A DNA stretch of 64,000 nucleotides from contig JANYJY010000022.1 of the NCBI GenBank assembly GCA_025358295.1, positions 62,001 through 126,000 of the forward strand, given 5' to 3'. The notes below the pieces were generated by a model. That model had not been told where the DNA came from. It searched no databases and worked only from the letters and a program-made list of their open reading frames with translations. Numbering within the stretch: the first letter of the stretch is position 1; each line of letters starts with the position of its first letter. The stretch comes from Gammaproteobacteria bacterium (GTDB taxonomy: Bacteria > Pseudomonadota > Gammaproteobacteria > Steroidobacterales > Steroidobacteraceae). Below are positions 1 through 64,000 of this stretch, in pieces. The position numbers and the translations under genes are program-made.

Positions 1-1073
1 ATTGTCGCCAGCGCCTCGGGAGTGTTGAAATCGTCATCCATGGCTTCGCGGAACTGTCCCATCCATTCCGCATTGACGGCTCCGGAGGTGCCCGCCTCCT
101 TCAGCGCGCGGTAGAGGCCCAGCAAGGTCTCATCCGCCTGCGTGAGCTGCACCGAGGAGTAATTAATGGGCCCCCGATAATGGCTGCTCAATAAAAAGAA
201 TCGCAGAACTTCCGGATCGCGCAGCGTCTTCAGCACCTCGCGCACAGTGAAGAAATTGCCGAGAGACTTCGACATCTTCTCGTCATTCACGCGCACGAAA
301 CCATTGTGCATCCAGACGTTCACGAACGGCGTACCGCAGGCACAGACGGACTGGGCGATTTCGTTCTCATGGTGGGGGAACTTCAAATCTTCGCCGCCGC
401 CGTGCAGATCGAAATAGCTGCCGAGCACGCTGGTCGACATGGCCGAACACTCGATGTGCCAGCCGGGGCGGCCCTCGCCCCAGGGCGATGCCCAGGAAGG
501 TTCGCCCGGCTTTGCATGCTTCCAGAGCACGAAATCCAAGGGATCCAGCTTGGCGTCGTCCACCTGCACGCGCGAGCCGGAGCGCAAATCGTCGATCTTC
601 TTGCCTGACAGAAGACCGTAGGCGGGGAACTTTCGCACCGAGAACATGACGTCGTTGTTGTGGGCCACATAGGCGAAGCCCTTGTCGATCAGGGTCTGTG
701 TCATGGCGATGATCTGGCCGATGTACTGCGTGGCGCGTGGCTCCACGTCCGGCGGCTGCAATCCCAGGGTCGCGCAATCCTCGTGCATGGCCGCGGTGAA
801 GCGGCCCGCGAGGTCGGCCCAGTTCTCGCCATTGGCGGCGGCGCGCTCGATGATCTTGTCGTCTATGTCCGTCACGTTGCGCACATAGGTGACCGCATAT
901 CCCAGTGAGCGCAGATAGCGCTGAATGAGATCGAATACGGTCAGCATGCGCGCATGCCCGACATGGATGTAGTCGTAGTTCGTCATTCCGCACACATACA
1001 TGCGGACTTCGTTAGGACGCAGCGGTTTGAACTCTTGCTTCTCGCCCGTGAGTGAATTATGTATTTTGAGCAT
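1..1073 (-). CDS. cysS: Cysteinyl-tRNA synthetase, C-terminal part beyond the window
   Basis: Class I aminoacyl-tRNA synthetase that charges tRNA-Cys in the cytosol. Translating the minus strand from the ATG at 1073 gives a start [15 protein letters not shown], then the HIGH-type motif in [11 protein letters not shown] and, near position 280, the KMSKS loop in [11 protein letters not shown]. The segment WHIECSAMS, with its zinc-binding Cys and His, is also present. About 357 residues are visible of the roughly 460 usual for the family; the C-terminal anticodon-binding part lies outside the window. The start overlaps the end of gltX by 17 bases, so the two synthetases are probably co-transcribed and translationally linked. 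The neighbourhood cysS/cyclophilin/lpxH matches the E. coli order, with gltX as an extra gene. The identification is firm. Confidence 0.95.
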
Positions 1074-2460
1074 GGGACTCAAGGCGGCGGCGCGCAGTCT
1101 CCGGAGACATGAGCTTGAGGAGGGGGCCCAGTTCGGGGCCATGCGCCTGACCGGTCAATGCCACTCGCAGCGGCATGAACAGCCCCGCGCCCTTGCGGCC
1201 CGTGCGCTCTTTCAAGAGTTTGGTCAGCTGGTTCAGATCCGACCGAGACTGGTCGAATGCAGCGGCGGCCGCGGCGAAAAACTCCGGTCCGGCCGCCGCA
1301 ACGATGCTTAGCTCAGCGCTTCCCAGAGGCGGCAGGTCACCGCGCACCACGGCCCGCCACGGCGCGGCATCTGCTGGCAGCACCACATTGTGGCGGACCA
1401 ACTCGATGAACTCGGCCGAGTCATCGGCTCCCAACCAGCGGCCGAATTGCGCGGCCGACATCCGCTCCACCGTCTCTTTTTGCCAGTGCGCCAATTGAGT
1501 CTCGTCGAATCGCGCCGGCGCGCGGCCCAAATGTTCCGGACGGAAATGCGCCGGCATGTCGGCCTCCGGCAGCCAGCCGTCAATGTCGCTCGCGTGCCCC
1601 AGGCGGAACAGGTGATTGAGTATGGCGGCAGGCAAAAATCCACGCTCGCGAAATTCCTGGGCGCTCGTGCTGCCGTGGCGCTTCGACAGCGGCGCGCCGT
1701 CCGCCCCCACCAACAAGCCCACATGACCGTAGCCGGGGCGGCGCATGTCCAATGCGTCCAGCAGCATGAGCTGGCGCGGCGTATTGGTGAGGTGATCGTC
1801 GCCGCGTAACACCTGCGTGACGCCCATCACGGAGTCATCGACGGCATTGCAAAAGAAAAATGCCGCCGTGCCGATGTCGCGACGGATGATGAAGTCGCCG
1901 ATGTCGTTGGATGCGAATCGTTGCGCACCGTGCACCACGTCGGTGAACTCGATGACCTGATCGTTCGGCACGGCGAACCGCAGCGTCGGCTTCAGGCCCC
2001 GAGTCTCGCGCTCCGCGCGCTGCGCAGCCGATAGATGACGGCAGGTCCCTGCATATCGCGGCGGCTTGCCCGACATGCGCTGCAGTTTGCGCGACAGCTC
2101 AAGATCCTCCGGCGCGCAATAACAGGGATAGGCTCGGCCGTTCGCCTCCAGCGTGTCATACAAGGTTCGATAGAATTCGCCGCGCTCCGCCTGCGAATAG
2201 GGCGCCGCCGGACCGCCGACATCGGGCCCCTCGTCCCAGTCCAAACCCAGCCAGCGCATATCGGCCATCAACTCGTCGCGGAAGCGGATCTGGCTGCGCT
2301 CAGCATCGGTATCTTCGATCCGCAAAATAAACCTGCCGCCGCTTTTCCGGGCCCATAAGTGGCTGAAAAAGGCAGTTCTGGCGTTGCCCAGGTGCAAAGA
2401 ACCGGTGGGACTGGGCGCAAACCGTGTGGTAACGCGCGTTAGATCTTTGATTGCGGACAT
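1057..2460 (-). CDS. gltX: Glutamyl-tRNA synthetase
   Basis: Charges tRNA-Glu with glutamate. At 467 residues it has normal family length. The HIGH-type signature is at residues 16-30 ([15 protein letters not shown]), and the KMSKS equivalent is LSKRHGS near residue 255. A zinc-knuckle-like pattern CYC...YAGTC follows residue 110. The HLGN form differs from the HIGG form of the E. coli enzyme. Whether it also misacylates tRNA-Gln (non-discriminating) cannot be read here, because no gatCAB genes are in view. The ATG is 38 bases from the divergent cyclophilin start, so the two genes share a very short promoter region. Downstream, cysS overlaps its last codons. Confidence 0.96.
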
Positions 2461-2498
2461 GTCTCAAGATTATACCCATTCGAGTAGAATCCCGGAGC

Positions 2499-3107
2499 AT
2501 GAAACTACTACTACTCATGATCGGACTGATATCGGCAACCTGCTCTCCCCTGGTTGGCGCCGCTGAAGCGCCCAAAGCCGCGGCGGCGACCGCCGGATCG
2601 GCGACAGCGCCGCAGCTGCGGGTGGTCACGTCATTGGGCAGTTTCACTCTGGAATTGAATGCCGAGCGGGCACCGCTAACCGTGGCGCATTTCCTGAAGT
2701 ACGTCGATCAGGGGCACTACACCGGCACAATCTTTCATCGAGTGATCGCTAACTTCGTCATCCAAGGCGGCGGCTTCGACAGCGACTACAAAATCAGGCC
2801 CGCGCCCAGCAAGGTGGTCAACGAATCCGGCAATGGATTGACTAATCAGCGCGGCACGGTAGGCATGGCGCGCAGCCAGGATCCGCACGGCAGCGATGCT
2901 CAATTTTACGTCAATCTGTACGATAACGAGGCCCTCGACCCGAACAAGACGCGCTGGGGCTACGCGGTCTTCGGCAAAGTCGTTCAAGGCATGGACGTCG
3001 TCGACCAGATCGGCAACGTCGCCACCGGCTCGCGCGGGCCGCTCAAGGAAGATGCGCCGCTGAAGCCCGTGGTCATAGAGCGAATCGAGCGCGTTGCCAA
3101 TCCTTAG
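2499..3107 (+). CDS. Periplasmic cyclophilin-type peptidyl-prolyl isomerase
   Basis: Catalyses cis-trans isomerisation of proline peptide bonds, probably in the periplasm. I chose the ATG at 2499 because it begins a clear signal peptide (MKLLLLMIGLISATCSPLVG, cleavage expected after a nearby Ala). A longer frame from 2451 would put 16 polar residues before it. The cyclophilin fold follows: GSFTLELNAERAP, FHRVIANFVIQGG, QFYVNLYDN and GYAVFGKVVQGMDVVD. The position next to cysS and lpxH is that of E. coli ppiB, but the signal peptide makes the product more like PpiA, so I give no symbol. No well-spaced ribosome site is visible before 2499. Confidence 0.9.
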   Translation: MKLLLLMIGLISATCSPLVGAAEAPKAAAATAGSATAPQLRVVTSLGSFTLELNAERAPLTVAHFLKYVDQGHYTGTIFHRVIANFVIQGGGFDSDYKIRPAPSKVVNESGNGLTNQRGTVGMARSQDPHGSDAQFYVNLYDNEALDPNKTRWGYAVFGKVVQGMDVVDQIGNVATGSRGPLKEDAPLKPVVIERIERVANP

Positions 3108-3147
3108 CCGCTGCCGCCCCTTGGGTCGCGACGGGCGCTAGCCGCAC

Positions 3148-3870
3148 GTGGCTACGCTGTTCATCTCGGATTTACATATCGACGCCGCGCGTCCGGCGAT
3201 CACCGAGCAATTTTTGAGCTTCCTCGCGACCGAGGCTCGCCAGGCCGAAGCCTTGTACATTCTCGGCGACCTGTTCGAATCTTGGGTCGGCGACGACGCC
3301 GCCGATTCATCGCAACACGATGCGATCGCCGGATTGAAATCGCTCACTGCGCACGGCGTGCCATGTTTCGTCATGCACGGCAACCGCGACTTTCTGCTGG
3401 CGCAGCAATTCTGCCGGATGAGCGGAGCGCAGATCCTGCCGGATCCGTTGACCGTCACACTTTACGGCGAACCTGTTTTGGTAATGCACGGCGATGCGCT
3501 CTGCACCGATGACCGCGCCTACCAGCAGCTGCGCGCCACGGTGCGGGACGCCGACTGGCAGCGGGAATTTCTCGCCCTCTCGGTTGCTTCGCGCCGCGCG
3601 ATCGCGGGCGCGGCACGCGTCGGCAGCCAAGTTCACACCGCCGCCATGGAATACGCCATCACCGACGTCAACGCGGGCAGCGTCGCCGCCGCCTTGCGCG
3701 GGGCGGGAACCACCACCCTATTGCACGGCCACACTCATCGGCCGGGCATCCATCACTTCGACCTCGACGGCCGCCCCTGTACTCGAATCGTGCTCGGCGA
3801 TTGGTACGACCAAGGCAGCGTGTTGCGATGGGACGGAAACGGTCCCCAGCTGGCGTTCCTGTCGCGCTGA
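3148..3870 (+). CDS. lpxH: UDP-2,3-diacylglucosamine diphosphatase
   Basis: Peripheral inner-membrane enzyme of lipid A synthesis. It cleaves UDP-2,3-diacylglucosamine to lipid X and UMP. The 240-residue protein carries every metal ligand of the calcineurin-like family at the expected positions: D8 and H10 (SDLH), D41 (LGD), N79 (GNRD), H114 (MHGD), and H195 and H197 (HGHTH). The start is GTG, 40 bases after the cyclophilin stop, so the pair probably forms one operon. This shows the organism makes lipid A and therefore has a Gram-negative outer membrane. Confidence 0.96.
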   Translation: MATLFISDLHIDAARPAITEQFLSFLATEARQAEALYILGDLFESWVGDDAADSSQHDAIAGLKSLTAHGVPCFVMHGNRDFLLAQQFCRMSGAQILPDPLTVTLYGEPVLVMHGDALCTDDRAYQQLRATVRDADWQREFLALSVASRRAIAGAARVGSQVHTAAMEYAITDVNAGSVAAALRGAGTTTLLHGHTHRPGIHHFDLDGRPCTRIVLGDWYDQGSVLRWDGNGPQLAFLSR

Positions 3871-3887
3871 AGAGCAGCCCGTCGAGC

Positions 3888-3906
3888 GGCCGCGGCTAGG
3901 GCGGCC
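3888..3906. terminator. Possible bidirectional hairpin between lpxH and miaE
   Basis: A 6-bp perfect stem (GGCCGC at 3888-3893, GCGGCC at 3901-3906) with a 7-base loop lies between the convergent lpxH and miaE genes and overlaps the miaE stop codon. There is no U tract on either side, so this is only a weak terminator candidate. Confidence 0.25.
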
Positions 3907-4507
3907 CGGAGTGAAATCGAAAGACGGGGTCGGATTCTGTAATGAGCTCTGCTTCTAGCTCGGCAAATGCCGCGACGCGCGGCTCCAACGCCACGTCCGC
4001 CCGCTTGGCGGCGCGCCGCGCCAGATCTAGGTACATCTTGTAATGGCGCGCCTCCGCATTGTGCAGGCCTTGAAACAAATCGCTCAAGGGTGCACCGATG
4101 GCCGGCGCCAATGCAGCGAACCGCTCGCAGGAACGCGCTTCGATGAAGGCGCCGCATATCATCAGGTCGACCTCGCGGTGCGGCTCACTTTTTGCGACCA
4201 GACGGCGCAACCGCTCGGCATAGCGACCGGGGCCCAGGCGCTGATGCACCACACCCAAGGCGCCGATCACCTTGGCCACCTGCTCGTAATGGCGCAATTC
4301 CTCGCGGGCGAGGCGCGACATCTTGGCGGTAAGTTCCAGATCCTGCGCATAGGCGAACATCAGCGCGAGCGCGGTCGACGCAGCCTTCTTTTGGCAATTG
4401 GCGTGATCGATCAGCAGCACGTCCCGCGACGCACAAGCCTGCACGACCCATTGCGCGGGAGTGCTCGCGCGCAGCAACGGATGCGCAAAATCCGGGGTGC
4501 GAATCAC
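3896..4507 (-). CDS. miaE: tRNA-(ms2io6A37) hydroxylase
   Basis: Di-iron oxygenase that hydroxylates the isopentenyl group of 2-methylthio-N6-isopentenyladenosine at tRNA position 37. The 203-residue protein shows family signatures LLIDHANCQKKAASTA, REELRHYEQV (the E-x-x-H iron ligands) and CGAFIEARSCERF, plus a second carboxylate/His pair in AEARHYKMYL. The start is GTG and overlaps the upstream kinase stop as GTGA, so translation is probably coupled. MiaE needs the MiaA and MiaB products, which are not in this window. The tie to a Ser/Thr kinase gene is unusual and its meaning is unknown. Confidence 0.93.
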   Translation of the reverse strand: MIRTPDFAHPLLRASTPAQWVVQACASRDVLLIDHANCQKKAASTALALMFAYAQDLELTAKMSRLAREELRHYEQVAKVIGALGVVHQRLGPGRYAERLRRLVAKSEPHREVDLMICGAFIEARSCERFAALAPAIGAPLSDLFQGLHNAEARHYKMYLDLARRAAKRADVALEPRVAAFAELEAELITESDPVFRFHSGPP

Positions 4508-5733
4508 GCGGCAGTCTTGAGCGCCGCAATCGCTTCGAGCAGCGCGTCGGCCGACTGGTAGCGGTCGAGCGGAGATTTGGCGAGAAGGCGCAACAATATC
4601 TCGCGGTAAGCGGCAAACTGCGGCGCGATCTCCGGCAGTTCCGCCCTTTTGTGCTTGTAAATCACTTCCATGGCGGTCGCGCCGGTATAGGGTTTGTGGC
4701 CGGTCAGCATTTCGTAGAACATCACGCCGACGCTGTACAAATCGCTGCGGCCGTCGATTTCCTCGGCATGACCCTGCTCCGGACTCATGTAATACGGCGT
4801 GCCGAAAATCTCCCGCGTACCGGTCAACGACACCTCCAGCTCATTGGCCTTGGCCAGGCCAAAATCGATCAAGCTCAACGACTCGTCGGCGCGCAGCATC
4901 ACATTGGCGGGCTTCAGATCCCGGTGCAGCACCCCTACCGCATGAATCGCGCTGAGCGCACTGGCGATCTGCTCCACGAATTTGAGCGCCGTCGCCGGCA
5001 GCATCGGCGCCTTCATGCGTTGGCGCAGATCGCCGGCGGGAAAATGCTCCATAGCGATATAGGCATGATCGTCGGCAACGCCGAGATCGTAAATACGCAC
5101 AATATTCGGATGTTTGAGCCCCGCGACGATCTCGTATTCCTGCAGGAAGCGGTCGAAACTGACGATGCGCTCGGAAACATCCGGCACTTGGTTGAACACT
5201 TTGAGGACCACCAGGGTGCCGGCGCGTTCGCTCTCGGCCAGATAGATCCTGCACATCCCGCCGCTGCCGACCTGGCGGATGCAGCGGTGGCCTCGAATCA
5301 TCACCGAGCCGAAGCGATATCGGTGTTCGAAATCCGGGTGGGAACGCAGTGCGGAAAGCATCTGCCGATGCTCGCGCGAAGCGGCTTCCACCGCCCGGAT
5401 GAGCCGGTCGCGGTCAATCTTGCGCCCATACACGCGATGCAGGCCGCGAACGGCGGCGGGCTCCGTCTTCGGCGGATCCTCGAGCAGCAGCAACACGATG
5501 GGGGCGAATTCCGGCTTGGCCGTCAAATCGGCCGCCAAGGCCTCCGCGGACTTGGCCGGCGGAACGCCGACGATGACCACCGCATCGAAACCGGCGGCGA
5601 CGAACTGCTCCTCGATGGGATTGTCCGCGGCCAAGCGATGCTCGACGAGCTCAGCCAAGGGCCACTCGATCTCGACATGCTTTCTGACGAGCAATCGATA
5701 TTCGGCGCGCTCTGCGATCACCAGTAGACGCAT
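4504..5733 (-). CDS. Pseudo-receiver/Ser-Thr protein kinase fusion
   Basis: A 409-residue cytosolic protein. Residues 1-120 resemble a response-regulator receiver (start MRLLVIAERAEY). The phospho-acceptor Asp is missing: in FDAVVIVG the site five residues after D50 is Val. It is therefore probably a non-phosphorylated pseudo-receiver. Residues 139-400 form a complete Hanks-type kinase: glycine loop GSGGMCRIY (156-164), K178, helix-C E199, HRDLKPANVML (H270-R271-D272), DFG at 290-292 and the activation-segment tail GTPYYMSPEQ. No membrane segment or PASTA domain is seen. The gene lies 26 bases downstream of purF and overlaps miaE. Substrates are unknown; the neighbours suggest, but do not show, a link to nucleotide or tRNA metabolism. 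Confidence 0.9.
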   Translation of the reverse strand: MRLLVIAERAEYRLLVRKHVEIEWPLAELVEHRLAADNPIEEQFVAAGFDAVVIVGVPPAKSAEALAADLTAKPEFAPIVLLLLEDPPKTEPAAVRGLHRVYGRKIDRDRLIRAVEAASREHRQMLSALRSHPDFEHRYRFGSVMIRGHRCIRQVGSGGMCRIYLAESERAGTLVVLKVFNQVPDVSERIVSFDRFLQEYEIVAGLKHPNIVRIYDLGVADDHAYIAMEHFPAGDLRQRMKAPMLPATALKFVEQIASALSAIHAVGVLHRDLKPANVMLRADESLSLIDFGLAKANELEVSLTGTREIFGTPYYMSPEQGHAEEIDGRSDLYSVGVMFYEMLTGHKPYTGATAMEVIYKHKRAELPEIAPQFAAYREILLRLLAKSPLDRYQSADALLEAIAALKTAA

Positions 5734-5759
5734 GATGCTCGCCAGGCTAGCGCCGGCGG

Positions 5760-7265
5760 CTATCGGACGGACTTGAGCCCACGACCGGCGCCGTCGCGAC
5801 GCTGCTGCTTAGCTTCGTCGGATCGCTCTCCCTGCAGGCGCTTGAGATATTCCTGCGTCACGTCGCCCGTGACGTACTCGCCCGAAAAACACGAGGTGTC
5901 GAATTTCTCGATCTTGGCGTTGTCATGACGGACGGCATGCACCAGATCTTCCAAGTCCTGATAGATCAGCCAATCGGCGCCGATGATGTCGCGAACTTCC
6001 TCGTCTGTATGGCCCGCGGCCACCAGCTCGGACGCATCCGGCATATCGATGCCATACACGTTGGGATAACGGACCGGCGGCGCCGCCGATGCGAAGTACA
6101 CCTTCTTGGCGCCGGCTTCGCGCGCCATATCGATGATTTGCGCGGACGTCGTGCCCCGCACGATCGAATCGTCGACCAGTAGCACGTTCTTGCCGCGGAA
6201 CTCCAGGTCGATGGCGTTCAACTTGCTGCGCACCGACTTCGCACGCTGCTCCTGGCCCGGCATGATAAAGGTGCGCCCGATGTAGCGATTCTTGATGAAG
6301 CCTTCCCGGTATTTGATGCCGAGCAGCTGCGCAACTTGCACGGCGCTGGTGCGGCTGGTGTCCGGAATCGGAATCACGACGTCGATGTCGTGTTCCGGGC
6401 GCTCGCGCTTGATTTTCTCGGCCAGGCGCTCGCCCATGCGCAGGCGCGCCTTGTACACCGAAATATTGTCGATGATGGAGTCGGGCCGCGCGAAGTACAC
6501 GTACTCGAATATGCACGGCGTGTGCCGGGCCATCGCCACGCATTGCTGTGCGTAAAAGCGGCCCAGTTCGTCGATGAACACGGCCTCGCCGGGCGCCACG
6601 TCGCGCACCATGTCGAACCCCAGCATGTCGAGAGCCACGCTCTCGGATGCCAGCATCCACTCAGTGCCCTTCTTGGTCTCGCGCTTGCCGATCACCAGCG
6701 GCCGGATCCCGTTGGGGTCCCGAATTCCCAGGATGCCGTGACCGATCACCATGGCGACCACGGCGTACCCGCCCCGGCAGCGGCGGTATACGGCGTTGGC
6801 GGCCGCGAAAATATCCGCCGGCGTGACGCGGGGCGTACCCACACGCTGCAATTCGGACGCCAGCACATTGAGCAGCACTTCGGAATCGGAACCGGTATTG
6901 AGATGCCGGCGGTCTTCGCGCACCAGCACTTCGGTGAGCTCGCGCGCGTTGGTGAGATTGCCGTTGTGGCCGAGACAGATGCCGTAGGGTGAGTTGACGT
7001 AGAACGGCTGCGCGTCGTTCGCGCTCTCGGCGCCGGCCGTGGGGTAACGAACGTGCCCGATCCCGACATTGCCCTTGAGCTTGAGCATGTGCTTCTGCTG
7101 AAACACATCGCGCACCAGCCCCGAATCCTTGCGCATGAACAGCTCGCCGTTCTCCGAAGTCATGATGCCCGCGGCATCCTGACCTCGGTGCTGCAGCACT
7201 ATCAGCGCGTCATAGATGCGTTGATTGACCGCATTCACGCCCACCATTCCGATGATTCCGCACAT
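5760..7265 (-). CDS. purF: Amidophosphoribosyltransferase
   Basis: First committed step of purine synthesis: PRPP plus glutamine give 5-phosphoribosylamine. The start at 7265 is certain because the mature enzyme must expose Cys immediately after Met (MCGIIG, the N-terminal nucleophile). A GGAG ribosome site lies 7 bases upstream. A longer open frame upstream overlaps cvpA and is not used. The glutaminase domain ([19 protein letters not shown]) is followed by the phosphoribosyltransferase domain with the PRPP loop [13 protein letters not shown]. At 501 residues it has normal length. It sits 14 bases after cvpA, the conserved arrangement. Confidence 0.97.
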
Positions 7266-7279
7266 GAAGGATCTCCGCC

Positions 7280-7801
7280 CTACCTGGGCCTGACTTTGAC
7301 TCCGGTCAGGCGCTCGAGCTTGGCCCAAGGTTCGCCTTTCTCGCCGACCATGGCCCGCAGCCAATCGCCGACTGTCTCACCGTAGGGAACCAATTTCGAT
7401 CGGTTCCACCACTCTTCGTGATTCAAATGCAGCAACTCGCCGCCGATGGCGATCAAGCCGACGAGAACCATGCCGCGCACGATTCCAAATAAGAGTCCTA
7501 TCACCCGATCTATCGGCCCCAGGCCGACACTGCGCGTGAAATAGCCCAGAATCAGGCCGACGACCCAGCCAACCAGGAGCACCAACACCAGAATGACCAA
7601 GCGGCCAACCCACGGCGCGATGTTCGGATCGGCAAGTAGACCGCCCAGGTGGGGCTCAACGACCGGGCCGATTTTCCACGCCGCCCAAATGGCAAGGATC
7701 CAGAAAACCACGGACACCGCTTCTCGAACGAATCCGCGCAGCAACCCGACGATGGTCGAACCCAGCAGAACCAAAATGATAAAGACGTCGGCTCCGGTCA
7801 A
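7280..7801 (-). CDS. cvpA: CvpA family inner-membrane protein
   Basis: Integral membrane protein with about four hydrophobic segments ([69 protein letters not shown]). In E. coli it is needed for colicin V production and envelope robustness; its biochemical role is unsettled. I place the start at the TTG at 7801 because L-T-G-A-D-V-F aligns with the usual M-N-x-x-D start and GGAAGAGG lies just upstream. An ATG at 7867 would add 22 basic residues not typical of the family. Its place between dedD and purF is classical. Confidence 0.9.
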
Positions 7802-7936
7802 TCTGCCTCTTCCCAGGCGCTTCGCGCCACTTTCGACGAGGCCGCAGCGGCCGCGTCCGTTAATCATCTTTCGGACCGGAACATTCTACCGGAGCACCGC
7901 AGGCGCTGTGGTGAAACGAGCGTCACAAACCCCAAA

Positions 7937-8560
7937 TCAACGTGCCGGGGCCACCAAACTTGAGGCAAACCCTGACGCCTTGAGCTTCACCATGGTCTGG
8001 GCGGCGGATCCGCGATCCACCATGGGTCCGATGCGCACTCGGTAGCGCGCCGCTGCTGCGGAGCCTCCCGACACCACATAGGCCGAATAACCCTGCGCCT
8101 TTAATTGGCGCACCAATTTATCGGCGTTCGCGTGGCTCGCGAAGCTACCCAACTGCACGGACCAGGAATGTGCCGCGGGCGTCGCTTTTGCCACCGTCGA
8201 AGTCGATTTGGGGGCCGCCGCCACCGTTTCAACCGGCGCCGGCGATTCAACCGCCGCCCGTGTGGCAGAAGGCGCAGCGGGCAGTACCTCCTCCGCAGAA
8301 CCAGGTGAGGAAGCCGTGGAGGCTGCTGTGGCCGAGACTGGCGCGGCTGAGGCCGGCGCTTCGGCGACAGGCTCCGCCACCGGCGCCCTGGCAGTGGTCA
8401 AATCCACGGTGACGTTGCGAATCGGCTCCGGCACGCTCACGGGCAGAGTCGGGCCGGCGGGCACCGGCGCGGGACCGGACAGGAATTCCGGCACAATCAA
8501 TACGATGAGAAGCACCAAGATGGATGCGCCGACCAGACGTTCTTTGACGCGACGATCCAT
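7937..8560 (-). CDS. dedD: SPOR-domain cell-division protein, DedD type
   Basis: A 207-residue protein with a short cytoplasmic N-terminus (MDRRVKERLVG), one membrane anchor (ASILVLLIVLIVPEFL), a long Pro/Ala/Ser-rich periplasmic linker (about residues 30-125) and a C-terminal SPOR domain (SWSVQLGSFASHANADKLV to the end). SPOR domains bind denuded septal peptidoglycan glycans, so the protein should localise to the division site. The ATG at 8560 lies 13 bases after the folC stop. Gene order folC-dedD-cvpA supports the symbol. Confidence 0.9.
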   Translation of the reverse strand: MDRRVKERLVGASILVLLIVLIVPEFLSGPAPVPAGPTLPVSVPEPIRNVTVDLTTARAPVAEPVAEAPASAAPVSATAASTASSPGSAEEVLPAAPSATRAAVESPAPVETVAAAPKSTSTVAKATPAAHSWSVQLGSFASHANADKLVRQLKAQGYSAYVVSGGSAAAARYRVRIGPMVDRGSAAQTMVKLKASGFASSLVAPAR

Positions 8561-8573
8561 GGTGAGTAAGGCC

Positions 8574-9905
8574 TTAAACGTTAGTGGCTTGAGGCGCCGC
8601 AGTATATTCGGGAAGTGCGCTCGTTGGCAGCAAGTCGTGCGCCTCGAGCCAATCGAGCGCGGGCCCGACGACGTGAAATGAACCGAAGACGACGATTCGA
8701 TCGGCGCGATTGTCGTGAGTCGAGGCGGCAGCGCATCCCGCCGCGATACTGTCCCTGGCATCGACAGGCGCCGTGACTTGGCTTGCGACCATCTGCGCCA
8801 ACGCGGCCCCGCTGCGGCCGCGCTCGCCGTCGGTGGATACGCACCACCAGGCATCGACACAGTCGCGCAGCTCCGCCACCACCGCCGCGGCATCCTTATC
8901 GGCCAAGATTCCGCAAACGACCAGAGTTCGCCCGGCGCTCGGGTGATCGCGCAGATTGCAGGCCAGCACCCGCGCGGCGGCTGGGTTGTGCGCAACATCC
9001 AAAATCCAAGTGGGTGTACCCGGGGTCGCCGGAGCAATCACCTGAAATCGCCCGATCAGCCGCAGCTCACGAAGTCCCCCGGCGACCGCAGTGGCCGGTA
9101 TCACCAGCTGGCCGTCAATCTCTTCGAGCGCCGCGATGGCCGTCGCGGCATTCGCGTACTGCGCGCTGCCCAGCAGAGCTGGCGCCGGCAGATGCGCCAA
9201 ATCCCAGCGGCTGCCGCGGTAGCGCCAGTGGTCGCCCGCGCGACTATAAGAATACTCGACGCCCGGGCACTTCAGGGGCGCCCCAAGCGCGCGTGCGCGC
9301 TCCTCGATGACGCCGGGCATCTCGGGGTTGCCCAATACGGCCGTGCGACCGGCGCGGAATATTCCGGCCTTCTCGCGCCCAATGGCCTCCAGCGTGTTGC
9401 CCAGGTATTCCTGATGATCGAATCCGATGCTGACGATCACCGCTACGCTGGGATCGACCACATTGACCGCATCCAGGCGGCCGCCCATGCCGACTTCAAG
9501 CACCCACGCGTCGAGCCGCGCGGCCTCGAACACCAACAATGCAGCAAGCGTATTGAACTCGAAAAAGGTCAGGCCCACAGCGCCGCGCGCGGCCTCGATT
9601 CGCTCGAAAGCCGACACCAACTCCGCGGCGTCGACCAGTCGCCCGTGAATCTGGATCCGTTCGCGATAGTCGCGCAAATGCGGCGACGTAAAGGTGCCCA
9701 CGCGGTAGCCTGCGGCGCCCATGATGGCCGTGCAATAGCCGCTCACGGAGCCCTTGCCGTTGGTGCCGGCCACGGTAATGACCGGAACCTTCGGCTGACG
9801 CCAGCCGAGGCGGCCGAGAACCTGCAAAAGACGCTCCAGACCGAGATCGATGGCCTGCGGGTGTACCTGCGATTGGTAAGCCAGCCACTGCTCGAGACTC
9901 GACAT
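8574..9905 (-). CDS. folC: Bifunctional folylpolyglutamate/dihydrofolate synthase
   Basis: Adds glutamate to dihydropteroate and to folates. The protein has 443 residues from the ATG at 9905. The ATP loop TVAGTNGKGSVSGYC lies near residues 43-57, followed by the Mur-ligase-type segments TSPHLRDYRERI, LEVGMGGRLDAVN and DVAHNPAAARVL. A longer open frame runs upstream into accD territory, but homology begins at MSSLEQWLAYQSQ. It lies 14 bases after accD in the conserved accD-folC-dedD order. Confidence 0.95.
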   Translation of the reverse strand: MSSLEQWLAYQSQVHPQAIDLGLERLLQVLGRLGWRQPKVPVITVAGTNGKGSVSGYCTAIMGAAGYRVGTFTSPHLRDYRERIQIHGRLVDAAELVSAFERIEAARGAVGLTFFEFNTLAALLVFEAARLDAWVLEVGMGGRLDAVNVVDPSVAVIVSIGFDHQEYLGNTLEAIGREKAGIFRAGRTAVLGNPEMPGVIEERARALGAPLKCPGVEYSYSRAGDHWRYRGSRWDLAHLPAPALLGSAQYANAATAIAALEEIDGQLVIPATAVAGGLRELRLIGRFQVIAPATPGTPTWILDVAHNPAAARVLACNLRDHPSAGRTLVVCGILADKDAAAVVAELRDCVDAWWCVSTDGERGRSGAALAQMVASQVTAPVDARDSIAAGCAAASTHDNRADRIVVFGSFHVVGPALDWLEAHDLLPTSALPEYTAAPQATNV

Positions 9906-9919
9906 GGCGGGAACGGCCT

Positions 9920-10783
9920 TTATGCCGCGGCGGGTTCTTTGCCGGTAAACAAGCGCAGCATGGCGCCGATGATATCGCGCAGCTCGCGCCGGTCGACGAT
10001 CATGTCCAGAGCGCCGTGCTCGAGCAGAAACTCGCTGCGTTGAAATCCTTCCGGCAGGGTCTCGCGCACCGTCTGTTGAATCACGCGCGGGCCGGCAAAA
10101 CCGATCAGCGCCTTTGGCTCGCCGATGTTGATGTCTCCCAACATGGCCAGGCTGGCGGACACGCCGCCCGTGGTCGGATCGGTCATCACAGAAATGAAAG
10201 GCAGACGCGCCTCGGACAAACGCTTGAGTGCCGCGCTGGTCTTGGCCATCTGCAGCAGGGAATACAGCGCCTCCTGCATACGCGCGCCGCCGCTCGCGGC
10301 GAAGCACACCAGCGGCATGCGGTGTTCGAGGCAGTGCTCGACGGCAAGCACAAATTTCTCGCCGACGACGGACCCCATTGAGCCGCCCAGGAATCGGAAT
10401 TCGAATGCGCACGCAACCACGTCGAGACCGGCCAATTTTCCGGCCATGACGATCAGCGCGTCGCGTTCACCGGTCTGCTTCTGCGCCTGGGTGAGGCGGT
10501 CCTTGTAGCGCTTCGAATCCTTGAATTTGAGCGGATCCTCGGGCTCCACCTTGGTGGCAAGCTCGGTAGTCGATCCGGTATCGAGAAATTTCGCCAGTCG
10601 CTCGCGGCCATTGATCCGCATGTGGTGGCTGCATTTTGGACAGACATGCAGATTGCGCTCGATCTCGGCGCGGTACAGCACGGCGTCGCAGGCCGGGCAC
10701 TTGGTCCACAAGCCTTCGGGCACCGAACGCGTGCGGCGTTCGGTTTTAATTCGTGAGGGGACGATTCGTTCAAACCAGGACAT
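9920..10783 (-). CDS. accD: Acetyl-CoA carboxylase carboxyltransferase, beta subunit
   Basis: Beta subunit of the carboxyltransferase that forms malonyl-CoA, the first step of fatty-acid synthesis; it works as a tetramer with AccA, which is not in this window. The N-terminal zinc ribbon is complete (C29, C32, C48, C51). The crotonase-like carboxyltransferase core follows, with [23 protein letters not shown] and [16 protein letters not shown]. At 287 residues it has normal length. It starts 3 bases after the truA stop. The trpF gene found between these two in Pseudomonas is absent. Confidence 0.97.
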
Positions 10784-10786
10784 ACG

Positions 10787-11618
10787 CTAGTCTAGCCCAT
10801 CGGCTGTAGGCGGCACCAATGGCGCGTAGCCCGGCGCCGGAATGCCGTATATGGGCGGGTACTCGACCTGCCAAAGGTAGAGGCCCGCCGCCGGCGCTGT
10901 GGCCCCGGCGAAGCGTCGATTACCCGCTTCGAGCACCCTGGCCATGGCCGCTGCCGGATCAGCCTCGCGCTGCACGGCGAGGAGAGTTCCCACGATGTTG
11001 CGCACCATGTGATGCAGATAGGCGTTGGCCGCTATTTCCAGCCACACATAATCGCCTTCGCGCCGCACCTCGATTCGCTCGATCAGCCGGATCGTGGTTT
11101 TCGATTGGCATTCCACCGAGCGAAAAGCGGAGAAATCATGCTCGCCGACCAGCGCCTGTGCCGCGGCGTACATGGCCGCCGAATCCAAGGGCCGGTGAAT
11201 CCACGCGGCCCGCGTGCGCGTCAATGCGGAACGCTCGCTGCGGTTCAATATGCAATAGCGGTAGATGCGCCGGACTGCCTTGTGGCGCGCATGAAATCCA
11301 AAGGTCACTTCGCCGGCCCATTGCAGGGCGATGGTCGGCGCGAGTTTGGTGTTGGCGCCCAGCACCCAAGCACGGGGAGTGCGTTCGGCATCGGTGTCGA
11401 AATGAATCACCTGCCCCAATGCATGCACACCGCTGTCGGTGCGGCCCGCGCATATCGCTACGATGGGATGGCCCGCCACAAATGAAATCGCGGCCTGCAC
11501 GGCGTCTTGCACCGATATCGAATGATCCTGGGACTGCCAACCGGCGTACTCGGTGCCGTCATACTCGATGATGGCGGCGAAGCGGCGACCCTTAGTTTGC
11601 AGGTCCAGAGGCCCTCAT
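10787..11618 (-). CDS. truA: tRNA pseudouridine38-40 synthase with apparent 5' frameshift
   Basis: Converts uridines 38-40 of the tRNA anticodon arm to pseudouridine. The catalytic motif AGRTDSGVHALGQ, HARHKAVRRIYRY and the tail motif FLHHMVRN-like AYLHHMVRNIVG are intact. The conserved N-terminus FAAIIEYDGTEYAGWQ is encoded at about 11540-11590, but its frame has no ATG, GTG or TTG before a TGA at about 11617. The natural start is the ATG at 11618, which overlaps the fimV stop as TAATG but is one base out of frame. Removing one G from the run at 11612-11614 would give M-R-P-L-D-L-Q-T-K-G-R-R-F and restore the gene. As it stands only an internal GTG at 11512 gives a 241-residue product lacking the first conserved block. 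A sequencing or assembly error is the simplest reading. Confidence 0.85.
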
Positions 11619-14600
11619 TAACCGGGCAGGGTCTCGATCAGTCGCTGTGCTTCCTGTTTTTGACTGGCGGAGCCTTCGGCAACGACTTCCTCGAGAATGC
11701 TGCGCGCACCTTCGGGATCGCCCATGTCCATGTAGGCCCGGGCCAAGTCCAACTTGGTGCCCACCTCACTCATGGTCACCGGCTCCAATTCCGGCAGATC
11801 GAGTTCGTCCGCCTTGATCTTCGTGGTGCGCGCCGCCGTCGTGCCGATACCGTCATCTTGTTGGTCGACGCCTCGCCGCTGCTCATCGCCTCGCCCACGT
11901 CGAGATCGACGCGGCGGCTGCGCTGGCTGGCCTCGAAAACTTCGGTCGAGAACACCTCGTCATCCGCGCGCGGCTGCTCGACGGTATCGCCGCTTCCCAG
12001 CGCGCTCGCCAGGCGGTCCAGATCCAAATCGATGCTGTCGCCGCTCAGGCCGCGCAACCTGGAGGTGGAATCGACATCCACTTTCTCCGCGTCGCCGACA
12101 TCGGAGAATTCCGGCGACTTGAATCTCGACGTCGCGGCGACATCGAGGGCGCGCGGCATTTGCACCGTGGGCGCCGATTCCGGACCCAGCACCGCGGTCT
12201 TGATTTCTTCGTGATCCGATCCCAGATCGGCGACGAAGGACGCTTCCAGTTCGCGCTCCAATTCGGTCAGATCCCTGTCGCGCGCCCGGCCCTCGGCTTC
12301 GGCCATCATGCGCCGCGATTTTTCGTCGAGGCCGGCCACCATGGTCGGCGCATCCGACGGATGATCGGTCACTTCGAGACTCGACCCGCTGATCGAGGGT
12401 GCCCCCGTCTGTTCGAGCTGATCGAGATCCAAGCCCAAATCATCGATCGATACTTCCGCGGTTTGATCCGCTTTAACCGAGCCCAACTTGGAGGAAATGC
12501 GGTCGTGCACGCCGTTGGACTTCAACATCGGCGATTCCGCCGTAGGCGAATCCACGAAACTCATCATCTCGGACTCAACCGTCGGCTCATCGCGCGGCGC
12601 CATCTCGCGAGTCGTCGATTCGTCCGCGCCGCGTTCCGGCGCATCCAAGGTAAAGTCGAGATCGGATCCCGAACGCATGGCGGGTGATTCGCCGGTTGCA
12701 GCGTTTTCGTCGCCTTCCTTCGCAAGCGGATGATCCAAGCGGCTGCGCTCGCCTTCGGGCTCGCCGAACAAGTCGATATCGACCCGGTTTTCGCCGCCTT
12801 CTAGGTTCAAGTCGACCAGCGCGCCCGCGCCGCGGCCGCTGCCTGCGGTCGTGGCAAACAGTGCTTCGTCGGGGCAGATCTGCTTGCCCATGATGGCGAT
12901 CTTGTCCCACTCGCCGGCAGGCGCCCGGTCGCGCGTCGCCTCCAAGCCCTTCGCCGTCTGCAGGAACGCATCCTTGTTGCCCCAAACGAAATAAATCTCC
13001 AGCAGCTTCAAGCGTAAATCGCGCCGGTCCGGCTCGCGCTCAAGCGCGATGCGAACCAGATCGGCCGCTTGGTCATACAGACCATAGGCCATGTGAAAAT
13101 CGGCCTCGGCCAACGGATCGCCCTGATCCAGATTGACCGCGCTCTCGCTCGACATCGTGTCGTCGGGGGACTTGATGTCCGAATGCGTGTCGCCCAGGCG
13201 CTCCTGGGTGGCGGCAAACTCCGGCAAGGGATGTTCACCGGACTCCTCGACTACGAATGATTCCTCGCCCCTACGCATGGAGCCAAGCTTGGCGGTCGGA
13301 TCGCGGTAATCAGCGACATCGGTCGCTTCCAATCGGCTCATATCGTTGCCGGCTTGCCGGCGGCGCCACGCGGCGAGCGCCAGGCCGACGATGAGCGCCA
13401 GGATCACGCCTGCCGGAACCCACCAGTTCGCCGCAACCCAGTCGATCCAGGAACCGGAATCCGCGGGCACCACGGCAGGCTTCTTCTGCACGACAGGTGC
13501 GGGCAGCGGCGTGGGTGGTGAGGTGCTCTCCACCGGCGGCGGCACGGGAGTCGCCGTCGGCGCCGTGTTCACCACCGGAGTCGGCGTGGTCGCCGGCGCG
13601 GGAGCAGTTTGTACCGGCGCCGGTGTCGGTGCCGTTTGCGGCACGCCCAGCTTGCGCTGCAGAGCACTCAGTTCGCCGTTACGGATATCGATCAGCCGAT
13701 GCGACTCCGCCAATTGTCCTTCCAAATCCTTGACACGATCCCTGAGTGCCATCGCTTCAGCACTGCCGGCGCTCGCCTGACCGGTGCCGCTGGTGCTGGT
13801 GACAGCACCAGGGGTCACGAGACGTAGGTGGCCGCTGGGCGGGGCCCCGCTGCCGCCGCGCCAGGCATCCATTTGACGGTGCACTTCGTTGATCGACTCA
13901 GTCTGGTTGAGCGCGGCGATCTCATCCGCTCCGGGTACGCGCAGCACGGCTCCGCGATGCAAAATATTGATATTGCCGCCGAAGGCATCGGGATTCGCGC
14001 GATACACGGCCAACATGGTCTGATCGATATTCACCTGCGAGTCGCCGCGCAGACTGCGCGCGATCTTGGTGAGCGTGTCGCCGCCGGCGACGCGATAAGT
14101 GTTGCCGGTGATCGGTGCCGCCCGCTGCGACGTAGCGGCAGCCGACTGGCCGGCGCTTGATTCGCTCGCGGAGGCACTGGCGGCGGATGAGCGCGGTGCC
14201 ACAGGCGCAGCCGCCACGGGCTTGGACCGGCGCGCCGGGGTTGCCGTGACGGTAGGCGCAGCGACGGGCGCCGCACTGCTTGCGGTCTCGCCCGGCGTGT
14301 ACACCGGCGGGTCGAGCAATACCGTGTACTCGCGCATCAGGCGCCCTCGCGCCCAATTGACCTCGACGAGGAAGGTGACGAAGGGCTCGGGAATGGCGTC
14401 GGTGGAACGCACCAACAAGGCTTGGCGCCCGTCCTTGGCCTTGCCTACCTTGAACGTCAAGGTGGAGAGAAACGGCGGCCGATCGATACCGTAGCGGGTA
14501 AATGCCTCGCGGTTCGCCAAGGTGGCACGCAGCGCAGCCAATTCGTCGGGGGACGCCGCGATGAGGTCGATTTCGGCATTCATCGGCTCGTTGAGGGCCG

Positions 14601-14709
14601 AATTTAAATGGATCTCGCCAAGGCCAAGCGCCCAAGAGGAGGACGGCCACAACAAGGAGGGGGACAGCAGGCACGCCATCATCATCAGGCGGGGCATCGT
14701 CACAGACAT
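11618..14709 (-). CDS. fimV: FimV/HubP-type polar assembly protein, frameshifted near the 3' end
   Basis: Inner-membrane, peptidoglycan-binding protein that organises type IV pili and the cell pole. From the ATG at 14709 (GGGAG ribosome site) it has a signal peptide, the FimV N-terminal domain (LGLGEIHLNSALNEP...), a LysM domain (TYRVAGGDTLTKIARSL), a coiled coil, a Pro-rich linker and one membrane helix (WWVPAGVILALIVGLALAAW). An acidic cytoplasmic half with TPR-like repeats follows. The frame ends at 11776 in unrelated Arg-rich sequence. The adjacent frame, from about 11870 to the TAA at 11618, encodes the expected conserved end (MSEVGTKLDLARAYMDMGD, GARSILEEVVAEG). One base therefore appears lost between about 11850 and 11890. 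The gene is otherwise intact. Confidence 0.88.
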
Positions 14710-14813
14710 TTCTACTCCCAGGAATCTGGTAGGCAAGCGGGTAAAGTTCATTGTGGTATAGGAGCTTGGAAGCGAATTCTCACTTGCCTTTTACATAAGC
14801 CAATAACTATATC

Positions 14814-15854
14814 TTACTGGGGTCTATTTACCAAAATATGGGCTACCGAAACTGCGTTATGCGCCGCACATTTCCGAACATTATCGGCCACCACCCAAAA
14901 ATTTAAAGCGCAATCACGGGTCAAATCCCCCCGCAATCGCCCTACATATACCTTATCGGGCGCCATTGCCAATGTGGCCGGCGTCGGAAATTCCAGGGTT
15001 GAATCCGCCTCGATCAGAGCGATACCACTGCTGCGCTGCAGCATCGATGCGGCCTCTGTTAACGTCAGCGGGCGCTCGAAGCTGGCATGGACCGCCAAAC
15101 TATGCCCGAAGAATACGGGCACCCGCGCCGCAGTAGCATTGACAGCCAGGCCCGGCAAATTTAGCACCCGGCGAGTCTCCTCCCAGAGCCGCCGCTCCTC
15201 GCGCGAGACCCCATTGGGCTCGATGGTATCCACCTGCGGAATCACATTGAAGGCGATTTGCCGGCCGAATGCGCGACCCTTGGGCTTCTTGCCGCTGAGC
15301 ATGGCGACGGTCTCGCCGGCGAGTTCATCCATGGCGCCGCGGCCACTGCCCGACACTGCCTGATAGGTCGCCACGTCAGCTCGCTTCAGCCCCGCCAACG
15401 CATGCAGTGGCGCCAGTACCGTGGCCAGCGCCACGCTGGCGCTTCCCGGCAGCGCAATCAGGCCGCGATTCCCGACCTCGTTCAGGGCCTCGGGGTTGAC
15501 GTCGGCCGCCACCAGCGGCACGTCGGCTCGACCGCGAAAGGCCGCTGAGCCATCGATGACCCAGGCATGCGCAGCGGCAGCCTCCGCGTAGCGCTCCGAC
15601 AACGCCGCGCGGCCGCAGAAGAAGACCAGATCCACGCTCGAAAAATCGAACGCGGCGACATCGCCGACTGCCGGCGCCTTGGCCGACTCCGCGCCGTCCT
15701 CGCTGTTCACCGGCCGGCCGACATTGCGTTCGTCGTCGAGCGCATGCAATTTGGAGAATTGCATTTTCCGCGCACGCAGCTCGTCGACTACGGCTTCGCC
15801 GATCAGACTCGACACCCCCACCACGGCAACACGCAGGCCGGACTTGCTGTTCAT
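14814..15854 (-). CDS. usg: USG-1-like aspartate-semialdehyde dehydrogenase homologue
   Basis: Homologue of aspartate-semialdehyde dehydrogenase of unknown activity. It has the NAD(P)-binding start [18 protein letters not shown] and the C-terminal fold ([21 protein letters not shown]-like). The catalytic Cys of the true enzyme (ANPNC) is replaced: residues 134-140 read ALPGSAS, with Ser at 138. Classical Asd activity is therefore unlikely. The 346-residue protein starts at the ATG at 15854 and overlaps the aroC stop by 4 bases. The fimV-truA neighbourhood is where E. coli and Pseudomonas carry usg-type genes. Confidence 0.85.
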
Positions 15855-16957
15855 ATTTGCCCGCCTCGACTCGTAATGACCGGCGTCGTCCGCACCACAT
15901 CGCCGCATTGCGCTCGAAACCGCAAATAATGATCCATCAGCACCAAAGCCAGCATCGCTTCGGCTATCGGTGTCGCGCGAATCCCAACGCAGGGATCGTG
16001 CCGCCCGGTGGTCACGACCTCGGTGGGATTGCCGTTGACGTCGATGGTGTCGCCGGGAACGGTGATGCTCGAGGTCGGTTTCAGTGCCAGGCTCACCACG
16101 ATGTCCTGCCCCGACGAAATACCGCCGAGCACGCCGCCGGCATGATTGCTCTTGAAACCCTGCGGCGTCAGCGCGTCGCGATGCTCCGAACCGCGCTGCA
16201 CGACCGCGCCGAAGCCGGCGCCGATCTCGACTCCCTTCACCGCATTGATGCCCATCATGGCGCTCGCCAAGTCCGCGTCGAGGCGCTCGAAAACCGGCTC
16301 GCCCCAACCCGGCGGCACGCCCGTGGCGATAACCGTGACCCGCGCACCGATGGAATCACCCGACTCGCGCATGCGCCAAATGAATTCTTCGAGCTCTTTG
16401 ACCCGCTGTGGATCCGGGCAAAAAAATGGATTGTCGTAGGCGCTCGGCGGATCCACCGGTTGCAATACCAGCGGGCCGAGCTGCGCGAGATAGCCATGAA
16501 TGTTCACTTGCAAACGTTCACGCAGGTATTTGCGCGCGATCGCCCCGGCTGCGACGCGCATGACGGTCTCGCGCGCCGAAGAGCGTCCGCCGCCGCGATA
16601 ATCGCGAAAGCCGTATTTTTGATGGTAGGTGTAATCAGCATGACCGGGACGGAAGCGATCTTTAATCTTCTCGTAGTCGCGCGAACGCTGATCTTCATTC
16701 GCGACCAGCAGGCCGATGGGGGTGCCGGTGGTCTTGTCCTCGAACACGCCCGACAAGATGCGCACCGTATCGGATTCGCGGCGTTGGGTCGTGAACTGCG
16801 ACATGCCGGGACGCCGGCGTTCCACATCCGCTTGCAAGTCCGCCTCACTCAATTCCATGCCCGGCGGACAACCGTCCACGACGCAGCCGAGCGCGGGGCC
16901 GTGACTCTCCCCGAAACTCGTCACCGTGAATATTCGGCCGAATGTATTGCCCGCCAC
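15851..16957 (-). CDS. aroC: Chorismate synthase
   Basis: Last step of the shikimate pathway: EPSP to chorismate, using reduced FMN. Family motifs are [59 protein letters not shown] and, near the end, [19 protein letters not shown] prefer the GTG at 16957 (V-A-G-N-T-F-G, matching the usual M-A-G-N-T start) because AGGAG lies 9 bases upstream. A TTG at 16978 would add seven residues. The protein has 368 residues. It follows prmB closely, as in E. coli. Confidence 0.96.
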
Positions 16958-16974
16958 CCGCTCTTTCTCCTCGC

Positions 16975-17928
16975 TCAACCCGCCATGTCATGCAGGCGAC
17001 TCAGGTCCAAATCTCGTGCATGCAGCAAGAATACCCCGCCGCCGCCCATCGCTATCTCCGGCCAAATGAACGGCATCCTGGGATAAGCGCGCAACAGCGC
17101 GTTCTCGCTATTGCCCACTTCCACCACCAATATTCCTTCACGGCTCAAATGACGCCGCGCCGCGGCGAAGATCGCCCGGACAGAGTCTAGGCCGTCGGCT
17201 CCCGAGACCAGTCCCAAGCTCGGCTCGTAGCGGTACTCGCGCGGCAGCTTGCGCATTTCCGCAAGGCCGACATAGGGCGGATTGCTCACGATGATATCGT
17301 AACGGCGGCCCTTCACGGCGTCGAAATAATCTGACCGCAGCACGCTCACGCGTTTTTCGAGACCCAGTCGACGCACATTGCGCCGAGCAACTTGCAGCGC
17401 GGGTGCCGACACGTCGACGGCATCCACTTTCCCTTGGGGGAATGCCATGGCGCACGCCAGGGCGATCGCACCCGAGCCGGTCCCGAGGTCGAGGATGCGG
17501 CGCACGCGGCGCGCGCGCGCCCACGGCTCAAAGCGCTGCAGAATGAGCTCGGCGATGGGCGAGCGCGGCACCAAGACGCGCTCATCCACATACAGCTGGA
17601 GGCCGGCGAAAAAGGCTCGATGCGTCAGATACGCGAGCGGCCTGCGTTCGGCAATGCGCCGCGCCAGCAGCTCATCTATTCGCGCGATCCTGCGCGGCGT
17701 CAGGCTCACGGAATAAGCGTCGGACCCGAGCTCGTGGCCGAGACCCGCGACGAAGAACACCAGTTCGGCTGCTTCATCGCGTGCGTTATCGGTGCCGTGC
17801 CCGAAATACACCCGCGCGGATTTGAGCGCCCCCGCAACCCGGGAGATCGCGGCGCCTACCGTTTCACGCGAGGCGGTGCGGCGCGCCGAGGCGCCGGTCT
17901 TAGCAGCTGTGTGGGATAATCGGCGCAT
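16975..17928 (-). CDS. prmB: Ribosomal protein L3 N5-glutamine methyltransferase
   Basis: SAM-dependent enzyme that methylates a glutamine of ribosomal protein L3. The SAM site is [14 protein letters not shown], the catalytic NPPY motif lies in [11 protein letters not shown], and the PrmB-specific block [13 protein letters not shown]...GADGLD follows. The [12 protein letters not shown] segment near residue 45 is also typical of PrmB rather than PrmC. The ATG at 17928 shares the palindrome CATG with the divergent SCO1-like gene, so the two start codons overlap by two bases. Confidence 0.94.
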
Positions 17929-18556
17929 GGCAGTTCATTCGAAATTCCTGTCCTTCGCAATCGTGTGCATCTTCGGCATCGCGGGCGGTGCGGCCTCGCT
18001 ATTGTGGCGTCATCCTGCGGCTCCGGTAAATCTCTCGACCGGCTCGCTTCTGTCGCCCAGCCGTGCGCTGCCGGATTTTAGCCTGATCGACCACCACGGG
18101 AGGGTATTTGGCAACGCCAATCTGCGCGGGCATTGGTCGCTGATGTTCTTTGGCTACACGAATTGCCCGGACTTCTGCCCGACCACGCTCACGACCTTGG
18201 CGGCCATGCAAAAGCGCCTGCGCGAGACCCATGCACGGGTCCTGCCCGAAGTGATCTTCGTGTCGGTCGATGCAAAGCGTGATACGCCCGCGCAGCTTTT
18301 GAACTATGTGCCGTACTTCGATGCGGATTTCATCGGCCTGACGGCTGCGGACCAGCCGAGCATCGAAGCCGTGGCGAAAAAGCTGGGGGTGGGCGTCATC
18401 CTCCAGCCGGCTGCCGACGGCAATTACACCGTCGACCATTCCGGGGCGATTTTTGTGCTCGATCCCGCCGGGCGCCTCAGCGCGGTTCTGACCGGGCCAT
18501 TCACCGTGAGCGCCCTGCAAGACGATTTCCGGCATATCGTGAGTGCCCGGACATGA
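17927..18556 (+). CDS. SCO1/SenC family copper-binding thioredoxin-like protein
   Basis: A 209-residue membrane-anchored periplasmic protein. The N-terminal hydrophobic segment (FLSFAIVCIFGIAGGAASLLW) is a signal anchor. The thioredoxin fold carries the copper-binding CxxxC in YTNCPDFCPTTL and the third ligand, His, in YTVDHSGAIFV. Family members insert copper into the CuA centre of cytochrome c oxidase or handle thiols. No oxidase genes are in this window, so the partner is unknown. The gene overlaps psd by 4 bases (ATGA), which suggests co-translation. Confidence 0.9.
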   Translation: MAVHSKFLSFAIVCIFGIAGGAASLLWRHPAAPVNLSTGSLLSPSRALPDFSLIDHHGRVFGNANLRGHWSLMFFGYTNCPDFCPTTLTTLAAMQKRLRETHARVLPEVIFVSVDAKRDTPAQLLNYVPYFDADFIGLTAADQPSIEAVAKKLGVGVILQPAADGNYTVDHSGAIFVLDPAGRLSAVLTGPFTVSALQDDFRHIVSART

Positions 18557-19455
18557 GCGCCGAAGGCGCCACCGCGGCGGCGGGCGGCGGATTTCGCGGC
18601 CGGCTGTTCGTCTGGTTTCAATACCTGCTGCCCCAGCACGGGCTGTCCAGATTGGTCCTGGCGGCGACTCGGGTGCGCGCGCCATGGTTCAAAAATTGGA
18701 TCATCCGCGGGTTTCTTAAACTCTATCGCGTCGACATGAGCGAAGCCGCCGAGAGCGACCCCTATCGCTACGGCAGCTTCAACGAGTTCTTCACGCGTGA
18801 GTTGAAGGCAGGCGCGCGCCACATCGCCGGCGACGCGGATGCCATTGCCAGTCCGGTCGACGGCCGGGTCAGCGAAGCGGGCGCCATCGACGCCGACCGC
18901 CTTCTGCAGGCCAAGGGCCGCCACTATCGTCTGGCGGAATTGCTTGCTGGACAGCCCTGGGCAAGCCGATTCGAGGGCGGATCTTTCGCGACGATTTATC
19001 TCGCACCATTCAACTATCACCGCATCCATATGCCGTTGCGTGGGGAATTACTGGAGACCGTGTACGTTCCCGGGCGCCTGTTCAGCGTCAACGGGGTGAC
19101 CGCGCAGCACGTTCCCGGCCTGTTCGCGCGCAACGAGCGCGTGCTCACGCTCTTTGACACAGACTACGGCCGGTTTGCTCTGGTGATGGTGGGCGCACTG
19201 AATGTCGGCAGCATGGCCACGGTGTGGGCCGGCGACATCACGCCCGCCGCCAGGCGCCTGATCACCCGCGTGCCGAGCCCACCAAGCACGTTGGAGAAAG
19301 GCGCGGAACTTGGCCGATTCAACATGGGCTCGACGGTGATTCTGCTGTTCGAACCGAATCGCGCGCGCTGGCAACCCCAGGTATACGCCGGCAGCGTCGT
19401 GCGCCTGGGACAATCCTTGGGCGTTCTCGTGAACGCGGCGCATCGCGAACCATGA
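18553..19455 (+). CDS. psd: Phosphatidylserine decarboxylase proenzyme
   Basis: Makes phosphatidylethanolamine in the inner membrane. The proenzyme cuts itself at the Gly-Ser bond of the motif FNMGSTVILL (G259-S260) to create the pyruvoyl cofactor. Other family blocks are SFNEFFTREL, SPVDGRVSEAG (Asp of the autocleavage triad) and FNYHRIHMPL (His). The protein has 300 residues. It overlaps both neighbours by 4 bases (ATGA), forming a tight sco-psd-epmA operon. Adjacent psd and epmA genes are also found in E. coli. Confidence 0.95.
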   Translation: MSAEGATAAAGGGFRGRLFVWFQYLLPQHGLSRLVLAATRVRAPWFKNWIIRGFLKLYRVDMSEAAESDPYRYGSFNEFFTRELKAGARHIAGDADAIASPVDGRVSEAGAIDADRLLQAKGRHYRLAELLAGQPWASRFEGGSFATIYLAPFNYHRIHMPLRGELLETVYVPGRLFSVNGVTAQHVPGLFARNERVLTLFDTDYGRFALVMVGALNVGSMATVWAGDITPAARRLITRVPSPPSTLEKGAELGRFNMGSTVILLFEPNRARWQPQVYAGSVVRLGQSLGVLVNAAHREP

Positions 19456-20417
19456 ACGGCGCATGGCGCCCTACGGCAGCCATGAGCGCCCTGCACCGCC
19501 GCGCGTCCATGCTGTCCGCCACTCGCGAGTACTTCGCAAAACTGGGCGTGCTGGAAGTGGAAACGCCGATCTTGAGCGCCGCCGCCGTGAGCGATCCGCA
19601 AATCGAATCGCTGGCGACTCGCGTCGCCGGCATGCCATCGCCGTCGTATCTTTGCACCTCGCCTGAATACGCGATGAAGCGGCTACTGGCGGCGGGCAGC
19701 GGCGATATCTATCAAATCTGCCGGGTATTCCGCGACGCGGAACGCGGCCGCTGGCACAACCCGGAGTTCACCCTCGTGGAGTGGTACCGTGTGGGGTACG
19801 ACGATGCGGCGCTCATGACGGAGGTCGAGGCGCTGGTCGGCCGGCTGTTGGAACCCTGGCGCCGCCTCGAGTCGGCGGAGCGCCTGAGCTACTCGGCCGC
19901 GCTCCAGCGTCATGCCGGCGTCGATGCGCACACGGCAAGCGATGCCGATCTGGCCGAGGCAGCGCGGCGCCACGACATTAATTGCGACGCCGAACTCGAT
20001 CGCGACGCCAAGCTCGACTTGCTGATGGGCCTGGTAGTCGGACCACGCCTGGGGCTGCAGCAGCCCTGTTTTATCTGTGATTACCCCGCCTCGCAGGCAT
20101 CGCTTGCCCGATTGAAGCCGGGGCTGCCGCCGGTAGCCGCACGCTTCGAGTTATATCTGGACGGGGTCGAATTGGCGAACGGCTTCCACGAGCTGGCGGA
20201 TGCCGCGCAACAACGCCAAAGGTTCACACACGATCTGAGGGTGCGGCGCAGCAAGGGTCAGTTGGAACTGCCCTTGGATGAGCACTTGCTGGCGGCGCTG
20301 GCGGCGGGCATGCCGGATTGCGCGGGGGTTGCCCTAGGGTTCGACCGTTTGGTCGCCATTGCGCTGGGCGCGCCGCAGCTCGCCGACGCCATGGCGTTCA
20401 CCATCGACAATGCCTAG
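19452..20417 (+). CDS. epmA: EF-P--(R)-beta-lysine ligase
   Basis: Truncated class II lysyl-tRNA-synthetase paralogue that attaches (R)-beta-lysine to a lysine of elongation factor P. From the ATG at 19452, which overlaps the psd stop, it has 321 residues with the three class II motifs: VLEVETPILS, the FRDAERGRWHNPEFTLVEW block, and GVALGFDRLVAIALG. There is no anticodon-binding domain, which separates EpmA from LysS. Its substrate EF-P is encoded next door in the opposite direction. The partner EpmB, which makes beta-lysine, is not in this window. Confidence 0.95.
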   Translation: MNGAWRPTAAMSALHRRASMLSATREYFAKLGVLEVETPILSAAAVSDPQIESLATRVAGMPSPSYLCTSPEYAMKRLLAAGSGDIYQICRVFRDAERGRWHNPEFTLVEWYRVGYDDAALMTEVEALVGRLLEPWRRLESAERLSYSAALQRHAGVDAHTASDADLAEAARRHDINCDAELDRDAKLDLLMGLVVGPRLGLQQPCFICDYPASQASLARLKPGLPPVAARFELYLDGVELANGFHELADAAQQRQRFTHDLRVRRSKGQLELPLDEHLLAALAAGMPDCAGVALGFDRLVAIALGAPQLADAMAFTIDNA

Positions 20418-20421
20418 CAGA

Positions 20422-20991
20422 TCAGCCCTTGCCGCGTGACAGATACTCGCCCGTGCGTGTATCGATGCGCAAAACCTCGCCTTCGTTGATGAACAAGGGC
20501 ACACGCACCATCGCGCCGGTTTCCAGCTTCGCGGGCTTGGAGCCGCCTGTGGCGGTGTCGCCGCGAACGCCGGGATCGGTCTCGACTACCTTCAGTTCCA
20601 TATGCGCCGGCGGAGTCACCTGCAGCGGCACGCCGTTCCACAAGGTCACCACGCACACCGTGCCGTCTTTCAGCCACTGAGCGCCGTCCCCGACCGCTTC
20701 CTTGGAGGCCGTGAGCTGCTCGTAGGTATCGGGCACCATGAAATTGAAAAAGTCGCCGTCCCGATACAGGTACTGCATGTCGGTATCGACCACGTCGGCG
20801 GCCTCCACCGTATCCCCGGACTTCCAGGTGCGCTCGATGGTCCGGCCTGTTTTCAGGTTGCGTACCCGAACGCGATTGAATGCCTGCCCCTTACCCGGCT
20901 TGACCATCTCATTCTCCACGATGGCATAGGGGTCGCCGTCGATCAGGATCTTGAGACCGGACTTGAATTCGTTCGTGCTGTAGTTCGCCAT
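20422..20991 (-). CDS. efp: Elongation factor P
   Basis: Ribosome rescue factor for polyproline stretches. The 189-residue protein has three OB/KOW-type domains. The modified lysine is exactly K34, in the loop VKPGKGQAF, as in EF-P proteins that use EpmA. The C-terminal signature is [16 protein letters not shown]. It lies tail to tail with epmA, with four bases between the stops. Its own upstream region (20992-21178) is shared with the divergent fimX-like gene. Confidence 0.97.
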
Positions 20992-21178
20992 CGAAGGCCT
21001 CGGATTTGAAGGGCGCGTATGATATCCGCAACCCCGTGCCTAAGCCAATTTGGGCCGATTGGCAGCGGCAACCGGCCCAACCGGGCCGGCCGTCCTTCCC
21101 CGCGAGCTAGACGCCGATCCCAGATTCGATAATTTCCAGGTGATACACTTTGGTCCCTTTTTGAGAGGATTTTGACCC

Positions 21179-23242
21179 GTGAGCGAACAGGGGGCCGTAC
21201 CGATGATTGTATTGACGAGGTCGCAGGACCACGTCGAGGCGATCAACAGCTCCTTGCGAAAGGCCGGGCATCCCGTGCACTGCACGTGGCTGCCGGACGC
21301 CCGCGACTTGGGCGACGCCCTGACTCAGATCAACCCGGAGATGCTGATCGCCTTCATCGAGGAGATCGGCCTGGACCTGGCCTCGCTGATGAAGATCAAA
21401 CAGCAGAGCGCGCCCGGCATGCCGGTCCTCATCATGCGCGAACACGTCGACGAGGCCGCCATTGCGGACGCCATGCGCTTGGGCGCACAGGACGTGGTGA
21501 CGTTGGCCAACCGCAGCCGCCTGCAGTCGGTCGCGACTCGCGAGCTTCGCGCCTATCGCCTGGAACGTGCGTTGTCGACCACCCTTTCCTCGGCGCGCGA
21601 GTATCGCGAACAGCTGCAGAATTTTCTCGAAGGCTCGGCGGACGCCATCACGCACGTGCAGGAAGGCATCATCGTGGATGCCAACAAGGCCTGGCTCGAG
21701 TTGTTCGGCTATTCCGGCGACGACGCCCTCACCGGCTCGCCGCTGATGGATCTGTTCGAACCGGAGACACACCCCGCGCTCAAGGGCGCACTGGTCGCCT
21801 GCTTGCAAGGCAAGTGGTCCGGCCACAGCCTCAAGGTGCAGGCGCTGCTCTCGGACAGCTCCACTCTGTCGCTCGAACTGCTGCTCACCAAAGCGGACTT
21901 CGAGAACGAGCCCGCCATCCGCATTGCCATATCGGCGATGCACAAAAAAGATCACGATCTCGAGGTGCAACTGGCTGACGCAGTCAAGAACGACGCCTCG
22001 ACGCGGTTTCTGCAGCAACGTTACTTGATCGCAGCCGTGCGCGAACGCTGCACGCAGGCCATGAAGGGCGGTGTGCGCCAATTCGCCCATATCAAGCCGG
22101 ATCGCTTCATCGATATTCAGAATGCCATCGGCGTGCTGGCCAGCGAAGATTTTATGGCGCAAATCGCCGACTTGCTGCGCTCACAACTGACGCCCACCGA
22201 TTTGTGCGGCCGCTTCGGCGGCAACGGATTCCTGGTCCTGTTGGAACGCGGCACCGCTCGCGACGTGGAGACCTGGGCCGAGAATGTCGTCAAGCGCGTG
22301 AACGAATTTGTGTTCTCGATCGAGGACAAGACCCTGTCGGCCACCGTCACCGTCGGCTTGGGCCTCCTGCCCGCGACCAACCCGGACGTTGCGGCCGCGA
22401 TCACCGATGCGGTGAGCGCCACGCGCCGCGGGCGCGAGCTCGGCGGCAATCAGATGTACGCGGTCGACAAGTCCGACACCGACACCCGCGTGCAGGCCTA
22501 CGACAAGATCTGGGTCAAGCACATCAAGAGCGCCTTGATGGAGAATCGCTTCCGTCTGGTGCAGCAGCCGATCGCCAGCCTGCTGGGCGAAGATAAGGGC
22601 ATGTTCGACGTTCTGGTGCGGATGCTCGACGAACAGGGCTCGGAAGTGCTGCCCTCGGAATTCATTGCGGCGGCCGAACGCAACGACTTGATGAAGAACA
22701 TCGACCGCTGGGTAATCGGTGCGTCGATGTCCTTTGCGGCCAATCGCAAGGCCGCATGCATATTTGTGCGTGTGTCGAAGGACACCGTACTCGACAAAAG
22801 CCTGCTGCCCTGGCTCGATACCCAGCTCAAATCGCTGAAGATCGAATCGAAGCGTATCTGCATTCAAGTGACCGAAGATCTCGCGAATCAGTATGTGCGG
22901 CAGACCAAGGAGCTTGCGGAACAGCTGCGCAAACTCGGCTTCCGATTCGCCCTGGAGCATTTCGGCACCGGCCGGGATCCCTTGAAACTGCTGGCCGACC
23001 TCGATATGAATTTCATCAAGATCGACGGCTCACTCATGCAGGGACTGTCGACGAACCTGATCCAGCAGCAGCGCGTCAAGGGGCTGGTCGAAGCCGCGAA
23101 ACGTAGAGGCATAGAAACAGTGGCCGAGCGCGTGGAAGACGCCAACACCATGGCCGTGCTCTGGCAGCTCGGCATCGAATTCATCCAGGGCTATTTCGTG
23201 AATGCTCCCGAGGAAGTGACTATGTCGAGCGAGCGACACTAG
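21179..23242 (+). CDS. FimX-like c-di-GMP effector (pseudo-receiver, PAS, degenerate GGDEF and EAL)
   Basis: A 687-residue cytosolic protein with domain order receiver-like (9-115), PAS (147-255), GGDEF (about 280-430) and EAL (about 445-680). All active sites are altered. The receiver lacks its Asp. GGDEF reads GGNGF (347-351). EAL reads DVL (477-479), the Asp pair of DDFGTG is EH (593-594), and AEGVE is AERVED. It should neither make nor cut c-di-GMP but may bind it, as FimX does in Pseudomonas and Xanthomonas to control type IV pili. The fimV gene in the same window fits. The start is GTG, with AGAGG ten bases upstream. Assignment as FimX rests on architecture only. Confidence 0.87.
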   Translation: MSEQGAVPMIVLTRSQDHVEAINSSLRKAGHPVHCTWLPDARDLGDALTQINPEMLIAFIEEIGLDLASLMKIKQQSAPGMPVLIMREHVDEAAIADAMRLGAQDVVTLANRSRLQSVATRELRAYRLERALSTTLSSAREYREQLQNFLEGSADAITHVQEGIIVDANKAWLELFGYSGDDALTGSPLMDLFEPETHPALKGALVACLQGKWSGHSLKVQALLSDSSTLSLELLLTKADFENEPAIRIAISAMHKKDHDLEVQLADAVKNDASTRFLQQRYLIAAVRERCTQAMKGGVRQFAHIKPDRFIDIQNAIGVLASEDFMAQIADLLRSQLTPTDLCGRFGGNGFLVLLERGTARDVETWAENVVKRVNEFVFSIEDKTLSATVTVGLGLLPATNPDVAAAITDAVSATRRGRELGGNQMYAVDKSDTDTRVQAYDKIWVKHIKSALMENRFRLVQQPIASLLGEDKGMFDVLVRMLDEQGSEVLPSEFIAAAERNDLMKNIDRWVIGASMSFAANRKAACIFVRVSKDTVLDKSLLPWLDTQLKSLKIESKRICIQVTEDLANQYVRQTKELAEQLRKLGFRFALEHFGTGRDPLKLLADLDMNFIKIDGSLMQGLSTNLIQQQRVKGLVEAAKRRGIETVAERVEDANTMAVLWQLGIEFIQGYFVNAPEEVTMSSERH

Positions 23243-23247
23243 CTAGC

Positions 23248-23312
23248 GGCGCCTCACCGGCCGCGCCTCACCGGCCGCGCCTAGCCGGCCAGCCTAGCCG
23301 GCCGCGCCTACC
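23248..23312. repeat. GC-rich short tandem repeat at the fimX-like/parC junction
   Basis: Five imperfect units of 11-14 bases built on GGCCGCGCCTMRCC lie head to tail at 23248-23258, 23259-23272, 23273-23286, 23287-23299 and 23300-23312. They fill the space between the two convergent genes and supply the last residues and the TAG stop of parC (23294-23296). Slippage growth is likely; a transcription-blocking role is possible but not shown. Confidence 0.75.
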
Positions 23313-25549
23313 TCGAGCCGATCCACCTGTTTGTAAGCGCGCGAGAATCTCTGCCTGCGCTGACCCTTGCGGTCCTGGAACTGTTTCAAGTCGTCGAATT
23401 TCAGCTTCATCGGCGCACTATTGCCGCTGTAAATCGTCAAGATCTCACCGGCCGCCACCACCGCCATGGCCACCAGATACTCATCTCGATCCGCGGATTT
23501 CTTGCCGGGGATGCCGAATAAATTCTGCCCCTTGCCGGCCGTCATCTCTTCAATTTGGGACGCCGGCAGCGCCAGCACTTCACCGTCGTTGTTGACGAAA
23601 ATCGCCAGCGCCGACTTTTGCGCAATCGGCTGCGCCGGCAATACCCGCGCGTTCTCCGGCACCTTGAGAATGGACTTGCCCTTCTTGTTGCGCGCATACA
23701 TTTCGCGCAGCTTCACGGCAAAACCGTAGCCGGCATCGCTTGCCACCAGCCATAGATCGTCCGGCTCACCGATCAACACCGCCGCGAAGGTTGCGCCGTC
23801 CGGAGGATCGACGGTGCCGGATAACGGCTCGCCATAACCTCGCGCGGCCGGCAATTGATGCGCGTCCAGACTATAGGCGCGACCCGTTGAATCGATGAAC
23901 ACAGCCTGTTGCAGGTTGCGACCGCGGGCTGCGGCTTGGAACTCATCGCCGGTTTTGTAGCTCAGCGTGCGGACATCGATGTCGTGCCCCTTCGCGGCGC
24001 GCACCCAGCCCAATCTCGACAGGACGACGGTGGTGGGTTCGCTGGTAAGAAGCTCCGTGTCAGAGATGGCCTGCGCAGCCTCGCGCTCCACCAGCCGGGT
24101 GCGCCGCTCATCGCCGTACTCCTCGGCATCGCTCAGCAGCTCCTCGCGAACCAGCTTGGTGAGCTTCGCCTTGCTCTTGAGTATGGCTTCGAGGCCGTCG
24201 CGCTCTTCGCTCAATTCCTTCTGTTCGCCGCGGATTTTCATTTCCTCGAGGCGCGCCAGATGACGCAGCTTGGTCTCGAGGATGGCTTCGGCTTGCTCAT
24301 CGGACAGCTTGAAGCGCTTGATGAGTACGGGCTTGGGATGATCCTCGGTGCGGACAATGCGAATGACTTCGTCGAGATTCAGGAACGCGATCAACAAGCC
24401 ATCGAGGATGTGCAGCCTGGCGTTCAATTTCGCGAGACGATGGCTCAGGCGGCGCGTGACCGTATCTTTGCGGAATTGCAGCCATTCCAGCAACAGTTCC
24501 TTCAGGCCCATCACCCGCGGACGGCCATCCAGGGCGATGACGTTGAGATTCACACGGTAATTGCGTTCCAGATCGGTGGTGGCGAACAAATGCGCCATCA
24601 AAGCGGCCGTATCCACCCGGTTGGACTTCGGCACGATCACAAGTCGCGTAGGATTCTCGTGATCCGACTCGTCGCGCAAATCTTCGACCATGGGCAGTTT
24701 TTTCTGCTGCATTTGCGCTGCTATCTGCTCCTGCACCTTGCTGCCGGACACCTGGAACGGCAGCGCATCGATGACGATTTCGCCGTCCTCGACCTTATAG
24801 GTCGCGCGCGCCTTGAAGCTGCCGGAACCGGTCTCGTACATCTGCACCAGGTCGTCACGCGGCGAGACGATCTCGGCGCCGGTCGGCAGATCCGGCCCCT
24901 TCACATGCGCCATGATCTTGCGCGTGCTCAGTTCCGGATCGTCGAGCAATGCCACGCAGGCCTTGACCACTTCGCGCAAATTGTGCGGCGGAATGTCGGT
25001 GGCCATACCCACGGCTATCCCTGAGCCGCCGTTGAGCAATAAATTCGGCACTCGCGCCGGCAGCATGGTGGGTTCGTCGAGCGACCCGTCGAAATTCGGC
25101 GCCCAGTCCACGGTGCTGGAACCGAGTTCCAGCAGCAACAAGGTGGCGTAGCGCGTCAGCCTCGACTCGGTGTAGCGCATGGCCGCGAACGACTTCGGAT
25201 CGTCCGTTGAGCCCCAATTGCCCTGCCCGTCGACGATGGGATAGCGGTACGCGAAATCCTGCGCCATGTGCACCATGGCTTCGTAGCAGGCGGAGTCCCC
25301 GTGCGGGTGAAACTTGCCGATGACATCGCCCACTGTGCGCGCGGACTTCTTGTGCTTGGCGCCGGCCGCCAGACCCAATTCGCTCATGGCGTAGACGATG
25401 CGCCGCTGCACCGGCTTCAAGCCGTCGCCCAGATGGGGCAACGCCCGGTCGAGAATCACGTACATCGAGTAATCGAGATACGCACGCTCGGCAAACGACT
25501 TGAGCGGCTCTCTCTCGACGCCTTCGAAATTCAGTTCTTGGTCTTTCAT
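23294..25549 (-). CDS. parC: DNA topoisomerase IV subunit A
   Basis: Breakage-rejoining subunit of topoisomerase IV, which decatenates sister chromosomes. The catalytic tyrosine is Y126 in AAMRYTE. The quinolone-resistance region reads [17 protein letters not shown] with wild-type Ser (S86) and Glu (E90), so no target mutation is seen there. The C-terminal beta-pinwheel has fewer blades than GyrA, and a GyrA-box is not seen, consistent with ParC (751 residues). It lies 18 bases after parE. The final residues come from a short tandem repeat. Confidence 0.95.
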
Positions 25550-25567
25550 CGCACGGCCTTCGCGGCG

Positions 25568-27457
<1,890 letters not shown>

Positions 27458-27547
27458 TTACCTCTTCGAAGGCGGCGGAGTCTAGCATGCGAAACCGACG
27501 CTGATCAGCTGGCAGCCTACCGGCGATTCGGCTATCTTTCGAGCATC

Positions 27548-27814
27548 ATGGGAATCGCAAACATTCAGAATTTAGTGCGCACCTTGCCGGTGCTGCCTCG
27601 ACCATACGGCGTCCGCGTGCGGCTGCGGGCCAGCGATCCGTTCGCCAAGCTGCTGGGCGCCGACTGGCAAAAGACACATTGGTTTTTCACCGCTGCGGAA
27701 CGCGACCGGGTCCTCGAGGACATGTCGCGCAAGCACGAATATTCGAGAATCGGCGACCAGCCGGCGCTGGTGTTCGAGAAGGTGGAAAAGCTCGCCGAGA
27801 GCCGCAACTTCTAG
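27548..27814 (+). CDS. Small conserved protein of unknown function
   Basis: An 88-residue soluble protein starting at the ATG at 27548 (MGIANIQNLVRTLPVLPRPY). It has the look of a real gene: typical codon use, a compact mixed composition, and a charged Trp/Phe-rich middle (WQKTHWFFTAAERDRVLEDM) that resembles small conserved proteins annotated as hypothetical in other gammaproteobacteria. No signal peptide, membrane helix or metal motif is seen. It is divergent from parE, and its last four bases overlap the stop of the convergent patatin gene. I do not recognise its function. Confidence 0.7.
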   Translation: MGIANIQNLVRTLPVLPRPYGVRVRLRASDPFAKLLGADWQKTHWFFTAAERDRVLEDMSRKHEYSRIGDQPALVFEKVEKLAESRNF

Positions 27815-30078
27815 AACGTTCGCCCCAGAAACAGATAAAACGCTGCAGTGCCCGCCTCATCGTAGCCGGTTCCCAAGTACACGGGCCCGAGGAAAGTGTC
27901 GAAGGCCACGAACATCGACGCGTCCTTGTGTGCCGAACCGAGGCTGATGTCGCCGCGGTGTTGCCAGGTATTCCCGGCCTCCAATGACATGCCGATGTAG
28001 GCCGGAAACTCAAAAAAGCCCTCGCCGCCGCGGCCGATCTTGCGAAAGTAGATGGCGCGGGCGACCGCGTAGTTTGGCCCACTCAGCGAGCTCGGTGCGA
28101 GACCCGATAAATTGAAAAATCCGCCCAGGGAATAGAACTCCGGCAAGGCATTCGTTTTGAACTGCCCGTCCAGGGTGGTTCCAACCGAGGTCCACAACAA
28201 AATAGTGTTGCGTCCCCTGGAGCGCGCCGTCAACCAATCGGCCGTTACTTTGTCGGAGGATATGTCCGCCCCCAGGTTGGTGCGATTGGCGTCCCATTGC
28301 AGGGTGAATGTCTGGCCCCCGCGCGGGAAATGCACGTTGTCCAGGCGGTCATAGCTGAATTTGAAGAAATATTCACCGCTGTTGTATTGCTGTTCCACCA
28401 GATCGGGATCGCCATAGCGCACGCGGGTCGCGCCGTTGGTGCGGTGGTACCCTGCCCGAATCTCACCCCAGTTGCCGAGATTGCGCCCGAAATCGAGATC
28501 CACTTCCGCCTCGCGATCACGAAAGTCCGCGATTGGGAGATTCTTCGAGTAAATCGACAATTCGCGCGCCTGGATGCGGGCGCTCGGCGCCACGAACCAC
28601 GTACGCGATGCATCGAGCGGCTGATAGAACTCACTGGCCACCTTCGGATCGCTGCCGATCTGCACGTCCGTCAGCAATTCTGCACCGAGCTCGTTGATTT
28701 CGGTCAATACGAAGCGCGCCGCAGCGTTATAGCGGCTATTGCCCTGGAAATCGTCCTCCAGATTCAAGCCGAAACGCAGGTAATTCGGGCCCCAGGATTT
28801 GCGCCGCGCCCGAATCTCCAGGCCGGCATCCTCGCCCGGTGCGCCGTTCGCGGACAGCTGCTCGACCAGTGAGTAATCCAGAGTCTCAAAATTCCCCAAA
28901 CCGTACAGTTCGGTGATGTCCTTGCCCAGTTGCTTGGGATCGAGCGGCTTGCCGACGAGCGGCTGCATCTCGGCCATGATGGTCTTCTCGTAGCGCTTGG
29001 ATTGCGCATCGACGCGCACGAACTTGATAGGCGGCAGCCCCGGCTCGCGCGTGGCGCGGCGCGCCAGGTAGTCGCGATACGCGGCATCGCCGACACCGTA
29101 TGCCGCGAGCTTGCCCATGGACTCACGCGCTGCGTCTTCTCCGCGGGCAATGACCGTGCTCGGGGCGGTGAAATCCGTGGCTGCAGCCAGGCCCAATATG
29201 GGTTCGATCAGAATATCTCGCGGTCCCAGGCTCGCACGTTGCCGGTCGGAGTCCTTGCGCACCAATATGGCCAGCATTTGATTGGAAATGGACAGGGCGG
29301 AGTCAAGCGCGGAGCGCGGCTGCAGGGGAAAACTCACGTCGGACACGATCAGAATGTCGGCGTGCATCGCACGCGCCACGTTCACAGGTAAATTCTCCGC
29401 CAATCCGCCGTCGACCAGCAGGCGACCATCCGATTCAACCGGCGCGAATACGCCCGGCGCCGACATGCTGGCGCGCATGGCGATGGCGAGGTCGCCCTTA
29501 TCGATCACCACGGCATTGCCCGTTTCCAAATCCGTCGCCACCGCTCGAAAAGGCGTGGGCAAGCGGTCGAAATCCGTGCTGTTGGCAAGCGGCAGGGTCA
29601 ACTGGCGCAGCGTCTCTTGCAGCTTCTGGCCCTGAATCAATCCCTTCGGCAGCAAGATGGCGCCGTGTTTCAGTCCGAGCGGCAGTTTGACCAGAAAATT
29701 GCGGTCATCCTGTTTGCGCCGGAAGGCCAGATCGCGGCGCGGCGGCGCATCCCGAAATGCCTCCTGCCAATCGACCGAGCGCATGGTCGAATCGATCTGT
29801 TGAGCGGTCATGCCGCTGGCGTACAGTCCGCCCACGATTGCGCCCATGCTGGTGCCTGCGATGCAGTCGATGGGGATTTTCAGATCCTCGAGGACCTTGA
29901 GCACGCCGATATGGGCCATGCCGCGCGCGCCACCGCCAGACAGCACCAGGCAAATCCTCGGGCGCGTCGTTGCCGCAGCCTCGGGCGCAGGTTGCTCTGC
30001 CGCAGCGCTTCCTGCGCACCACACGCAGCCGGCGCCGAGCGCCCAGGCCAATCCAAGTCGTGACAGAAGCGTCCCCAT
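27811..30078 (-). CDS. Patatin-like phospholipase with outer-membrane beta-barrel (type Vd autotransporter)
   Basis: A 755-residue exported protein. After a signal peptide comes a patatin domain (about 41-340) with oxyanion loop SGGGARG, nucleophile S77 in GTSMG and catalytic Asp D223 in VDGG. A POTRA-like segment (about 345-425) and a 16-strand-type barrel of the BamA/surface-antigen family follow, ending in the outer-membrane C-terminal Phe (GRTF). This is the architecture of PlpD of Pseudomonas aeruginosa, a type Vd system that carries a lipase to the surface. Release of the passenger domain is inferred from the family. Confidence 0.92.
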   Translation of the reverse strand: MGTLLSRLGLAWALGAGCVWCAGSAAAEQPAPEAAATTRPRICLVLSGGGARGMAHIGVLKVLEDLKIPIDCIAGTSMGAIVGGLYASGMTAQQIDSTMRSVDWQEAFRDAPPRRDLAFRRKQDDRNFLVKLPLGLKHGAILLPKGLIQGQKLQETLRQLTLPLANSTDFDRLPTPFRAVATDLETGNAVVIDKGDLAIAMRASMSAPGVFAPVESDGRLLVDGGLAENLPVNVARAMHADILIVSDVSFPLQPRSALDSALSISNQMLAILVRKDSDRQRASLGPRDILIEPILGLAAATDFTAPSTVIARGEDAARESMGKLAAYGVGDAAYRDYLARRATREPGLPPIKFVRVDAQSKRYEKTIMAEMQPLVGKPLDPKQLGKDITELYGLGNFETLDYSLVEQLSANGAPGEDAGLEIRARRKSWGPNYLRFGLNLEDDFQGNSRYNAAARFVLTEINELGAELLTDVQIGSDPKVASEFYQPLDASRTWFVAPSARIQARELSIYSKNLPIADFRDREAEVDLDFGRNLGNWGEIRAGYHRTNGATRVRYGDPDLVEQQYNSGEYFFKFSYDRLDNVHFPRGGQTFTLQWDANRTNLGADISSDKVTADWLTARSRGRNTILLWTSVGTTLDGQFKTNALPEFYSLGGFFNLSGLAPSSLSGPNYAVARAIYFRKIGRGGEGFFEFPAYIGMSLEAGNTWQHRGDISLGSAHKDASMFVAFDTFLGPVYLGTGYDEAGTAAFYLFLGRTF

Positions 30079-30092
30079 GCTGGGGAGCTAGT

Positions 30093-32009
30093 TTAGTTCA
30101 CGACGTCGATGCTGGTGGCAGTAAAGACGTTCGTGCTGCGCAGGTAGCTTCCATTGGCCACGAACTTCACCGCCGGAGTCGCCGCCACGATGGACTTGGG
30201 CAGCTGGGTCGCAAAGGTCGCGAAGGTGTTGTACGCCGTCGTGGCTGTCGTGTTGGCGGTCGTGGTGAGGTTGCCGACGGCAAACAACGGCAGGAACACC
30301 GCAGGCAAGCCGGGGGTAGCGGCTGGCGGGGCCTGCGGGATGATTTGCGGAGACGCCGGCAGGGTTTTCAAGTCGATGCTTTCAGAGCCAATCTGGATCA
30401 CACCCGTGCTGTAGTTGGCATTGGCAAGATCAATGGTCAACCCCTTGGAGGTCAATGTCACAAACGGCGTCGTGGTGCCGGCACTGGTCCAGGATACCTG
30501 CAGGGTCGCGGGTACCGAGACTTCGTTGCTGATGGTGTACGCGTTGAAATCCGGCGGCGCGGAACCGAACGACGTGGTAATTCCGCGGATCCATACCGGG
30601 TCGCCGACGGCCAGCGTGGGTACCGTCGCGGTGCCCGTATTGACGGCGTAACTCGCCGGCGTCACCGCGCCCGCACCATTGCCGGCGAAGTTGTAGACGC
30701 TGACAGGCCAATTCTGGACGGTCTGCAGATCCACCGTCATGCTTCCCGTCCCCGTGGATACCAAAGTCCCCCACAGATCGGTCTGCCGCAGCCGGACGGA
30801 TCCCGTGTTGGCGCTGGATGTTCCGCTGGCGTCCAGGGTCACAACGCCGGAGGCCGGCAGCGAGTACAGACCCCGGGCGATGATGTGCTGCCCAACCGAG
30901 ATCGACGTGTAGTCGAGTCCCGTGAGGGTGGTGATATTGTCCGCGGTCACAATGGTGGAAGGGCCCACGAGAACGACGGCATCCGCCTCATTGTATTGGC
31001 TCGTGCCGTTGTTGAACTGCAGCGTCGACCCCCGCAATCTCAGTGTATTGCCGCTGCGAGCGATGACGTCGCCTTCCAAACCCTGAGTATAAAAGTCCTC
31101 CAGAGTGCTTCCCGCAACCACAAAGGTCGCATTGAATCTTCCCGCCGTTGTCGACGGCGTCAACGTCGGCTGGTAGTTCGTGTACGCCGCGGTCTCGGTG
31201 CTGCCGGCCGAGCTCTTCGACAACATCGTAATTCCGGCCGTGCCTACGTAGGTGCTGCCGTTGATGGCGTACACCGTGTTGGCATCGTTGAAAATCGTCA
31301 GCTGCCCAAGGCTGTTCACCACGTCGAAGAAGGGTCGCACGTACACCGAGTAGGTCTGCTCTCCGACACTGGAGTTGACGATCGGACCGCGCACCCTGAC
31401 TTGCTTGGTGTCCGGCGCACTGGTCGAACCCGTCACGAAGGGTTTGATCGTGACCGTGGGCGGAGTGGTGGCCATGTTCACGGAGTTCGACGCTGCGAGG
31501 TCGATATTGAAAGCGAGGCGCTGCGCGCTGGTCGATGCAAAGGTCGGCGCGATGACCAGGGGATTGTTCGGATCGAGAGTGACTTTGATCGTCTGGGTGG
31601 TCACGGCGGTGCCGGTCGTATCCACGACCTTGGCCTTGGTGGGCACCCCATTGACCATGACGGAAATGTTGGCGCTGGTGTAATCGATGACAATCGAGGC
31701 CGAGGTGTACGTGTCGTTCGGAATATTCGCCGAACTCCACAGCTCGGATATGTTGTTGAGCTTGGTCAGGTCCACCGTCTCGACCGCCCCAACCGCCGTA
31801 ATCTGCCCGACAACCTTGCCGGTCAGAGTGACGGAATCGACGTTGACGGTGTAGCCGGCGAAATCACTGGGCGTGGCGCTCAACGTCACCCACGCTATGC
31901 CGTAGCCGCTGGTTTGGTTGTTATGGTGGCAGCCGGCCGCGAATACGGCGGCGGCGCACAGGGCCACGCGAAAACGTTGACGAGCCAATCGACCGAACGG
32001 TGAGTGCAC
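30093..32009 (-). CDS. Large DUF4382-like lipoprotein
   Basis: An exported lipoprotein of about 638 residues. The signal sequence ends in a lipobox (FAAGC). The first 170 residues resemble DUF4382 (repeated beta segments such as YTVNVDSVTLTG, VDLTKLNNISELW, PNDTYTSASIVIDY). The rest is Thr/Ser/Asn-rich, nearly Lys- and Cys-free beta-type sequence, as in surface proteins. I prefer the GTG at 32009 because GGAAG stands five bases before it; a TTG at 32021 is also open. The gene follows the patatin gene's promoter region in the same direction. Function unknown. Confidence 0.75.
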   Translation of the reverse strand: MHSPFGRLARQRFRVALCAAAVFAAGCHHNNQTSGYGIAWVTLSATPSDFAGYTVNVDSVTLTGKVVGQITAVGAVETVDLTKLNNISELWSSANIPNDTYTSASIVIDYTSANISVMVNGVPTKAKVVDTTGTAVTTQTIKVTLDPNNPLVIAPTFASTSAQRLAFNIDLAASNSVNMATTPPTVTIKPFVTGSTSAPDTKQVRVRGPIVNSSVGEQTYSVYVRPFFDVVNSLGQLTIFNDANTVYAINGSTYVGTAGITMLSKSSAGSTETAAYTNYQPTLTPSTTAGRFNATFVVAGSTLEDFYTQGLEGDVIARSGNTLRLRGSTLQFNNGTSQYNEADAVVLVGPSTIVTADNITTLTGLDYTSISVGQHIIARGLYSLPASGVVTLDASGTSSANTGSVRLRQTDLWGTLVSTGTGSMTVDLQTVQNWPVSVYNFAGNGAGAVTPASYAVNTGTATVPTLAVGDPVWIRGITTSFGSAPPDFNAYTISNEVSVPATLQVSWTSAGTTTPFVTLTSKGLTIDLANANYSTGVIQIGSESIDLKTLPASPQIIPQAPPAATPGLPAVFLPLFAVGNLTTTANTTATTAYNTFATFATQLPKSIVAATPAVKFVANGSYLRSTNVFTATSIDVVN

Positions 32010-32105
32010 TTCAGCTTCCAATAGTGTGGGGGATGGGGGGTTTTAGGCTGCGTAGAATAAAGACTTTCGAGAGCCTGCGCGCAGCAAAGTTCCATTTTGC
32101 GATAA

Positions 32106-33206
32106 TCAGCGGTCCGTCGGGCGGGGTACCTGCTGGGTTATGCAGTGGATATTGCCCCCTCCCAGGAGCACCTCGCGGGTGGCGACTCCCAGCACCTTGC
32201 GCGTAGGGAATAGTCGCTTGAGCGCACGCAGTGCCGCGGCATCGTAGCGCTTGTCATACAGGGGCATTACGACGCACTTGTTCGCAATGTAAAAATTGAT
32301 GTAGGACGCCGGCAGGCGGTCACCCCCATTGCGTGGCTGGCTGCCGGCGCGCCGGTCGATCCCCGCTGCCTCTGCGGAAGTCATATAAAGGGGCCCCGGT
32401 TGGTGAATTTTGTGAATGCTCAATTCCCGGCCGCGCGCGTCGCGAGCCTTCCTGAGGCGCTGATAGGCATCGAGCGAGATCTCATACTGTGGATCTTTGC
32501 GGTCCGAGGTCCAGGTGAGAACCACGTGCCCGGGGCTGGTGAAGCAGGCCAGCTCGTCGATGTGCCCCCCGGTCTCGTCCAGGTGGACGCCCTTGTCCAG
32601 CCAAATCACGCAGGTGACACCGAGATAGCGCCGCAGCTGCTCCTCGATGTCGGACTTCGTCAAACCGGGGTTGCGGTTTGGGTTGAGCAGGCATTCTTCG
32701 GTGGTCAGGCAGGTTCCCTGGCCGTCGACGTGGATGGCGCCGCCCTCGAGCACGAATGGGGTTCGATACCGATCCGCGCCTTCGATCTCCAATACCTTTT
32801 GCGCAACCTCATCATCCCGATCCCAGGGAAAGTACAAGCCGCCGTCGAGTCCGCCCCAGGCGTTGAACGTCCAATCGACTCCCCGGCGACGCCCTTTGGC
32901 GTCGATGACGAACGTCGGCCCGCAATCGCGTATCCACGCATCGTTGCTGGTGAGTTCAACAACGCGCACAGACGGTGGCAAGCGGGCGCGCGCATTGCTG
33001 AATTGCGCCGCTGAAACGCCGACGGTCACGGGTTCGCCCGTGGCGATGGCGGCGGCGATCGTGGCGAATACGCTCTGCGCGGGCTTCGCGCCGGCGCGCC
33101 AATTGTCTGTGCGTTCGGGCCACAGCATCCAACAGCCGGTATGCCGCTCAAACTCCGCAGGCATGCGGAAGCCGTCCTTTTCAGGCGTTGATCTCAGTGT
33201 GCGCAA
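32106..33206 (-). CDS. aguA: Agmatine deiminase
   Basis: Hydrolyses agmatine to N-carbamoylputrescine and ammonia, the first step of the agmatine-to-putrescine route. Signatures of the peptidyl-arginine-deiminase-like fold are [52 protein letters not shown] and the nucleophile Cys in [11 protein letters not shown], 11 residues from the end. I prefer the TTG at 33206: AGGAG lies 7 bases upstream and L-R-T-L-R-S-T-P aligns with the usual M-S-R-T-L start. An ATG at 33227 would add seven residues. The next enzyme, AguB, is encoded 27 kb away. Confidence 0.94.
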
Positions 33207-33263
33207 TGCGAGTCTCCTGTCGCGCATGCTAGCATTGCGGTTAAATTTATAGGAGCGATTGGA

Positions 33264-34571
33264 ATGTCAGAAGCAAAGCCCGTGCATGTGAAAATCCCCG
33301 CCGGCGGCGAGAAGATCACCATCTCGAACGGCAAACTGCACGTGCCGGACCAACCCGTCATTCCGTTCATCGAAGGCGACGGCACTGGCCGCGACATCTG
33401 GCGCGCAAGCGTGCGGGTATTCGACGCGGCTGTGCAGAAAGCCTATGGCGGCAAGCGGAAAATTCACTGGATGGAGATATTCGCGGGCGAGAAGGCCAAC
33501 AAGGCCTACAACACCTGGCTGCCCGATGAAACCGTCACCGCCTGTCGCGATTACCTGATCTCGATCAAGGGACCGCTCACCACACCGGTGGGCGGCGGCA
33601 TACGTTCGCTCAATGTGGCGTTGCGCCAATTGCTGGATCTGTACGTGTGCTTGCGGCCTGTACGTTGGTTCAAGGGCGTGCCCTCCCCGGTCAAGGCGCC
33701 GGAAAAAGTCGATATGGTGATTTTCCGCGAAAACACCGAGGACATTTACGCCGGAATCGAGTTCGAGGCCGGCTCTGCCGATTGCAAGAAATTTCTCGAT
33801 CTGTTCAAGCAGAATTTCCCCAAGCAATTCACAAAGATTCGCTTCCCGGACAGTTCGGGCATCGGACTGAAGCCCGCGTCGAAGGAAGGGACAGATCGCT
33901 TGTTCCGTGCCGCCGTCGCCTATGCCATCGCCAACAAGCGCAAGAGCGTGACGATCGTGCACAAGGGCAACATCATGAAATTCACCGAGGGCGCTTTTCG
34001 CAATTGGAGCTATCAATTGGCGGAGCGCGAATTCCCGGAACAAGTATTCACCTGGGAACAATGGGAGCGCATCAAGGCCGACAAGGGCGAAAAGGAAGCC
34101 AACGCGCAGATGGATGCCGCCAAAAAGGCCGGCAAGGTCATCATCAAGGATGCTATCGCCGACATCACCCTGCAGCAAGTATTGACGCGTCCGGATGAAT
34201 TCGACGTCGTCGCCACCATGAATCTCAATGGTGACTATTTATCGGATGCACTCGCGGCGCAGGTCGGTGGTATCGGCATTGCGCCCGGCGGGAACATCAA
34301 CTACATGACCGGTCATGCAGTATTCGAAGCAACCCACGGCACCGCGCCGAAGTACGCGGATCTCGACAAGGTCAATCCCGGCTCCGTCATCTTGTCCGGT
34401 GAAATGATGTTGCGCTACATGGGCTGGCTGGAGGCCGCTGACGCCATCATCAGCGCAATGGACAAGTCCATTGCGCAGAAGACCGTAACCTATGATTTCG
34501 CGCGCTTGATGGAAGGAGCGACCGAGGTCAAGTGCAGCGAGTTCGGCGATATCATGATTCGCAACATGTAG
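33264..34571 (+). CDS. icd: NADP-dependent isocitrate dehydrogenase
   Basis: TCA-cycle enzyme producing NADPH and 2-oxoglutarate. The 435-residue protein has the phosphorylation loop [13 protein letters not shown] with S115, the serine that AceK modifies in E. coli. NADP preference is shown by the Lys-Tyr pair in [22 protein letters not shown] lies 8 bases before the ATG. The divergent aguA gene starts 57 bases away. The convergent neighbour is the soluble transhydrogenase, which would use the NADPH made here. Confidence 0.96.
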
Positions 34572-34581
34572 GGTGAAACGC

Positions 34582-36009
34582 TCAGCCGGCGTGCGCCAGC
34601 TGCAGATGCGGCGCCTGCGGCACCGATCGCTGTTTCATGACGTCGAATGCGGCGATTCGATACGCTTCGGACATCGTGGGAAAATTGAATATCTGCTCGA
34701 TGAAAAAATCCGCGGTGGCCCCGGCGGCAATCGCCGCCTGACCGAGATGCACGAGCTCGGTGGCGCCCTCGCCGATCACCTGACACCCCAGGACTCGCGC
34801 GGTACCCCGCTCGCATAGCAGCGCCAGGAATCCCACGGCTTCGCCGGCAATGTGCGCGCGCGCAACCTCCCCGAAATCCGCTCGGCCGACGATGATGTCT
34901 ATTTTCTTTGCGGCGGCGTCGCTTTGCGACAAACCGACGCAGGCGATTTCCGGGATGGTGTAAACACCGCTCGGCACCAGGCTGCCGGCGGCGGGGGGCG
35001 GCAATCCGAGCGCGGCCAGTGCGGCACGCCGGCCCTGATCGGCTGCCGCACAGGCCAGCGCCGGCGGACCGATGGCATCGCCGGCCGCAAAAATTCCAGG
35101 AATATTGGTTTCGAATCGCTCGTCCACTTGCACATGGCCGCGGCTGCTGATGGCGAGCTGCAGCCGATCGAGACCGATGCCGTCGAGATTCGCCACCCGT
35201 CCGAATGCCGCGAACACGATGTCGGCGCTCAACGCGGTGCCGCTGCGCAGCTGGACTTCCACCTGGGAGAAGCCATCGAAGCGTGCGCCGGCAACTTCCG
35301 CGCCGCCTTGATAGGTGCCGCCCATCGCTTGGAAGGCGCTCAAGAATCCCTTGCGCAGCGGCGCGTCGAGAAAACCCAAGGGTTCCGCAGCCTTGTCCAG
35401 CAATGTCACGGCGCAGCCCAACGCCGCGAATATGGAAGCGTATTCACACGCGATGACGCCGCTGCCCAGCACCACCATGGAGCGCGGTAGGTAGGGCAGG
35501 CTCAAAATGGAATCGCTGTCGAGAATGTGCTCGTGGTCGACTTCGATCGAGGCCACGTGGCGCGGCCTCGAACCGCTTGCCAGCAGGATCCGCGGTGCGC
35601 GCACCACCATCCTCGATCCGTCCAGGCGCTGCACCTCGATGCGATTGGCATCCAGAAAGACCGCGCGGCCGCGAATCAACTCAACTTGATTGCGCAGAAG
35701 CTGCGCCTGCAAATACCGGTCTTGAGCGGCAATGACGATATCGACGCCGTGCAGCAAGGCGGACAACGGCGCGTCGCCGCGCAGCTCCACCGCCAAGGAC
35801 GAGGCACTGCCCTGCATCCGCCGGTAGCGCAGCGCCTGTTCGCGCAGGGCCTTGCTGGGAATCGTGCCGGACAGCAGGCAGGAGCCGCCTACCTGGGCAT
35901 CCCGCTCGATGATCGCCGCACGAAATCCCGACTTTGCCGCTTGAATGGCAGCCTTCTGGCCCGCCGGCCCAGAACCCACGCACAAAAAATCATAGGCCTC
36001 CGGCTGCAT
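34582..36009 (-). CDS. sthA: Soluble Si-specific NAD(P)+ transhydrogenase
   Basis: Flavoprotein that moves reducing equivalents from NADPH to NAD+. It starts with the FAD-binding VGSGPAGQKAAIQAA. The next motif GGSCLLSGTIPSKALRE has a single Cys, where dihydrolipoamide dehydrogenase and related disulfide reductases have two; this marks SthA. The NAD(P) site is VVLGSGVIACEYASIF, and the C-terminal interface block is FNFPTMSEAYRIAA. At 475 residues it has normal length. It is convergent with icd, with ten bases between the stops. Confidence 0.93.
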   Translation of the reverse strand: MQPEAYDFLCVGSGPAGQKAAIQAAKSGFRAAIIERDAQVGGSCLLSGTIPSKALREQALRYRRMQGSASSLAVELRGDAPLSALLHGVDIVIAAQDRYLQAQLLRNQVELIRGRAVFLDANRIEVQRLDGSRMVVRAPRILLASGSRPRHVASIEVDHEHILDSDSILSLPYLPRSMVVLGSGVIACEYASIFAALGCAVTLLDKAAEPLGFLDAPLRKGFLSAFQAMGGTYQGGAEVAGARFDGFSQVEVQLRSGTALSADIVFAAFGRVANLDGIGLDRLQLAISSRGHVQVDERFETNIPGIFAAGDAIGPPALACAAADQGRRAALAALGLPPPAAGSLVPSGVYTIPEIACVGLSQSDAAAKKIDIIVGRADFGEVARAHIAGEAVGFLALLCERGTARVLGCQVIGEGATELVHLGQAAIAAGATADFFIEQIFNFPTMSEAYRIAAFDVMKQRSVPQAPHLQLAHAG

Positions 36010-36011
36010 CG

Positions 36012-36878
36012 CTAGATGCCCGCTTGACCGCGTACGTGATCGATTTTTGCCAGCATGCGCCGCCGATCGTCGGGAAATACGCCGAGCTGCTCGAAAACCG
36101 GACTGTCGATCACGACATCTTCATCCAGCAACTGCGGGTGCATGGTGTGCGCGGCCAACAGATGAGCCGCGTGCACGGTTCCGGCCAAATCGCTCTGGCT
36201 CGATTCACGGTAGTTGCGCCAATCGCTCGCGGCGTCCTGAACGTCCTTCGGCAGCAGCCAACCATTCATCAAGAGGCGACCGAACACAGGCTCGAACTCC
36301 ACCACAAGATCGCCGAAAGTGCGCGTGTCCATGACCGTGCGGTGTTCCAATTCGAAGCGCGACAGGATTTTCAACGCCAGCGCGGCGCCGGTGCGATGCA
36401 TCAGGGCCGCCAAAAAGGCACTCTCGACATGTTTGCGGCGTTCGCGTGCGATCTCCTTGGCCCATAGGCCGGCCAGCCAAGCCTCACGCCACAACTCTTC
36501 TGCTTCCGGCTCATGACCATGAGCAACGAACACTTCGCCGCGCAGCATCACCGCCATGGTGATATTGCGAACCTCGGCGACGCCCAGCCATGAAACCGCC
36601 TGCTGCAGTGACACGATTGCAACCCGCGGCCGAAGAGCCGGAGAATTCGCCACCCGCATGATCTCGCCGGCGAGCGCCGGATCGGATTGAATCAGTTTCG
36701 CCAGTTGGGCCGAATCGGTGACTTCCTGGGCAGTGAGCTCGGCGAGTTGCACGCACACTCGCGGCAGAGGCGCGATGCTTTGCGGGCTGCCGGCGGATTG
36801 GCTCAGATATTCACGCGCCGCCTGAGAGTTAAGCGAGGAAAGGACAACGACGGACTCGAGACTCACCGGCCACCCCAC
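36012..36878 (-). CDS. HDOD domain signalling protein (first copy)
   Basis: A 288-residue cytosolic protein made mainly of one HDOD domain (about 38-240), a relative of HD-type phosphohydrolases that lacks the HD metal pair. Recognisable parts are PLPRVCVQLAEL, LIQSDPALAGEIMRVANS, QQAVSWLGVAEVRNI and the helix AFLAALMHRTGALAL-like segment. HDOD proteins act as signalling scaffolds, often with c-di-GMP networks or motility. It starts at GTG, two bases upstream of sthA. A second HDOD gene lies 1.3 kb further, beyond a PLP enzyme gene. Confidence 0.88.
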   Translation of the reverse strand: MGWPVSLESVVVLSSLNSQAAREYLSQSAGSPQSIAPLPRVCVQLAELTAQEVTDSAQLAKLIQSDPALAGEIMRVANSPALRPRVAIVSLQQAVSWLGVAEVRNITMAVMLRGEVFVAHGHEPEAEELWREAWLAGLWAKEIARERRKHVESAFLAALMHRTGAALALKILSRFELEHRTVMDTRTFGDLVVEFEPVFGRLLMNGWLLPKDVQDAASDWRNYRESSQSDLAGTVHAAHLLAAHTMHPQLLDEDVVIDSPVFEQLGVFPDDRRRMLAKIDHVRGQAGI

Positions 36879-36957
36879 ACTTCAGCGCGTCAACCCTCCT
36901 AGATCGGCACGCGGATAGGATGCTTTAGGTGCATCCAACAAGGGGCTGAAGAATATG

Positions 36958-38130
36958 TTAACTGAAAGCCCGATCAAGCGCCTGACTGAGATCCTGAATG
37001 AGATCCTCGACGTCCTCCAGACCAATGGACAAGCGCACGGTTCCGCGGGTGATCAGCGCTGCCGCCCGCTGCTCCGCCGTGTATTCATTGCCGGCCAACA
37101 ACTGCGGCGGCATCACCAACGACTCCGCGGATCCCACGCTGGCTGAAATTGAGAACAGCTGCAGCGCCTCGGCAAAGCGGGCGCCCTGCTCCAGGCCCCC
37201 GTCCAGCTCGATCGTCACCACCGCGCCGAAATCGGTCATTTGCCTACGGGCCAGCGCGTGCTGGGGATGGCTTTCAAGTCCCGGATAGTAAACGGCTTTG
37301 ACCCGCGCATGGCTTTTCAAAAATAGGCCCGCCGCCTGCGCGTTCGCGCACTGCCGTTCATAGCGCAGGAAATACGTGCGCATCCCCCGCTGAATGAGAA
37401 ATGCGGCGTGAGGATCGAGAGTCGGACCCATAGATGAGAGGTCCTTGCGCATGGCATCGATGAGCTCGCCGCGGGCAATAATGGCGCCGCCCATCACATC
37501 GCCATGGCCCGACGCGTACTTCGTGAGGCTGTGCAGGTAAATATCGATATCGTAGGCGCCGTGGTTGTGAAATCCTGCAAAGGTGTTGTCGAGCACCGTC
37601 AGGGCGCCCGCTCGCCGTGCCTGCTTGGTCAGATGTTCGATGTCGGCAATCTTGGTGACTGGGTTGGTGGGGCTTTCGAATACCACCAGGCGAGTGGGCG
37701 ATTCGCGCAGTACGCGCTCGATGCCCGCTAGATCCTCGATGGACAGCAGGGTGTGAGTCACACCGAATTTCGCCAGCAAATGCTGCACGATGTAACGCGT
37801 TGGACCATAGGATTCGATGAAGGCGAGAATGTGATCGCCCTGCTTGCACAGCGATAGGAGGCTTGCCGCGATGGTCGCCACGCCCGACCCTGTCAGCAGA
37901 CAATCGTCTCTGCCCTGTAGCTGCGCCAGCAGCAGTTGCAATTGCTTCAGGGTGGGGTTCGAGGATCGCGAATAGAAAAAGCCGTCTCTCTCGCCACGCA
38001 GGTAGCTTAAGGTCTCAGCCGTGTCATCGAAGGAGAACTTCACGGACTGATAGATCGGCGCCACGAGGGAACGATTGTCCTCGGGCATGGGAACAGCGGG
38101 CGGATGGTTCACCAGCGTGTTGTTTTTCAT
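36958..38130 (-). CDS. Cystathionine gamma-synthase/lyase family PLP enzyme
   Basis: PLP enzyme of the Cys/Met metabolism class (fold type I), about 390 residues. The cofactor lysine is in HSLTKYASGHGDVMGG. Other family blocks are FFYSRSSNPTLKQLQ, LTGSGVATIAASLLSL, FESPTNPVTKIADI and SVGSAESLVMPP. Whether it is a synthase, lyase or methionine gamma-lyase cannot be decided by eye. I prefer the ATG at 38130; a GTG at 38139 is also open. It sits on the same strand between the two HDOD genes, 79 bases from one and 62 from the other, with no other sulfur-metabolism gene nearby. Confidence 0.88.
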   Translation of the reverse strand: MKNNTLVNHPPAVPMPEDNRSLVAPIYQSVKFSFDDTAETLSYLRGERDGFFYSRSSNPTLKQLQLLLAQLQGRDDCLLTGSGVATIAASLLSLCKQGDHILAFIESYGPTRYIVQHLLAKFGVTHTLLSIEDLAGIERVLRESPTRLVVFESPTNPVTKIADIEHLTKQARRAGALTVLDNTFAGFHNHGAYDIDIYLHSLTKYASGHGDVMGGAIIARGELIDAMRKDLSSMGPTLDPHAAFLIQRGMRTYFLRYERQCANAQAAGLFLKSHARVKAVYYPGLESHPQHALARRQMTDFGAVVTIELDGGLEQGARFAEALQLFSISASVGSAESLVMPPQLLAGNEYTAEQRAAALITRGTVRLSIGLEDVEDLIQDLSQALDRAFS

Positions 38131-38192
38131 ACTTCGCACGATAATCGAGCGCCGCCCGCATTGAAAGCGACCATTTTACCCGCGCTTGCCGT

Positions 38193-39083
38193 CTAAGGCG
38201 CGAGGTAGCGGTCCAGCTCAGCGCTGATGCCGGCGGCCGCGTCGAACAAAGCCTCGCCGTCGGATTCAGTCAGCCCCAGATCCAGGTAGGCCGCCGTCGT
38301 CATGAGCAGATCGCGGCCCAAGCGCGTGGCGTCGAGCAAGGTGAAATCCGCGAGCGCGTGCGCCACATTCACCACATTGCATTCGAATCCCGCGAAGCCA
38401 GCCGACTCGTACGCCTGCCATTGCGCCGTCACGGTGAGTATGGGTGACGGTAAGGACCAGGCGGCAACCACGCGCGCACCCACGGGGTGGTGAAATGTCT
38501 CGATGAGACGGTCGTAGTCCTCGCCGGTCAGTTTCTTGCCCGCGGCTTGGGCAACCTCATACACCGCAGCCAAGGTCACCACCTTGCCGATGTTGTGCAG
38601 CAATCCGCACAGGTAGCACGTGCCGGTTTCTCGAGCCAGCATATGGGCCAATTGCCGCGACCACAGTGCGCTCGCCAGCGAGTGACGCCACAAGCGCCTT
38701 GCCTTGTGCTGTTGTCCCTTCACGTCCAAAATTTTTCCCTGCAATGCCAGCGTAAAGGCCAGGTTCGCTACTTCGTCGAATCCCAGCCAGGCGATCGCAT
38801 GCGGCAAAGTCTTGATGGGCGATGCGGGTCGTTTCGCCGCGGATCCCGCGACGCGCAACACATGCATGGTAAGCGCCGGATCCGCGTTGATGATGTCCGC
38901 GAGTTGCTGTGCGTTGGCCGAGTCATTGGGCCCGGTGCGCGCGACGCGAAAGGCCACCTCCGGCAATAGCGGCACCGCCAGATCATCGCCCGCCAGACAT
39001 CGTTCGAAGAGGCCGTGGACGATCTCGCAACTACCCAGCTCGACCGGCACGCGGCTTGTGGGTGACATCGGTAGTTCCTGCAT
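38193..39083 (-). CDS. HDOD domain signalling protein (second copy)
   Basis: A 296-residue HDOD protein, paralogous to the one at 36012-36878: LLPEVAFRVARTG, IINADPALTMHVLRVAGS, LPHAIAWLGFDEVANLAF and CGLLHNIGKVVTLAAVYEV align with the same order of blocks. The segment LHNIGK keeps an HD-like His but not the full metal site. No output domain is attached. A divergent promoter region of 77 bases separates it from the pseudogene at 39161. Role probably regulatory; target unknown. Confidence 0.88.
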   Translation of the reverse strand: MQELPMSPTSRVPVELGSCEIVHGLFERCLAGDDLAVPLLPEVAFRVARTGPNDSANAQQLADIINADPALTMHVLRVAGSAAKRPASPIKTLPHAIAWLGFDEVANLAFTLALQGKILDVKGQQHKARRLWRHSLASALWSRQLAHMLARETGTCYLCGLLHNIGKVVTLAAVYEVAQAAGKKLTGEDYDRLIETFHHPVGARVVAAWSLPSPILTVTAQWQAYESAGFAGFECNVVNVAHALADFTLLDATRLGRDLLMTTAAYLDLGLTESDGEALFDAAAGISAELDRYLAP

Positions 39084-39160
39084 GGCTCATATTAACGGCC
39101 GGCTCACGCATGTCTTGAGGCGCGCATTCCGACCCCATAAATGCGTAAAATCAACTGCAT

Positions 39161-41609
39161 ATGAACGCCGTTGCCGATATATCGGGGTACGCCCGACGCC
39201 GTGAAGATCTCGAACCTGAATCGCGGTTGCGGGAAATCCCCTATAACTAGCCTCACTGGCCGATTGAGAAATCGTCATCCGCCTGCTGGGCGACGATGCG
39301 TGGGGCGTTCTCGATGATCTGCGCACCGATCAAGCACACCGACGCGTTCAAGATCAACGAGGACGTGGTCATTCCGCTCGAACGGCTCGGCGAATACACC
39401 GACGCCATCGAACGCATCAACATCGAACTGTCGATCCGCAACAAGCTCGAGCTGCTCGACGCCCTCGACGACTATTTCTCGGGCGACATCAAGGCGGGAA
39501 AGACCGCCGATGTCGACATGCGACGCAAGAGGGAGGCTCACGACCTGCTGGCCGGTGCCCGCGCGCGTTGGCAGTACTTGCTCGGCGCCGTGGACACGCC
39601 GGTGGGCGAGGCGCGGGCCGAGCTGGATGCCCGAGGAATCACGCTGCCGGTCGAGGCCCTCGGAACCATATTCGATAAGTTGCAAGACCGCAGCATTCGA
39701 GTGAGCTGGAAATCAGAAGTCCTCGCCAGCCTGACTCGAATATTCGGCGGCGCCGCCTTCGCACAGGTGCTCGCAGAGTGCGAGGCCGTGCACAAGCGCG
39801 TGCTGCAGGGACGCGTGTTCGTCGCCCTGCACATGCACGCCGGCGACGGCAACGTGCACACCAACATCCCGGTGAATTCCGATAACTATGCCATGCTGCA
39901 CGCCGACAACCGCACTGTGGCGCGTATCATGCGAATTGCGCGATCTCTCGATGGCGTGATTTCCGGCGAACACGGCATCGGCATCACCAAGCTCGAGTTC
40001 CTCACCGAAGCGGAACTCGCGTCGTTTCGCGCCTACAAAATGCGGATCGATCCCGACGGCCGGTTCAACAAACATAAATTGATGCCTGGCAGTGATTTGC
40101 GCCACGCCTACACGCCGAGCTTCGGGTTGTTGGGGCACGAATCCTTGATCATGCAGCAGTCGGACATCAATACGATCTCCGATGCGATCAAGGATTGCCT
40201 GCGCTGAGGCAAATGCAAGCCGGTATGCGCCACCCATGCGCCGCGCGCCAATTTATTGTATTCGCCGCGCGACAAAATTCTGGCGACATCGCTGCTGATC
40301 GAGGCATTTTTTATACGAAGAGCAGACGCGCCGCGGCGTCTCTCTGCAGCATTGGGACGAGCTCTCCGACGTGGCCGATCACTGTACCGTCTGCCATAAA
40401 TGCGAATCGCCCTGCCCTGTCGATATCGATTTTGGCGATGTTTCCATGGCTATGCGCGACCTGCTGCGCCGCATGGGGAAGAAGCGCTTCAATCTCGGCA
40501 ACGCCGCATCCATGTTCTTCTTGAATGCCACCAATCCTGAGACCATCAAACTCACCCGCAAGGTCATGATCGACTGGGGCTACAAGGCACAGCGCGCCGC
40601 CAATGGCGCGTTGAAAACCTTTGCCAAGGCGTAAACCAAACGCCCGCCGGCGACCGAAGGCAGGCCCCCGATCAAGGAGCAGGACTTCCACTTCGTCAAT
40701 AGGCGCATGCCCGGCGGATTGCCGAAGAAGACCGCGCGGGCATTGCTCGACATCGAGGACCGCAATTACGTACCCATCATTCGCGATCCGCTCAAGACCA
40801 ACAGCGAATCAGAAGCGGTGTTCTATTTTCCAGGCTGCGGCTCGGAGCGCTTGTTTTCACAGGTGGGTCTCGCGACCCAGGCCATGCTGTGGCATGTCGG
40901 CGTGCAGACCGTGCTGCCCCCGGGGTATTTGTGCTGCGGTTACCCGCAAAGGGGCGCCGGCGAATTCGACAAGGCCGAGAAGATCATCACCGATAATCGC
41001 GTGCTGTTTCACCGTGTCGCCAACACGCTGAATTACCTCGATATCAAGACGGTGGTAGTGAGCTGCGGAACCTGTTTCGATCAGCTTCAGGGATACAAGT
41101 TCGAGGAGATTTTCCCCGGCTGCAAGATCATGGACATTCATGAATACCTGATGGAAAAAGGCGTTCGGCTGGAAAACGTCACCGGCGTGCGCTACCTGTA
41201 TCACGATCCCTGTCATTCGCCCATGAAGAAGCACGATGCACTGAAAGTCGTGAATACCCTGATGAACAGCGAACAAAACGGACAGATCCAGAAGAACGAC
41301 CGATGCTGCGGCGAGTCCGGCACGCTCGCCATCAGCCGACCCGACATATCGACTCAGGTGCGCTTTCGCAAGGTAGAGGAATTGCGCGGTGGTGTCGACA
41401 CCATGCGCGCGGCAGGTCACCGCGGCGAGATCAAGATTCTGACATCCTGCCCGTCTTGCTTGCAGGGCCTGAAGCGCTACAACGCCGACACTGAGACGGA
41501 CGCCGATTACATCGTGATCGAAGTCGCTAAAAATCTACTGGGACCGGACTGGCTGCCGCAATACGTACAGCGCGCCAACGCCGGGGGCATTGAAAGAGTG
41601 CTGGTCTGA
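39161..41609 (+). pseudogene. Decayed FAD-linked oxidase/4Fe-4S/CCG-domain oxidoreductase (DUF3683 type)
   Basis: Remnant of a large fused oxidoreductase (normally well over 1000 residues; N-terminal DUF3683, FAD domains, ferredoxin-like part and two CCG domains). The ATG at 39161 starts ...RLREIPYN, then TAG at 39248. One base is missing there, and the continuing frame EIVIRLLGDDAWGVLDDLRT also has CGA changed to TGA at 39265. At about 39325 sequence jumps to the FAD-oxidase C-terminal domain (IKHTDAFKINEDVV...), so the whole FAD-binding domain is deleted. TGA at 40205 replaces the second Cys of CLRCGKC. A six-T run at 40307-40312 has one extra T. TAA at 40632 replaces an expected CAA. The last 300 residues (CCG domains: CCGYPQRGAGEF, DRCCGESGTLA) are intact. 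Clearly non-functional as a whole. Confidence 0.9.
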
Positions 41610-41612
41610 AGC

Positions 41613-41633
41613 GGGCCTGCGACGCGCAGGCCC
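41613..41633. terminator. Strong hairpin between pseudogene and S10 peptidase gene
   Basis: A perfect 8-bp stem (GGGCCTGC at 41613-41620, GCAGGCCC at 41626-41633) with a 5-base loop sits just after the pseudogene stop and 24 bases from the convergent peptidase stop. No U tract follows, so it may act as a barrier or attenuating hairpin for both directions. Confidence 0.5.
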
Positions 41634-41657
41634 CCGACCCCATTCAGACATTCCGGT

Positions 41658-43331
41658 TCAATTGCCCGAAGTGCTGGTGCGTCGAATGAACCCCACCACA
41701 TTGTCGTGCAATAACTTGAGCGAGGATTCCTTGGCGTACACCATATGACCGGAATCGTAGAATTTGTACTCGATGTTGGACTGCAGATTCGGCGGAATCG
41801 GCAGGTGATGCATTTCGTACACACCCTGATAGTAGGGGGTGGCGAGATCGAAGTAGCCGGCATGCAATTGAACCTTCAGATTCGGGTTGATCTTCATTGC
41901 ATTCGCAAGATCGGGCATGACATTGGATCCCTGGCGCGATGAAAGCGGCTGCTGATTCTGCCCCGGCAGGCGGTGCTGGAAGTTCCAGGTCCTGAACAGC
42001 GGAATGCTCTGCTTGAAGTACTTGCCCTCGCCGTAATGCAGATCCTTGCGCGCGTATTCATTGAATGCGGAAACGTAGGCTGAACCGAGCGCAGAGGCCT
42101 GCGGGTCGTAATCGGCTCGCTGACTCAACGGATCGATGTCCGGACCCGAGAATCGCGTATCGAGTCTGCCCGTCGTCATGCCGTCGCCGCCGCGAAGGTT
42201 CTGTCTGAATTCGCCGCCATCGATGCGCAGGTCCGCCCTCAATATGTAGTCCACCGGCAGTCCGGTGTATTGATGCAGCTTGTCGGCGATTGCGGCGCGA
42301 TCGGCCGCGCCCAGCTCGGACCCGGCGGCGAGTGCCCGTGCGTAGTCTCCCATGGCGAAATGCTCGACTTCTGCCAGCAGGGTCTCGAGATCCTTGTATT
42401 CGCCGCTGAGCTTGTGGTGATACCAGGCCGTTGCGGCGTAGGTGGGCAATACCGTCTGGTATGGCACATCGATGCCGGGGTTTCCCGTCGGCCGATCGGG
42501 ACTCAGATCGAAATTGAGAATCTGCGACAGCAGGATCACACCGTTGAAATCGATCGAGCGATCCGCCTCCAGCTGGTTGATCAACACTGCAGATCGCGGC
42601 GTGCCGTAGCTCTCGCCGAACAGATATTTCGGCGAATTCCAGCGACCGTACTTGGACAGAAACTGCGAAATGAACTCCGCGAACGCGTAGGCGTCCTGAT
42701 CGACGCCATAAAAGGCCTTCTCCTTATCCTTGCCCGCTACGCGGCTGAAACCCGTGCCGGGTGCGTCGATGAACACGAGATCCGTCGCGTCGAGCAGGCT
42801 CGAGCTATTGTTGACCAGGGAATACGGCGCGGCCGGTGTGTGTGCATCGGTGGACGTGACGACACGGCGGGGCCCGAAAGCGCCCATATGCAGCCACAAA
42901 GTCGCGGAGCCGGGACCGCCGTTGTAGACGAAGGTCACGGCCCGATTGCCGCCGCCGTTCTTAAAGTAGGCGACGTAGAACATCGAGGTTTCCGCCGCCG
43001 GATTCTTGGACTCGCCGCCCTCGTCCCCCGAGGGTGATCCCGCCTTGTCGGCCTTGGGGTCGCGCGGCACATCGTCCCAATCTTTGGGATGCACGATGAA
43101 GGTGCCGGCGATCGCCTGATACGCCACGACCTGCCCGCCGATGGTGACCGTGCCCGTGCTCGAGATCGATTCGGGCTTGAAGGCCTCGAATTTTCCGCCC
43201 TCCGTCTTCTCGGAATCACCATCGGGCTTCTTGTCAGCGGCGCTCGGTGTGCCGGCGGCAAACGCCCCCGCTGCGGATAGGGACAAAACCAATCCCACCA
43301 CAATGCCGGCCGACGACCTGAATCGATTCAT
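41658..43331 (-). CDS. S10 family serine carboxypeptidase-like protein
   Basis: Exported peptidase of 557 residues from the ATG at 43331 (GGGAGAG ribosome site; a longer open frame upstream overlaps the aminotransferase). A signal peptide ends at AAGAFAAG. The alpha/beta-hydrolase core has the oxyanion motif YNGGPGSATLW, the nucleophile S241 in FGESYGTPRS, the Asp in HAGYFDLATPY and the His in YDSGHMVY. Linkers are Gly/Lys/Asp-rich. This matches the bacterial S10 (carboxypeptidase Y-like) group, expected in the periplasm or outside the cell. Substrate unknown. Confidence 0.92.
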   Translation of the reverse strand: MNRFRSSAGIVVGLVLSLSAAGAFAAGTPSAADKKPDGDSEKTEGGKFEAFKPESISSTGTVTIGGQVVAYQAIAGTFIVHPKDWDDVPRDPKADKAGSPSGDEGGESKNPAAETSMFYVAYFKNGGGNRAVTFVYNGGPGSATLWLHMGAFGPRRVVTSTDAHTPAAPYSLVNNSSSLLDATDLVFIDAPGTGFSRVAGKDKEKAFYGVDQDAYAFAEFISQFLSKYGRWNSPKYLFGESYGTPRSAVLINQLEADRSIDFNGVILLSQILNFDLSPDRPTGNPGIDVPYQTVLPTYAATAWYHHKLSGEYKDLETLLAEVEHFAMGDYARALAAGSELGAADRAAIADKLHQYTGLPVDYILRADLRIDGGEFRQNLRGGDGMTTGRLDTRFSGPDIDPLSQRADYDPQASALGSAYVSAFNEYARKDLHYGEGKYFKQSIPLFRTWNFQHRLPGQNQQPLSSRQGSNVMPDLANAMKINPNLKVQLHAGYFDLATPYYQGVYEMHHLPIPPNLQSNIEYKFYDSGHMVYAKESSLKLLHDNVVGFIRRTSTSGN

Positions 43332-43360
43332 GCTTGCTCTCCCATAAATCGCGTGTCTCG

Positions 43361-44539
43361 TTATATCTGGCGTTCGAACCACTGACGCAGCGCTGCAAAG
43401 CCGCGCGCGACGTGCGATCGGCCGAAGCCCACTCGCAGGCAATTTTTCGGCACGGGGCCCAGCTCCGAGCGATAGACGCTCGACGGTAGAAATAAAACGC
43501 CCGATTCCTCGACCAAGCGGCTGGTAAATTTCTCCACTCCCTCCGCTCCCTTGTAGCGGATGAAGCCGATACAGCCGCCGTCGGGCTCATGCCACTCGAA
43601 TAGATGCGGGTAGTCGGCAAAGAACGCACTCACGATGGCGAGATTGTCGCTCACCACCTGGCGGTTCTTCTGAAGGATCCGGTCCCGGGCTTTGAGCGCA
43701 ATCCTCGCCAGCACCTCGGAGGGCGCCGCATTGCATATGGATAGAAAATGCTTGTAGTGCTCGAACCTGACCAACATTGCCCTGTCCTTGCAAGCCAGCC
43801 AGCCGATCCTCAGCCCCGCGAGCCCATAGGCCTTCGACATCACATTGAGGGAAATGCCGCGCTCATAAACATCCACGACCTGGGGCAATCGGCGTGCCGG
43901 ATCACGTTCGATCAGGCGATACACTTCGTCGCTGAACAGCCAGATACCCCGGCTGCGGCAGAGCTCGACCACGGCATCGAAGGTTTCGCGAGCAAGGATC
44001 TTACCCGTGGGATTATTCGGAAAATTGATGGAAATCAACTTGGTATTGGGCCGCAGCGCCGCACGCAATAGATCGACATCCAGATCCCAATGGCTATCGA
44101 TATCGAGCGGCACGCCGGTTACAGCGCAAATGCCCAGCGGAATCGTCTCAGCTGCCTGGTAATTCGGCGTGATGACGATGACGTGATCATCGGGCTCGAG
44201 CAGTACCCGCATCGCCACATAGATGCCCTCCTCGGCGCCGGCGAAACACAGCAGGTGCCCCGGCAGCACGCTGTCATAGGTCTTCGCGATTTCATCTCGA
44301 AGCGCCGGAGCACCGAATGTCTCCGTGTAGCCGAGGCCTACGTTATCGAATGCGGCCCGATCCTCCGGGCTTGCCAATGCCAGCAACTGCGCGAGCGTCA
44401 TGTTTTCGCCGTCGGAACCCGCCAAATTGTACTTGGCGGCAAACTCCCACTTGGAGAAGAAAACCTCCAGTGCAAAATCCCTCATGTGTCTTGGGTGTAT
44501 GCCATTCACTTCGCCCTGACTCATGGATTGCCCGCCCAT
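43361..44539 (-). CDS. Class I/II PLP-dependent aminotransferase
   Basis: Fold-type I aminotransferase of 392 residues. Family marks are SINFPNNPTG (Asn and the NPTG turn), FSDEVYR (Asp to the pyridine nitrogen), NVMSKAYGLAGLRIGW (cofactor Lys and phosphate-binding Arg), and a C-terminal carboxylate-binding Arg in NCLRVGFGRS. The substrate cannot be told. It starts at the ATG at 44539 (a second ATG at 44524 is possible) and lies 29 bases upstream of the S10 peptidase, so the two may be co-transcribed. Confidence 0.88.
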   Translation of the reverse strand: MGGQSMSQGEVNGIHPRHMRDFALEVFFSKWEFAAKYNLAGSDGENMTLAQLLALASPEDRAAFDNVGLGYTETFGAPALRDEIAKTYDSVLPGHLLCFAGAEEGIYVAMRVLLEPDDHVIVITPNYQAAETIPLGICAVTGVPLDIDSHWDLDVDLLRAALRPNTKLISINFPNNPTGKILARETFDAVVELCRSRGIWLFSDEVYRLIERDPARRLPQVVDVYERGISLNVMSKAYGLAGLRIGWLACKDRAMLVRFEHYKHFLSICNAAPSEVLARIALKARDRILQKNRQVVSDNLAIVSAFFADYPHLFEWHEPDGGCIGFIRYKGAEGVEKFTSRLVEESGVLFLPSSVYRSELGPVPKNCLRVGFGRSHVARGFAALRQWFERQI

Positions 44540-44686
44540 TTATTTTGACCGCGTTGCTTTAAGGTCAAGTATGCCACCGGCTTGAACCCTCAAGACTGCC
44601 AGAAGCAGAGCAGGAAGGTGTTGCCGCTACGCGCTTACACCTCGACGGTCTGCCCTAGTCACATGTTCCAAAGGCATGACCATCCC

Positions 44687-44733
44687 TTGACATGACACCA
44701 GAATAGAACCATTATAGAACCATAATGGTTTCT
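44687..44733 (+). promoter_or_regulatory. Promoter and palindromic operator of the toxin-antitoxin pair
   Basis: A consensus -35 box TTGACA (44687-44692) stands 17 bases before CATTAT (44710-44715), a fair -10 box. The -10 lies inside an inverted repeat: AACCATTAT (44707-44715) and ATAATGGTT (44722-44730) with a 6-base spacer. This is the expected layout for autorepression by a ribbon-helix-helix antitoxin. GGAG at 44741-44744 serves the antitoxin ATG at 44751. Confidence 0.75.
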
Positions 44734-44750
44734 AGACGACGGAGCAGAGT

Positions 44751-44996
44751 ATGGCCACAACGTTGACGCTCAAAAACATTCCGGACGAGATCTATAACCG
44801 GCTGAGACTCTCGGCCGCGACCAATCGCCGCAGCCTGAACAGCGAAGCTATTGTGTGTTTGGAGACGGTACTGCTACCGATCAAGCTCGGGGCCAACGAG
44901 CGCTTGACCCGCGCGCGTAAATTGCGGGCGGAACTAGCCCCGCTTAAGTTTCGTGCACGCGACATTGATACCCTGAAGCGACAGGGTCGCCCATGA
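44751..44996 (+). CDS. FitA/VapB-type ribbon-helix-helix antitoxin
   Basis: An 81-residue protein. The N-terminus (TLTLKNIPDEIYNRLRLSAATNRRSLNSEAI) is a ribbon-helix-helix DNA-binding domain of the Arc/FitA kind. The C-terminal tail is basic and should wrap the toxin. It overlaps the toxin gene by 4 bases (ATGA), so antitoxin is translated first. A promoter with a palindromic operator lies directly upstream. The surrounding sequence is more AT-rich than the rest of the window, which fits acquisition by transfer. Confidence 0.9.
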   Translation: MATTLTLKNIPDEIYNRLRLSAATNRRSLNSEAIVCLETVLLPIKLGANERLTRARKLRAELAPLKFRARDIDTLKRQGRP

Positions 44997-45382
44997 TTGT
45001 GGTGGACACCAGCGTAGTGGCATACCTATACCTTCCTGGCGAACACACAGCAGATGCCGAAGCGCTACTCGAGCGCGACCCGGAATGGGTAGCGCCGGTC
45101 CTCTGGAGAAGTGAGTTTCGCAATATTCTCGCGGGCTACATGAGGCGACGGGCAATCACGTTTGAACAAGCCCACAGACTGCAGAGGGAAGCAGAGAGCT
45201 TGCTCTCCGGTTCGGAGTTCGAAGTTGACTCGCTTACCGTTCTTGAACTCCTACGCGACAGCGATTGCTCGGCTTACGACTGCGAATTCGTAGCACTGGC
45301 GCAGAAGCTCGATACCAAGTTGATAACACTGGATGGCAAACTGTTACGTGCATTCCCAACGCACTCGAATAAACTTGTTTGA
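44993..45382 (+). CDS. VapC-type PIN-domain toxin
   Basis: A 129-residue PIN-domain ribonuclease. The four acidic metal ligands are present: D5 (VVDTSV), E41 (RSEFRN), D96 (AYDCEFVALA) and D114 (TLDGKLL). Such toxins cut tRNA or rRNA and are neutralised by the antitoxin encoded just before, with which it overlaps by 4 bases. It appears intact, so the pair is probably active. Target RNA unknown. Confidence 0.92.
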   Translation: MIVVDTSVVAYLYLPGEHTADAEALLERDPEWVAPVLWRSEFRNILAGYMRRRAITFEQAHRLQREAESLLSGSEFEVDSLTVLELLRDSDCSAYDCEFVALAQKLDTKLITLDGKLLRAFPTHSNKLV

Positions 45383-45580
45383 CGTCGGTATTTCCTTATA
45401 ACTTGCCAAACTGACCTCTAATTAATGCTTTCGCACACAAAGGTTTAATAACAAATCTTCTATTAAAGTTTCTTGTGTTGTTTTGAAATCATAACCATAT
45501 GATTGTGTTGGATATGCGCTACGAACGGCCATTCGATGACAATTTCGCCCAGCGACAAAGAGTGTCCGAACCTTTCCCGG
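45383..45580. other. AT-rich spacer after the toxin gene
   Basis: About 200 bases with unusually low GC for this window, especially 45395-45500 (runs such as CTAATTAATGC and AATAACAAATC). I see no convincing gene, RNA or terminator. It may be flanking DNA brought in with the toxin-antitoxin pair. Confidence 0.5.
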
Positions 45581-46021
45581 CTACGGTACGCCCCCAATCA
45601 ACCGCACCTCGCATTGCGCATACGGAATGCCGATGCTGCGCCGACGCAGTTCCTCGATCAACGACAGATTCAGTTCACCTGCGACAGGTCCGTAATCGGC
45701 CACTGCAACCCAGGGCTTGATCACTATTTGCACCGCTGAGTCTGCCAGGGTCACTACTTGAATCACCGGTGTCGGCTCCGCCAGGACACGCGGATTCGCC
45801 TTCACAAGATCGCGAATCGTGGAAAGCGCTAGCTGTAAATTAGACTCATATGCCACACCGACACGGATTTCCGACTGACGGATTCTGCCGTAGTTGTGCA
45901 GAATTTCGCCCACCACCTTGCAATTGGGCACGATGACCCGCGAGCGATCGGGATGGATGAGCGCCGTTATCGACGAATTGCGCCCTTTCAGGCTCCCGAT
46001 GTACCCTCCTGGGGGGATCAA
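45581..46021 (-). pseudogene. MscS-type mechanosensitive channel, C-terminal fragment
   Basis: Encodes only the cytoplasmic beta and alpha-beta domains of an MscS-family channel: GGYIGSLKGRNSSITAL, DRSRVIVPNCKVVGEILHNYG, SEIRVGVAYESNL and VIKPWVAVADYG. The reading frame opens at 46021 exactly where the pore-lining TM3 helix should precede, and no membrane segments are found in the 170 bases upstream. All three TM helices are therefore missing and the fragment cannot form a channel. It looks like the residue of a deletion or recombination at about 46010-46025. Confidence 0.8.
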
Positions 46022-46193
46022 TCACTTGGATCAGTTCGGGCTGCAGCAGGTTTACCTGCGGATGAAGGGACTCGAATACACGCCGCTAGATTTCACAGCG
46101 CAGAATATGGCGTCTACCGGGCGCGGGTGCCCGCTGTTTCCGACCGGCACCAAAAGGAAGTTGGCCGGCTTTAAGTGCTGAACAGCGGCGTCG
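46022..46193. other. Unassigned sequence between the channel fragment and potI
   Basis: On the plus strand one frame stays open to a TGA at 46179-46181 and could encode the end of an unrelated protein (HLDQFGLQQVYLRMKGLEYTPL...). I do not recognise it and no start is visible. It may be the tail of a gene lost in the same event that truncated the channel gene. Confidence 0.35.
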
Positions 46194-47021
46194 CTAGTCG
46201 GCTGCTTTGTCCAGCTTGGCCCGCCGCGCCATCCACAGGCTCACGCCGACGATCATCAGCGTGACCACGGTGATGGTGATGGTCGCGAGCACGTTGATTT
46301 CCGGGCTGACGCCGAGCCGCACCTTGGAGAACACCACCATGGGCAGAGTGCTGCTGCCCGGTCCCGAGGTGAAGCTTGAGATCACAAGGTCGTCCCACGA
46401 CAGGGTGAAGGCCAGCAGCCACCCGGACAAAATGGCGGGAAAAATAATCGGCATCGTAATGACGAAAAATACCTTCAGCGGGCGGGCGCCTAAATCCATG
46501 GCCGCTTCTTCCAATGCCGTGTCAAAAGTCGCCAGGCGTGAATTGACGATCACCGTGACATAGGCCATCGAGAACGTCATGTGACCGATGGTCATGGTGG
46601 TGATGCCGCGTCCCGCCGGCCAGCCGATCAGCTGCTCCAACGCAACGAACAACAATAGCAGAGACAATCCGGTGATGACCTCGGGCATGACCAACGGCGC
46701 CGTGGTCATCGCATTGAGAGTAAAGCGTCCCCGGAATTGGCTGAAGCGCGCCAATCCGAATCCGGCCAGGGTGCCGAGAATGACCGATCCCGATGCATTG
46801 ATGACGGCGACTTTGAGCGAGATCCAGGCGGCATCGAGTATCTCGTCATTGCCGAGCAGCGCGTAGTACCACTTGAGCGTGGGTGAATGGGCGCTGTCCC
46901 ACACCGTCACCAGCTTCGATGCGTTGAATGAAAACACCACCATCGACAAAATGGGGATGTAAAGAAATGCGAAACCGAAAGCCAGGCAGGTGATGATGAA
47001 GTACGAGCTTTTATAGTTCAT
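46194..47021 (-). CDS. potI: Putrescine/spermidine ABC transporter permease, PotI/PotC type
   Basis: Second permease subunit of a polyamine importer, 275 residues with about six membrane helices. The permease EAA loop, which contacts the ATPase, reads EEAAMDLGARPLKVFFVITMP. The N-terminus FIITCLAFGFAFLYIPILSMVVFSFNASK is typical of PotC/PotI. The ATG at 47021 overlaps the potH stop by 4 bases. It is the last gene of the potFGHI operon. Confidence 0.93.
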   Translation of the reverse strand: MNYKSSYFIITCLAFGFAFLYIPILSMVVFSFNASKLVTVWDSAHSPTLKWYYALLGNDEILDAAWISLKVAVINASGSVILGTLAGFGLARFSQFRGRFTLNAMTTAPLVMPEVITGLSLLLLFVALEQLIGWPAGRGITTMTIGHMTFSMAYVTVIVNSRLATFDTALEEAAMDLGARPLKVFFVITMPIIFPAILSGWLLAFTLSWDDLVISSFTSGPGSSTLPMVVFSKVRLGVSPEINVLATITITVVTLMIVGVSLWMARRAKLDKAAD

Positions 47022-47932
47022 CGCGCGCCCGCCGATTCACGCGCCTGCACGCTTTGGTACCACATCATGAAGGGCACCAAAAGGATCAGGAGTAATATCG
47101 CGACCGCGCTCGCCACCGGCCAAGCGCGGTTGGAAAAGAACTCGTCCCAGAGCACACGCCCGATCATGAGGGCATTAGGGCCGCCGAGCAGCGCCGGGAT
47201 GACGAACTCTCCCACCGCCGGAATGAACACCAGCATGGAGCCCGCCAGAATCCCATTGCGCGAGAGTGGCAGCGTTATCTTGTAAAACGCCTGCCATGGG
47301 CGGCAGCCGAGGTCTTCGGCGGCTTCGAGCAGCTGCCAATCCATTTTCTCCAAATTCGCGTACATCGGCAGGATGAAGAATGGCAGGTAGGAGTAAACGA
47401 TGCCCACGTACATGGCGAACGGTGTGTACAGCAGGGTCAGGGGTTCGTTGATGACGCCCATCCAGATCAGCACATTGTTGATGACGCCGTTGGCCTTCAG
47501 CAGACCGATCCACGCATAGACGCGCAATAACAATGAGGTCCAGAACGGCAGAATCACCAACAACAACAGGAGATTGCGGGTGGCCGGCTTGGAGCGGGCG
47601 ATGCCGTAGGCCATGGGGTAGCCCACCAGCGCACACAGCACCGTGGAAATGAACGCGACCTTGATCGAGTTTAAGAACGCGTTGATGTACAGCCTATCCG
47701 TGAACAGAAAGGCGTAATTGTTGAAATCGACCTTGATGGCCAGGGAATTCTTGCCGACCCACTCCAACAGCGGCTTGTAAGGTGGTATCGCCAGATCGAT
47801 GTCCGAGAAGGAAATTTTTAGGACGATGACGAAGGGGACGACGAAGAACAACAGCAGCCACAGATACGGAAGCGCCACGACGAGGCCGCGGCCGCTGATG
47901 CCGAAGCGCCGGAGATAAGCGGCTGTCTTCAC
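47018..47932 (-). CDS. potH: Putrescine ABC transporter permease, PotH type
   Basis: First permease subunit, 304 residues and about six membrane helices. The EAA loop is LEAAEDLGCRPWQAFYKITLPLS. The N-terminal helix (VVALPYLWLLLFFVVPFVIVLKISFSD) and the long periplasmic loop before the second helix are usual for PotH. The start is GTG at 47932, four bases after the potG stop, with no clear separate ribosome site, so translation is probably coupled to potG. Confidence 0.93.
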   Translation of the reverse strand: MKTAAYLRRFGISGRGLVVALPYLWLLLFFVVPFVIVLKISFSDIDLAIPPYKPLLEWVGKNSLAIKVDFNNYAFLFTDRLYINAFLNSIKVAFISTVLCALVGYPMAYGIARSKPATRNLLLLLVILPFWTSLLLRVYAWIGLLKANGVINNVLIWMGVINEPLTLLYTPFAMYVGIVYSYLPFFILPMYANLEKMDWQLLEAAEDLGCRPWQAFYKITLPLSRNGILAGSMLVFIPAVGEFVIPALLGGPNALMIGRVLWDEFFSNRAWPVASAVAILLLILLVPFMMWYQSVQARESAGAR

Positions 47933-47936
47933 GGAG

Positions 47937-49076
47937 CTAACGGGTCACCACCACCGGACTGGTCGCGTCCCAGGAGAGGTACACCTGCTGATCCCAGGTA
48001 ATGGCTTCCGCGTGACGCGATGTGTTGGGCTGAGTCACGCGCACTACCTTGCCCGTGGGCAACTTCACCAGATAAATCGACAGGTCGCCAAGATAGGCAA
48101 TGTCCTGTACGGCACCTCGAACCACATTGTCCGTGCCGGCCGGCTGCGCCGTGGACATGAAGATCTTCTCCGGCCGCACCGCTGCCCACACGATGGCTTC
48201 CGGCGGCGCGCTGATGCCGTGGCTCACGTAAATAGTCCCGCCCATGTCATCGGAGGCAATGCGCACATGCTCGGGTTCATCCTCGATCAGCTTGCCCTCG
48301 AACATATTCACTGAGCCGACGAAATCCGCCACGAATTTCGAACTCGGAAATTCATAGATTTCCGACGGCGTGCCGGCCTGCACGATTTCCCCATGGTTCA
48401 TGACGCCGATGCGGCTCGCCAGAGTCATGGCCTCTTCCTGGTCGTGAGTCACCACCACGAACGTGACGCCGAGCTTGTCCTGCAGGCTGATCAGCTCGAA
48501 TTGCGTGTGCTCGCGCAATTTTTTGTCCAACGCACCCAAGGGCTCGTCGAGGAGCAGGAGCTTGGGGCGTTTGACTAGGGAGCGCGCCAGCGCCACACGC
48601 TGGCGCTGACCGCCCGATAACTGATGTGGTTTGCGCTTGGCGAAATCGCCCAACTTCACCAGATCGAGCATGGTGGCGACCCGCTCCTTGATCTCGGCCT
48701 TGGGAATCCGGTCCTGTTTCAGACCGAAAGCAACATTTTCCTCGACATTCATATGCGGGAACAACGCATAGGACTGGAACATCATATTTACCGGACGCTC
48801 ATAGGGCGGAACGCCCGTCATGTCTTCACCGTCGATGAATATCTTTCCGGAGGTGGGCGTCTCGAACCCGCCCAGCATGCGCAGCAGCGTGGTCTTGCCG
48901 CAGCCCGACGCACCCAACAAGCAGAAAATTTCACCCTTGTAGATCTTTAGGCTGACATCGTCGACCGCTTTGAAGTCCCCGAATGCTTTGGTGACCCGGT
49001 CCACCTGAACATAGGGGCGGGCCGACGGATCCTTCCAAGGGGCCGATTTGACGGCCGCGCCACCAGATGTCGTCAT
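47937..49076 (-). CDS. potG: Putrescine ABC transporter ATP-binding protein
   Basis: ATPase of the importer, 379 residues. Walker A is LLGASGCGKTTLLRML, the signature is QLSGGQRQRVALARSL, Walker B is LLLLDEPLGALD, and the switch His is in VVVTHDQEEAM. The C-terminal TOBE domain (about 290-370) is a regulatory beta domain found in PotA/PotG. It lies three bases after potF and four before potH. Confidence 0.95.
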   Translation of the reverse strand: MTTSGGAAVKSAPWKDPSARPYVQVDRVTKAFGDFKAVDDVSLKIYKGEIFCLLGASGCGKTTLLRMLGGFETPTSGKIFIDGEDMTGVPPYERPVNMMFQSYALFPHMNVEENVAFGLKQDRIPKAEIKERVATMLDLVKLGDFAKRKPHQLSGGQRQRVALARSLVKRPKLLLLDEPLGALDKKLREHTQFELISLQDKLGVTFVVVTHDQEEAMTLASRIGVMNHGEIVQAGTPSEIYEFPSSKFVADFVGSVNMFEGKLIEDEPEHVRIASDDMGGTIYVSHGISAPPEAIVWAAVRPEKIFMSTAQPAGTDNVVRGAVQDIAYLGDLSIYLVKLPTGKVVRVTQPNTSRHAEAITWDQQVYLSWDATSPVVVTR

Positions 49077-49079
49077 CGC

Positions 49080-50219
49080 TTATTGGCCCGTCTTGAATTT
49101 TTGCCAGACGCGGGTAATCGCGCGGGTCTGATCGGCGGAGTCCGCCAGCTGCACCGCCAGCTTCTGCCGCTGTTCGAGAGGCGGGTAAATCCCAGGATCG
49201 TTCTTGACCGAGTCCATCACCAGGGGCTGCGAGGCCGTGTTGCCGTTGGCATAGCGCTTGAAATTAGAAACGTCGGCGATAACTTGGGGAGTCATGATGT
49301 AGTTCAGAAAAGCGTATGCGCTTACCTTGTTCGGCGCGTCCTTGGGGATGGCCAGCATGTCGAACCATAGTATTGAGCCTTCCTTGGGCACGGAGTACTT
49401 GATTTCGATGCCCTTGTTGGCCTCGCGGGCGCGGTCGCGCGCCTGCATGACGTCGCCGTTGTAGCCGACCGCGATGCAAAGATCGCCGTTCGCCAGCGCC
49501 TCGATGTATTCGGAGGAATTGATATTGCGTATGTAGGGCCGGATCTTGCTGAGCACGGCTTCGGCCTGCACCAGATCATCCGGTTTTTGCGAATTAGGAT
49601 CCTTGCCCAGATAGCTATATACGGCGCGCATCATTTCGGCGGGCGAATCGAGCACGCTGATCCCGCACTTGGCCACCTTGGATGCAATGGCAGGGTCGAA
49701 AACCAGGCGCCAGCTGTCGAGTGGAGCATCGGGCAGCAGCTCCTTGATCATTTTCCCGTTGTAGCCGATGCCGTTGGTGCCCCAGGTGTAAATGATTCCA
49801 TGGGCATTGTCCGGATCGTGTAAGGCGACCTTGGACATGAGCTGGGGGTCCATGTTTTTTAGGTTCGACAGCTTCGATTTGTCGATCGGAAGATAAACGC
49901 CTGCCTTGATCTGTCTCTCGAAGTACGAGGCCGTGGGCACCACGACGTCGTAGCCGCTGCTTCCCGCCAGCAGTTTGGTCTCCAGGGTTTCATTCGTGTC
50001 GAAATAGGCGACGTGCACCTTGATGCCCGTTTGCTTTTCGAAATCTGACAGGGTGTTCGCCGCCAGGTAATCGGACCAGATGTATAGGTTCAAAACCTTA
50101 CCCGAGTCGGTGTCGGCGGATCCAGGGGCGGGCTCCGATGCACTCTTGTGGTTCCCGCAAGCACTCAAAGTGAAAACGCAGCCCAGGACCAGAATCGCCA
50201 TCCGACGAACGCTTCCCAT
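49080..50219 (-). CDS. potF: Putrescine-binding lipoprotein of the PotF type
   Basis: Solute-binding protein that delivers polyamine to PotGHI. The ATG at 50219 has a GGGGAAG ribosome site and begins a signal peptide with lipobox LSAC, so the protein is probably lipid-anchored in the periplasm rather than free as in E. coli. Family marks are LNLYIWSDYLA, FEKQTGIKVHVAYFDTNE and the ligand-pocket segment TWGTNGIGYN. About 379 residues. The 142 bases upstream, up to the puuA stop, may hold a promoter of its own. Confidence 0.93.
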   Translation of the reverse strand: MGSVRRMAILVLGCVFTLSACGNHKSASEPAPGSADTDSGKVLNLYIWSDYLAANTLSDFEKQTGIKVHVAYFDTNETLETKLLAGSSGYDVVVPTASYFERQIKAGVYLPIDKSKLSNLKNMDPQLMSKVALHDPDNAHGIIYTWGTNGIGYNGKMIKELLPDAPLDSWRLVFDPAIASKVAKCGISVLDSPAEMMRAVYSYLGKDPNSQKPDDLVQAEAVLSKIRPYIRNINSSEYIEALANGDLCIAVGYNGDVMQARDRAREANKGIEIKYSVPKEGSILWFDMLAIPKDAPNKVSAYAFLNYIMTPQVIADVSNFKRYANGNTASQPLVMDSVKNDPGIYPPLEQRQKLAVQLADSADQTRAITRVWQKFKTGQ

Positions 50220-50361
50220 CAAATGCTTCCCCTTTTGTTGCGCGAACGGACGCAAGAGCGGCGCGTCCGGGACCGTCTCGCTAGTTATATCGTAGCGCGC
50301 CGCTCGGGGACAGAGCCAGGCGGATAAAACTCGGGCAAACAGAAGCGCCGACGGCGGGTCG

Positions 50362-51699
50362 CTACACGTTCAGAAGCAGATGCTCGCGCTCCCAGGAGCT
50401 GATGACTTGGGCAAAGGTCTCGTATTCCGCTTCCTTGACCGCCGTATAGGCCAGCACGAAACGGTCGCCGAACAAGTCGACCAGGGGCTTGGATTCCCGC
50501 AACAGGCGCAGCGCCTCGGCCAGGGTTCGAGGCAGCGCTATTGCCAAGTCGTACGCGCTGCCGGCAATCGGCTCGGACGGCTTCAACGCCTCGACCATGC
50601 CGAGGTAACCGCATGCCAGGGATGCCGCAATCGCGAGATAAGGGTTCGCATCCGCGCCTCCGACTCGATTCTCGACGCGTCGGGCCTCGGGGCCGGACAT
50701 CGGCACTCGCAAACCCGCCGTACGGTTGTCATAGCCCCAATGCACATTGATGGGGGCCGACGAATAACGGCTGATGCGCCGGTAGCTGTTCACATTCGGA
50801 GCGAACAACGACATCGCGCCGGGGAGATATTTTTGCAATCCGGCGATGTGCCCAAAAAACAAAGCAGTGGGCGTGCCGTCGGGATTGCTGAATATGTTTT
50901 TGCGGGTCTTGATGTCGACGATGCTTTGGTGCAAGTGCATGGCACTGCCCGGCTCCTTGGCCATCGGCTTCGCCATGAATGTGGCGTACATCTTGTGCCG
51001 CAACGCTGCCTCGCGAGCCGTGCGCTTGAATAAAAAGGCCTGGTCGGCAAGGCTCATGGGGTAGCCGTGCAGAAGATTGATCTCCATCTGCGCCGCACCG
51101 GCCTCGTGGATCAGGGTATCGATCTCGATGTCCTGCGCCTCGCAAAACGAATACATGTCGTCGAACAGCGGATCGAACTCATTGACTGCCGCGATGCTGT
51201 ACGCCTGCCGGCCGATTTCCGGGCGGCCTGACCGGCCCACCGGCGGCTTCAAGGGATAGTCGGAATCGACATTGGGTTCCACCAGGAAAAACTCGAGTTC
51301 CGGCGCGACCACAGGCTCCCAGCCGTGCGCCTCGTATAGATCGAGTACCCGCCGCAGCACATAGCGCGGCGCCATGGTGACCGGCCGGCCATCGCCGTAG
51401 AAGCAATCATGAATTACCTGAGCGGTCGGTTCCGCGGCCCATGGGACGACCCGTACTGTTTTTGGGTCCGCTTTGAGGACGATGTCGATATCCGAGGGGT
51501 TCATCGCGCTTTGATCGTCCGGATAATCTCCGGTCACCGTCTGCAGGAAGATGGCCTCCGGCAGGCGCATGCCCTCCTCCTCCGCAAATTTCTCCGCGGG
51601 CATGAGCTTGCCGCGCGCGACGCCGGCCATGTCCGGAATGATGGCTTCGACTTCCGAGATGCCGTGTTCTTTTAAAAATTGTTGGATCGTACTGGCCAT
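50362..51699 (-). CDS. puuA: Gamma-glutamylputrescine synthetase
   Basis: Glutamine-synthetase-fold ligase that joins glutamate to putrescine using ATP, the first step of the Puu pathway. The 445-residue protein has the glutamate/metal motifs VVAPELEFFLVEP, HEAGAAQMEINLLHG, GSAMHLHQSIVD and NRTAGLRVPMSGPEARRVENR. Polyamine context makes PuuA the best call within a family that also includes other gamma-glutamylamide synthetases. A good ribosome site (AAAGGTGA) precedes the ATG. It starts three bases after puuD. Confidence 0.92.
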   Translation of the reverse strand: MASTIQQFLKEHGISEVEAIIPDMAGVARGKLMPAEKFAEEEGMRLPEAIFLQTVTGDYPDDQSAMNPSDIDIVLKADPKTVRVVPWAAEPTAQVIHDCFYGDGRPVTMAPRYVLRRVLDLYEAHGWEPVVAPELEFFLVEPNVDSDYPLKPPVGRSGRPEIGRQAYSIAAVNEFDPLFDDMYSFCEAQDIEIDTLIHEAGAAQMEINLLHGYPMSLADQAFLFKRTAREAALRHKMYATFMAKPMAKEPGSAMHLHQSIVDIKTRKNIFSNPDGTPTALFFGHIAGLQKYLPGAMSLFAPNVNSYRRISRYSSAPINVHWGYDNRTAGLRVPMSGPEARRVENRVGGADANPYLAIAASLACGYLGMVEALKPSEPIAGSAYDLAIALPRTLAEALRLLRESKPLVDLFGDRFVLAYTAVKEAEYETFAQVISSWEREHLLLNV

Positions 51700-51702
51700 A
51701 AA

Positions 51703-52455
51703 TCACCTTTCGACATTGCGCGTGCGGCTGGCTTCACCAAACGCCGCAAATAACGCGCGAGAAAATGGATTCTTCGCAAACTGCCATTCAGGATGCCATT
51801 GCACGCTGAGGGCGAAATTCGGTGCGTCGGCCACTCGAAATGCTTCGATGACTCCGTCCGGTGCCCGCGCCTCGACCGCCAACTTCTTGCCCAAGGTTTG
51901 AATTCCCTGCCAATGCAGAGAATTGACCTGCAAGCGATCCTGTCCGGCTATGTTTCGCAGGGCTCCTCCAGGCTCCAGCAGGACTTCGTGGGCCGGGCCG
52001 TACTGCACGTCCAGAGGCTGTGATTCATCCTCGCGGTGATCGAGGAGCCCAGAAACCTCGTGCAGCCGTTGGTGCAATGTGCCGCCGTAGGCGACATTCA
52101 TTTCCTGAAATCCGCGACAGATGGCGAGCACCGGCAAACCGGCGGCCACCGCCCGCGGAATCAGCGGAAGCGTCGTAGCATCCCTATTTGGATCATGTAG
52201 CGTTCCCGGCTCACTCGCCGGTCCTCCGTAATGGTGGGGTTCGACATTCGTAGCGCTCCCCGTCAGCAATAGTCCGTCGCAAACACTCATTAAGGACGTC
52301 AGATCAATCTCAGACCCGATAGCGGGTATGAGCACCGGCACCGCGTTCGCGCCTGCGGCGACGGCCTCGATGTACTTCTCACCGACCATGTGGGAATAGT
52401 GATTCCCAAACAGCCTGCGATCAGCCGGAATTCCGATGAGCGGCAAGCGAGACAT
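51703..52455 (-). CDS. puuD: Gamma-glutamyl-GABA hydrolase
   Basis: Class I glutamine-amidotransferase-type hydrolase that releases GABA from gamma-glutamyl-GABA. The 250-residue protein has nucleophile C113 in LAICRGFQEMN and the His-Glu pair H221/E223 in QWHPEWQ. The start MSRLPLIGIPADRR is fixed by homology. There is no ribosome site before it; instead a perfect palindrome at 52456-52471 touches the ATG. The mRNA may be leaderless, with repression at the start. First gene of puuD-puuA. Confidence 0.92.
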   Translation of the reverse strand: MSRLPLIGIPADRRLFGNHYSHMVGEKYIEAVAAGANAVPVLIPAIGSEIDLTSLMSVCDGLLLTGSATNVEPHHYGGPASEPGTLHDPNRDATTLPLIPRAVAAGLPVLAICRGFQEMNVAYGGTLHQRLHEVSGLLDHREDESQPLDVQYGPAHEVLLEPGGALRNIAGQDRLQVNSLHWQGIQTLGKKLAVEARAPDGVIEAFRVADAPNFALSVQWHPEWQFAKNPFSRALFAAFGEASRTRNVER

Positions 52456-52471
52456 GTTTAATATATTAAAC
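52456..52471. promoter_or_regulatory. Palindromic candidate operator at the puuD start
   Basis: GTTTAATATATTAAAC is a perfect 16-base palindrome directly before the puuD ATG, in an AT-rich patch of a GC-rich region. It contains -10-like TAATAT. It shares 12 of 16 bases with the palindrome before the PuuR-like gene (61180-61195), giving a common pattern GTYTAWTATAWTARAC. Binding by the PuuR-like regulator is inferred. Confidence 0.65.
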
Positions 52472-52699
52472 GCCCAGATGGACGATTGAGCTTCCTTAAC
52501 GACCGTATTACACCATACCCCCGGTGACTCGTCCTGCCTGAGGTGCGACAATTGGCTAAGATTTAGGCATATCCATGACTTAGCTTCGCTTGGTGCATCG
52601 CAACAACATTGTTATAAGGTCGAATGAGCCCACAAGCCCACAGGTGCCGAATCCTGTCAATAGCCATAAGATTTTAAACACTTATCACCCCTGCCACCC

Positions 52700-54001
52700 T
52701 TGCGCCTAACCTATCCATCCGCCTCTTCCTACTACGCCGCGGGCAACAGCGTCGCGGCCTCAGCCGTCGCGCCGGCGCAACGCGCTCCTCTGCAGGGTGA
52801 CCTGAAGACCGATGTCGTGGTGCTGGGCGGAGGCATTGCGGGCTGCTCGGCCGCCCTGCATCTGTCGAAACGCGGCTACCGGGTCGCCCTGCTTGAAGCC
52901 CACACGGTGGGTTACGGGGCCTCGGGACGGAGCGGCGGCCAAACCATCTTTGGGCTGGCTGCCGGTCAAAAGGCGCTCACCGCCGAGGTGGGCCGCGATG
53001 ACGCGCGGCGGCTATTCGACATGTCCATCGAAGCGCTCGACCTGACCCAATCGTTGATCAGCGAGTATTCCATCGACTGCGACTATCGCCCCAACCACGT
53101 GCACGTCGCCACCAAACCGCGGCACTTGAAGGAACTCGATGATTGGGTACGTGAACTGCACGAGGTGTACGACTACCGCTCCGTGCGGCTGTTGAACCGC
53201 GAAGAGCTGCAGGCGCACGTACGCAGCGAACGCTATCTCGGCGGACTAATCGATCCGCGCAGCGGCCACCTGCACCCGCTCAAATTCACTCAAGGCGTGG
53301 CGCGCGCCGCCGAGGCTGCGGGTGCGGCCATCTTCGAGCACTCCGAGGTGCTGCGCTATGAAGACGGCGCTGAAATCGCCGTGCAGACCCCGCACGGCAC
53401 GGTGCGCTGTGCGAACCTGGTGTTGTGCGGCAACGCCTACATTGGGGCCGTGGCACCGCTGCTGGCGCGGCGAATTTTGGGCGTGGGCACTTATGTCATT
53501 GCCACGGAACCGCTGGGCGAGGATCGCGTCCGTGCGCTGCTGCCGAGCAATGCCGCGATCGCGGACATCAACTGGATCTTGGATTATTTTCGCCGCTCGG
53601 CGGATCACCGCCTGCTGTTCGGCGGGCGGGTCAGTTACAGCGCCCTTCAGCCGCCGAACCTCGCCGAATCCATGCGCCGAAGAATGGTGCGAATATTCCC
53701 GGCGCTGCGTGACGCCAAAGTGGCGTACGCCTGGGGCGGGTTCCTGGACATCACCATGAGCCGCGCGCCGAATTTCGGGCGGCTCGCGCCCAATGTGTTC
53801 TATATGCAAGGATTCTCGGGTCACGGTATGTCGCTGACCGGTCTGGCGGGCAAACTGGTGGCGGAGGCCGTTGCCGGAACGGCAGAGCGATTCGACGTCT
53901 TTGCGCGAATCCCGCATCGCGACTTTCCGGGCGGCCGGTTATTTCGGCGCCCCTCACTAATGACGGCCATGATGTACTACCGCATCCGTGACCTACTCTA
54001 G
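52700..54001 (+). CDS. puuB: Gamma-glutamylputrescine oxidase
   Basis: FAD-dependent oxidase that converts gamma-glutamylputrescine to gamma-glutamyl-aminobutyraldehyde, hydrogen peroxide and ammonia. The 433-residue protein has the FAD-binding VVVLGGGIAGCSAALHLSKRGY, the GYGASGRSGGQ loop and the C-terminal DAO block MQGFSGHGMSLTGLAGKLVAE. Between the last in-frame stop (52667) and the first homologous residues only TTG (52700) and CTG are possible starts; I use TTG. No ribosome site is clear. It is divergent from puuD, with 244 bases between. PuuC, the next enzyme, is missing here. Confidence 0.91.
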   Translation: MRLTYPSASSYYAAGNSVAASAVAPAQRAPLQGDLKTDVVVLGGGIAGCSAALHLSKRGYRVALLEAHTVGYGASGRSGGQTIFGLAAGQKALTAEVGRDDARRLFDMSIEALDLTQSLISEYSIDCDYRPNHVHVATKPRHLKELDDWVRELHEVYDYRSVRLLNREELQAHVRSERYLGGLIDPRSGHLHPLKFTQGVARAAEAAGAAIFEHSEVLRYEDGAEIAVQTPHGTVRCANLVLCGNAYIGAVAPLLARRILGVGTYVIATEPLGEDRVRALLPSNAAIADINWILDYFRRSADHRLLFGGRVSYSALQPPNLAESMRRRMVRIFPALRDAKVAYAWGGFLDITMSRAPNFGRLAPNVFYMQGFSGHGMSLTGLAGKLVAEAVAGTAERFDVFARIPHRDFPGGRLFRRPSLMTAMMYYRIRDLL

Positions 54002-54030
54002 GGGCAGGCACCGCTCCGGGCGCACGCGCG

Positions 54031-54447
54031 CTACTTCAGTCCGGGCTGTTCCTTGCCGAAACTCGGAACCAGCTTCTGACCCGTATCGAGCAGGGTCACC
54101 GAATTCAGAGTGCCGCCGTGCGAACCGTCGCGCAGCGGACTCAAGATCACACTGACGCGGTCACCGGGCTTGAGAGACTGACGAGTCCAGCCATTGCGCG
54201 TCAGCACTCCGGGGCTCGTGGTCTCCAGCGACCACTCTTGGGGAGCAGCGCCTCCCTCCGGTTGCACCATCACCCACACGATGACGTGCGGATTGGTCCA
54301 TTGAAACGTCTTGATGGTACCTTTGAACGTCAACGTCTTGGTCGGCTCGAACATGGCGAAGGAATGGTGCGCCTGCGCGGGCGCGGCGGCGATCAACCCG
54401 CCAAGCACGGCCGCCATCGACATTTGCACCAGATAGAAGCGTTTCAT
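54031..54447 (-). CDS. DUF6152 family secreted protein
   Basis: A 138-residue exported protein. After a signal peptide (cleavage near APAQA) it starts HHSFAMFEPTKTLTFKGTIKTFQWTNPH, the hallmark of DUF6152, a beta-rich domain of unknown function common in proteobacteria. It overlaps its upstream neighbour by 4 bases (ATGA), so the two are made together. The two proteins probably act in the same periplasmic process, which is not known. Confidence 0.85.
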   Translation of the reverse strand: MKRFYLVQMSMAAVLGGLIAAAPAQAHHSFAMFEPTKTLTFKGTIKTFQWTNPHVIVWVMVQPEGGAAPQEWSLETTSPGVLTRNGWTRQSLKPGDRVSVILSPLRDGSHGGTLNSVTLLDTGQKLVPSFGKEQPGLK

Positions 54448-55283
54448 TTCGATTCGGATCCTACGGGAACGCCATTGTGAAATTTGATCGGCGCGAATAT
54501 TGAGTTGCCGTTCTTATCGACTGCCTCGGAATAGCTACCCTGCTCGCAAACGCCTTCGACGATGTCGTATTTCTGTGCGCGCTGCCGATAATACTTGCGT
54601 GTGGTGCGCCAGGGCTTGGACAACACTTTCTTGGCAGTGATCTCCAGGTCGTCGACCAAGGTGTCGGGGCCTTGTAGCTGCAAACGTTCGACAATATGCA
54701 TGTCGCCGTTATTCGGCACGCCGACTGCTTCACTGACCGCGAGATAAACCTGCGGCAGCAGAGCCACAGTATCGACCACCAGGGTGTCCTTCTCCCAATG
54801 TCCGATGGAGTGACCATGAAAACTGGGATCGGGGTCGGCCGGATGCGGCCGGCCATCCGTGTAAATGCGGCGCAGCCGATTGCCGTCTCCCTCTCCCAAT
54901 ATGGTCACACGGCCGGGCGTAAACAGAATCTCGAAGGCGTTGTGGGTGATGAGCATCCAACTCGGCATGCCGGTCGGAAAGCAATGGTCGATGATGGGAA
55001 ATGGCCGGCCGGCATCTTCTTCCGCATTCATGTGATCTATCTGGGTAGTAATCTGCGGCTTCCACGGCGGCCGATTGGTCTTCTCTTGTGCGATCTGATC
55101 GCTGATCACCGGCGTCCAAACCCCGCTCCAATCGGGCAGCTTGGCCAGAGCCTGCCAATCCTGCACGGTGGGGGGCGCGTTGACGGGATCTTTGTCGGCG
55201 GTGGCAGGAGCCGCCAGAAGGCGGCCGCAAACCAAGACGGACAATATCAGCGCATGCCGGGAGGTGCGTATTTGCATAGGCAT
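54444..55283 (-). CDS. Secreted protein of unknown function paired with DUF6152
   Basis: A 279-residue exported protein with a signal peptide (HALILSVLVCGRLLAAPATA). The mature part has characteristic segments ITHNAFEILFTPGRVTI, RRIYTDGRPHPADPDPSFHGHSIGHW and DTLVVDTVALLP, which recur in uncharacterised proteins encoded beside DUF6152 genes. ATGs at 55283 and 55277 are both usable; a TTG at 55298 is less likely. Composition and the His/Asp-rich middle suggest ligand or metal binding, but no catalytic site is recognised. Confidence 0.75.
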   Translation of the reverse strand: MPMQIRTSRHALILSVLVCGRLLAAPATADKDPVNAPPTVQDWQALAKLPDWSGVWTPVISDQIAQEKTNRPPWKPQITTQIDHMNAEEDAGRPFPIIDHCFPTGMPSWMLITHNAFEILFTPGRVTILGEGDGNRLRRIYTDGRPHPADPDPSFHGHSIGHWEKDTLVVDTVALLPQVYLAVSEAVGVPNNGDMHIVERLQLQGPDTLVDDLEITAKKVLSKPWRTTRKYYRQRAQKYDIVEGVCEQGSYSEAVDKNGNSIFAPIKFHNGVPVGSESK

Positions 55284-55337
55284 TAGAGAGTACCGCAAGC
55301 CGCGGCTGCAGCGCCAATCATTTGCACAAAGCGGGCC

Positions 55338-57503
55338 TCATTTGAATTTGATCACGAAGCAGCGGTGAATCCGCGCGTGTCGTTCAAAATCCTTCGGGAT
55401 CGTCTGGGCACTGATGTCCTCGATCGCCAGATCCGCAAGAGCCTCCGAATCGAGCTTGAAGCGGGTGTAGTTGGTGGAGAACAACAATCGTCCGGACGGA
55501 CGCAGTAACTTCAAGGATCGGCGAATCATGCCGACATGGTCGCGCTGCACGTCCAGCACTCCTTCCATTCGTTTGGAATTGGAGAAAGTCGGCGGATCGA
55601 CGAAGATTAAATCGAAGCGGGGGCCTGCGGGCTCCTGCTCCTCCAGCCATTGAAGACAATCCGCGCGATACAATTCGTGCCTGGAATCGCCGAATCCATT
55701 GAGCATGAGATTTTCATGCGCCCAATCCAAGTAGGTATTCGACAAATCGACACTGCTGGTCGTGCGCGCGCCGCCCGAGGCCGCATACACAGTTGCGCTG
55801 GCGGTGTAGCAGAACAGATTCAGAAAATCCGTGCCCTTCGCCCAATCGCGCAGCATCGCGCGCACGAGGCGATGATCGAGAAATAGTCCGGTGTCCAAAT
55901 AATCGCGGAAATTGACCCAGAATTTCAGGCCGCCTTCCTGCACGGCATGACGTTCGGCAACGGCCTCGCGCTTCTCATATTGCTCACTGCCTTTCTGCTG
56001 CTTGCGCACTCGCGAATGCACGTGCGTTACGGGCACAGACAGCACCTCCGGGAGCACCGACAGCGCTTCACGGCGTCGTTCCCGCGCGCTCTCCTGATCG
56101 ACGGTTTTCGGCGGAGCGTATTCCTGAACGTAGACATGGCGCGATCCGCGACCATACAGGTCGATGGCAAACGCGTACTCGGGCATGTCCGCATCGTAAA
56201 CGCGGAAACAATCAACACCCTCGCGCTCGGCCCAGGGATCCAGTCGTTGCAGATTCTTTTTCAGGCGATTGGCGAACATCTGCGCGCCGGGCCGGCTCGA
56301 CCAGTCCGCGCGCACCACCTCCGCCGGTTTCTGCTCGCGGGCCTCGTTCAAATCGAAGCGCAGCAGGCGGCACTCGATGGTGCCATTGAAGAAGCGATGC
56401 GTGCGCTTCGCATAGATACCGAGGTTTCTGGCGAGCGGTGGATTGCCGGTGAGGATCGCAGCCTGCCACCCGTTAAAGTGGTCCCGCAGCGCGCCGCCGA
56501 GTTCAGAATACAAGGCCGGCAGTCCCGATTCGGCGCCGATGCGTTCGCCGTAGGGCGGATTGGCTACGATCAGCCCGGTTTCTCCGCGCGGGCGGACGAT
56601 CTCGCTTAAAGAGCGCTTCTCCACATGCAGCCAGTCGGCTACGCCGGCCTGCTCGCCATTGGCGATGGCCATGCGTACGGCATCCGCGTCGGCATCGGAT
56701 CCTAAAATGCAGCGGCGCACCGTGCGCGCGGCTCGGCGGGCCCGCGCTTGCGCGCGCAGCTGCTCCCAGAGCGCGGCGTCATGGCCACGCCAGCCCGTGA
56801 AACCAAAATATTCCCGCTCGAGCGCAGGCGCGGCGTCCGCCGCGATCAACGCCCCTTCCGTCAGAAAGGTGCCCGATCCGCACATGGGATCGAGCAAGGT
56901 CCCGCCGCTCTCGAAAATGCCTGGCCAACCGGCACGCAACAGCACGGCGGCCGCGACGTTCTCCTTGAGCGGCGCGCGACCTGCTTCGGCGCGATAGCCG
57001 CGGCGATGCAGACTCTCACCGGAGAAATCCACCGATAACAGCGCGGTCGGGCCTTCGACGTGCAAGTGCAGCAGGACGTCGGGGCGTTCCGGTTTGATAT
57101 TCGGCCGCTCGCCGGTGGCATCGCGCAGATTGTCGCAGACCGCGTCCTTGAGCAGCTGAGACCCATAGATCGTGTGTCGAATGGATTCGTTGCCGCCACT
57201 GCAATCGCAGGCCAATGTCGCACCGGGCGCGATATGCTCCCGCCAATCGATGCGCTTGACAGCGTCATACACGTTCTTGGAACTGCTCGCGTCGAGCGAT
57301 CCCAAACTCAACAGTACTCGGGTCGCCGTGCGCGACCAGAGGCAGACTCGATAGCCCACCTCCAGCGTGCCTTGAAACTTCACATCGTGACTACGCTCAC
57401 GTATGTCGTGGGCGCCGAATCGCGCGAGTTCCTCCGCCAGTACCGAAGCCGCGCCCACCGGCGCCGTGGCAATCCAATAGCGTACATTGTCGTTCACGTG
57501 CAA
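55338..57503 (-). CDS. rlmKL: Bifunctional 23S rRNA m2G2445/m7G2069 methyltransferase
   Basis: Fusion of two SAM-dependent rRNA methyltransferases, 721 residues. The N-terminal half (RlmL) has a THUMP domain, DPMCGSGTFLTEGALIA and the catalytic NPPYGERIG. The C-terminal half (RlmK) has NLFCYTASATVYAASGGA and DPPTFSNSKRM. The start is unclear: TTG at 57503 or GTG at 57497 (V-N-D-N-V-R-Y-W), with no ATG in frame. The two activities unwind and modify helix 74 of 23S rRNA in E. coli. Confidence 0.94.
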   Translation of the reverse strand: MHVNDNVRYWIATAPVGAASVLAEELARFGAHDIRERSHDVKFQGTLEVGYRVCLWSRTATRVLLSLGSLDASSSKNVYDAVKRIDWREHIAPGATLACDCSGGNESIRHTIYGSQLLKDAVCDNLRDATGERPNIKPERPDVLLHLHVEGPTALLSVDFSGESLHRRGYRAEAGRAPLKENVAAAVLLRAGWPGIFESGGTLLDPMCGSGTFLTEGALIAADAAPALEREYFGFTGWRGHDAALWEQLRAQARARRAARTVRRCILGSDADADAVRMAIANGEQAGVADWLHVEKRSLSEIVRPRGETGLIVANPPYGERIGAESGLPALYSELGGALRDHFNGWQAAILTGNPPLARNLGIYAKRTHRFFNGTIECRLLRFDLNEAREQKPAEVVRADWSSRPGAQMFANRLKKNLQRLDPWAEREGVDCFRVYDADMPEYAFAIDLYGRGSRHVYVQEYAPPKTVDQESARERRREALSVLPEVLSVPVTHVHSRVRKQQKGSEQYEKREAVAERHAVQEGGLKFWVNFRDYLDTGLFLDHRLVRAMLRDWAKGTDFLNLFCYTASATVYAASGGARTTSSVDLSNTYLDWAHENLMLNGFGDSRHELYRADCLQWLEEQEPAGPRFDLIFVDPPTFSNSKRMEGVLDVQRDHVGMIRRSLKLLRPSGRLLFSTNYTRFKLDSEALADLAIEDISAQTIPKDFERHARIHRCFVIKFK

Positions 57504-57530
57504 TTCGCGCCACGTCGATCTGCCATTTAC

Positions 57531-58139
57531 TTAGAACGGCAAACCATGTGACTGGCCGCCCATGCACATAATCATCGGAAGGGAGAGGATGAAATTGATG
57601 CGCGACGCCTTGGCGGCAATCTTGCGCGCTGCAGCTTTTTCATCGTCCGTCGCTGTGACTATCCCCAGTATTTTCTTTTGGTTGGGCCAAATGAAAACCC
57701 AGACGTTGAACAACATGATAGTACCGAGCCACGCGCCAACGCCGATCGTCCGAAATCCGGGCTGCAATAGAAAGGCCTGCACCAAACCGTTCACCGCGCC
57801 GTATCCAGCGATCAAGTAGCAGGCTCCGGTCACCCAGGTTGCGACGGCGGCCCAGCGAAACCACAGCAAGGCCCTGGGCGCGATGTATTTCGACACTCCC
57901 GCACCGCCCGGACCGCCCTTGTCGGCGGCCGCGGCCGCGAGGCCCGGGGTCTGCACGACATTGAAGTAGTACAGCAGTCCGATCCAGGTGATGCCCGAAA
58001 CAATGTGCAGCCACCGATCGATGCGCACCGGGTGAAACGCGAGACTGGCCCCGGCGTAGTAGCTGAGCGCAATGCCGATGATTATCGCGAGTACGACGCC
58101 GGTGGTAATGGCGCCCTTAACGGTATTGAGCGGATGCAT
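57531..58139 (-). CDS. Urate hydroxylase-type integral membrane protein without cytochrome domain
   Basis: A 202-residue membrane protein with about five to six helices (AITTGVVLAIIIGIALSYYA, DRWLHIVSGITWIGLLYYFNVVQ, and others) and histidines inside helices. It matches the membrane domain of PuuD-type urate hydroxylases (urate oxidase N-terminal family), but the C-terminal cytochrome c domain with CxxCH is absent. Short forms of this kind are common; urate oxidation is not proven for them. The ATG at 58139 has GGGGA upstream. No purine-catabolism genes are near. This protein is unrelated to the puuD gene above despite the shared name. Confidence 0.8.
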   Translation of the reverse strand: MHPLNTVKGAITTGVVLAIIIGIALSYYAGASLAFHPVRIDRWLHIVSGITWIGLLYYFNVVQTPGLAAAAADKGGPGGAGVSKYIAPRALLWFRWAAVATWVTGACYLIAGYGAVNGLVQAFLLQPGFRTIGVGAWLGTIMLFNVWVFIWPNQKKILGIVTATDDEKAAARKIAAKASRINFILSLPMIMCMGGQSHGLPF

Positions 58140-58245
58140 GATGGTGAGTCCCCAATTTGGCTGCGGATAGGTGGCGACAGGAAAACAGGTTCCAGGCGAG
58201 CGGCGCCATTGTACGCCGCCGAAAGAACAAAGCCATCGGTTCGCC

Positions 58246-59706
58246 TTAAGCCACCGGACGCTCGGATCTGCGCAAATCAAGCCAATCGAGTTTTGGATTG
58301 TTGGCGAAATAACGCACCAAGATACGGTACACGTCCGCGTCGAACTCGATCCGCGAACTCTGCGCATCGAACGCGGCGAGTTCCTCCTCAGTTCGCGCCG
58401 TGCCAAGGTAGGCCCAGTGATCGACCACATGCAGGTCGGTGCGCATCAAGGCCTCCGGCAGGCCGCCCCGCACCTCGCGCTCGCGCAAGGCAATGCGTCC
58501 GGGAAACGGCCATGCCTTCAGTTTCAACGACGACAGTGCGAGCACCAGGCGCATGTTGTGCAGCATGAGCGGCTCCTTGCCGATGCAGGCGCCCTTGCAC
58601 TTTTCGACTTGATACGCGAGGCAAGAACCCGCGCCGTCCTCCAGCCCCAAGACTTTGAGGCACAGTTGCTTGGCGTTCGCAATGTCGCCGAGCGCCTTGC
58701 GGGCGTCCTTGTCGGAGTGAAACATGCCGTAGCATTGATTCAAATCGGAGAATTCCACCTCATCGACGGCCACAGCCGCGACAACGTTGCTTCGGCCCGG
58801 CGGGGCCCGCGAAGTGCCGGCACGCAAGGTGTGAGGGCGGGCATTGATCTTGCCGCGCCGGTTATAGAGCGGCTTGCGAGTTTTGATCCACTCGGACTCC
58901 TTGAGCATCGCCCCCAATTCACCGGGGGTTTGCACCCAGTCGATGCGACGCACCTGATCGGCCAATCGGCGATCCTTGGATCGCACGCTGCCGTCGGCAA
59001 AATGGCTGCACACGCCGGTGCGCAGCGACCTGCACCGGCCGACATAGAGCAAGGCATCGTTTTCGCCGAAGAACCGATACACGCCGTAACCCTCGGGCAA
59101 GTCATCGGCCAATCCCGGAGGCAGGTGAGCCGGGAGCTTATGTTCGCCCAAGGCAGCCTGCACCGCGGCGAGAAGGCGCGGTTCGGCCACTTCGCGACGC
59201 AGCTTGAACCACAAGTCATGCAGTACTTTGGCGTCCCCCAAGGCGCGATGTCGCGCGCTGCAGCTCAGCCCATTGCGCTCCATGACCGCATCGAGATTGT
59301 GCTTCACATGCTCGGGAAACAGACGCCGCGAGAGCTTGACCGTGCACAGGACCCGCGCGGAGAAACCAATATCCGCCTTGAGAAACTCACTGCGCAAAAA
59401 CGAGTAATCGAAGCGCGCGTTGTGCGCCACGAACACCGCTCCATGTAGCTTCTGTCGTACCGTTGCGGCGATCTCGGCAAAGCGCGGCGCAGCGGCGACC
59501 ATGTCATTGCTGATTCCGGTGAACGCCTCGATATAGGGGGGAATGAGGCACTCGGGATTGACCAGCGAGCTCCATTCTTCGATCAGTTCGCCGGCGCTGA
59601 CTCGGACGATGCCCACCTCGGTGATGCGGTCGATCTCCGCGCGCGCGCCCGTCGTCTCCAAATCGACGAATACCAGATCCTCGGGAAGCGCCTCAGCCGC
59701 GCCCAT
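58246..59706 (-). CDS. DEDDh exonuclease/GIY-YIG endonuclease fusion (UvrC-like)
   Basis: A 486-residue protein. Residues 10-170 are a DnaQ-like 3'-5' exonuclease: D15/E17 in VFVDLETTG, AHNARFDYSFL, and the His-Asp motif HRALGDAKVLHD. Residues 205-290 are a GIY-YIG nuclease as in UvrC and Cho (GYGVYRFF, LLYVGRCRSLR). The C-terminal part is also UvrC/Cho-like (CLAYQVEKCKGACIGKE). A DNA-repair role is inferred from the domains. The ATG at 59706 overlaps the aguB end by 14 bases. Such fusions exist in other bacteria. Confidence 0.88.
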   Translation of the reverse strand: MGAAEALPEDLVFVDLETTGARAEIDRITEVGIVRVSAGELIEEWSSLVNPECLIPPYIEAFTGISNDMVAAAPRFAEIAATVRQKLHGAVFVAHNARFDYSFLRSEFLKADIGFSARVLCTVKLSRRLFPEHVKHNLDAVMERNGLSCSARHRALGDAKVLHDLWFKLRREVAEPRLLAAVQAALGEHKLPAHLPPGLADDLPEGYGVYRFFGENDALLYVGRCRSLRTGVCSHFADGSVRSKDRRLADQVRRIDWVQTPGELGAMLKESEWIKTRKPLYNRRGKINARPHTLRAGTSRAPPGRSNVVAAVAVDEVEFSDLNQCYGMFHSDKDARKALGDIANAKQLCLKVLGLEDGAGSCLAYQVEKCKGACIGKEPLMLHNMRLVLALSSLKLKAWPFPGRIALREREVRGGLPEALMRTDLHVVDHWAYLGTARTEEELAAFDAQSSRIEFDADVYRILVRYFANNPKLDWLDLRRSERPVA

Positions 59707-60562
59707 CGAGGGACAACAGGGGGTAGTACAAATCCGGCCGCCGATCGCGGAACACGCCCCATGAGTGTCGATAGCGACGCACCGCATCCAAGTCAAAGGA
59801 CGCCGTCAGCACCGTTTCACTCACGCGATCCGCTTCGGCGACCTTTTCACCGGTCGGCGAGGCAATGAACGACGAGCCGTAGAACGTCATGCTGTATTTC
59901 TCGCCCTTCTCGGTGCCGATGCGATTCGACGCCACCACCGGCATGATGTTGGCCGCGGCATGGCCCTGCATGGTCCGCTGCCAGTGTCCGCTCGAATCAA
60001 TGCTGGGATCCTGTGGCTCCGAGCCGATCGCCGTCGGATACAGCAGCATATCTGCGCCCATCAACGCCATGGAGCGCGCGGCTTCCGGAAACCACTGATC
60101 CCAGCAGATCGCGACGCCGAGCTTCGCATATCGAGTATCGAACACCTTGAAACCGGTATCGCCCGGCGAGAAATAGAATTTTTCGTGGTAACCGGAGCCC
60201 TCGGGAATATGCGACTTGCGGTAACTGCCGAGCACCGTACCGTCGGCATCGATGACGGCCACGGAATTGTAGAACGCGTTGTTGGCGCGCTCGAAAACGC
60301 TGATCGGCAGCACGACGCCGAGTTCGCGGGCCACGCCGCGAAAATGTTCAACGGCCGGATGACCCTCCATGGGCCGGGCGAGTTCCAGATGCTGCGCGCA
60401 GTGATCCTTGCAGAAGTACGGTGTCTCGAACAGCTCCTGGATCAGGATCACCTGGGCGCCAAGGCTCGCCGCTTCGCGAATCAATTTTTCGGCGCGCGCG
60501 ATATTCGCGTCGCGATCCCAACTACAGGCCATTTGAGTGGCCGCTACCGTTACTGTGCTCAT
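59693..60562 (-). CDS. aguB: N-carbamoylputrescine amidase
   Basis: Nitrilase-family amidase that hydrolyses N-carbamoylputrescine to putrescine, CO2 and ammonia. The catalytic triad is E43 (QELFETPYF), K116 (YRKSHIPEG) and C153 (AICWDQWFPE). The segment ETPYFC...GYHEKFYFSPGDTGF is typical of AguB rather than other nitrilases. At 289 residues it has normal length. Its partner aguA lies 27 kb away. Here it is flanked by the PuuR-like regulator, which may put it under polyamine control. Confidence 0.93.
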   Translation of the reverse strand: MSTVTVAATQMACSWDRDANIARAEKLIREAASLGAQVILIQELFETPYFCKDHCAQHLELARPMEGHPAVEHFRGVARELGVVLPISVFERANNAFYNSVAVIDADGTVLGSYRKSHIPEGSGYHEKFYFSPGDTGFKVFDTRYAKLGVAICWDQWFPEAARSMALMGADMLLYPTAIGSEPQDPSIDSSGHWQRTMQGHAAANIMPVVASNRIGTEKGEKYSMTFYGSSFIASPTGEKVAEADRVSETVLTASFDLDAVRRYRHSWGVFRDRRPDLYYPLLSLDGRG

Positions 60563-60627
60563 GGGGTGCCTATGCTACCTGAAGGCCCGCGAAATGCGGT
60601 CACAGGCCGCCGATTAAAACCGGCTGA

Positions 60628-61176
60628 TTAAAACGTCGGCGGCGAACTGGCGCTGACGATCTCACATTCCTCGCGCCCAAGATTGCGGAAGCGATGCGGC
60701 AAGGTGCTCTTGAAGTAATACGCGTCGCCGGGACCGAGGATGCGCGATTCGCCGCCGACGGTGAGTTCGATTTTCCCTCTGACGATCACGCCGCCCTCCT
60801 CGCCTGCATGCGTGAGCATCTCCTCCCCGGTATCCGCGTTCGGGGCGTACCGCTCGTGCAGGATGGACATGCTGCGCTTCGCCAGATGACTGCCGACCAG
60901 ACGCAGCTCGACGCTTCCGGTACCGATATCGCTCAGCTCTTCCCGCGGAAAGAACACCTGCGGCTTGCCGCCGACATCCAGCGTGAAGAAGTCGGCCAGC
61001 GCCATGGGAATCCCGTCGAGCACCTTTTTCAGCGAGCTGACCGACGGACTCACCCGATTCTGTTCGATCAAGGAAATCAAACCGTTGGTCACGCCGGCGC
61101 GCTTCGCCAGCTCGCGCTGCGACAAGCCGTACATTTGTCGTACGGCTTTCAAATGAGTTCCCACGTCCACGCTCAT
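60628..61176 (-). CDS. puuR: PuuR-like XRE/cupin transcriptional repressor
   Basis: A 182-residue regulator with an XRE helix-turn-helix (about 7-62: LKAVRQMYGLSQRELAKRAG, NGLISLIEQNRVSPSVSSLKK) and a C-terminal cupin sensor (EEMLTHAGEEGGVIVRGK, GDAYYFKSTLPHRFRN). This is the layout of PuuR, which represses putrescine catabolism and is released by putrescine. I use the ATG at 61176. A perfect palindrome occupies 61179-61196, two bases upstream of the ATG, and leaves no room for a ribosome site, which suggests autorepression and a leaderless mRNA. Confidence 0.88.
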   Translation of the reverse strand: MSVDVGTHLKAVRQMYGLSQRELAKRAGVTNGLISLIEQNRVSPSVSSLKKVLDGIPMALADFFTLDVGGKPQVFFPREELSDIGTGSVELRLVGSHLAKRSMSILHERYAPNADTGEEMLTHAGEEGGVIVRGKIELTVGGESRILGPGDAYYFKSTLPHRFRNLGREECEIVSASSPPTF

Positions 61177-61178
61177 AA

Positions 61179-61196
61179 TGTCTATTATAATAGACA
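61179..61196. promoter_or_regulatory. Palindromic candidate PuuR operator with overlapping -10 boxes
   Basis: TGTCTATTATAATAGACA is a perfect 18-base palindrome between the divergent PuuR-like gene (ATG 61176) and the aminotransferase gene (ATG 61290). It contains TATAAT on each strand (61186-61191 plus; 61184-61189 minus), so a repressor bound here should block both promoters. Clear -35 boxes were not found. It resembles the palindrome before puuD. Confidence 0.7.
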
Positions 61197-61289
61197 GTTC
61201 TGGTGCCAATTTGGCCAAAATTGAGGTCAGTGTCGAATTTCCTTATCATCCAGGCTCTTGGATGGCAAAAAACCGTAGAGGATCCTGCA

Positions 61290-62627
61290 ATGAACGCCCA
61301 GCTCACCCCCGCTCCCGCAAACGCCGACCTCGACGCATTTTGGATGCCGTTCACCGCCAATCGGCAATTCAAGTCCAATCCACGCATGCTGGCGCGCGCG
61401 GAAGGCATGTATTACTGGACCACCGACGGTCGCGAGATCCTCGATGCGGTTGCGGGTCTTTGGTGCGTGAACGCCGGTCACGGACGGCGCGAAATCACCG
61501 AGGCGGTGACCAAGCAACTGAGCACCATGGAATACGCCCCGGCCTTCCAAATGGGCCATCCCATCGCCTTCGAACTCGCCAATCGGCTGGCCAAAATCGC
61601 GCCTCCCGGCCTGGATCGAATTTTCTTCACCAACTCCGGGTCGGAGGCGGTCGACACGGCGTTGAAAATCGCCATTGCCTATCACCGCGCACGCGGCAAC
61701 GGTCAGCGCACCCGCTTCATCGGCCGCGAAAAGGGTTATCACGGCGTTGGTTTCGGCGGCATGTCGGTGGGCGGAATTGTCAACAACCGCAAATTCTTCG
61801 GGCCTTCGATGCTCCCCGGCGTTGATCATCTGCCGCACACTTTATCCATCGAGCACAATGCGTTCTCGCGCGGGCTACCGCAGTGGGGCGCCCATTTGGC
61901 CAATGAATTGGAGCGTTTGATCGCTCTGCATGACGCGTCGACCATTGCCGCAGTCATCGTCGAACCCATCGCAGGATCGGCAGGCGTGATCCTGCCGCCG
62001 ATCGGCTACCTGAAGCGGCTGCGAGAGATCTGCGACAAAAACGACATTCTGTTGATTTTCGACGAAGTGATCACGGGTTTCGGCCGCATCGGCAAGCCGT
62101 TCGCAAGCCTCGCTTTCGACGTAACTCCCGACCTGATGACCACCGCCAAGGGCCTGACCAATGGCGCCATCCCCATGGGCGCCGTATTTGCCCATCGCAA
62201 AATCTACGACACCTTCATGCAGGGACCGGAAAACGCCATTGAGCTTTTTCATGGTTACACCTACTCAGCGCACCCGGTTGCCTGCGCTGCGGCGTTGGCA
62301 ACGCAGGATGCGTATGCCAAGGACGGTCTGCTGACTCGCGCCGCATCGCTGGCCGCCGAATGGGAAAATGCAGTGCATTCCCTGCGGGGACTGCCGCACG
62401 TCATCGACGTGCGTAACTATGGCCTGATCGGTGCGGTGGAACTCGAATCGCGGGCGGGAAAACCTGCAACACGTGGCTTTGAGGTATTTCTAAAATGCTT
62501 CGAGCGCGGCGTGATGGTGCGTCAAACGGGCGACACCATCGCCATGTCGCCGCCGTTGATCATCGAATCCAAGCAGATCGCGCGCATCGTCGAGACCTTG
62601 GGCGCCGTCATTCGCGAAACGGCCTGA
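61290..62627 (+). CDS. Class III omega-amino acid:pyruvate aminotransferase
   Basis: PLP enzyme of 445 residues close to beta-alanine--pyruvate transaminases: start WMPFTANRQFKSNPRML, GLWCVNAGHGRREI, TNSGSEAVDTALKIA, LIFDEVITGFGRIG and the cofactor Lys in TTAKGLTNGAIPMGAVF. It probably removes amino groups from beta-alanine, GABA or diamines formed in polyamine breakdown. I use the ATG at 61290, with AGAGG seven bases upstream, rather than an upstream start at 61203. Divergent from the PuuR-like gene across a shared operator. BauA/SpuC-type naming is possible but not certain. Confidence 0.9.
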   Translation: MNAQLTPAPANADLDAFWMPFTANRQFKSNPRMLARAEGMYYWTTDGREILDAVAGLWCVNAGHGRREITEAVTKQLSTMEYAPAFQMGHPIAFELANRLAKIAPPGLDRIFFTNSGSEAVDTALKIAIAYHRARGNGQRTRFIGREKGYHGVGFGGMSVGGIVNNRKFFGPSMLPGVDHLPHTLSIEHNAFSRGLPQWGAHLANELERLIALHDASTIAAVIVEPIAGSAGVILPPIGYLKRLREICDKNDILLIFDEVITGFGRIGKPFASLAFDVTPDLMTTAKGLTNGAIPMGAVFAHRKIYDTFMQGPENAIELFHGYTYSAHPVACAAALATQDAYAKDGLLTRAASLAAEWENAVHSLRGLPHVIDVRNYGLIGAVELESRAGKPATRGFEVFLKCFERGVMVRQTGDTIAMSPPLIIESKQIARIVETLGAVIRETA

Positions 62628-62646
62628 ACCGAAGTCGATAGGCGGC

Positions 62647-62664
62647 CGGGCCCGATTGGGCCCG
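62647..62664. terminator. Hairpin between convergent aminotransferase and cupin genes
   Basis: CGGGCCC (62647-62653) and GGGCCCG (62658-62664) form a perfect 7-bp stem with a GATT loop. It lies 19 bases after the aminotransferase stop and touches the cupin stop region. No U tract; a plausible shared terminator. Confidence 0.45.
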
Positions 62665-63027
62665 TCAGCCCTTAGGCTCGAAGATCGAATACCACTTCTT
62701 GCAGGGTTCGACGACCTCCCATATGCCCTCGAAACCCGCGGGCACGATGAAGGCATCGCCCGCGCGCAAATCATGCTTCTCACCGGAAACCGACTCCAAG
62801 CGCACGCGGCCTTCGATCAGCACGCAAAACTCGTGCTCGGTGTAGCGCACGCGCCATTTGCCGGCTGTGCTGCTCCATATGCCGCAAAAGAATTGCTGAG
62901 TCGGCTCGGCGTACTGATTGGACACGCGCGCCCGTGGAATGCCCGACAAGATATTCTCGGGCGACGGATTGGCGGACTCTCCCGTCTGCAGACGGTCGAG
63001 CACGACGATTTTTGGGTGCGCACTCAT
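62665..63027 (-). CDS. Small cupin-domain protein (DUF861/Cupin_3 type)
   Basis: A 120-residue single-domain cupin. The core has GIWSSTAGKWRVRYTEHEFCVLIEG, LRAGDAFIVPAGFEGIWEVVEP and the end KKWYSIFE, as in DUF861 cupins found with amino-acid and polyamine catabolic genes. Metal ligands are partial (His in YTEHEFC). The function is unknown; convergent placement beside the omega-aminotransferase suggests, weakly, a link to amine metabolism. Confidence 0.82.
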   Translation of the reverse strand: MSAHPKIVVLDRLQTGESANPSPENILSGIPRARVSNQYAEPTQQFFCGIWSSTAGKWRVRYTEHEFCVLIEGRVRLESVSGEKHDLRAGDAFIVPAGFEGIWEVVEPCKKWYSIFEPKG

Positions 63028-63068
63028 GCCCTATCCTAGGCTCCGCCTGCCCGAGGAAACAAGTACTG

Positions 63069-63100
63069 TGCGGCCCGAAGCTTAAGGGCTCCGGGCCGCA
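63069..63100 (-). terminator. Terminator-like hairpin after the OmpA-family gene
   Basis: A 9-bp perfect stem (TGCGGCCCG at 63069-63077, CGGGCCGCA at 63092-63100) with a 14-base loop lies 24 bases after the OmpA-family stop. Read on the minus strand it is followed by CAGTACTTGTTT, a modest U-rich tail, so intrinsic termination of that gene is plausible. Confidence 0.55.
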
Positions 63101-63124
63101 ACAGCCCTCCAGGGCCTCATCGAA

Positions 63125-63931
63125 TCACTCTTTCTCGCTCACCTGCGCGACCGCGGCTCCTCCCTGTGCCTGCAGAGTCAAGCGAACTCGACGCTCGAGC
63201 GCATAGCCGTCGGCATCCGCGGCGACGCTCTGACTCTTGCCGTAGGCGTTGACCTCCAGCACATCTTCCCCAATGCCGGCCGCCATGAACAAGTCGCGGA
63301 CCGCATTGGCGCGGGCCTCCGACAGCTTCTGATTGCCGTCCACCGTCCCGCGCGGATCGGCATACCCGTCCACCCGGACTTTGAGGGCCGGAGACTTGGC
63401 CACCGCCTGCGCCAGCACCTGGATCTGGTGTGCGATCTCCGGGGTGATCTCCGCGCTGCCCGTGCGGAACAGCACATCGCCTTCCAGACCGTCGAGCAGC
63501 TCGCTGCCATCCGGCTTGTTGTTTTGCGCCGTCTCGACTTTGTGGGTGAGATCATCGAGTCGTGCGCTCAAGTTGCGATTGGTTTCCGTCAGCGCGTTCT
63601 TGTCGTTCAGCAGCGCGGATTTTTCCGCTTGCAGTGCGGTTTTATCGGACTGCAGCGCGGCAGCGCTCGCCTCTGCCTTGCCGGCATCCGATGCGCGATG
63701 TACGCGGTTACCGAGCCAGGTACCGAGTCCTGCCCCCACGACGGCGCCTAGCGGCCCCGCCGCGAACGCGCCGATCACACTTCCCGTTACAAATCCGATC
63801 GGTTCCTGCTGTGTCGCCGGCTTGGGTGCGACCGGCAACGGTGCGACCGGCAACGGTGCGGCCGCCAAGGCCAGCGCGCTGATACTCAACAGCCCTATCG
63901 TCCCTATGGCCCTGGAAATTGCAGTGTTCAT
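63125..63931 (-). CDS. OmpA-family protein with glycine zipper and coiled coil
   Basis: A 268-residue exported protein. Order: signal peptide; short Pro/Ala/Val repeat (APLPVAPLPVAPKP); glycine-zipper helix (GFVTGSVIGAFAAGPLGAVVG); coiled coil (about 80-130); and a C-terminal OmpA/MotB peptidoglycan-binding domain (DVLFRTGSAEITPE, VDGYADPRGTVDGNQKLSEARANAVRDLF). It should tether envelope to peptidoglycan. The layout recalls sortase-associated PdsO proteins, but no sortase gene is in view. The ATG has GAGGAG six bases upstream. Confidence 0.88.
   Translation of the reverse strand: MNTAISRAIGTIGLLSISALALAAAPLPVAPLPVAPKPATQQEPIGFVTGSVIGAFAAGPLGAVVGAGLGTWLGNRVHRASDAGKAEASAAALQSDKTALQAEKSALLNDKNALTETNRNLSARLDDLTHKVETAQNNKPDGSELLDGLEGDVLFRTGSAEITPEIAHQIQVLAQAVAKSPALKVRVDGYADPRGTVDGNQKLSEARANAVRDLFMAAGIGEDVLEVNAYGKSQSVAADADGYALERRVRLTLQAQGGAAVAQVSEKE
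63825..63854. repeat. Two-unit 15-base tandem repeat in the OmpA-family gene
   Basis: GGTGCGACCGGCAAC occurs twice in tandem (63825-63839, 63840-63854), with a diverged third partial copy after it. It encodes the repeated APLPV unit just after the signal peptide. In-frame copy changes would only lengthen the linker. Confidence 0.8.
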
Positions 63932-64000
63932 AACAGCTCCTCGCTTCGTTTCGCCAAGAGGCGACGACCGTCACCTCATGGGAACCATTACGGTCCCGGA

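Follow-up and report, generated by a model that had tools for sequence, protein, structure and literature searches.

The segment at 39161-41609 on the forward strand of the window probably is a young, nonfunctional remnant of a single-copy gene for a phosphoglycerate-oxidizing oxidase, still lying at its ancestral locus. The window is the whole 64,000-nucleotide stretch analyzed (G000 C20:62001-126000), taken from a Steroidobacteraceae assembly of 4.02 Mb (74 contigs, 97.5% complete); palsa and bog, which occur among the isolate names of its genus, point to peat as a likely origin. We consider it likely that in this genus the oxidase and the NAD-dependent phosphoglycerate dehydrogenase SerA are interchangeable and that the window holds one loss in progress. 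An initial annotation of the DNA, made without database searches, had described a FAD/Fe-S oxidoreductase in decay, which was borne out by the lesions, the domain set, and an open ortholog; what we add to that description is a likely role for the enzyme and the finding that the genus has lost it repeatedly.

The lesions were called by translating 39161-41612 in three frames and aligning the result, by dynamic programming that allowed stops and frameshifts, with P0001, a 1300-aa open ortholog from G014, a genome of the same genus. The gene opens with an ATG, but a long oxidoreductase can be followed through it only by changing frames, as no single reading frame spans it. Six events were found, one of them a large deletion, where at least five had been claimed, and the alignment revealed no further stop, frameshift, or insertion within 39161-41612. 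The initial annotation had proposed a comparison with the full-length gene in relatives, and the G014 ortholog recovered each listed lesion at its coordinates: the one-base loss with a TAG near 39248, the extra T at 40307-40312, the changes from CGA to TGA at 39265, TGC to TGA at 40205, and CAA to TAA at 40632, and the missing FAD-binding region, the junction of which had been put near 39325 (Table 1). The deletion takes out most of DUF3683 and all of FAD_binding_4 (G014 residues 188-333). DUF3683, at residues 22-138 in G014, is left only with the part before residue 58, itself broken, and the in-frame cysteines of the 4Fe-4S region are lost through the stop at Cys834 and the frameshift at residue 867. 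FAD-oxidase_C, CCG, and DUF3400 each score above their curated cutoffs in the remaining stretches. The G014 residue is kept at 715 of 813 aligned codons, in line with the high conservation claimed earlier, and the uninterrupted run of 300 C-terminal residues extends to the last 324 codons (40635-41606). At the DNA level, the 5' part of the pseudogene aligned poorly. Several independent disabling lesions, seen against open orthologs at the same locus, thus support the interpretation of 39161-41609 as a decayed FAD/Fe-S oxidoreductase gene. A repeat-mediated origin of the deletion was considered and rejected: the end regions, compared in five relatives, share no word of more than 6 bases.

Table 1. 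Features of the oxidase remnant and its neighbors in the window
Feature	Coordinates	Strand	Basis
MetC-like neighbor (name presumed), 393 aa, no visible break	36958..38139	-	Alignment to relatives; locus marker in relatives
HDOD-domain neighbor, no visible break	38193..39083	-	Alignment to relatives, domain profile
Pseudogene of DUF3683/FAD/4Fe-4S/CCG/DUF3400 oxidase (proposed FAD-type phosphoglycerate dehydrogenase)	39161..41609	+	Start ATG and final TGA recognizable
One-base loss at ~39249 (G014 residue 30), giving first stop TAG after 29 codons	39248..39250	+	Frame-aware alignment
TGA replacing Arg36 of G014	39265..39267	+	Frame-aware alignment
Junction (~39331) of 1454-base deletion (G014 residues 59-542 plus 2 bases)	39329..39333	+	Frame-aware alignment
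Open stretch left with FAD-oxidase_C (profile 146-247 of 248)	39332..40204	+	ORF list, domain profiles
TGA at Cys834, 4Fe-4S region (Fer4_8, residues 828-907)	40205..40207	+	Frame-aware alignment, domains
One extra T in T run, frameshift (residue 867) within 4Fe-4S region	40307..40312	+	Alignment
TAA at Gln976	40632..40634	+	Frame-aware alignment
C-terminal part without interruption: CCG (two stretches) and DUF3400	40635..41609	+	Domain profiles
Peptidase S10 family neighbor, no visible break	41658..43442	-	Alignment to relatives, domain profile
ABC transport permease (which we take to be PotI), no visible break	46194..47021	-	Alignment to relatives, domain profile; other locus marker

The intact protein P0001 carries DUF3683, FAD_binding_4, FAD-oxidase_C, 4Fe-4S, CCG, and DUF3400 in one chain of about 1300 aa. 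Judged by its domains, it resembles BPHYT_RS03150 and HSERO_RS19500, which Price et al. (2018; PMC5764234) describe with the same architecture (DUF3683, FAD-binding, FAD oxidase, 4Fe-4S dicluster, CCG, and DUF3400); the window copy differs in being broken and in belonging to the Steroidobacteraceae, not the Burkholderiales. In the literature searched, DUF3683 and DUF3400 are each mentioned by that paper alone. As reported there, serA could not be found in B. phytofirmans and H. seropedicae, and this "FAD-linked oxidase" was put forward as the phosphoglycerate dehydrogenase that serine synthesis seemed to lack. Most defined media required the B. phytofirmans gene for good fitness, a defect that serine partially rescued, and that of H. 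seropedicae appeared essential, no gene with serine-rescued mutants being found in that organism; neither of the two proteins complemented an E. coli serA mutant (PMC5764234). A Rhodoferax protein with 68% identity is listed as an expected SerA in PMC11535334, the only later work bearing on the role of the oxidase that we found in the literature searched. The phosphoglycerate dehydrogenase role thus is proposed and biochemically unproven.

SerA and the oxidase have unrelated folds and cofactors. Under the proposed role they serve the same step, and in the genus their distributions are complementary. An intact oxidase would oxidize 3-phosphoglycerate at its FAD domain and, as its domains predict, would pass the electrons on via the 4Fe-4S/CCG centers; the product would feed SerC, so that the job of SerA would be done without NAD. 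Lineages of the genus would keep either the oxidase or SerA and lose the other, the window being one such loss in progress. Substrate, electron route, and the reason that the loss is tolerated are what we infer in this scheme.

In order to determine how the two genes are distributed, 23 genomes of the genus were surveyed. Relatives of the C-terminal 300 residues, at 76 to 91% identity, occur in 13 genomes other than that of the window, and these 13 hold an unbroken oxidase; the open frame is full length in 10 and is cut in 3 (G002, G008, and G010), where a contig ends or N bases intervene, with no stop in the visible part. The SerA survey started from 70 matches to the 2-hydroxyacid dehydrogenase domain at E <= 1e-30, of which 68 were typed; the other two, in G021 and G013, are relatives of the fusion described below. 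Five genomes (G003, G004, G005, G016, and G017) have a TIGR01327-type SerA, 76 to 100% identical to the G016 protein, and the typed matches that are not SerA reach at most 42% identity to any of three SerA reference types. An open reading frame of G021 at C148, taken for SerA by its length, proved to be a paralog. None of the five SerA genomes has an oxidase match at the 76 to 91% level, and the two genes occur together in none of the 23 (Fisher P = 0.0048 for the 22 genomes without G000 and 0.0075 with it). Neither gene is unbroken in G000, G011 (72% complete), G013 (82%), G021 (94%), and G022 (84%). SerC is present in 22 of the 23; the classical SerB model TIGR00338 gave no match at E <= 1e-10 in any.

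The SerA genomes are scattered on a tree built from up to four proteins per genome, requiring five changes, and a SerC tree (20 of the 22 SerC genomes) scatters them likewise. Simulated SerA histories with five tips avoided the oxidase in 83 of 11497 runs on the four-protein tree, which has weak nodes and some genomes with one marker, the rates having been estimated from these same observations. Divergence among the SerA proteins roughly tracks that of the markers, G003 and G017 being closest in both, and a gene that presumably is CysQ-like adjoins SerA in G003, G004, and G016. With tree support low, this distribution may reflect reciprocal loss or repeated gain. We also noted a second aminotransferase (about 415 aa, with a weak match to the SerC model) before SerA in G004, G005, and G017; only pieces match in G003 (L181 3347-4002) and none in G016 (L184), perhaps another decay in the serine pathway.

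The locus itself has a conserved order (MetC-like, HDOD, oxidase, peptidase S10, aminotransferase, and permease), some relatives being without some members. Only 75 bases in G003 and 196 bases in G016 separate the MetC-like and permease genes, and in G004 a receptor-like gene, judged by eye, lies there. This reading covers the loci of G003, G004, G016, G021, and G013 (one side), in which no oxidase remnant was found beyond weak matches (blastn E values of 0.004 to 0.07; tblastn E values of 0.005 to 0.03) that we took for chance. It excludes G022 and G005, where a close permease marker was not found and the locus may be unassembled, G017, where the locus is cut by a contig end, and G011, with an oxidase-like match of 27 residues where a contig stops. 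Because sites are empty in these relatives and a remnant persists in the window, the genus appears to hold finished losses alongside an unfinished one.

Outside the genus, the pattern is looser. P0001 was searched against 150 genomes of the family, a sample of a larger group, and matched 78 of them at E <= 1e-60, in some cases partially. With G000 set apart as broken, the oxidase was counted in 77 of the 150, again including partial matches: 48 genomes have the oxidase and a SerA of any type, 29 the oxidase only, 65 SerA only, and 8 neither, G000 included (P = 0.00014, a value inflated by relatedness). Of the 68 oxidase genomes that lie outside the genus, 48 have in addition a SerA-like gene of a different type, 390 aa long (L142 type), which occurs in 109 of the 150 genomes and in none of the 15 genus members in the draw; the E. 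coli-type SerA (NF008759) passes its cutoff in 1 of the 150. Since this putative SerA so often accompanies the oxidase, exclusion is not general. At least one of the two genes is nearly universal in the family, and strict exclusion is a feature of the window genus.

The window genome keeps SerC, which serves vitamin B6 synthesis as well (PMC9997740). No SerA of the three types was found in it among sequences that keep the NAD-binding domain. G021 likewise has neither SerA nor the oxidase, with no oxidase remnant beyond chance, at 94% completeness. Because no SerA was found in either genome, a simple swap fails for the window lineage unless its SerA is unassembled, and the failed complementation in E. 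coli, the co-occurrence outside the genus, and the absence of matches to TIGR00338 also speak against the serine-swap model. That neither gene is intact in the window genome may be due to a gap in the assembly, to a different enzyme, or to reliance on external serine. The strong 2-hydroxyacid dehydrogenase matches of the window genome are L118 and L120 (319 and 320 aa; best model PRK06487), L119 (319 aa; best model glyoxylate reductase), which lies beside a TonB-receptor-like gene judged by eye, and the fusion L121 (L264 1591-3699, C12), which joins a Gfo/Idh/MocA-like half to a 2-hydroxyacid dehydrogenase half. At E <= 1e-30, within the genus, the fusion is common only to the window genome, G021, and G013, all three without both genes. 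By sequence, each of L118, L119, L120, and the fusion may be a candidate for a third enzyme at the SerA step. L118 and L120 have relatives in oxidase genomes also, and we rejected the fusion as a SerA substitute because it sits among genes that by eye look of polysaccharide type. Tentatively, the oxidase might be a true NAD-independent phosphoglycerate dehydrogenase that was exchanged with SerA several times in the genus, the window lineage and G021 having given up both and relying on outside serine or a third enzyme.

We think it unlikely that the oxidase acts on a different 2-hydroxy acid, such as D-lactate, glycolate, or D-2-hydroxyglutarate, in which case its loss would be unrelated to serine and the exclusion of SerA would be due to chance or shared ecology. 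Its best solved relatives by sequence are a "putative oxidoreductase" followed by glycolate, D-2-hydroxyglutarate, and D-lactate dehydrogenases. These GlcD-type enzymes share FAD_binding_4 and FAD-oxidase_C with the oxidase but measure 464 to 481 aa against its roughly 1300 residues and, to our knowledge, are without the fused Fe-S/CCG/DUF3400 part. Such a role could be covered by two further FAD-oxidase_C genes, of 500 and 479 aa, that remain open elsewhere in the window genome, and it would fit both the E. coli result and the finding that oxidase genomes outside the genus often have a SerA-like gene as well. Against it stand the mutant fitness and partial serine rescue reported for B. phytofirmans (PMC5764234) and, within the genus, the presence of SerA in 0 of 13 oxidase genomes versus 5 of 9 without the oxidase.

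Sequencing or assembly errors in a gene that is intact in the organism were considered as a rival reading; in its favor, the assembly is in 74 contigs and one lesion falls within a T run. Six lesions lie in 2449 bases, however, versus none seen in eight neighbors spanning about 9.4 kb, and three point stops and a 1454-base deletion are not homopolymer slips. The neighbors align to relatives over 435/435, 475/475, 287/288, 392/393, 294/296, 589/594, 377/392, and 274/275 residues of the window open reading frames, which served as queries, so that a break merely shortening the end of a frame would escape. Because all eight look unbroken, it is unlikely that base-call errors, the objection anticipated in the initial annotation, struck one gene alone, and we regard an intact gene as very improbable. 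No second close copy of the oxidase was found in the window genome, which makes the gene single copy, and internal stops are confined to this genome among the 78 with matches (0 of the 77 others, partial matches included).

Some side observations were made at the locus. In the window, but not in G014, the aminotransferase and permease genes are separated by an insert that carries a FitA-like antitoxin and PIN-domain toxin pair (44751-45382, +) and an open stretch of 146 aa (45584-46021, -) with only the C-terminal domain of an MscS channel (PF21082), probably a second truncated gene; the GC content at 44001-46000 is 0.54. In G014, the MetC-like gene (L022 3-744) matches in two frames near a contig start, which may be due either to a break or to an error at the edge of the assembly.

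When placed in a tree together with 26 orthologs, open or partial, the window copy groups as sister to G014. Branch-specific codon maximum likelihood on six taxa and 810 codons estimated omega as 0.067 for the window branch and as 0.050 for the rest of the tree, which is not a significant difference (likelihood ratio test [LRT], 1.79), and rejected an omega of 1 over the whole window branch (LRT, 58.7). Residues 977-1300 showed some relaxation (0.077 versus 0.032 on other branches; LRT, 4.1). The three stops correspond to a neutral time of about 0.04 substitutions per site (Poisson range, 0.008 to 0.117); a codon model with the neutral time placed at the end of the branch favored 0.003 (95% grid set, 0 to 0.017), and the two clocks overlap only at 0.008 to 0.017. 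Of the changes unshared with the outgroups L023 and L025, the window copy has 40 that are nonsynonymous and 45 that are synonymous, against 19 and 66 in G014; such simple counts suggest that relaxation may be somewhat greater than in the likelihood fit. Of 359 residues invariant among the full orthologs compared, 4 differ in the window copy; the 23 open genes differ at 0 to 10, so that nothing here points to long neutrality. The earlier claim of recent inactivation gains support: the codon likelihoods, both clocks, and the counts of changes agree with a loss late on a long branch, probably after roughly 1 to 2% neutral change.

It is hardly likely that the shortened gene is still in use, with its 303-aa or 300-aa stretch serving as a CCG/DUF3400 or FAD-oxidase_C protein. 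The long open stretches do have ATG starts, and omega stays low at residues 543-833 (0.064 on the window branch versus 0.068 elsewhere), but the FAD-binding domain and an Fe-S cysteine codon are gone, the clearest relaxation lies in the C-terminal part, and recent loss predicts a low omega anyway. Reading of the gene through selenocysteine or other recoding together with frameshifting, to which the exact position of a TGA at a cysteine of the 4Fe-4S region might point, has a negligible chance given that this TGA is accompanied by a further two stops, a pair of frameshifts, and the deletion of a domain, and given the lack of a stop inside the matches of all 77 other genomes.

Bacterial pseudogenes are common, and the interest of this one lies in its gene, a member of a family that is a proposed, biochemically unproven replacement for SerA. 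The exclusion of oxidase and SerA in the genus, together with a loss caught halfway, adds a comparative line of evidence that does not depend on mutant fitness, and it supports the proposed role. The genus comparison also names genomes and loci in which the phosphoglycerate dehydrogenase claim can be tested. If the window lineage truly is without both genes, the source of its serine would become a testable question.
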